Below, one piece after another: positions 1 to 25,175 of a stretch of DNA of 25,175 bases (position 1 is its first letter; every line of letters starts with the position of its first letter). The position numbers were made by a program, and so were the translations under genes. The stretch spans positions 1 through 25,175 of IMG/VR virus record IMGVR_UViG_3300032088_000075; one strand, 5' to 3'. This DNA is from a virus. The notes under the pieces were generated by a model. That model did no database searches, was not told the DNA's origin, and saw only the letters and a list, made by a program, of their open reading frames with translations.

Positions 1-2
1 GC

Positions 3-341
3 AGACAACTACAACTAGCTGGTGACAGAACTTTTGAACCTGTAACATTAACAGTGATTAATGATACTGGTTTTGAAGTAAGAAACTCATTCGAAAGATG
101 GATGAATGGTATTAGCGAACACAACAACAACACAGGTCAAAGTAATCCTACCGATTATATGGCTGACATTATTGTTGAGCAGTTAAACAAGCAAGGAGAG
201 GTAACTAAGACTTATGATATGCGTGGTTGTTTCCCAACTAACCTTTCTACAATCGAACTTTCATACGATAATGAAAACCAGATTGAAGAATTTACAGTTG
301 AGTTACAAGTGCAGTATTGGGAGTCTGGAACTACTTCTTAA
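3..341 (+). CDS. 19: Tail tube protein gp19 (C-terminal part)
   Basis: This is the 3' end of a gene whose reading frame is open back to base 3, so its start lies upstream of the window. An internal GTG at base 54 should not be taken as the start. The visible 112 residues carry tail-tube-like sequence: FEPVTLTVIND, then FERWMNGI, a DYMADIIVEQL stretch, GCFPTNLSTIELSYD, and a terminal EEFTVELQVQYW. These closely follow the C-terminal half of T4 gp19, which polymerises into the tube inside the contractile sheath through which DNA is ejected. It lies directly before the portal gene, the usual T4 order (18-19-20). The family call is firm; the N-terminus is not visible. Confidence 0.93.
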   Translation, partial: RQLQLAGDRTFEPVTLTVINDTGFEVRNSFERWMNGISEHNNNTGQSNPTDYMADIIVEQLNKQGEVTKTYDMRGCFPTNLSTIELSYDNENQIEEFTVELQVQYWESGTTS

Positions 342-347
342 AGGCGG

Positions 348-355
348 TATAAATA
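348..355 (+). promoter_or_regulatory. Late promoter TATAAATA for gp20
   Basis: An exact match to the T4 late promoter octamer, read by host RNA polymerase carrying gp55. By T4 geometry (octamer at -13 to -6) transcription should begin near base 361, just ahead of a perfect hairpin. It lies 55 bases before the gp20 start. Confidence 0.8.
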
Positions 356-363
356 ATATTAGA

Positions 364-386
364 GGAGGGGAGTTGTTCTCCCCTCC
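364..386 (+). other. 5' hairpin in the gp20 late leader
   Basis: GGAGGGGAG, loop TTGTT, CTCCCCTCC forms a perfect 9-bp GC-rich stem that would begin about three bases from the predicted late mRNA 5' end. There is no T-run after it, so it looks less like a terminator than like a 5' stabilising structure. It could still weaken read-through from gp19. Confidence 0.65.
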
Positions 387-409
387 GATAGTATTGAGGT
401 AAATATAAA

Positions 410-1900
410 ATGGCAGAAATGTTCGGATTTGAGATCAATAGAAAGGGCAAAGAGCTTCCAGAGCTTCCTTCTTTTGTTCCAAACACAGACGAAGATGGTG
501 TTGGCGTTATTAACAGCGGTGGTCACTTTGGCCAGTATGTTGATATTGACGGTGATACTGCAAAAAATGAAGTTGATCTTATATACAAGTATAGGGATAT
601 CGCTTCACATCCAGAATGCGATGCAGCCGTAGAAGACATTATAAATGAAGCAATTGTAGGTGACAACAAATCAGCGCCTATTGAAATTGTTATGGACGAA
701 ATGGACGCGTCCGATAAAATAAAGAAAGTTATGAAAGAAGAGTTTGAGAACGTTATCTCATTACTCAGATTCAATAGTTACTCACACGATATTTTTAGAA
801 AATGGTATGTAGATGGTAGATTACCATATCATATTATTATTGATAACAAAAACCCTCAGAAGGGTATTCAAGAATTAAGATACATTGATCCTACTAAGTT
901 AAGAAAGATCAAAGAAATAGAAGAAGAAACTGATCCTAGAACCGGCGCAAAGGTTATTGTAAAGTCTGAAGAATACTTTTTGTTCCAAGATACTAAGATG
1001 CAGGGTGACGATAAAGGATTAAAGATACATCCTGATTCAATAGCATATTGTACTTCAGGAATGTTAGATCCGACTCGCAAAAGAATATTATCATTCTTAC
1101 ATAAAGCAATTAAACCAGTTAATCAGCTAAGAATGATGGAAGACTCATTGGTGATCTATAGAATTAGTAGAGCTCCAGAGAGAAGAATTTTTTATATTGA
1201 TGTTGGTAATCTTCCTAAAGGTAAAGCTGAAGAGTATTTGAAGAACATCATGGGGCAATATAGAAATAAGTTAGTTTATGATGCTGCCACTGGAGATATT
1301 AAAGATGATCGTAAGCACATGTCGATGTTGGAAGACTTCTTCTTACCGCGTAGAGAAGGTGGTAGGGGTACAGAAATTACAACGTTGCCCGGTGGGGAAA
1401 ACCTCGGACAAATTGACGACATCATCTACTTCCAAAAGAAACTCTACAAGTCGCTCAACGTTCCAGCTAATCGTTTAGAACAAGAGTCTGGATTTAATTT
1501 AGGCCGATCCACTGAGATTTCTAGAGATGAAGTTAAGTTTAAGAAGTTTCTAGATAGATTGAGAAAGAGATTCAGTGACCTATTTTTGCAACTATTAAAA
1601 ACACAGTTGATGCTGAAAGGTATTATTACTAAAGAAGATTGGCTTAAGTTTAAAGAAGATATATACTTCGACTTTATTGAAGATAATTACTTTAGTGAAT
1701 TAAAAGAAGCTGAAATAACACGAGAGCGCTTTGAAATGTTAGCTCAAATGGATGAATACGTTGGAAAGTATGTGTCCAATGAATGGATTCGTAAGAATAT
1801 CTTACGACAAACGGATGATGAGATCGCCGAAATTCAAAAGCAGATTGCTGCTGAAAAAGCATCAGGCGATATTGAAGATGAAGATGATCTTGACATTTAA
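410..1900 (+). CDS. 20: Portal vertex protein gp20
   Basis: At 496 aa it is a little shorter than T4 gp20 (about 524 aa). The portal is the dodecameric ring at one capsid vertex that initiates head assembly, docks the terminase and forms the DNA channel. Sequence typical of the family includes YRDIASHPECDAAVEDIINEA near residues 62-82, an IDNKNPQKGIQELRYIDPTKLRKIKEI region near 145-170, LPGGENLGQIDDI and the RLEQESGFNLGRSTEI segment in the second half, and an acidic C-terminus. The ATG has a GAGG ribosome site ten bases upstream. It is probably expressed from the late promoter at 348-355 and is followed by the core protein genes, as in T4. Confidence 0.95.
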   Translation: MAEMFGFEINRKGKELPELPSFVPNTDEDGVGVINSGGHFGQYVDIDGDTAKNEVDLIYKYRDIASHPECDAAVEDIINEAIVGDNKSAPIEIVMDEMDASDKIKKVMKEEFENVISLLRFNSYSHDIFRKWYVDGRLPYHIIIDNKNPQKGIQELRYIDPTKLRKIKEIEEETDPRTGAKVIVKSEEYFLFQDTKMQGDDKGLKIHPDSIAYCTSGMLDPTRKRILSFLHKAIKPVNQLRMMEDSLVIYRISRAPERRIFYIDVGNLPKGKAEEYLKNIMGQYRNKLVYDAATGDIKDDRKHMSMLEDFFLPRREGGRGTEITTLPGGENLGQIDDIIYFQKKLYKSLNVPANRLEQESGFNLGRSTEISRDEVKFKKFLDRLRKRFSDLFLQLLKTQLMLKGIITKEDWLKFKEDIYFDFIEDNYFSELKEAEITRERFEMLAQMDEYVGKYVSNEWIRKNILRQTDDEIAEIQKQIAAEKASGDIEDEDDLDI

Positions 1901-1905
1901 AATAT

Positions 1906-1913
1906 TATAAATA
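1906..1913 (+). promoter_or_regulatory. Late promoter TATAAATA for the head core operon
   Basis: An exact T4-type late octamer between the gp20 stop and the small gp67-like gene. Transcription would start near base 1919, giving a leader of about 16 bases that contains AAGGA nine bases before the ATG at 1935. It probably drives gp67, 21, 22 and 23 as one transcript ending at 5303-5330. Confidence 0.8.
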
Positions 1914-1934
1914 TATAACGAAGGATGTAAATAA

Positions 1935-2102
1935 ATGAGTATTGAAAATTTAATTGATGATGTAAAATCGGGCGATAACGTTGCTGCTGGTAAGCAGTTT
2001 AATTCTATTATGGCCGATAAATTAACTGCAGCAATGGATGCAAAGAAGATTGAAATAGCTTCCACATTGCAAGATAGGCAGGCCTCTAAAGAAGAGGAAT
2101 AA
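1935..2102 (+). CDS. 67: Prohead core protein gp67-like (55 aa)
   Basis: A 55-aa ORF between portal and protease, the T4 position of gene 67. The N-terminus (MSIENLIDDVKSGDNVAAGKQF, then IMADKLTAAMDAKKIEIA) matches the gp67 pattern of a short helical start followed by an alpha-helical KI-IA motif. In T4 gp67 helps form the prohead scaffold and is degraded by gp21. This protein ends in only KEEE and lacks the long acidic tail I recall for T4 gp67 (about 80 aa), while the neighbouring gp22 has a very acidic N-terminus. The start is supported by AAGGA at 1921-1925. The call rests on position, size and short motif similarity. Confidence 0.75.
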   Translation: MSIENLIDDVKSGDNVAAGKQFNSIMADKLTAAMDAKKIEIASTLQDRQASKEEE

Positions 2103-2118
2103 CAACGGAAATAAGTAT

Positions 2119-2772
2119 ATGAAGCTTATAGCAGAATTTAATGACAATAATCTAGAGGTTATTGAAGAAAAAGTTAATGGCAAAAAGACTCTCGCAATCG
2201 AGGGTGTTTTTATGCAAGCCGATTCTAAGAATAGAAACGGCCGTATTTATGAAAAGAGCATTCTTGAAAATGCGGTTAATAAATATGTAAAAGAACAAGT
2301 AAGTACTGGTAGAGCCGTCGGAGAGTTGAATCACCCCGAAGGTCCTACTATTAACTTAGATAAAGTTTCACACAAAATTACCGAGCTCAAATTTGACGGA
2401 AGTAATGTTGTAGGAAAGGCATCAATCTTAGAAACCCCTATGGGTCAGATCGTAAAAGGTCTACTCGATGGCGGAGTTAAGCTTGGTGTATCAAGTCGTG
2501 GTATGGGAAGTCTTGTGCAAAAGAATGGCGCTATGTATGTGAAAGATGACTTTATGTTATCTACTGTAGATATCGTTCAAGACCCTTCAGCTCCAGAGGC
2601 GTTTGTCAATGGAATTATGGAAGGTGTTGATTGGGTATGGAATAATGGCGTTCTTTGTCCACAAGAAGTTGAGAAAATTGAGACTGAAATCAAGGAAGCT
2701 CGAGGCGTTAGATCATCTGATGTTGAGATTAAAGCTTTTAAGAATTTCCTCTCTAAACTTGTAAATTCTTAA
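2119..2772 (+). CDS. 21: Prohead core protease gp21
   Basis: At 217 aa this is close to T4 gp21 (212 aa), the serine protease that cleaves scaffold and capsid proteins during head maturation. Likely catalytic residues are His72 in GELNHPEG and Ser125 or Ser126 in LGVSSRGMGS, with Asp151 or Asp155 in TVDIVQDPSAP as the third member. This is the prohead protease fold shared with herpesvirus assemblins. It lies 16 bases after the gp67-like gene and 14 before the scaffold gene, so translation is probably coupled. Its own substrates are visible next door: gp22 and the gp23 leader peptide, which ends in an I-x-E site. Confidence 0.94.
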   Translation: MKLIAEFNDNNLEVIEEKVNGKKTLAIEGVFMQADSKNRNGRIYEKSILENAVNKYVKEQVSTGRAVGELNHPEGPTINLDKVSHKITELKFDGSNVVGKASILETPMGQIVKGLLDGGVKLGVSSRGMGSLVQKNGAMYVKDDFMLSTVDIVQDPSAPEAFVNGIMEGVDWVWNNGVLCPQEVEKIETEIKEARGVRSSDVEIKAFKNFLSKLVNS

Positions 2773-2786
2773 TAGGAGAATAAATT

Positions 2787-3902
2787 ATGTCTAATGACAA
2801 AATAGAAAATGATTTAGTCGAAGACGTATCAGAAACTGAAGAGCTTACTAACGAGGAGCTCGTTGAAGACGAACAAGTTCAAGACGAAGAAATCGTAGAA
2901 GCGAAAGCTAAGAATGAAGCTGAAGAAGGTGATGATGACGAAGAGGAAGAAGTTGAGGAGTCTGCTGATGAAGAAGACGACGAAGACGAAGAGCCTGTAG
3001 TCGAAACAATGCCTAAAACTAAAGCTGCAATCATGGCATCAGTGAATGATATGTTGAAAAAATCAAAAAAACTAGACGCACAAAAGATTTATGCTAGTGT
3101 TATGAAAGCTACTAACGAAAGTGTTGATGTTGAAGAAGAAGCAGAGAAGCCAGTTCAGGAAGACGTAAATGTCGACCACATTGACTACTCTGAAGATTTG
3201 GAATCATTAGTGGCTGAAGAAGCTACACTGTCTGATGGTTTTCAAGCTAAGGCCGGAATCATCTTTGAAGCTGCTTTAAAAACTAAAGTAGGTGCAGAGA
3301 TTGAAAGACTCGAGTCTGAGTACGTCGCAAACCTTGAAGAAGAAGTATCTGAAATCAAGTCTGAGCTCGTAGAAAAGGTAGATTCCTATCTTAACTATGT
3401 AGTTTCTAACTGGATGACAGACAACGAAGTTGCAGTAACCAACGGTCTTAGGACTGAAATTGCTGAAGACTTTATGGCTTCTTTACAATCAGTGTTCAAA
3501 GAGCACTATATCGAGGTTCCAGAAGGTAAGGTTGACCTAATTGACGAATTGTCAGGACAGGTTGCTGAGCTAGAGGAATCACTAAATAAATCAACGGAAG
3601 ATAACATCGCGCTAACTGAGTCTGTTTCTAATTTAGAAAGAGCTGAGATTGTAAGAAATGCATCTTCTGGGCTAGCATTGACTGAAGCTGAAAAGCTTGC
3701 ATCTTTGGTAGAAGATATTGATTTTGACGACGCAGAATCTTTCGAAATGAAAGTGAATGTAGTTAAAGAATCATACTTCAGATCTGAAGCTCAAGAATCA
3801 GTAGATGAAGCTCAACAATTGGTTGGTACTGATGAGGCTCCTGCTGATATCAGTGATGTTATGGCTAGATACACTTCAGCTATTTCAAAATTTAACAAAT
3901 AG
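2787..3902 (+). CDS. 22: Prohead scaffolding core protein gp22
   Basis: A 371-aa, strongly acidic protein in the gene 22 position between protease and capsid genes. Residues about 8-75 are mostly Asp and Glu; the rest is predicted helical, with coiled-coil-like heptads around residues 170-190 and 250-290 (for example VDLIDELSGQVAELEESL). It forms the internal core around which the capsid shell assembles and is destroyed by gp21 before DNA packaging. T4 gp22 is about 269 aa, so this version is roughly 100 residues longer, mostly through the acidic N-terminal part. A clear AGGAG ribosome site precedes the ATG. Little primary sequence is conserved in this family, so the call relies on composition and synteny. 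Confidence 0.88.
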   Translation: MSNDKIENDLVEDVSETEELTNEELVEDEQVQDEEIVEAKAKNEAEEGDDDEEEEVEESADEEDDEDEEPVVETMPKTKAAIMASVNDMLKKSKKLDAQKIYASVMKATNESVDVEEEAEKPVQEDVNVDHIDYSEDLESLVAEEATLSDGFQAKAGIIFEAALKTKVGAEIERLESEYVANLEEEVSEIKSELVEKVDSYLNYVVSNWMTDNEVAVTNGLRTEIAEDFMASLQSVFKEHYIEVPEGKVDLIDELSGQVAELEESLNKSTEDNIALTESVSNLERAEIVRNASSGLALTEAEKLASLVEDIDFDDAESFEMKVNVVKESYFRSEAQESVDEAQQLVGTDEAPADISDVMARYTSAISKFNK

Positions 3903-3922
3903 TCTAATAGGGGAAACAAAAA

Positions 3923-5281
3923 ATGTTTAACGCAGACAAAAACTTAATGGAAAAGTGGGCTCCGGTTCTTGGGCACTCAGATGTTCCATCAATTCAAGAC
4001 AGTCATAAAGCAGCAGTTACTGCTCGACTGTTAGAGAACCAAGAAATTGCAGCTAGAGAAGAAGCTCAAGCTGTACAAGGTAACTTCATCGGTGAAGCAG
4101 CTGGTAACGTAGTAGGTGCTGGTATGGGTGCTACTGCTGGTGCGATCAAAGGATTCGATCCTGTTTTGATCTCTCTAGTAAGAAGAGCTATGCCTAACTT
4201 GATTGCTTATGATATCGCTGGTGTTCAGCCAATGAGTGGACCTACTGGTCTTATCTTTGCAATGAAGTCACGATATACTAACCAGTCTGGTGCCGAAGCA
4301 CTACATGACGAAGCTAATACAGCTTTCTCAGGTGGCGGTACTCAAGAAGCTGGACCTTCTGGTCTAGAAGCTGCAGCTGATGACGGCGACGGTTCTTTGG
4401 CAACTGGTGAAACTGCTGGCGAGATTTTCTCAACAGTAGGTGCTGGTCTAACTACAGCTCAAGCTGAAGCACTAGGCGACGGCGGCGGTACTACTTTCGG
4501 TGAGATGGCTTTCTCAATCGATAAGGCTACTGTAACTGCTAAGTCAAGAGCTCTTAAAGCTGAGTACACAATGGAACTTGCACAAGATCTTAAGGCTGTT
4601 CACGGTCTAGATGCTGAAGGCGAGCTTGCTAACATCCTTTCTTCTGAAATCCTCGCGGAAATCAACAGAGAAGTTGTTAGAACTGTAAACCAAAAAGCGA
4701 AGCTAGGTGCTCTTCAATCAAGTGTTGCTGTTAAGGGTATCTTTAACCTGCACACTGATTCAGATGGCCGCTGGTTGGCTGAAAAAGCAAAAGGTCTTAT
4801 TGTACAGATCGAAAGAGAAGCTAATGTGATTGCTAAAGAAACACGAAGAGGAAAAGGTAACTATGTAATCTGTTCTTCTGACGTTGCTTCAATCCTTGCT
4901 GCTTCTGGAATGCTTGACTATGCTCCAGCTTTGTCAACTGCTTTGAATGTTGATGATACTGGTAATACTTTTGCTGGTGTTCTTAACGGTAAGTTCAAAG
5001 TATATGTTGATCCATATGCAACTGGTACTAACCCTGACTACGTAACTGTAGGATATAGAGGTAATACTCCATATGACGCAGGTATTTTCTATTGCCCATA
5101 CGTTCCTTTAACTATGGTTAAAGCAATTGGTGAAGAAGACTTCCAGCCAAGAATCGGTTTCAAGACTCGATACGGCATGGTTGCTAACCCATATGTTTCA
5201 GCTGATGGAAGCACTGGTACTGCAAGAGCTAACCCATACTTTAGAATCTTTAGAGTAGACGGAATCATGCAGAACAGCTAA
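3923..5281 (+). CDS. 23: Major capsid protein gp23 precursor
   Basis: The 452-aa precursor of the main hexameric capsid subunit (T4 gp23 is 521 aa). The N-terminal segment (residues 1-58) is the scaffold-binding peptide removed by gp21. The likely cut is after Glu58 in NFIGE-AAGNV, which fits the I/L-x-E consensus. Downstream, AIKGFDPVLISLVRRAMPNLIAYD and VQPMSGPTGLIFAMKSRY are hallmark gp23 segments, and the C-terminus ends in GTARANPYFRIFRVDGIM, also typical. The glycine/alanine-rich part near residues 128-195 matches the insertion domain region. It is the last gene before a strong terminator. Base composition is slightly richer in GC codons than its neighbours, as expected for a very highly expressed gene. 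Confidence 0.97.
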   Translation: MFNADKNLMEKWAPVLGHSDVPSIQDSHKAAVTARLLENQEIAAREEAQAVQGNFIGEAAGNVVGAGMGATAGAIKGFDPVLISLVRRAMPNLIAYDIAGVQPMSGPTGLIFAMKSRYTNQSGAEALHDEANTAFSGGGTQEAGPSGLEAAADDGDGSLATGETAGEIFSTVGAGLTTAQAEALGDGGGTTFGEMAFSIDKATVTAKSRALKAEYTMELAQDLKAVHGLDAEGELANILSSEILAEINREVVRTVNQKAKLGALQSSVAVKGIFNLHTDSDGRWLAEKAKGLIVQIEREANVIAKETRRGKGNYVICSSDVASILAASGMLDYAPALSTALNVDDTGNTFAGVLNGKFKVYVDPYATGTNPDYVTVGYRGNTPYDAGIFYCPYVPLTMVKAIGEEDFQPRIGFKTRYGMVANPYVSADGSTGTARANPYFRIFRVDGIMQNS

Positions 5282-5302
5282 TCTTTAATTAGATATGCGA
5301 TT

Positions 5303-5330
5303 AAGGGATCCTTCGGGATCCCTTTTTTTG
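5303..5330 (+). terminator. Rho-independent terminator after gp23
   Basis: AAGGGATCC, loop TTCG, GGATCCCTT: a perfect 9-bp stem with the very stable UUCG tetraloop followed by a run of T. It lies 22 bases after the gp23 stop codon and closes the head operon. Confidence 0.95.
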
Positions 5331-5350
5331 TTTATACAAAAGGAGTAAAA

Positions 5351-5518
5351 ATGACTATAGTTTTTTGGGCTATTATTGTTTTTGGCACTATAGGTGCTGT
5401 AGACAGTACAATTGAATTGAATAAAGTTTGTGACAAAGAGGTTGAGGAAGGAATCTCGGCTACTGTAAAGGAATGTAAGCAGTATTACTTTGACACAAAA
5501 GTTAAAAAAGGGTGGTAA
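5351..5518 (+). CDS. Small predicted membrane or exported protein (55 aa)
   Basis: A 55-aa ORF beginning with a good ribosome site (AAAAGGAG, six bases before the ATG). Residues 2-16 (TIVFWAIIVFGTIGA) form a short hydrophobic segment, followed by a charged domain with two cysteines, Cys28 and Cys43. This suggests a membrane-anchored or exported peptide whose cysteines could pair in the periplasm. It lies between two terminators, so it is either expressed by read-through from the capsid operon or from a promoter I cannot see. The second terminator overlaps its stop codon. I do not recognise the family. It could be a lysis or envelope-related peptide, but nothing here proves that. Confidence 0.6.
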   Translation: MTIVFWAIIVFGTIGAVDSTIELNKVCDKEVEEGISATVKECKQYYFDTKVKKGW

Positions 5519-5531
5519 CACCCTTTTTTTT
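5504..5531 (+). terminator. Terminator overlapping the stop codon of the 55-aa gene
   Basis: AAAAAAGGGTG, loop GTAA, CACCCTTTTTTT: a stem of at least seven pairs with a GNRA-type tetraloop and a T-run. The TAA stop codon of the small gene forms the last three bases of the loop. Confidence 0.9.
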
Positions 5532-5551
5532 ATTATTAGTGATTTAAGTTG

Positions 5552-5559
5552 TATAAATA
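5552..5559 (+). promoter_or_regulatory. Late promoter TATAAATA at the tail-tube-like gene
   Basis: An exact late octamer. The first T is 13 bases before the A of the ATG at 5565, so by T4 geometry transcription would start at the start codon itself. No ribosome site is present, which fits a leaderless mRNA. Confidence 0.75.
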
Positions 5560-5564
5560 ACTAT

Positions 5565-6023
5565 ATGACTACTGCAAATAAAAACTTTTTAAGTCCTACG
5601 GGGTTTCAATTTAAGATCGATTCCACTCAATATGCAAATGTTGAGTATTTTTGTACAGCCGTAACACTTCCCGACTTATCATTAGGAGAAGCGCCGAATC
5701 CTTATAAAGGGTCTAATATAGCTTTTACTGGTGATAGGATCGCTTTTGGTGATCTTGCTATAAGATTTAATGTGACTGAAGATATGGAAAACTATATCGA
5801 GATGTTTAATTGGATGCACAATATAATTGGCCAAGGTGAAAAATTTAAGTCTGACGCAACATTGTCGATTTTAAGTAGCCACAACAACGTCACTAAGGAA
5901 ATTTCTTTCAAAGACTGTTTTCCTACCAGTCTATCAGCTGTCGAGTTTTCAACACAGCAAACAGATATAGAATACTTACAAGCTGACGTGACATTAAAGT
6001 ATACATACTTCGAAATCAAGTAA
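5565..6023 (+). CDS. Tail-tube-fold structural protein (gp3 slot)
   Basis: A 152-aa protein starting MTTANKNFLSPTGFQFKI. The NFLSPTGF opening, the FCTAVTLPDLSLGEAP segment, GDRIAFGDLAIRFNVTEDMENYIEMFNWM (residues about 61-89) and the ending KDCFPTSLSAVEFS ... ADVTLKYTYFEIK follow the tail tube pattern also seen in gp19 (compare GCFPTNLSTIELS and EEFTVELQVQYW there). So it is probably a gp19 paralogue acting as tube terminator, initiator or completion protein. In marine T4-like phages the gene in this slot, between 23 and uvsY, is often annotated gp3 (tail completion and sheath stabiliser). I chose ATG 5565 over an upstream in-frame TTG at 5490 because the family N-terminus begins there. Confidence 0.75.
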   Translation: MTTANKNFLSPTGFQFKIDSTQYANVEYFCTAVTLPDLSLGEAPNPYKGSNIAFTGDRIAFGDLAIRFNVTEDMENYIEMFNWMHNIIGQGEKFKSDATLSILSSHNNVTKEISFKDCFPTSLSAVEFSTQQTDIEYLQADVTLKYTYFEIK

Positions 6024-6042
6024 ACATATCGGTTTACTTTTT
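6018..6042 (+). terminator. AT-rich terminator overlapping the stop of the tail-tube-like gene
   Basis: AAGTAAAC, loop ATATCG, GTTTACTT and further T residues: an 8-bp stem with a short T-run. The TAA stop codon lies inside the left arm. The stem is poor in GC, so termination may be partial. Confidence 0.55.
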
Positions 6043-6082
6043 GGCGGTGTTTGTATACATATAGATATACTATGGAGATATT

Positions 6083-6529
6083 ATGAATAATTTAGAAGCA
6101 ATACTTGAAATGTGGAAGAAAGACTCTGTTATAGATGAATTGCAGTTAGATCAATCCGCAAGAGACTCAGCAAAACTTCATTCGAAGTACCTAGAACTAT
6201 ACTCAGTAAATAAACTTAGATTCAAAAAATTAGACTTAGAGTTTAAAGTATTACTGAGAGATAAATTTATGCATTATAACGGAAAGCTCACTCAGGAAGA
6301 AATGGACAAAAAAGGCTGGTCATATGATCCGTTGGATGGTCTTACTGTGCTAAAAGGTGATATGGATAAATGGTACGATGCAGATCCGCTTATTCAGGCA
6401 CACCAGGCCAAAATGCATTACACGCAAGAACTAGTCGACACTTTAAAAGAAATACTTGACAACATCAAGTGGAGACATCAGAACATAAAAAACATTATTG
6501 AATGGAACAAATTTACAAGCGGAATGTGA
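6083..6529 (+). CDS. uvsY: Recombination mediator UvsY
   Basis: A 148-aa, mostly helical and highly charged protein (T4 UvsY is 137 aa). UvsY loads the UvsX recombinase onto gp32-coated single-stranded DNA during recombination-dependent replication. Family features include the N-terminal LEAILEMWKKDSVIDELQLD, a HSKYLELYSVNKLRFKKLDLEFKVLLRDKFMHYNGK basic helix region around residues 34-66, and the C-terminal LVDTLKEILDNIKWRHQNIKNIIEW helix that in T4 drives hexamerisation. It is directly followed by uvsW with a TGATG stop/start overlap. GGAG lies eight bases before the ATG. No confident promoter is seen immediately upstream. Confidence 0.9.
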   Translation: MNNLEAILEMWKKDSVIDELQLDQSARDSAKLHSKYLELYSVNKLRFKKLDLEFKVLLRDKFMHYNGKLTQEEMDKKGWSYDPLDGLTVLKGDMDKWYDADPLIQAHQAKMHYTQELVDTLKEILDNIKWRHQNIKNIIEWNKFTSGM

Positions 6530-8037
6530 TGGAAAAAATAGTTGTTAAGAAAAAGAACGAGGTATTCTTAAGCGTTATAACTGAACCCGGAATAGAAATG
6601 GAATTGTCAGAACACTTCTGCTTTTATGTTCCAGGTTATAAGTTTATGCCTTCATATAAAAACCGGATGTGGGATGGTAAAATACGTTTATACGATTTGC
6701 GTAAAAAGCAAATTTACGCTGGGCTTTATAAGTACCTCATAGAATTTGCAAACGCTCGTGCTTATGAGTTTATAGTAGATGACAATTCTAAGTATGGTCG
6801 ACCTGACATCGAAGAGCTACATGATATTGATGAGTTACTTAAGCAGTTAACACTTACTGCTAATGGGGATATTATAGTACCTAGAGATTATCAGCTGAGT
6901 GCACTCTCGCATGCTTTAACTAATAAAAGTTCTTTACTATTAAGCCCAACGGCTTCGGGTAAGAGTTTAATTATATACTTAGCTGTTAGATATTACTTAG
7001 AGATGTATGACAGAAATGTATTGCTTATCGTACCTACGACTTCATTGGTTGAACAAATGTACTCCGATTTCGGCGACTATTCTTCTCGAGATAACTGGTC
7101 TATAGAGGAAAATTGCCACAAAATATATTCTGGTAAGGAGAAGTATAATCTAAAACACCGAGTTATAATCACAACCTGGCAGTCGATTTATAAAATGCAG
7201 ACTCCTTGGTTTGAAAATTACGGCATGGTAGTAGGCGATGAAGCACATAACTTTAAGGCTAAGTCTTTGACTGCTATACTAGAAAAATGTGTAAACGCGC
7301 AATATAGAATGGGAACCACTGGAACACTTGATGGAACCCAAACACATCAGTTAGTATTAGAGGGATTATTTGGTCCTGTGCACAAAGTGACTACTACGAA
7401 AAAACTGATAGAAGAAAAAGCGTTATCACAACTGGATATATTCGTATTACTACTTAAATACAGTGATGAACATTGTAGATTAGTCTCAAAAATGAAATAC
7501 CAGGAAGAGATAGATTTTATCGTTAAGTACGGACCAAGGAATAATTTTATATCAAACCTTGCAATGGACCAAGAAGGTAACTCACTTATATTGTTTCAGT
7601 TCGTAGAAAAACACGGTAAACCTTTACACAACATGTTACGTGAAAAATTTAACGAATTACCTAGAAATACAAGGAGGCTGTTTTATGTCAGTGGTGAAAC
7701 CGATGTGGATACGAGAGAAGAAATTCGCGCTATCACGGAAAAGGAAAGTGACGCGATTATTGTGGCGAGTATGGGTACTTTTTCTACTGGTATTAATATT
7801 AAGCGTCTTCACAATATCATATTCGCTTCACCGAGTAAGTCTCAAATTAGGGTTCTCCAAAGCATAGGTAGAGGTTTAAGGAAGTCTGAAGATGGTATAA
7901 ATACTAAAGTATATGATATTGCAGATGATTTACATTGGAAGGCCAAAAAGAATTATACACTAAATCATGCTGGGGAACGTATTAGAATATACAGCAAAGA
8001 AAAATTTGACTACAAAATACATGGTATAAATATATAA
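6529..8037 (+). CDS. uvsW: DNA/RNA helicase UvsW
   Basis: A superfamily 2 helicase that unwinds R-loops and branched DNA, helping phage T4 switch from origin-dependent to recombination-dependent replication. From ATG 6529 it is 502 aa, essentially the T4 length (503). Motifs: the N-terminal DNA-binding segment with YKFMPSYKNRMWDGKIRLYD, PRDYQ near residue 119, Walker A SPTASGKS at 139-146, DEAH at 237-240, GTTGT at 262-266, and QSIGRGLRKS (motif VI) near 445. An upstream in-frame ATG at 6502 would add nine residues but has no ribosome site; 6529 overlaps the uvsY stop as TGATG, giving coupled translation. The next gene abuts the stop codon directly. Confidence 0.96.
   Translation: MEKIVVKKKNEVFLSVITEPGIEMELSEHFCFYVPGYKFMPSYKNRMWDGKIRLYDLRKKQIYAGLYKYLIEFANARAYEFIVDDNSKYGRPDIEELHDIDELLKQLTLTANGDIIVPRDYQLSALSHALTNKSSLLLSPTASGKSLIIYLAVRYYLEMYDRNVLLIVPTTSLVEQMYSDFGDYSSRDNWSIEENCHKIYSGKEKYNLKHRVIITTWQSIYKMQTPWFENYGMVVGDEAHNFKAKSLTAILEKCVNAQYRMGTTGTLDGTQTHQLVLEGLFGPVHKVTTTKKLIEEKALSQLDIFVLLLKYSDEHCRLVSKMKYQEEIDFIVKYGPRNNFISNLAMDQEGNSLILFQFVEKHGKPLHNMLREKFNELPRNTRRLFYVSGETDVDTREEIRAITEKESDAIIVASMGTFSTGINIKRLHNIIFASPSKSQIRVLQSIGRGLRKSEDGINTKVYDIADDLHWKAKKNYTLNHAGERIRIYSKEKFDYKIHGINI
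8025..8032 (+). promoter_or_regulatory. Late promoter TATAAATA at the first Sm-like gene
   Basis: An exact late octamer at the end of uvsW, with its first T exactly 13 bases before the ATG at 8038. This is the same geometry as at 5552, implying transcription starting on the start codon. There is no ribosome site upstream of the ATG. Confidence 0.65.
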
Positions 8038-8415
8038 ATGGAAACAATCGAATCAGTAGACGTAAGACATTTTAAACTAACTAATGGCGAGAATATAATT
8101 TGCTATGTTCAATCTACCACTGAGCATGCATTCATTGTAGAACGGCCTGCGGCCGTGCAGGCTTCGCCTGCTGGAATTTGGAGTTTTGTTGATTGGTTTC
8201 CATTCTCTGACAAGAAGATATATAAGCTCATGAAGAGGTTTGTCATTAACCATACTGAGGTGGTGACTGAGACAAAGGAGTCATATATTAAGTATTCATG
8301 TCATGATGAAATTAAAGATATATCATATGATACTGATGAATACTCTGATGAATACTCTGATGTGGAATATGATATGTACGATATTGATACATCTGATAAG
8401 AAAACGGTGCATTAA
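8038..8415 (+). CDS. Sm-like (LSm-fold) small protein, copy 1, with acidic tail
   Basis: A 125-aa protein. Residues about 9-80 (RHFKLTNGENIICYV ... FIVERPAAV ... SFVDWFPFSDKKIYKL ... FVINHTEVV) show the five-strand pattern of a small Sm/SH3-like barrel family common in marine T4-like phages, and align with the protein at 22432 over KLTNGENIICYV versus RLTTGDEVICNV. The last 40 residues are very acidic and include a direct repeat, DEYSDEYSD. Function is unknown; Sm-like folds often bind RNA, but that is inference. The gene starts right after the uvsW stop. It contains two unusual GC-rich hairpins (8142-8171) and is covered by a promoter firing on the opposite strand. Confidence 0.75.
   Translation: METIESVDVRHFKLTNGENIICYVQSTTEHAFIVERPAAVQASPAGIWSFVDWFPFSDKKIYKLMKRFVINHTEVVTETKESYIKYSCHDEIKDISYDTDEYSDEYSDVEYDMYDIDTSDKKTVH
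8142..8171 (+). other. Back-to-back GC-rich hairpins inside the Sm-like gene
   Basis: ACGGCC-TGC-GGCCGT is followed immediately by GCAGGC-TTC-GCCTGC. The central GCAGGC can instead pair with the GCCTGC at 8145-8150, so two mutually exclusive folds are possible. The patch is far richer in GC than its surroundings. Confidence 0.6.
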
Positions 8416-8451
8416 CATACTGTATACCCCTAGCCTCAAGTGGACTCTTAT

Positions 8452-8480
8452 ATTATATCACGCTTTTTGCGGTTTGTACA
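8452..8480 (-). promoter_or_regulatory. Leftward (antisense) early-type promoter
   Basis: On the minus strand, GTGTACA (-35 hexamer TGTACA, 8480-8475), 17 bases, then TATAAT (8457-8452). It matches the phage's own promoter family in every fixed position. Transcription would begin near 8445 and run antisense to the first Sm-like gene and uvsW. No recognisable minus-strand gene lies downstream. Confidence 0.75.
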
Positions 8481-8524
8481 CCTTTTTATGCAAAAAAACT
8501 AAATTAATTAAATGAAAATAACTA

Positions 8525-8553
8525 TGTACATTCATTGTATACTATGTTATAAT
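8525..8553 (+). promoter_or_regulatory. Early-type promoter for gp55
   Basis: TGTACA at 8525-8530, 17 bases, TATAAT at 8548-8553, with TG one base before the -10 box (extended -10). It drives gp55, which has a GGGAG ribosome site. Confidence 0.88.
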
Positions 8554-8575
8554 ATACCATTATCGGGAGAAACAC

Positions 8576-9151
8576 ATGACTAAAAAAATCAAACCTAAAG
8601 ACAAACCGCATTACGTGAACAATAAGGAATTTTCTCAGGCTGTTATGGATTACGCGATATCGGCTCGATCTGCAAAGGATGTAGATAAAGTTCCTCCTAA
8701 AGTAACCAACTACATTGCAACCTGCTTTATGAAGATATCTGAAGGCCTGTCTCACAGACCGAACTTTGTTCGGTACACGTATCGTGAGGAGATGGTAATG
8801 GATGGCGTAGAAAATTGCTTGCGTGCAATTAATAACTATAAAATCGAAACTGCCACAAGGACCGGTAATCCCAACGCATTCTCGTACTTCACTCAAATAT
8901 GTTTCTTTGCGTTTATACGTAGAATTACTAAAGAGAAAAAGCAACAAGAAATTAAGTTTAGGTTTATTGAAAAGATGGGAATTGAAGACTTTGCTGCAAT
9001 GGGAATGGATGATCAAGGCGCGCAACAAACAATGGAATATGTAGATACTCTTAGGCAAAGAATTGACAAAATTCGTAATAAAGACGATAAGATCAAAGAA
9101 TTTGCGAAAATAGAAAAAGAAAAAGAAAAACTAGAATTGTTTATGGTATAA
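8576..9151 (+). CDS. 55: Late sigma factor gp55
   Basis: A 191-aa protein (T4 gp55 is 185 aa), the phage sigma that directs host RNA polymerase to TATAAATA late promoters, coupled to the sliding clamp gp45. The central region (YREEMVMDGVENCLRAINNY near residues 69-88, then NPNAFSYFTQICFFAFIRRITKEKKQ near 99-124) matches the sigma region 2-like core of gp55, which contacts the beta' coiled coil and the -10 element. The C-terminus is lysine/glutamate-rich and ends KLELFMV, similar to the hydrophobic clamp-binding tail of T4 gp55. It is preceded by an early-type promoter and runs into gp47 with a one-base gap. The six late octamers in this window are its expected targets. Confidence 0.93.
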   Translation: MTKKIKPKDKPHYVNNKEFSQAVMDYAISARSAKDVDKVPPKVTNYIATCFMKISEGLSHRPNFVRYTYREEMVMDGVENCLRAINNYKIETATRTGNPNAFSYFTQICFFAFIRRITKEKKQQEIKFRFIEKMGIEDFAAMGMDDQGAQQTMEYVDTLRQRIDKIRNKDDKIKEFAKIEKEKEKLELFMV

Positions 9152-9152
9152 T

Positions 9153-10214
9153 ATGAAAGTAGCTATTTTAAATGATACACACTGTGGTGTAAGAAATTCA
9201 TCAGACATTTTTTTAAGATATCAAGAAAGTTTTTATGAAGAGATATTTTTTCCGTATTTAAAAGAGAACAATATTAAAAACATTCTGCATCTGGGAGACT
9301 ACTATGAGCACAGAAAATTCGTCAACTTTAAAGCACTCAATGCTAATCGCAAGCATTTTCTTGAGCCTATGCGTGATGCCGGCATTACCATGGATATTAT
9401 ACCCGGAAATCATGATGTCTATTTCAAAAACACTAACGAGTTGTGCAGCCTTAAAGAGTTGCTTGGTTATTTTACCACTAATGTAAATATCATTATGAAG
9501 CCTACTGTACTAGACTATGATGGTTTAGGCGTTGCTGTGATTCCGTGGATCAATAATGCTAACTATAAAGAGTACGTTGATTTTGCTATGAAATGTAAAG
9601 CTCCTATATTAGGCGCGCACTTAGAACTAGCTGGTTTTGAAATGATGGCAGGTATTACTAATCCACATGGAATGAACGCTGAAATATTTTCGCGGTTTGA
9701 AAAGGTGTTATCTGGTCATTTCCATACAAGATCGCATCAAGCTAATGTAGATTATTTAGGTTCTCAATTTGAATTTACTTGGGCAGACGTTGATGATCCA
9801 AAGTATTTCCATATACTTGATACAGAAACAAGAGAGGTCACCGCCGTACGTAATCCCATTACTATGTTTAAAAAAATCGTATATGATGACAGTAAAACTG
9901 ATTATGATACTTTTGATTTTACTGACTGCGAGCATAAGTTTATTAAGTTAATAGTATTGGCTAAAAATGATTTATACATGTTCGACAAATTCGTTGATAA
10001 GCTGCAAGGTATAGAAACTCACGAGTTAAAAATAGCCGAAAGTTTTGAGGAATATTTAGGTGAAAGCGTTGAAGATGAAAAGGTATCGCTAGAGGATACC
10101 GCTGTGCTATTAGATTCTTACGTAGAAGCAGTTGATACTGACTTAGATAAAGATCATTTAAAAATTGAATTGAGAAAGCTTTATACCGAAGCGCAAAACT
10201 TAGAGGTAGTATGA
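9153..10214 (+). CDS. 47: Recombination nuclease subunit gp47 (Mre11-like)
   Basis: At 353 aa it is close to T4 gp47 (339 aa). It is the metallophosphoesterase subunit of the gp46/gp47 complex, which resects DNA ends for recombination and helps degrade host DNA. Metal-binding motifs are intact: LNDTHCG (Asp8, His10), HLGDYYEHR (Asp49), PGNHD (Asn86-His87-Asp88), GAHLE in the middle and GHFHTRS further on. It begins one base after the gp55 stop, without a ribosome site, so it is probably translated by coupling. Its TGA overlaps the ATG of gp46 (ATGA), which fits the two subunits being made together. Confidence 0.96.
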   Translation: MKVAILNDTHCGVRNSSDIFLRYQESFYEEIFFPYLKENNIKNILHLGDYYEHRKFVNFKALNANRKHFLEPMRDAGITMDIIPGNHDVYFKNTNELCSLKELLGYFTTNVNIIMKPTVLDYDGLGVAVIPWINNANYKEYVDFAMKCKAPILGAHLELAGFEMMAGITNPHGMNAEIFSRFEKVLSGHFHTRSHQANVDYLGSQFEFTWADVDDPKYFHILDTETREVTAVRNPITMFKKIVYDDSKTDYDTFDFTDCEHKFIKLIVLAKNDLYMFDKFVDKLQGIETHELKIAESFEEYLGESVEDEKVSLEDTAVLLDSYVEAVDTDLDKDHLKIELRKLYTEAQNLEVV

Positions 10215-11926
10215 TATATTTTAAATCGGTTTCTTGGAAGAATTTTCTTTCGACTGGTAATGATACAATTAAGGTACAATTAGATCGAACTCCGTCAACC
10301 CTTATTGTTGGCTCAAATGGTGCAGGTAAATCCACTATGCTAGATGCATTATCCTTTGGATTATTCGGTAAGCCACATCGTGACATTAAGAAAGATCAAA
10401 TGATTAATAGTATCAATAAGAAAGGCGCTATTGTTGAAGTTGAGTTTAACATAGGAAACTCGGAATTTAGAATTTTGCGTGGCATTAAACCTAACAAGTT
10501 TGAGATATGGCAAAATAATAACATGATAAATCAAGCATCAAATGCTAGAGACTATCAAAAATTCTTAGAACAAAACATCCTTAAGTTAAATCATAAGTCA
10601 TTTCATCAGGTAGTTGTGTTAGGAAGTAGTTCATTTATTCCTTTTATGCAACTCCCTGCGTGGTCTCGTAGAGCCGTCATTGAAGATCTATTGGATATCA
10701 ACATATTTAGTAAGATGAATACACTACTTAAAGAACGTAACTCTAAAATTAAAGAAGAACTATCAGAGATTAATCATTCGTTAGATCTGTATAAAACCAA
10801 GATGGACACGCAGTCTAAATATATCAAAGATTTACAAGCAATCAACAAAGACATGATTGCGTCTAAAGAAAATTCTATAGAATCGTATGAAGACGATGTA
10901 AAGAGATTGGTGAGTGAATCTGGAGAATTAGGTAAGAACCTTGATGCTTTAACAGAGATTGAAAATAAAACGCATGACGAGCTATCACGAAAAGTTTCAG
11001 ACATTAAATCTGAGGATCGGGTGTTTAAGTCCAAAATAAAGGACCTAGTAGGACAAGCTAAATTTTTTGAAGAGAACGAAATATGTCCTACATGTGATCA
11101 AGACATTGACATTAAAATTAAAACCAATAGGTTGGATCATATCAAAGCGTCTGCTGTAAATATACAACAGGGTATGAAACAATTGTCTGAAGATAACGAA
11201 TCATGCACAAATGATCTGTTAAAATGTCAAACAAATATAAAAGAGTTGGTAAGTAAGCAACGTAAAATTAATTCAAATAACGATAAAATTAATTTAATGC
11301 AGCAAGAAATAGAAAAGATTCAGAAAGAAATCGGCAATCTGTTGCAATCGTCTGGTGATATAAAAGCAGCAAAGGATGACCTAAGTAGCTATAGGGATGC
11401 GAAGGATAGTGTCACTGAAAAGAAGCTAGCATATGTAGAGGAAAGAACGTACAACGAAGTTATAGGCGAAATGCTCAAGGATACTGGCATTAAGACTAAG
11501 GTAATAAAGCAGTATCTTCCTGTTATGAATAGGCTCATTAATCAGTATCTCCAAGTACTTGATTTCTTTGTGGCATTCCATCTTGATGAAAATTTTACCG
11601 AAACTATTAGATCACGTCACCGTGATGCATTTAACTATGCGTCGTTCAGTGAAGGTGAGAAGCAAAGAATTGATTTGTCTTTATTATTTACTTGGAGACA
11701 AATCGCCAAGATGAAGAACTCTGCTTCTACTAACCTACTCGTACTTGACGAAACCTTTGATTCTTCTTTGGATCATGACGGAATTGATAATCTAACTAAG
11801 ATCCTAAACACTCTTGAAGATGGTACCAACGTCTTTATCATATCACATAAGGGTGATATATTAGAGAATAAGTTTAGATCTAAGATCGAATTTATCAAAG
11901 AACGTAATTTTTCTAAGATCAAATAG
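10211..11926 (+). CDS. 46: Recombination nuclease subunit gp46 (Rad50-like ATPase)
   Basis: A 571-aa SMC/Rad50-type ATPase (T4 gp46 is about 560 aa), partner of gp47. Walker A is GSNGAGKST at residues 34-42. Long coiled-coil arms follow (about 170-430), with a zinc hook CPTC at 292-295 at their tip. The signature motif FSEGEKQRI lies near 479-487 and Walker B LLVLDETFDSSLD near 508-520. ISHKGD near the end is the switch-histidine region. All elements of an active ATPase are present. It overlaps gp47 by four bases. About 120 untranslated bases follow before the next gene, containing a promoter but no clear terminator. Confidence 0.97.
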   Translation: MIYFKSVSWKNFLSTGNDTIKVQLDRTPSTLIVGSNGAGKSTMLDALSFGLFGKPHRDIKKDQMINSINKKGAIVEVEFNIGNSEFRILRGIKPNKFEIWQNNNMINQASNARDYQKFLEQNILKLNHKSFHQVVVLGSSSFIPFMQLPAWSRRAVIEDLLDINIFSKMNTLLKERNSKIKEELSEINHSLDLYKTKMDTQSKYIKDLQAINKDMIASKENSIESYEDDVKRLVSESGELGKNLDALTEIENKTHDELSRKVSDIKSEDRVFKSKIKDLVGQAKFFEENEICPTCDQDIDIKIKTNRLDHIKASAVNIQQGMKQLSEDNESCTNDLLKCQTNIKELVSKQRKINSNNDKINLMQQEIEKIQKEIGNLLQSSGDIKAAKDDLSSYRDAKDSVTEKKLAYVEERTYNEVIGEMLKDTGIKTKVIKQYLPVMNRLINQYLQVLDFFVAFHLDENFTETIRSRHRDAFNYASFSEGEKQRIDLSLLFTWRQIAKMKNSASTNLLVLDETFDSSLDHDGIDNLTKILNTLEDGTNVFIISHKGDILENKFRSKIEFIKERNFSKIK

Positions 11927-11991
11927 TTATAAGAACCGCGTTTTATATAAAAAATCCGTATAAAAACTATATACTATTTTCGCGAAAACAG

Positions 11992-12020
11992 TGTACAATC
12001 GACTAAAACCATAGTATAAT
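11992..12020 (+). promoter_or_regulatory. Early-type promoter for the VWA-metallopeptidase gene
   Basis: TGTACA at 11992-11997, 17 bases, TATAAT at 12015-12020. A 12-base perfect palindrome, TTTTCGCGAAAA (11977-11988), ends three bases before the -35 box and could be a regulator site. Confidence 0.87.
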
Positions 12021-12048
12021 GGTACCATATTAAAGATAAGGAATCGTT

Positions 12049-14205
12049 ATGTATCACAATTCAAGCCTCCCAAAGCTACTAGCGAAAGAGAATCTCACGA
12101 TTCGTCATGGTAATTATCAGACCCCGTGGTTTGATATTAAAAACCGTGTTCTCGGCCTTCCTCTATGGAAGGACATGGGCAAAGACGTGTATGACTTGTT
12201 TGTAGGACATGAGGTTGGCCATGCGTTAGAAACTCCATATGAAGGATGGCATGATAGTCCTGAAAAACTTCAGGGTTGTCCTAGGTCCTACATTAATGTA
12301 ATAGAAGATGCTAGGATTGAAAGAAAAGTTAAAAGCCGATATCCTGGTTTAGTGGGTCCATTCTCGCGAGCATACGCTAATTTATTCGAAGATAACTTTT
12401 TTGGAACTAATGATATAGATATTTCAGAACTAAGAATTATCGATAAAATTAATCTTCAGGCTAAAGTTGGTGCTCACGTCAATTTAGAGTTTACTGACGA
12501 AGAACAAGTGTTTATGGATAGAGCTATGACCACTGAAGACTTTCAAGAAGTCTTAGAATTAGTTAAAGATATTGTCGCCTACGATAAAACGCAGGAAGAA
12601 GATGATGACGGTGAAACTCCAGATGAAAACAAACTTAGCGAGACTGAACAAAACGAACCAGAAGAGCAAAGTGATCCTTCACAACAAAACAGTGATGATC
12701 AACCTGAAGATGAAGAAGAAAACAATACCGATTCTTCTGGAGATGATCTAGAAGATGAAGAAGATACGACTGAATCAGACGATGCAGGTTCGGTATCTCT
12801 TGGAGATGGAGCAGATGGAGAAAACAGTACCGCTATAACCGATGAAGCTTTTAGAAAAGCTGAAAGATCATTGCTTGATACTGACGATGGTGGACAACAG
12901 ACACTTGTTGTTTCTGACATCCACAAAGAAATCAGAAAAAAGATAGTTGTTAACTTTAAAGATCTTCAAGAGGAAAGGGCAATTGCTTTCAGTTCAAACA
13001 CTGAAGAGCCGTCTTATAACATACATGTCCTAGAACAGATTACTCAGGCTGCTACTGAATACTCTGCATATATTAAGTCGACTAAAAGAAGCGTCGCAGT
13101 CGCAGTTAAAGAATTCGAAATGAGAAAGGCAGCTACTCAGTGGGCTAAAGCAACCACCGCAAAGACTGGTGTCATCGACGTAAATAAGCTCTTCTCATAT
13201 AAGACTAACGAAGACATATTCAAACAGACGACTAGACTTCATGACGCTAAAAGCCATGGAATGATGATGCTAATCGACTACTCAGGATCTATGTATGGGT
13301 CACTGCCCAATGTTTTAGATCAACTAATTCACTTAGTATTGTTCTGTAAGCAAGTTAATATCCCCTTTGATGTCTATGCATTTACAACTACAAATACTAA
13401 TATCGACTATTACGATCTTAGAAATCAGGGTTTATTGTTTGATGGCGATATGGATTTAGACGGAATATGCATGCCTCTTTTGACTTCTTCGACACTCAAA
13501 AAATCAGATTTTGAAGCTTCGATTAAAGCTCTTCATGCTAGATCTTGTGTTGAGCCTTATGCGTCAAGGAAAATAATTGGAAAATCTGAAGAGTTTGGTT
13601 CAACTCCGTTAACTCAAGCTCTAGTAATGTCTCATCATTTAATTAAGGAATTTAAAGTCAAGCACGCGATTGAAAAAATGAATTTAGTAGTTTTCTCCGA
13701 CGGAGACGCTAACAGAATTCAAACATACCAAGATAGATCCTTAGAAGATAACAAGGTTTATACTAGAGGATCGTGGAAGGGCGTCAACCTAATGATTGAT
13801 GGAAAGCTTGTAAAATCTGAAGGTAAAATCGATGCGACAGCTGCAATATTGGAAAATATAAATAAAAGACTTGCTACAAATTGCATTGGGTTCTTTATGG
13901 CTGATAGTAACAGTGATTTTAACTCAAAAGTTGATGATATAGCCGGACATCACTGGGCTCAAGACGAAAGGAAAGAAGCTCAAAAAGAGTACAGAAAAAA
14001 CAAATGTGTTGTCAAAACTAATGCTCTTGGATACAACGAATTTTATCTAATTAAAGGTGGTAATAACCTTGAAACGTCCGATGATGGTTTTGACGTTACT
14101 TCAGATCACACCAGAGGTCAGATGACAGCGGCGTTTAAAAAATACTCTAAGAGTAAAAAGCAGAACAAAGTTCTCATGACTACTTTTGGAAAGTCGGTTG
14201 CATAA
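12049..14205 (+). CDS. CobT/NorD-like protein with HExxH site and VWA domain
   Basis: A 718-aa three-part protein. Residues 1-180 contain a zincin motif, HEVGH at 54-58, and NVIEDARIERK at 83-93, where Glu86 could be the third zinc ligand; ED-RIE followed by RYPG is also typical of the CobT/NorD family N-terminus. Residues about 180-265 form an acidic, disordered linker. The C-terminal half holds a von Willebrand A domain with MIDAS residues in DYSGS (410-414), a STPLT threonine and a VFSDGD aspartate. The next gene encodes a CobS/MoxR-like AAA+ ATPase, the usual partner of such VWA proteins in metal-chelatase and protein-remodelling complexes. It probably remodels or cleaves a protein target; the substrate is unknown. 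A cobalt chelatase role is unlikely, since no other cobalamin genes are present. Confidence 0.85.
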   Translation: MYHNSSLPKLLAKENLTIRHGNYQTPWFDIKNRVLGLPLWKDMGKDVYDLFVGHEVGHALETPYEGWHDSPEKLQGCPRSYINVIEDARIERKVKSRYPGLVGPFSRAYANLFEDNFFGTNDIDISELRIIDKINLQAKVGAHVNLEFTDEEQVFMDRAMTTEDFQEVLELVKDIVAYDKTQEEDDDGETPDENKLSETEQNEPEEQSDPSQQNSDDQPEDEEENNTDSSGDDLEDEEDTTESDDAGSVSLGDGADGENSTAITDEAFRKAERSLLDTDDGGQQTLVVSDIHKEIRKKIVVNFKDLQEERAIAFSSNTEEPSYNIHVLEQITQAATEYSAYIKSTKRSVAVAVKEFEMRKAATQWAKATTAKTGVIDVNKLFSYKTNEDIFKQTTRLHDAKSHGMMMLIDYSGSMYGSLPNVLDQLIHLVLFCKQVNIPFDVYAFTTTNTNIDYYDLRNQGLLFDGDMDLDGICMPLLTSSTLKKSDFEASIKALHARSCVEPYASRKIIGKSEEFGSTPLTQALVMSHHLIKEFKVKHAIEKMNLVVFSDGDANRIQTYQDRSLEDNKVYTRGSWKGVNLMIDGKLVKSEGKIDATAAILENINKRLATNCIGFFMADSNSDFNSKVDDIAGHHWAQDERKEAQKEYRKNKCVVKTNALGYNEFYLIKGGNNLETSDDGFDVTSDHTRGQMTAAFKKYSKSKKQNKVLMTTFGKSVA

Positions 14206-14259
14206 CAGATTGAGTTATAAAGAAGCATATGCATATAACAAAATAGTCTAAAAAAAGAG

Positions 14260-14288
14260 TGTACAAACGACTAAAACTGTAGTATAAT
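14260..14288 (+). promoter_or_regulatory. Early-type promoter for the CobS-like gene
   Basis: TGTACA at 14260-14265, 17 bases, TATAAT at 14283-14288. The spacer is nearly identical to that of the promoter at 11992 (ACTAAAAC shared), suggesting co-regulation of the VWA and AAA+ genes. Confidence 0.88.
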
Positions 14289-14320
14289 GTATACATACAA
14301 AATTGATAAGGAACTATATT

Positions 14321-15442
14321 ATGAAAATTTCAACCCAAAATATTTTAAAAGATCTGGCTGCAAAGTATCCAGATCAAACTGCGTTTCGTAAGAACGTAAT
14401 TGAGTCCACGGCAAAGTCCTTGGGCTACACGGGAAAAGACTTTTATCCTATGCTTACTGCAGAAACAAGAGTCAAAATCGGCACGTACGACTTAAGCGCG
14501 TTGCTACAAACTCTAGAGGTTGATAAAAAAGTGATAGACATTTCGTCTGCTGCAAAAATGCAGTCGATTGTTAACGAAGAAAAAACGTTTGCAAAGGCGG
14601 ATCCAACATTTGTTCCATGGGGAGCATTTCACGATGTCGTTAAAATGATCAAATCACAGATGTTTTACCCAGTCTATGTTTCAGGTTTATCCGGAAACGG
14701 TAAGACTTTTATGGTAGAGCAGGCGTGTTCAAAACTAAACAGAGAGTTTATCAGGGTTCAAATTAACCCTGAAACAGACGAGGACGATTTACTTGGTGGA
14801 TTTAGACTTATTAATGGCGAGACTGTCTTTTCAAAAGGACCGGTACTTAAAGCTATGGAAAACGGCGCTATCCTTCTTCTCGATGAAATTGATAGAGCTA
14901 CAAATAAAATTATGTGTCTTCAAGGCATACTTGAAGGTAAACCTGTTTTGGTTAAGAAAACGGGTGAAACGATTGCTCCTGCGCCTGGCTTCAATGTTAT
15001 AGCAACTGCGAACACTAAAGGCAAAGGATCAGAAGATGGTAGATTTACTGCTGCTTCAATTATCGACGAAGCTTTCTTAGAAAGATTTACTGTTGCTATT
15101 GATCAGAAGTTTCCATCACCTTCTATAGAAACTAAAATACTTAATAATCATATGACTAAGTTTGGCACAGAAGACACTGACTTCGTCGAGAAGTTGGTCA
15201 CATGGGCCGACATTATTAGAAAGACTTTCTATGATGATGGAGTAGATGAAGTTATTTCAACACGAAGACTTTGCCACATTGCGCAAACGTTTTCTATTTT
15301 TAAGAATAGAGCTAAGGCTATAGATCTGTGTATTGCTAGGTTTGACGAAGATACTAAGTCTGCTTTCTTAGATCTTTACACAAAGGTCGACGATGGTGTA
15401 TTAGACGTATGCGAGGATATTAATGAAACAACCCAATTATAA
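14321..15442 (+). CDS. cobS: CobS/MoxR-like AAA+ ATPase
   Basis: A 373-aa ATPase of the MoxR/CobS branch. Walker A is GLSGNGKT at residues 122-129, Walker B LLLDEIDRA near 188-196, sensor 1 in ATANT, and the arginine-finger motif is LERF. Marine T4-like phages commonly carry this gene, usually labelled cobS after the cobaltochelatase subunit, but its role in infection is not established. Here it directly follows a CobT/NorD-like VWA metallopeptidase, so the pair probably forms a hexameric motor with a VWA adaptor. ATG 14321 has AAGGA eight bases upstream; an in-frame TTG at 14303 lacks a ribosome site and is less likely. The 3' end overlaps the next ORF by 20 bases. Confidence 0.9.
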   Translation: MKISTQNILKDLAAKYPDQTAFRKNVIESTAKSLGYTGKDFYPMLTAETRVKIGTYDLSALLQTLEVDKKVIDISSAAKMQSIVNEEKTFAKADPTFVPWGAFHDVVKMIKSQMFYPVYVSGLSGNGKTFMVEQACSKLNREFIRVQINPETDEDDLLGGFRLINGETVFSKGPVLKAMENGAILLLDEIDRATNKIMCLQGILEGKPVLVKKTGETIAPAPGFNVIATANTKGKGSEDGRFTAASIIDEAFLERFTVAIDQKFPSPSIETKILNNHMTKFGTEDTDFVEKLVTWADIIRKTFYDDGVDEVISTRRLCHIAQTFSIFKNRAKAIDLCIARFDEDTKSAFLDLYTKVDDGVLDVCEDINETTQL

Positions 15443-15707
15443 ATTTAATGAAGGAGCTCTCATTGAAGAGCTCCAAGCTTATATAGATTCTACGTATGGA
15501 CAACACTACGGTCAAGGCGGACTTCAATCATCGGAAGTTATAATTGATCGAGGCCATGGACTTGGCTTTTTCCTTGGCAACGTCGATAAGTACAATGCTC
15601 GGTATGGTAAGAAAGGAACTCCAGACGATCATCGAAAAGATCTTATGAAGGTCTTACATTATGGATTGCTTGCGCTTTATGAGCATGACCGATCTAACTC
15701 AAAATAA
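15423..15707 (+). CDS. Small conserved-looking protein, possibly DUF3310-like
   Basis: A 94-aa protein overlapping the end of the CobS-like gene by 20 bases. The ribosome site GAGG (15413-15416) supports ATG 15423. The C-terminal half, NVDKYNARYGKKG followed by DDHRKDLMKVLHYGLLAL, has the pattern of the DUF3310 family (a KY-x-R-x-GKK helix then a LxKa-x-Y-L helix), which includes the T7 gp1.7 nucleotide kinase. The match is by eye and short. Its position in the AAA+/VWA operon could mean a functional link or only shared expression. If DUF3310-like, a role in nucleotide metabolism would suit the neighbouring replication genes. Confidence 0.6.
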   Translation: MKQPNYKFNEGALIEELQAYIDSTYGQHYGQGGLQSSEVIIDRGHGLGFFLGNVDKYNARYGKKGTPDDHRKDLMKVLHYGLLALYEHDRSNSK

Positions 15708-15710
15708 AGG

Positions 15711-15739
15711 TGTACAAACACGTGAAACTGTGTTATAAT
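15711..15739 (+). promoter_or_regulatory. Early-type promoter for gp45
   Basis: TGTACA at 15711-15716, 17 bases, TATAAT at 15734-15739 with an upstream TG (extended -10). It starts the replication operon three bases after the preceding stop codon. Confidence 0.88.
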
Positions 15740-15767
15740 ACTGGTAATAAATTAAAAAAGGTAAATT

Positions 15768-16433
15768 ATGAAAATATCAAGTGAAACTATTAGTATCCTG
15801 AAAAACTTTTCAGGAATTAATGCGAATTTAGTCTTTAAGCCTGGAAAGGAACTTAAGACTATTTCTGAAGCAAAAACCATTATGGCCAATGTGTCGATCC
15901 TCGAGGACTTTCCTCAAACGTTTGGTGTCTATGACCTTAATGAGTTTTTGTCTCTGTATAATCTTATGGATGAACCTGACCTAGAATTTAGTGATAAGTT
16001 CTTGACAATATCAGACGGTTCTCAAAGGATTAAGTACTACTATTCTGAGATTGAGATTCTTACACAACCCAGCAAAGATATCAATATGCCAGAGTGCGAA
16101 GTTATCCTAGATCTTTCGGCCACGAACCTAGATAAGATCAGGAAAGCTGCAGCAGTTCTTGGACATTCAGAATTAGCTTTTAGCAGTCGAGGTGGCGGGG
16201 TTATTGCTTCTGTATTCAACGAGAAAGATTCTACAGCGAATACATTTGACATTGATCTATGCACATCATCTACTGAAACCTTTAATTATGTCTTTAGTAT
16301 TTCTAATTTGAAAATGCTACAAGGTGATTACAAGGTATCGATTTCTTCTAAGCTAATCTCCAATTGGAGAAATGCGGATAATCCCTTAGATTATTTTATA
16401 GCTTTAGAGAAATCATCAAGTTTCGGTGTATAA
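15768..16433 (+). CDS. 45: Sliding clamp gp45
   Basis: A 221-aa clamp subunit (T4 gp45 is 228 aa). Three copies form a ring that tethers the gp43 polymerase to DNA and also activates late transcription through gp55. Family features: the N-terminal MKISSETISILKNFSGINANLVFKPG, the VYDLNEFLSLYNL segment around residues 54-66, and the C-terminal ISNLKMLQGDYKVSIS and DYFIALEKSS strands. It has its own early-type promoter and an AAAGG ribosome site. The stop codon TAA lies inside the late octamer at 16429-16436, so a late promoter overlaps the end of the gene. Confidence 0.95.
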   Translation: MKISSETISILKNFSGINANLVFKPGKELKTISEAKTIMANVSILEDFPQTFGVYDLNEFLSLYNLMDEPDLEFSDKFLTISDGSQRIKYYYSEIEILTQPSKDINMPECEVILDLSATNLDKIRKAAAVLGHSELAFSSRGGGVIASVFNEKDSTANTFDIDLCTSSTETFNYVFSISNLKMLQGDYKVSISSKLISNWRNADNPLDYFIALEKSSSFGV

Positions 16434-16436
16434 ATA
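16429..16436 (+). promoter_or_regulatory. Late promoter TATAAATA for the 91-aa protein
   Basis: An exact late octamer overlapping the gp45 stop codon. Transcription would begin near 16442 and first read a structured leader shared with the hsp20 gene. Confidence 0.8.
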
Positions 16437-16452
16437 ATTATGCACAGAAAAA

Positions 16453-16510
16453 ATTCTCATATTTTATGAGGATAATACGAGAAGATGCCGAATGGTTCGG
16501 GTCTCTCATA
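16453..16510 (+). other. Structured late leader, copy A
   Basis: The first hairpin pairs ATTCTCATA with TATGAGGAT around TTT (one GU pair). The second has the core GATGCCGAATGGTTCGGGTC, in which CCGAA pairs with TTCGG. CTCATA recurs at 16505-16510, so TATGAG (16465-16470) could pair either backward or forward around the core. The core and the ribosome site region match the leader at 18967-19020. Confidence 0.7.
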
Positions 16511-16538
16511 ATTAGTCTACTTTGCAAAGGAGAAACAA

Positions 16539-16814
16539 ATGACTGAAGAAGTAAAAGCACCTGAAGGTGCACAAGAGGAGCAACAAGCTCCACAACTGTC
16601 TCTACAAGACATCGCAACTTTCGTACAGATTATCGATATCTGTTCTAAAAGAGGTGGTTTCGAAGGGCAGGAAATGGAAGCTGTTGGTGGTCTAAGAAAC
16701 AAGACTGTAGCATTTCTAAATGCTGCGTCTGAAGCTCAAGGCCAAGATGCTCCACAAGGTATGGTACCAGAAGGTGCCGATCTACCTGAAACAGTTGAAG
16801 CTGAAGAAGCTTAA
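16539..16814 (+). CDS. Small acidic protein of unknown function (91 aa)
   Basis: A 91-aa protein with low-complexity, proline- and glutamate-rich ends and a folded-looking centre, QLSLQDIATFVQIIDICSKRGGFEGQEMEAVGGLRNKTVAFLNAA (residues about 18-62), probably two or three helices. I recall similar short proteins at this position between gp45 and gp44 in marine T4-like phages, but no function. Expression looks late and strong: a TATAAATA promoter, a structured leader, AAAGGAGAAACA before the ATG, and a GC-rich terminator after the stop. This arrangement resembles that of a structural or abundant particle-associated protein more than a replication protein, despite its location within the replication operon. 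Confidence 0.8.
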   Translation: MTEEVKAPEGAQEEQQAPQLSLQDIATFVQIIDICSKRGGFEGQEMEAVGGLRNKTVAFLNAASEAQGQDAPQGMVPEGADLPETVEAEEA

Positions 16815-16831
16815 ATTGTCTTAGCTTAATT

Positions 16832-16855
16832 CGGGGGTAGCTCCCCCGTATTTTA
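16832..16855 (+). terminator. Terminator after the 91-aa gene
   Basis: CGGGGG, loop TAGCT, CCCCCG followed by TATTTTATT: a 6-bp all-GC stem with an interrupted T-run. It closes the late cassette, although genes 44 and 62 downstream have no promoter of their own that I can see, so some read-through is expected. Confidence 0.8.
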
Positions 16856-16880
16856 TTAATTTTATTATGAAGGATATATT

Positions 16881-17138
16881 ATGGATCGCAATGAAACGTC
16901 GCGCTTAATCGAAGCACTTAAAAGAGGTACTGTAACAGTAACCTTTCAAAAAATCGACTCAGATGAAATACGAGTCATGCCCTGTTCTCTCAACCCGATT
17001 GTTCTAGAAGCTAATGGTATTAAAACCGTTGTCGAAAACATAGATCCAAGCACTGAACACATCGCTGCTTGGTCTTTGGATAAAGACGCATGGCGTTCTT
17101 TTAGACTAGATACAGTTCTTGGTTGGGAGGTACTATAA
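16881..17138 (+). CDS. WYL_2 (DUF2693)-type SH3-barrel protein
   Basis: An 85-aa protein. The pattern GTVTVTFQKIDSDEIRVMPCSLNP at residues about 16-39 and then AAWSLDKDAWRSFRLDTVLGWEVL at the C-terminus is characteristic of the WYL_2/DUF2693 family, a small SH3-like beta barrel common in phages of this group. The conserved tail W-LDK-x-WRSFR-x-D is nearly complete. Family function is not known; a nucleic-acid or ligand-binding role is inference from the fold. It has an AAGGA ribosome site, and its stop overlaps the gp44 start as TAATG, so it is translationally coupled to the clamp loader. Confidence 0.8.
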   Translation: MDRNETSRLIEALKRGTVTVTFQKIDSDEIRVMPCSLNPIVLEANGIKTVVENIDPSTEHIAAWSLDKDAWRSFRLDTVLGWEVL

Positions 17139-18073
17139 TGTCAGAATTTCTTTGGGTTGAAAAATATCGACCACAGAAAATTCAAGATTGTATTTTGCCT
17201 AAATCAATCAAGAAAACCTTTGAAGATATTGTTAGAGGAGGTGACCTACACAATATGCTTCTTACCGGGACAGCCGGCTTAGGTAAAACAACAGTCGCGA
17301 AAGCTCTGTGTAATGAACTTGACCTAGATTTTCTTTTGATCAATGGATCCGAAGAGTCTGGCATTGATACGCTTCGAAATAAGATTAAACAATTTGCATC
17401 TACTGTTTCGTTACAAGGCGGCTACAAAGTAGTTATCCTTGACGAAGCAGATTATCTTAATGCTCAATCAACACAACCCGCATTGCGTGGTTTCATTGAG
17501 GAGTTCTCTAATAACTGTCGATTTATATTGACATGCAATTTTAAGAATCGAATCATTGAACCATTGCATTCTCGTTGTACTACAATTGAGTTTAACGTTT
17601 CAAAGAAAGATTCAGCGCCACTTTGTGGACAATTTCTCAAAAGATGTACTAGTATCCTTAAGGATGAGGGTATTACTTATGATGAGAAGGTAGTCGCTGA
17701 ACTTATTATGAAACATATGCCTGATTGGCGCAAGGTTCTTAACGAATTGCAGCGTTACAGTAGTAGCGGTACTATTGACACAGGCATCTTAGTATCTTTA
17801 TCGGAGGTGTCTCTCAATGATCTTATGATTCATTTGAAAGGGAAGAACTTTAAAGGTATGCGTCAGTGGGTAAGTAACAATATCGATTCTGAACCTGCAG
17901 CAATTTATCGTAAAATTTATGATAACATGAATGATTATATTGATCCTCAGAGTATACCTCAATTGGTACTTATTCTAGCAGACTATCAATACAAAAATTC
18001 TTTTGTTGCTGATCATGAATTAAATACTGTTGCTTGTCTCACTGAGGTAATGGCGGGGGTTTCATTTCGATGA
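17138..18073 (+). CDS. 44: Clamp loader ATPase subunit gp44
   Basis: A 311-aa AAA+ protein (T4 gp44 is 319 aa). Four copies with one gp62 open the gp45 ring and load it at primer ends using ATP. It opens SEFLWVEKYRPQKIQDCILP, has Walker A GTAGLGKT at residues 44-51, Walker B ILDEADYLN near 106-114, and the SRC motif (HSRCTT) that supplies the arginine finger to the neighbouring subunit. I chose ATG 17138, preceded by GGGAGG with seven bases of spacing; an in-frame TTG at 17123 lies inside the ribosome site region. It overlaps gp62 by four bases (ATGA). Confidence 0.96.
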   Translation: MSEFLWVEKYRPQKIQDCILPKSIKKTFEDIVRGGDLHNMLLTGTAGLGKTTVAKALCNELDLDFLLINGSEESGIDTLRNKIKQFASTVSLQGGYKVVILDEADYLNAQSTQPALRGFIEEFSNNCRFILTCNFKNRIIEPLHSRCTTIEFNVSKKDSAPLCGQFLKRCTSILKDEGITYDEKVVAELIMKHMPDWRKVLNELQRYSSSGTIDTGILVSLSEVSLNDLMIHLKGKNFKGMRQWVSNNIDSEPAAIYRKIYDNMNDYIDPQSIPQLVLILADYQYKNSFVADHELNTVACLTEVMAGVSFR

Positions 18074-18450
18074 GCCCCTTCGATTATCTAAACGCGATTA
18101 ATACAACTAAAAAGGATATAATGGTTGATGATGTGGCTGAAAAAGCATACACGTCATTTATGGTCAATCGAGGACTTTCGTATTTTCCCGACACGATTCT
18201 TTTCGCAAATGAAATGAACTTGAATCACCATATAGATCACCGTCTTCAATTTGATTTTTTTATAAATATAGTTAAGAAGAAGAAGAGATTCTCTAAATGG
18301 GCAAAGCCTATTAACATAGAGAACTTGGAATTTATAAAAGAATATTATGGATATAGTAATGAAAAAGCTAAATCTGTACTGTCATTATTAAATGACGCAC
18401 AAATTAACGAATTGAAAATAAGGATGTATAAAGGTGGAAAACGAAAATAG
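18070..18450 (+). CDS. 62: Clamp loader small subunit gp62
   Basis: A 126-aa protein, much shorter than T4 gp62 (187 aa) but similar to the short form in marine relatives. Conserved stretches are SPFDYLNAINTTKKDIM at the N-terminus, AYTSFMVNRGLSYFPDTILFANEMN near residues 26-50, and LQFDFFINIVKKKKRFSKWAK near 58-78. It is the non-ATPase subunit of the gp44/62 clamp loader. The start overlaps the gp44 stop (ATGA), which couples their synthesis. The 3' end overlaps regA by 17 bases. Confidence 0.92.
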   Translation: MSPFDYLNAINTTKKDIMVDDVAEKAYTSFMVNRGLSYFPDTILFANEMNLNHHIDHRLQFDFFINIVKKKKRFSKWAKPINIENLEFIKEYYGYSNEKAKSVLSLLNDAQINELKIRMYKGGKRK

Positions 18451-18868
18451 TATTGAAGTCCAGTGGACTCCAGCATCTATGTTGGAGATTACTCTCAACG
18501 AACCAGATGACTTTCTCAAAATTAGAGAAACATTAACCCGAATTGGAGTAGCGTCTAGGAAAGATCAAAAGCTATACCAATCATGTCATATATTGCACAA
18601 ACAAGGTAGATACTTTATTGTGCATTTTAAAGAGTTATTCTTATTAGATGGGAAACCTTCTAACTTAATGTTGAACGATATCCAGCGTAGGAATACAATT
18701 GCTACATTGCTGGCAGATTGGGGACTTGTAACTTTCGTTACCGCCGATCAAGCTAAGGATATTGCACCGTTAAGGCAGATTAAAGTAATTCCGTTTAAGG
18801 AAAAAACACAATGGCAACTATGTCCTAAGTACAATATAGGAAATAGTAACAATGGAGAAAAAAATTAG
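18434..18868 (+). CDS. regA: Translational repressor RegA
   Basis: RegA binds the start region of early mRNAs (in T4 those of 44, 45, rIIB and regA itself) and blocks translation. The core, MLEITLNEPDDFLKIRETLTRIG then YQSCHILHKQGRYFIVHFKELF, is strongly conserved, and the end WQLCPKYNIGN matches the T4 C-terminus. The GTG start at 18434 has AAGGA ten bases upstream and gives 144 aa, with a 15-residue extension relative to T4 (122 aa). The internal ATG at 18479 would give 129 aa beginning exactly where T4 RegA begins, but has no ribosome site. Either start is possible. Confidence 0.93.
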   Translation: MENENSIEVQWTPASMLEITLNEPDDFLKIRETLTRIGVASRKDQKLYQSCHILHKQGRYFIVHFKELFLLDGKPSNLMLNDIQRRNTIATLLADWGLVTFVTADQAKDIAPLRQIKVIPFKEKTQWQLCPKYNIGNSNNGEKN

Positions 18869-18944
18869 AAAGGCGTGGAAGAAGTTCCACAAGCTTATGA
18901 AGTGTAGTAGACTAAACAAGGTCTGCAATAAATGCTTAAACTAA
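18852..18944 (+). CDS. Possible 30-aa basic peptide overlapping regA
   Basis: A short ORF starting 17 bases before the regA stop, with AGGAA about ten bases upstream. The peptide is very basic in its first half (MEKKIRKAWKKFHKLMK) and ends with three cysteines, two of them as CNKC. Tightly overlapping starts are the rule in this operon, which favours it being real, and its composition would suit nucleic-acid or membrane binding. It is too short to exclude chance, and I do not recognise it. Confidence 0.4.
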   Translation: MEKKIRKAWKKFHKLMKCSRLNKVCNKCLN

Positions 18945-18956
18945 CAAATAAACTTG

Positions 18957-18964
18957 TATAAATA
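18957..18964 (+). promoter_or_regulatory. Late promoter TATAAATA for hsp20
   Basis: An exact late octamer preceded by G and followed by ATTA, the same flanks as at 16429. Predicted transcription start near 18970 falls in the left arm of the leader hairpin. Confidence 0.82.
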
Positions 18965-18966
18965 AT

Positions 18967-18994
18967 TACGGATGCCGAATTGTTCGGGTCCGTA
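18967..18994 (+). other. Structured late leader, copy B
   Basis: TACGGA pairs with TCCGTA; inside, after a TG/G internal loop, CCGAA pairs with TTCGG around TTG. The core GATGCCGAATTGTTCGGGTC differs from copy A at one base. The outer stem has a different sequence yet still pairs, which points to a selected RNA structure. Confidence 0.75.
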
Positions 18995-19025
18995 TATTAA
19001 TCTTGCTTTATAAAGGAGAAACAAA

Positions 19026-19481
19026 ATGGTAAGAAATACTATGAACGTACCGCGTTCGCTATTCATTGGATTTGATCCAATATTAAATGAACTTGAAAGA
19101 ATCCACCAAGCTGGAAGATCTCAGGACAATTACCCACCCCATAATGTAGTAAAGATCGATGCTGATAATTTCAACATTGAGCTTGCTGTCGCTGGATTTT
19201 CAGATGATGATATATCAATTGAAGTTAAGGATGGTATTCTTTTAATTAAGGGTCAACACGTTGATGATGATGATCGTGAATACGCACACAAAGGGATTTC
19301 ATCCCGCAAATTTGAGAAGTCCTTCCGGCTCTCAGAATTTGTCGTAATAGACGGGGCTAATCTTATGAATGGGATACTTGTGGTGAATGCCAGAGTGGAA
19401 GTTCCTGAAGAGAGGCGTCCTAGGAAGATCGAAATCGGGTCTGCTGGGGCATCAAAGAAGAAGGAATTTATTCAAGAATAA
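19026..19481 (+). CDS. hsp20: Small heat shock protein Hsp20
   Basis: A 151-aa alpha-crystallin-type chaperone, a common marine T4-like phage gene. It opens with a family-typical VPRSLFIGFDPILNELERI, and the crystallin domain runs from about residue 39 (PHNVVKIDADNFNIELAVAGFSDDDISIEVKDGILLIKG) to 140, with KFEKSFRLSEFVVIDGANLMNGILVV as its conserved second half. The tail KIEI resembles the I-x-I oligomer contact. It holds unfolded proteins and in phages may assist particle assembly. Expression appears late: the TATAAATA promoter, the shared hairpin leader and an AAAGGAG ribosome site all precede it, even though it sits between regA and the polymerase gene. Confidence 0.96.
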   Translation: MVRNTMNVPRSLFIGFDPILNELERIHQAGRSQDNYPPHNVVKIDADNFNIELAVAGFSDDDISIEVKDGILLIKGQHVDDDDREYAHKGISSRKFEKSFRLSEFVVIDGANLMNGILVVNARVEVPEERRPRKIEIGSAGASKKKEFIQE

Positions 19482-19540
19482 ATTCTGGTGAGCAGCGAAA
19501 ACTCAGTGGATTGTAATAATCAATTTACTGGAGTCAAATC

Positions 19541-19660
19541 ATGGGTTACATACGTAAACACAAAGATGGCATTAGGACTGGATTCGAACTAATATTTTTA
19601 ATGAGTGGGATTTTATTAATTTCACCATTTATAATTTATTTGCAATCGAATTCATTCTAA
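19541..19660 (+). CDS. Predicted single-span membrane peptide (39 aa)
   Basis: A 39-aa ORF with TGGAG eight bases before the ATG. The first 12 residues are basic (MGYIRKHKDGIR) and residues about 15-34 (FELIFLMSGILLISPFIIYL) are hydrophobic enough to span a membrane, with the basic end predicted inside. It lies in the hsp20 late cassette just ahead of a strong terminator, so it would be made late. I do not recognise it. A role at the host envelope is inference from topology only. Confidence 0.55.
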   Translation: MGYIRKHKDGIRTGFELIFLMSGILLISPFIIYLQSNSF

Positions 19661-19672
19661 AGGAATCTGAGC

Positions 19673-19698
19673 GGGAGAGAGTAATCTCTCCCAATTTT
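19673..19698 (+). terminator. Terminator closing the hsp20 cassette
   Basis: GGGAGAGA, loop GTAA, TCTCTCCC: a perfect 8-bp stem with the same GNRA-type loop as the terminator at 5504, followed by AATTTT. Confidence 0.88.
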
Positions 19699-19705
19699 CC
19701 TACAT

Positions 19706-19731
19706 AAAAGTGTAGTATATTGACACTTTTT
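19706..19731 (+). terminator. Possible second terminator before the gp43 promoters
   Basis: AAAAGTGT, nine-base loop, ACACTTTT then another T. The left arm is part of ACATAAAAGTGTA, which recurs in both promoters downstream, so this may instead be a remnant or operator copy of that repeat. Confidence 0.45.
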
Positions 19732-19743
19732 CGTACATAAAAG

Positions 19744-19772
19744 TGTACAACATGTTTATAAAACGATATAAT
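19744..19772 (+). promoter_or_regulatory. Early-type promoter P1 for gp43
   Basis: TGTACA at 19744-19749, 17 bases, TATAAT at 19767-19772. It is the upstream copy of the tandem repeat. Confidence 0.86.
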
Positions 19773-19794
19773 ATGTACATATCACACATAAAAG

Positions 19795-19823
19795 TGTACA
19801 ACATGTTTAAAATATGATATAAT
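19795..19823 (+). promoter_or_regulatory. Early-type promoter P2 for gp43
   Basis: TGTACA at 19795-19800, 17 bases, TATAAT at 19818-19823. An ATGTACAT palindrome follows the -10 box, as at P1. The leader TATAAAATTGAAA is shared with the promoter at 24936. Confidence 0.88.
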
Positions 19824-19853
19824 ATGTACATATAAAATTGAAATGGTTATACT

Positions 19854-22370
19854 ATGAATACAAAATTTTACACAAACGTTTCTCGTTATGGCAATTCATT
19901 GCTGTATCGCGGATACAGAAGCGGCAAAAAAATACAAACAAAAATCAAATATCAACCGACTTATTTCGTAAGTACGGCAAAACCTTCTGCGTGGAAATCG
20001 CTTGATGGAGCTAAGGTGTCTCCAATCAAATTTGATTCTATGCGCGACGCAAAAGAGTGGTTACAGGTAAATTCACAAGTTGTTGGTAGACACATTTACG
20101 GTAACAACAAACACATTCCGGCTTTTATCAACGACGAATTCCCAGGTGAAATCAAATTTGATCGTAATCTCATTAATGTAACCACGATCGATATCGAGGT
20201 ACAATCAGATGCAGGATTTCCAGTGCCTGAAGAAGCTGCACATGAAATTACAGCAATCTGTATGAAAAATAATATTGACAACACGTTCTATGTTTGGGGT
20301 CTTAAAGGCTATGATGTAGAAAACAGCATCATGCAAGAAAATCGTGTTGTCTATAAGCATTGCAAAACTGAATCAGAGCTTTTACTTGAATTCATTGCGC
20401 ATTGGTCTTTACCATCGCAATGTCCAGATGTAATCACCGGATGGAATTCACGGTTTTTTGATATACCTTATATTGTAAATCGCATTATTAAAATTCACGG
20501 TGAAGAGTTTGTTCGTAGATTATCCCCATGGGGATTGATCGATCGTCGTGATATTACGACAATGCAACGTAAGCAAATGGCATATGAAATACAGGGTATT
20601 GCTCAGATGGATTACCTGGACTTATTTAAAAAGTTTGGTTACTCTTATGGCCCACAAGAAACTTATAAACTTGATCATATTGCTTCAGTTGTTCTCGGTG
20701 AGAAAAAACTAAGTTACGAAGAACATGGCAATTTGCATACTCTTTACAAACATGATCATCAAAAGTTTATTGACTATAACATCAAAGACGTTGATCTAGT
20801 AGATCGATTCGAAGATAAAATGGGATTGATTACACTTGCTTTAACTATGGCATATCGTGGCGGTGTAAACTACAGCGATGTCATGGGTACTACTGCAATA
20901 TGGGATGCTATCATATTCCGTAATCTTTATGCAAATCAAGTTATAATTCCATTCGCTGAAGAGAAGTTTAAAACTCCATATCCGGGTGGTTATGTAAAAG
21001 ATCCACATGTAGGAATGCACGAATGGGTAGTTTCTTTTGACTTAAACTCACTATATCCATCAATTATTATGCAGAACAACATGTCTCCAGAAACTATTAT
21101 TCCAGGCAAAGTTGCAAATGTCAATGTTGATAGTCTTCTTTCTGGAGAAATTAAACCTAGACTTGACGCTAACGAATGTGCTTCTGCCTCAGGTCAGTAT
21201 TTCAAAACCGATGAGCAAGGCATTCTACCAAAGATCATTGATGAAATGTACAGCGAGCGTGTTGTAATTAAACGACAAATGATCGCATCTCAGAAAGAAC
21301 TAGAAAGGATTGATAAAAATGACAAACAAGAATTATACAGAGTGCAGCGAGATATCGCTATCGCAGAGAATCAACAAATGTCTATTAAAATTCTCCTTAA
21401 TTCTCTTTATGGTGCTCTCGGCAACAAATATTTCAGATTCTTCGATCAGCGAATCGCAGAAGGAATTACACTTACTGGACAGCTTACAATCAGATGGGCT
21501 GAAAAAGCAATTAATACTTACCTCAACTCAGTGCTTAAGACTAAGAAAGACTATGTCCTCGCAATCGATACCGATTCAGTGTATGTCTGCTTAGACGATC
21601 TTGTTTCAGCCGTTAATCCAAAAAATCCATTGGAGTTTGTCGACACAGTTTGTAAAGAAAAACTTGAAGACGTCCTAGAAAAATCTTATACAGAATTGTT
21701 TGATATCATGGGTGGTATCGAAAATCGTATGGTGATGAAACGTGAAGCTATTGCTGATCGTGGTATTTGGACTGCTAAGAAACGCTACATTCTAAATGTC
21801 CTAGATAATGAAGGTGTTCGTTATGCTGAACCTAAACTAAAAATTATGGGTATCGAAGCTATTAAATCTTCGACTCCGGCACCATGTCGTGAAGCTTTAA
21901 AAGAGATGTTTAAAACTATCATTGTCGGAACTGAACGTGATGTGCAAAACAACATCGAATCATTCCGAACGTACTTTAAAACGCTGTCTCCAGATCAGAT
22001 TGCGTTCCCTAGAGGAATTACAAATCTCACTCAATTTAGAGACAAACAAACAATCTACCGCAAAGGAACTCCGATCCATGCCCGCGGCGGTATCTTGTAC
22101 AACAAAATGTTAAAAGATCTTTCACTAGATAAGCAATACAATAAAATTCAAAATGGCGAGAAAATTAAGTTTATATACTTACGAACACCAAACCACATTA
22201 AGGAAAATGTAATTTCTTTCTTAGACTACCTTCCAGAAGAGTTTGGCTTACATCGCTATATTGATTATGATACACAATTTAATAAGACGTTCTTAGATGT
22301 TATCGATCCAATTCTATTAGCAGTTGGATGGAATTCTAAAGAGATAGCAACCCTAGATGAATTCTTTTAA
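19854..22370 (+). CDS. 43: DNA polymerase gp43 (family B)
   Basis: An 838-aa replicative polymerase (T4 gp43 is 898 aa). The proofreading exonuclease is intact: Exo I TTIDIEVQSD with Asp113 and Glu115, Exo II NSRFFDIPY, and Exo III YNIKDVDLVD. Polymerase motifs are also complete: A, FDLNSLYPSI with Asp396; B, KILLNSLYGALGN; and C, AIDTDSVYV with Asp572 and Asp574. The C-terminus, EIATLDEFF, resembles the clamp-binding tail that attaches T4 gp43 to gp45. It has two promoters of its own, so polymerase levels are probably set apart from the upstream clamp operon. The first Met has AAATGG-type weak ribosome binding, which could reflect translational autoregulation as in T4, but I see no clear operator hairpin. 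Confidence 0.98.
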   Translation: MNTKFYTNVSRYGNSLLYRGYRSGKKIQTKIKYQPTYFVSTAKPSAWKSLDGAKVSPIKFDSMRDAKEWLQVNSQVVGRHIYGNNKHIPAFINDEFPGEIKFDRNLINVTTIDIEVQSDAGFPVPEEAAHEITAICMKNNIDNTFYVWGLKGYDVENSIMQENRVVYKHCKTESELLLEFIAHWSLPSQCPDVITGWNSRFFDIPYIVNRIIKIHGEEFVRRLSPWGLIDRRDITTMQRKQMAYEIQGIAQMDYLDLFKKFGYSYGPQETYKLDHIASVVLGEKKLSYEEHGNLHTLYKHDHQKFIDYNIKDVDLVDRFEDKMGLITLALTMAYRGGVNYSDVMGTTAIWDAIIFRNLYANQVIIPFAEEKFKTPYPGGYVKDPHVGMHEWVVSFDLNSLYPSIIMQNNMSPETIIPGKVANVNVDSLLSGEIKPRLDANECASASGQYFKTDEQGILPKIIDEMYSERVVIKRQMIASQKELERIDKNDKQELYRVQRDIAIAENQQMSIKILLNSLYGALGNKYFRFFDQRIAEGITLTGQLTIRWAEKAINTYLNSVLKTKKDYVLAIDTDSVYVCLDDLVSAVNPKNPLEFVDTVCKEKLEDVLEKSYTELFDIMGGIENRMVMKREAIADRGIWTAKKRYILNVLDNEGVRYAEPKLKIMGIEAIKSSTPAPCREALKEMFKTIIVGTERDVQNNIESFRTYFKTLSPDQIAFPRGITNLTQFRDKQTIYRKGTPIHARGGILYNKMLKDLSLDKQYNKIQNGEKIKFIYLRTPNHIKENVISFLDYLPEEFGLHRYIDYDTQFNKTFLDVIDPILLAVGWNSKEIATLDEFF

Positions 22371-22379
22371 AAATAACTG

Positions 22380-22408
22380 TGTACAAACCACTAGAGTTGT
22401 GTTATAAT
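22380..22408 (+). promoter_or_regulatory. Early-type promoter for the second Sm-like gene and MazG operon
   Basis: TGTACA at 22380-22385, 17 bases, TATAAT at 22403-22408 with an extended -10 TG. It begins a run of overlapping genes reaching at least 24909. Confidence 0.88.
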
Positions 22409-22431
22409 ATACCATATACAGGAGAAAAAAA

Positions 22432-22707
22432 ATGAAAATAGTAAGATTGACAACAGGTGATGAAGTCATTTGTAATGTCGTAGAAACAGAAAATGTAGTA
22501 GCTATTACAGATGCGTTTTCTATGATTGCTACAGAGCCGGGCAAGATTGGATTTATTCCATTTATGGCCTATGCTAAAAATGAGCAATTCATAATTGATA
22601 AGAAATTTGTAGTCATGATTGTAGATCCGGTTGACGAAATTGTAGATCAAATCAGATCTATGACTAGTGGAATTGTTACGCCCCAAAAGCAAGGAATCAT
22701 AGTATGA
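22432..22707 (+). CDS. Sm-like (LSm-fold) small protein, copy 2
   Basis: A 91-aa protein: MKIVRLTTGDEVICNVVETENVVAITDAFSMI, then GKIGFIPFMAYAKNEQFIIDKKFVVMIVDPVDEIVDQIRSM. This alternating strand pattern with the LTTGDEVIC turn is a recurrent small Sm-like barrel family in marine phages, and it aligns with the protein at 8038 but lacks that copy's acidic tail. Sm-like proteins often bind RNA or regulate translation; for this family I know of no proven role. GGAG precedes the ATG and the stop overlaps the MazG start (ATGA). Confidence 0.78.
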   Translation: MKIVRLTTGDEVICNVVETENVVAITDAFSMIATEPGKIGFIPFMAYAKNEQFIIDKKFVVMIVDPVDEIVDQIRSMTSGIVTPQKQGIIV

Positions 22708-23117
22708 GTAAGAACTGGGTAGAAGACATCGAAAAGATGCAAGATAAATTTGGAACTCTTGATTGGGTATTCGATAATAAAGCAGACACTGAAAAGCTTA
22801 AAAAGTTTTTAAAGTTCCGTATTGACTTTTTGCAAGAAGAACTGGACGAAACTAAAAAAGCATATGAGACTATGGATGGTGAAGAAATCGTCGATGGTTT
22901 AATTGATCTCTGTGTTGTAGCAATCGGAACACTTGACGCTTTCAACGTTGATGCGTATAAAGCTTGGGATGAAGTTCTAAAAGCTAATATAACAAAAACT
23001 GTCGGCGTAAAAGAAGGCCGACCAAATCCATTAGGACTTCCAGACCTAATGAAACCCGAAGGTTGGAAAGCTCCATCTCACGAAGGTAACCATGGTATCT
23101 TTAACGATATTCGATAG
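22704..23117 (+). CDS. mazG: MazG-like nucleotide pyrophosphohydrolase
   Basis: A 137-aa all-alpha NTP pyrophosphatase. The metal-binding motif EExxE...ExxD is visible as Glu45-Glu46-x-x-Glu49 and Glu61-x-x-Asp64, followed by DLCVVAIGTLDAFNVDAYKAWDEVLKANITK, the family's last helix and its K-x-N-x-x-K substrate loop. It would hydrolyse (d)NTPs to monophosphates, either cleaning the nucleotide pool or, as proposed for phage MazG, altering host nucleotide signals. The C-terminal 35 residues (GRPNPLGLPDLMKPEGWKAPSHEGN) are typical of the phage subgroup. It overlaps both neighbours and is part of a nucleotide-metabolism operon. Confidence 0.88.
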   Translation: MSKNWVEDIEKMQDKFGTLDWVFDNKADTEKLKKFLKFRIDFLQEELDETKKAYETMDGEEIVDGLIDLCVVAIGTLDAFNVDAYKAWDEVLKANITKTVGVKEGRPNPLGLPDLMKPEGWKAPSHEGNHGIFNDIR

Positions 23118-24009
23118 TATATACGATAACAAAACTGATAAGCGAGTTGATTATAATTCGTTTGATGACTTTGAAAAAGTATTATACAAATTGGCCAATA
23201 GTGATAAGTATCAGAAAAAAGCTGATGCTCCTTTAATATCACCGGCCACATATAAGACCGAAACTACTCGAGCTAACGTGAATGTTGTTAGTTGGGGTGG
23301 TTTCGGCATTGTCGATGTCGATGATTATGAAGGCTCTATAGATGATATTCATGAGAAGTATTCTAAATACAAATATGTTTGCTATTCTACGGCAAGCTCA
23401 ACTAAGGCACATCCAAAGTTTAGATTAGTATTTCCATTGACGCAATGTGTTGATGCTGATAAAATCAAGCATTTTTGGTTTGCGTTAAATAAAGAAATAG
23501 GAGACATCGCAGATGCCCAAACAAAAGATCTTAGCAGAATGTACTACGTCCCTTCAAGATACAAAGGGTCGTACAACTTCATATTCACACACGATGGAAT
23601 TACCATGGATCCGAATGGACTTATGGAACAGCACAGATACGTCGTACCAAATGAATCGTTTTTCGATAAGTTACCAGACTCTATTAAAAGGAGTCTTATA
23701 CAACATCGACAAGAAAAACTCAATAACACTGACTTTTCATGGACCGGATATCAAGACTGTCCTTTTGTAAATAAGAAGCAAATCGAAGATTACAAAAAAA
23801 TTACTGGTTCAGGTTGGTATTTGCAGATGTACAAAATTATGGTATCGACCGCAGGTAATGCAGTACAACGAGGTTATCCTATCTCTGCTCGTGAAGTCGC
23901 TTGGATTTGTTCAGACCTGGACAATGACACTGGCGGTTGGTACGGAAAAAGGGATATGGTGAAAGAAGCGGAACGAGCAATTGATTTTGTTTTTAAAAAT
24001 AACATTTAG
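23092..24009 (+). CDS. Primase-polymerase (AEP)-like replication protein
   Basis: A 305-aa protein. Residues 70-80, GFGIVDVDDYE, provide an acidic D-x-D-type motif (Asp75, Asp77); 98-115, CYSTASSTKAHPKFRLVF, resembles the S-x-H/K motif II of archaeo-eukaryotic primase-like enzymes; and DLSRMYYVPSR (146-156) resembles motif III in the phage and plasmid replication versions. The C-terminal third, with ISAREVAWICSDLDNDTGGWYGKRDM, could be a PriCT-like helical domain. Together these suggest a primase-like or replication-initiator protein, but the catalytic pattern is matched only by eye. T4 relatives use a different (DnaG-type) primase, gp61, so this would be an extra enzyme. AAGG lies five bases before the ATG, and the start overlaps mazG by 26 bases. 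Confidence 0.62.
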   Translation: MVSLTIFDSIYDNKTDKRVDYNSFDDFEKVLYKLANSDKYQKKADAPLISPATYKTETTRANVNVVSWGGFGIVDVDDYEGSIDDIHEKYSKYKYVCYSTASSTKAHPKFRLVFPLTQCVDADKIKHFWFALNKEIGDIADAQTKDLSRMYYVPSRYKGSYNFIFTHDGITMDPNGLMEQHRYVVPNESFFDKLPDSIKRSLIQHRQEKLNNTDFSWTGYQDCPFVNKKQIEDYKKITGSGWYLQMYKIMVSTAGNAVQRGYPISAREVAWICSDLDNDTGGWYGKRDMVKEAERAIDFVFKNNI

Positions 24010-24020
24010 GAGAAAAACGA

Positions 24021-24446
24021 ATGTACAGATATAGGGTTTATATAACAAGAGTGGTAGACGGAGACACTGTCGACGTAGACGTTGATCTAGGTTTTGGCAT
24101 GATCTATAAGAAACAAAGAGTACGGATGGTCGCGATTGACACTCCTGAATCTAGAACCAGAGATCTAGAAGAAAAGTTTTATGGTAAGCAGTCAAAGTAC
24201 TTTCTAGAAAGTCTACTAAAAGACCAAAAGATCCAACTCGTGTCTCATGATAAAGGTAAGTTTGGTAGGATACTTGGTGAATTATATGTTGACGGAGTAG
24301 AAATTTCAATTAATCAACTAATGATTGATAATCACCATGCAGTTCCTTACTATGGTGGTAATAAAGAAGCCACTGAAAAGCACCATATAGCAAATAGAAA
24401 AGTGTTAAACGAACAAGGCATTAATTATGATCCGTCAGATAGATGA
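24021..24446 (+). CDS. Staphylococcal nuclease (SNase)-family nuclease
   Basis: A 141-aa thermonuclease-type protein. It has VVDGDTVDVDVDLGF with metal-binding Asp residues, VRMVAIDTPES with Arg35, Asp40 and Glu43, and KGKFGRILGELYVDG with Arg83, the full catalytic set of the family. No signal peptide is present, so it acts inside the cell, for example in breaking down host DNA or RNA to nucleotides that would feed the pyrophosphohydrolases in the same operon. GGAG lies nine bases before the ATG. Its 3' end overlaps the next gene by 20 bases. Confidence 0.92.
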   Translation: MYRYRVYITRVVDGDTVDVDVDLGFGMIYKKQRVRMVAIDTPESRTRDLEEKFYGKQSKYFLESLLKDQKIQLVSHDKGKFGRILGELYVDGVEISINQLMIDNHHAVPYYGGNKEATEKHHIANRKVLNEQGINYDPSDR

Positions 24447-24909
24447 TCTTTCTGGTAAGTATTCGGCCATTGTGCCAGAATCATTTATTACACACAGAGA
24501 CGTCATGAAACACCGGCTAAAACAAGGTATTCGTGGCGCGAACTGCGAATTCCCTGAGCACCACCAATGTTCTTTAAGAGAACAAAATCAATCTCATGCA
24601 GAGAGACATGAGAAGCGATATGACACAATTTTTTTGCCTACTAATGAAACATTAGACTATAAGCAATATGCCGCAGCCGGTATTTATATATCTGACTTTT
24701 GTATAGAGAATATGCGAAGCGGAATAACCCAAAAACTTGTTATATGGAAATGGCTTCCATATAACCAAGCTCCGACGTTGACCGCTGGTTGTCAGATAGG
24801 GTATGAAATACTAGGAAGCGTCGATTGGGAATATATAGAAGCTAATATATTCAGAGTCGGGCCCAATCCTAAGGACAAGCATAGATTTACATACCAACCT
24901 ATTTCATAA
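24427..24909 (+). CDS. Protein of unknown function with a Cys/His cluster
   Basis: A 160-aa protein I do not recognise. The N-terminal part has Cys40, His45, His46, Cys48, His57 and His61 close together (ANCEFPEHHQC, then SHAERHEKRYD), which could bind a metal. The C-terminal half is mixed strand and helix with several tryptophans (IWKWLPYN, VDWEY) and no membrane segment. It overlaps the SNase gene by 20 bases and has no evident ribosome site, so translation is probably coupled. Being co-expressed with a nuclease and MazG hints at nucleic-acid turnover or host takeover, but that is context only. Confidence 0.75.
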   Translation: MIRQIDDLSGKYSAIVPESFITHRDVMKHRLKQGIRGANCEFPEHHQCSLREQNQSHAERHEKRYDTIFLPTNETLDYKQYAAAGIYISDFCIENMRSGITQKLVIWKWLPYNQAPTLTAGCQIGYEILGSVDWEYIEANIFRVGPNPKDKHRFTYQPIS

Positions 24910-24935
24910 TACGTCAAAATAAATGAAAAAAAGTG

Positions 24936-24964
24936 TGTACAACTATAGCAAATTGTGTTATAAT
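24936..24964 (+). promoter_or_regulatory. Early-type promoter for the last gene
   Basis: TGTACA at 24936-24941, 17 bases, TATAAT at 24959-24964 with an extended -10 TG. The leader ATATAAAATTGAAA matches that of gp43. Confidence 0.88.
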
Positions 24965-24992
24965 AACCATATAAAATTGAAAAGGCATTATT

Positions 24993-25175
24993 ATGAAATT
25001 CGATGAAGGTAAAGCTCCTCTAGCTTTAATTCCACCGGAAGCACTAGTACAAATCGCTGAAGTCTTTGGCTTCGGCGCCGAGAAGTATGGCGTAAATAAT
25101 TGGCGAGATGACGGTGATTCAACCAGTAAGTTACGAACTTATTCGTCAATTCAAAGGCATCTTAACGCATGGCAT
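24993..25175 (+). CDS. dATP/dGTP diphosphohydrolase-like protein (N-terminal part)
   Basis: The first 61 codons of a gene that runs off the window. The sequence MKFDEGKAPLALIPPEAL, then VFGFGAEKYGVNNWRDD and SIQRHLNAWH, follows the pattern of the phage dATP/dGTP diphosphohydrolase N-terminal domain (also labelled DUF5664): a K-x-PL-LIPP start, GA-KYG-x-NW and an RHL-AW helix. Such enzymes belong to the MazG-like hydrolases and would cut deoxynucleoside triphosphates. It has its own early-type promoter and an AAAGG ribosome site. The C-terminal half is not visible. Confidence 0.78.
   Translation, partial: MKFDEGKAPLALIPPEALVQIAEVFGFGAEKYGVNNWRDDGDSTSKLRTYSSIQRHLNAWH

Follow-up and report, generated by a model that had tools for sequence, protein, structure and literature searches.

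A predicted MoxR-type AAA+/VWA machine with an intact zinc-peptidase motif in a marine T4-like virus

The window, a stretch of 25,175 nucleotides (IMG/VR virus record IMGVR_UViG_3300032088_000075), comes from a marine T4-like virus that carries a predicted two-gene machine, an ATP-driven ring (P0002) and its adaptor (P0001), with an intact zinc-protease motif. On balance, we lean slightly toward the interpretation that the pair is an ATP-driven protein-remodeling machine of the replication and recombination phase of the phage, in which a metallopeptidase-like N-domain cuts or reshapes the substrate. Relatives on plasmids and in other viruses lie amid genes for DNA copying and recombination, which suggests that the pair remodels or cuts proteins in those processes. 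The usual labels are a peptidase and a vitamin B12 gene; among the entries listed, these genes were labeled peptidase, hypothetical, CobS, porphyrin biosynthesis and VWA protein.

Iyer et al. 2021 described jumbo phages with a MoxR ATPase and a vWA protein that bears a fused metallopeptidase (PMC7824862), Liu et al. 2021 reported cobST clusters in tailed viruses (PMC8651126), and cobS and cobT have been counted among the auxiliary metabolic genes that marine phages carry (PMC7029224).

The adaptor and ATPase genes

The 718-residue protein recognized in the initial annotation and the CobS/MoxR-type ATPase downstream of it were both recovered (Table 1). A motif script placed HEVGH at residue 54 of P0001, EDARIE at 86, RYPG at 97, DYSGS at 410, STPL at 518 and SDGD at 550, and found that acidity peaks at residues about 180-260. 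The MIDAS of the VWA domain is complete (D-x-S-x-S...T...D). The top structure match was the NorD VWA domain of the NorQD complex (9qh6_G, Z 16.5, rmsd 4.9, 261 aligned), tied with the MIDAS of MDN1 (Midasin; 8ql1_A, Z 15.6). P0001 matched 463 phage records and was about 33% identical to the adaptors of the best-ranked phage isolates.

The open frame of P0002 was listed as 14303-15442, from a TTG, but the TTG sits within the likely ribosome-binding region and the true start is likely the ATG at 14321. The protein has Walker A and B motifs and a CbbQ_C-type C-domain (CbbQ_C 25.7 of 20.6 bits), it matched phrog_249, 'porphyrin biosynthesis', with an E of 7.4e-112, and its best solved fold was NorQ (E 8.9e-18). 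With an ATPase resembling NorQ and a VWA domain resembling those of NorD and Midasin, the proposal that this is a complete MoxR-type AAA+/VWA pair held. Adjacency of the two genes is almost constant: a survey of their co-occurrence, suggested earlier, found them paired in 135 of 149 IMG/VR loci, and 11 more loci are cut short within 350 nt. In the last three, the partner was elsewhere on the contig (L092) or there was none on the fragment (L124 and L147). Of the 652 ATPase records, 118 are distant AAA+ relatives from phages of Listeria (70) and Staphylococcus (48); in the one record tested, Listeria phage P100, no adaptor relative was found by a search that caught the ICP2 adaptor only at 1.9e-4. 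Anti-phage defense was considered; P0001 had no match in PADLOC, and P0002 had a single weak one (E 0.012).

Table 1. Coordinates of the pair, its motifs and its neighbors in the window
Feature	Position	Strand	Basis
gp47-like SbcD subunit, neighbor	9153..10214	+	phrog_100
gp46-like SbcC subunit, neighbor	10211..11926	+	phrog_77
Promoter-like TGTACA-17-TATAAT ahead of P0001	11992..12020	+	TGTACAATCGACTAAAACCATAGTATAATG
P0001, 718 aa: putative zinc-peptidase N-domain, acidic linker, VWA domain	12049..14205	+	phrog_459 'peptidase', E 3.5e-178
HEVGH codons (P0001 residues 54-58)	12208..12222	+	motif script; H54, E55, H58 invariant in 105 sequences
EDARIE codons (P0001 residues 86-91)	12304..12321	+	Glu86 a candidate third zinc ligand, role inferred
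Acidic disordered linker (P0001 residues 189-257)	12613..12819	+	pLDDT < 50
P0001 VWA domain, MIDAS D410-x-S412-x-S414, T519, D551	13240..14202	+	alignment and structure match
Promoter-like TGTACA-17-TATAAT ahead of P0002	14260..14288	+	TGTACAAACGACTAAAACTGTAGTATAATG
P0002, MoxR/CobS/NorQ-like AAA+ ATPase, 373 aa from ATG	14321..15442	+	AAA_5 6.8e-22; phrog_249; NorQ fold
Walker A GLSGNGKT codons of P0002	14684..14707	+	motif
gp45-like sliding clamp, neighbor	15768..16433	+	phrog_223

Liu et al. proposed that such genes encode a CobST-type cobaltochelatase that uses host CobN and so yields more cobalamin (PMC8651126), a role that we consider very improbable for this pair. Several of the phage and plasmid relatives are recognized by the Pfam CobT N-domain and CobT_C models (2.1e-37 and 2.5e-112 for SSU5), TIGR02442, a model for a putative cobaltochelatase, matches P0001 weakly and only locally (E 1.4e-4, 20.5 of 779.45 bits), and phmmer scored P0002 alike against CobS and NorQ chains (70.3 and 69.4 bits). 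However, P0002 reached 67.5 bits against an NCBIfam CobS cut-off of 558.55, the NCBIfam CobT model was not listed for P0001 at E up to 1, CobN was absent from all seven of the relatives' phage records searched, and no other cobalamin gene was annotated in the 5-7 kb flanks of 11 annotated loci. In the ATPase tree, six cellular CobS proteins formed a clade that does not include P0002 (support 100/99); these six came from six loci by way of a motif filter and are close to one another. NorQ/CbbQ formed a distant group, and ICP2, P100 and Aeromonas were long branches. On the CobS and CobT model results, the position in the tree and the lack of CobN in the phage records searched, cobalamin synthesis was rejected, as the initial annotation had argued.

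The HExxH motif of the N-domain

Residues H54, E55, H58, E86, D87, R89 and E91 of P0001, and the MIDAS residues D410, S412, S414, T519 and D551, were invariant in 105 aligned sequences, the window protein counted among them, with identities down to about 30%. HExxH was followed, 24-34 residues on, by ED.R[IV]E in 149 of 149 IMG/VR loci, a set that takes in two (L002 and L003) with a 100% match to the window protein. In all 30 phage-like loci out of genome assemblies, ED.RI[ED] or EDVRVE comes after HExxH. HEVGH lies in a predicted helix, 45-61, and Glu86 in another, 79-97, a secondary structure that would fit a zincin. HExxH with a conserved downstream glutamate is the pattern of a gluzincin, and the metallopeptidase-site motif claimed earlier is thus present at the level of sequence. 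The relative in BUCTxx99 has lost HExxH (REVST) and that in ICP2 has no Glu86 equivalent, so the putative site is not retained by every member.

Among the matches listed, whole-model structure searches of P0001 returned the VWA domain only; zincins and CobT were absent there, which excludes nothing. Pfam and PDB profile searches of the N-domain gave no significant metallopeptidase, the best being Reprolysin_4 (0.15) and MPTase-PolyVal (0.23), with one member each. Searches of the PDB with the adaptor by phmmer and profiles returned nothing useful, the CobT chain 9uka_G being found via the acidic linker only (E 2.7). In the excerpt from Liu et al., the phage cobT-type protein is described as 'mistakenly annotated as a peptidase' (PMC8651126); contrary to that description, the peptidase motif is intact here. 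HExxH occurred in none of 20 cellular CobT proteins. The rest of the cellular comparison covered two NorD proteins, which are without HExxH, and one CbbO-like protein (L215), in which HCAAH keeps HxxxH with the Glu absent; the NorD, CbbO-like, NorQ and CbbQ labels for L215-L217 were assigned from sequence and gene pairing.

The metal site of the N-domain might instead serve structure or metal delivery, so that the machine cleaves nothing and only remodels proteins, perhaps inserting metal like NorQD or CobST. Most characterized MoxR-vWA systems do remodel proteins or insert metals, YebA being an exception with likely peptide degradation, according to the excerpts available, and the site-less BUCTxx99 protein and the HxxxH of the CbbO-like protein are consistent with such a role. 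We nevertheless regard it as rather unlikely. HExxH is dispensable in cellular CobT and NorD, and every sequence of the alignment keeps Glu55, which would be the catalytic residue; two-histidine metal binding alone would not need Glu55.

Promoters and gene neighborhoods

The two genes were said to have nearly identical promoters, and the sequences at 11992 and 14260 are indeed identical at 27 of 30 bases, a match found in 0 of 100 shuffles. The + strand of the window has eight TGTACA-17-TATAAT sites (null mean 0.003 in 300 first-order random sequences), which stand before gp55, P0001, P0002, gp45, gp43 (two), 22432 and 24993. The + strand scan found none before gp20-gp23; there is TATAAATA upstream of gp20, at 348, which we take to be the T4 late motif, and neither type directly upstream of gp22 or gp23. 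Similarly, no TGTACA-type site stands directly upstream of UvsY, UvsW, gp47, gp46, gp44 or gp62, some of which may be co-transcribed. By sequence, then, the pair has the promoter type found at the gp55, clamp and polymerase genes, not at gp20-gp23.

In P-SSM4 the pair is near gp47-gp46 and gp45, as in the window. On the four plasmids read, related proteins were found beside 1) SSB, Bet/RecT and lambda exonuclease in IncC and IncT plasmids, 2) RecT, lambda exonuclease and toprim in a Marinobacter MOBH plasmid and 3) YqaJ and toprim in an Aeromonas plasmid. Polymerase, primase, ligase or clamp genes were nearby in SSU5, RHEph10, BUCTxx99, ICP2 and Ochrobactrum phage OC, and CRP-810 has a weak neighborhood of endonuclease V, an integrase and a carboxypeptidase. 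The loci read were hand-chosen and several are related to each other. An adaptor relative used as query matched 1169 plasmid records, mostly across part of its length, and hhalign aligned the T4-type N-domain with ten plasmid and phage N-domains (probability 99.0, E 2.6e-18) with the HExxH and EDxRIE columns in register. Phage DNA genes tend to cluster anyway, an observation that counts against arguments from neighborhood.

Plasmid relatives by recombination genes and phage relatives near polymerase or primase genes fit neither cobalamin synthesis nor virion assembly; together with the promoters, they point to a role in DNA replication or recombination, whereas the initial annotation named no process. 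In virion assembly or maturation, suggested by Iyer et al. for jumbo phages (PMC7824862), the pair would remodel and trim structural proteins. A MoxR-vWA pair without the peptidase is reported to act on the tail of Acidianus two-tailed virus, the ATV VWA protein Q3V4Q4 was found by a viral fold search (E 2.5e-4), and hsp20 and head genes share the 25-kb stretch with the pair. However, relatives with the same motifs are also carried by conjugative plasmids, elements that form no virion, and the promoter type is that of the polymerase and clamp genes. For these two reasons virion assembly was placed second, as an unlikely reading.

Proposed mechanism and known systems

In the favored replication and recombination role, P0002 would form a MoxR-type hexameric ring with P0001 as its adaptor, the VWA 'finger' lying inside the ring pore. 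The MIDAS of P0001 would capture the substrate protein, ATP-driven turning of the VWA domain would pull the acidic linker, and the substrate would be worked against the N-terminal zinc-metallopeptidase-like domain and so be cut or reshaped. The geometry of the complex is borrowed from NorQD, we infer zinc binding and peptidase activity for the N-domain, and the substrates would presumably be proteins present where DNA is replicating or recombining. The domains, the invariance of HExxH/Glu and the MIDAS, the pairing, the promoter type and the neighbors elsewhere are backed by sequence or model.

A comparison system for stripping or cutting proteins off DNA is SPRTN/Wss1 with p97/Cdc48. It is conceivable, though doubtful, that an analogous machine, common to T4-like phages, phage-plasmids, podoviruses and IncC-type plasmids, strips or cuts proteins off DNA in recombination-dependent replication and is related, as the active form, to the cellular adaptors CobT, CbbO and NorD, which have no such site in their N-domains. 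If proteins at DNA are what the machine acts on, the current labels lead surveys of viral vitamin B12 metabolism astray, and a common component of phage and conjugative plasmid replication has gone unnoticed. Against the replication role, the pair is not essential to T4-like replication: in the comparison by Sullivan et al., none of the 10 non-cyanophages had cobS (PMC3037559).

The NorQD model has a finger in the pore, ATP-driven rotation and linker stretching (PMC13036017, PMC9976466). NorQ-NorD inserts metal into nitric oxide reductase and resembles the present pair in the NorQ fold and the NorD VWA domain, but P0001 has HEVGH and the two NorD proteins have no HExxH. For CobS-CobT, the N-domains of mobile elements align with that of cellular CobT (hhalign 92.8, E 4e-7, 20 clean rows), whereas the T4-type N-domain gives no direct alignment (hhalign probability 0.6). 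The VWA/AAA+ pair of IncC, IncT and MOBH plasmids has an N-domain with HEAAH and ED.RIE, an acidic linker, a VWA domain and an AAA+ gene nearby, the Aeromonas copy having HEGAH and DDGRID instead; the plasmid genes are ordered differently, with a DUF3150 gene next to the VWA gene. Neither the plasmid link nor the absence of the site from cellular CobT was found stated in the excerpted literature.

The same families, phrog_459 and phrog_249, occupy the same slot between gp46 and gp45 in cyanomyoviruses (P-SSM4 T4-GC 146 and 150), but in P-SSM4 pcyA separates the two genes, unlike in the window. As described, the group 2.2 jumbo-phage pair, a MoxR AAA+ and a vWA protein with an N-terminal metallopeptidase, has the same two-gene architecture, judged by motif (PMC7824862). 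The AAA+/VWA-metallopeptidase idea was already published: the AAA+/VWA pair, the motif, the adjacency and the non-cobalamin role stood from the initial annotation, but its novelty did not. What is added here is the intact motif, the plasmid and phage recombination neighbors, the shared promoter type and the lack of HExxH in 20 of 20 cellular CobT proteins. Iyer et al. propose virion assembly for the jumbo-phage pair, while the promoters and plasmid relatives described here point to replication and recombination.

Conservation of the adaptor and its pairing with the ATPase

The VWA adaptor was found at 149 IMG/VR loci, two of which (L002 and L003) encode a 100% match to the window protein, P0001. 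Every motif position initially annotated in P0001 was confirmed by script, and in all 149 loci HExxH was followed 24-34 residues downstream by ED.R[IV]E. Genome assemblies supplied a further 30 phage-like loci, and 30/30 had HExxH with ED.R[IV][ED] downstream. When P0001 was aligned with proteins 29-85% identical to it (105 sequences in all), 41 columns were invariant, among them His54, Glu55, His58, Glu86, Asp87, Arg89, Glu91 and the MIDAS residues. Judged from sequence, the invariance of the HExxH/Glu86 region is what a putative catalytic or metal site would show.

The initial annotation had proposed a two-component machine and called for a survey of gene co-occurrence. The predicted machine corresponds to a real and well-conserved gene pair: 135 of the 149 loci also carry the MoxR/CobS/NorQ-like ATPase (P0002 in the window). 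For 11 others the stored DNA stops at most 350 nt from the adaptor gene, and in one of the remaining three, L092, the ATPase was elsewhere on the same contig; only the contigs of L124 and L147 (12.3 and 9.0 kb) had none. The ATPase was upstream of the adaptor in six loci (L120, L121, L122, L126, L129, L130) and more than 1 kb away in L139 and L151. Counted whatever the flanking room, it was found in 20 of 30 genome-assembly loci. Among phage isolate records, adaptor and ATPase counts were equal when group totals were compared (Synechococcus 365, Cyanophage 61, Prochlorococcus 24). The ATPase query also retrieved distant AAA+ proteins from phages of Listeria (70 records) and Staphylococcus (48 records); a search of one record of this type detected no such adaptor.

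Predicted structures and the putative peptidase site

The AlphaFold2 model of P0001 (mean pLDDT 83.4, residues 189-257 disordered) placed HEVGH in the helix formed by residues 45-61 and Glu86 in that formed by residues 79-97, preceded by three short strands. This order of predicted secondary structure is compatible with a small zincin, though no proof of one. For residues 284-718, two structural matches were tied: the VWA domain of NorD as solved in the NorQD complex (9qh6_G, Z 16.5, rmsd 4.9, 261 aligned) and the MIDAS domain of human Midasin (8ql1_A, Z 15.6, rmsd 3.5, 217 aligned). The probable start codon of the ATPase is ATG 14321, not the listed TTG 14303; the ATPase model (mean pLDDT 83.8) was structurally closest to NorQ, and by sequence CobS and NorQ chains were about equally close.

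A genome scan recovered adaptor-like proteins in Marinobacter, Zhongshania, Thiocystis and Thiorhodococcus; besides HEAAH, HESAH or HEASH and ED[IV]RIE they have a VWA domain and an acidic linker. One of these relatives as query matched 1169 plasmid records, including 968 from conjugative plasmids; the matches were mostly partial, with 80% of the query covered in one place in only 6 of the 1169. At the Glu86 position, ICP2 has no Glu and Aeromonas has Asp. In profile comparisons, the T4-type N-domain aligned with ten plasmid and phage N-domains, motifs included (probability 99.0, E 2.6e-18), and these aligned with the cellular CobT N-domain (probability 92.8, E 4e-7); the T4-type domain against CobT directly gave nothing (probability 0.6).

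For CobT, 35 of 150 genomes exceeded the family cut-off and the 20 best-scoring loci among them were used; HExxH was missing in all 20, the aligned stretch being ALxxACHDxxxH or a near variant. It was also missing in the two NorD proteins examined. A CbbO-like cellular protein has HCAAH, an HxxxH without the catalytic Glu, plus EDARVE, and is a possible half-way form. Among the proteins compared, the motif was thus present in nearly all those of mobile elements and absent in cellular metal-insertion adaptors. Taken as a whole, the evidence argues that the peptidase motif of P0001, a putative peptidase, is genuine.

Adaptor motifs and neighbouring genes in annotated plasmid and phage loci
Element	Motif	Genes at locus
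IncC pSH111_166	HExxH	AAA ATPase, SSB, Bet, lambda exonuclease, DUF3150, VWA
Marinobacter MOBH plasmid	HExxH	RecT, lambda exonuclease, AAA, DUF3150, VWA, toprim
IncT Rts1	HExxH	SSB, RecT, lambda exonuclease, MoxR ATPase, DUF3150, VWA broken by IS2
Aeromonas plasmid	HEGAH	YqaJ, AAA, DUF3150, VWA, toprim
Phage SSU5	HExxH	ligase ... DNA polymerase
Phage RHEph10	HExxH	ligase, replication protein C, sigma factor, DNA polymerase III
Stenotrophomonas phage BUCTxx99	REVST replaces HExxH, architecture retained	helicase, primase, recombinase, DNA polymerase III
Phage ICP2	HExxH	primase, helicase, DNA polymerase
Ochrobactrum phage OC	HESAH	two endonuclease subunits, sliding clamp, clamp loader
CRP-810	HExxH	nearby DNA genes endonuclease V and integrase only
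Cyanophage P-SSM4	HEVGH	

Gene order and promoters in the window

The 25,175-base virus record is that of a T4-like myovirus, whose polymerase was closest, among the matches listed, to that of 'Phage C48C1' (51% identity). By PHROG, the gene order begins with tail tube, portal, head protease, scaffold, major head protein and a second tail tube gene. UvsY, a DNA helicase (UvsW by position), gp55, gp47, gp46, P0001 and P0002 follow, and then a DUF3310 protein (Pfam), gp45, clamp loader subunits, RegA, Hsp20 and DNA polymerase.

Coordinates of features in the window and in related loci
Feature	Position	Strand	Remark
Tail tube gene	3-341		phrog_45
Tail tube gene	5490-6023		phrog_45; the two flank the head genes on both sides
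TATAAATA	348		ahead of gp20
Small gene	8038-8415		phrog_527 and phrog_471 ('methylamine utilization')
TGTACA-17-TATAAT	8452-8480	-	between gene 8038-8415 and gp55, directed left; no leftward gene recognised
P0001	12049-14205	+	adaptor, 718 aa
P0002	14321-15442	+	ATPase, 373 aa from the probable ATG start
TATAAATA	18957		ahead of hsp20
Small gene	22432-22707		same two families; looks paralogous to 8038-8415
305-aa protein	23092-24009		N-part of DNA primase family phrog_9765 (2.6e-48); helicase-primase families weaker
BUCTxx99 adaptor	L206:3846-5831		
CbbO-like protein	L215:2506-4881		cellular
DUF3150 gene	L200:5633-6910		adjoins VWA gene
DUF3150 gene	L201:5076-5990		adjoins VWA gene
DUF3150 gene	L202:5480-6913		adjoins VWA gene
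DUF3150 gene	L203:4918-5886		adjoins VWA gene

The promoters of P0001 and P0002, initially described as nearly identical, share 27 of 30 bases. TGTACA-17-TATAAT occurred at eight + strand sites (0.003 expected under a first-order random model), 23-82 bases from the next start, ahead of gp55, P0001, P0002, gp45, gp43 (two) and the genes at 22432 and 24993. None preceded gp20 to gp23, and none stood directly before UvsY, UvsW, gp47, gp46, gp44 or gp62. Further copies of TATAAATA, which we take to be the T4 late motif, were inside genes, and none was directly before gp22 or gp23. A looser promoter pattern, counted without a control, preceded 90/149 adaptor and 102/137 ATPase orthologues in sets that possibly include L001 and L082-L085.

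Setting of the pair in known systems

Replication or recombination genes were close to the VWA adaptor in 10 of the 11 annotated loci, CRP-810 qualifying in a weak sense only; the loci were hand-picked and several are related, so that this fraction is no statistic. In each of the four plasmids a DUF3150 gene adjoined the VWA gene, and the IncC copy had no match in PHROG; the DUF3150 product may be a third component. The analysis argues that the putative P0001/P0002 machine is part of replication and recombination, not of vitamin B12 synthesis or capsid building, and the doubt cast initially on the cobS label was right.

The two-gene architecture is already published and is therefore not new here. 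In their account of group 2.2 jumbo phages, Iyer et al. 2021 (PMC7824862) described a MoxR ATPase with a vWA protein bearing a fused N-terminal metallopeptidase, and proposed a role in virion assembly and processing. In tailed viruses, cobST clusters were described by Liu et al. 2021 (PMC8651126). The account of NorQD describes a finger in the pore, rotation and linker stretching (PMC13036017, PMC9976466), and that of cyanophage S-CREM1 places its MoxR ATPase in the CGN subfamily (PMC9964418). Elsewhere cobS and cobT are classed as auxiliary metabolic genes (PMC7029224), and in the comparison by Sullivan et al. 2010 (PMC3037559) cobS was part of the cyanophage core and missing from the non-cyanophages compared. 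In cyanophage P-SSM4 the genes shared with the window are in identical order from uvsW to regA, and the counterparts of P0001 and P0002 are annotated 'peptidase' and 'cobS', with pcyA between the two.
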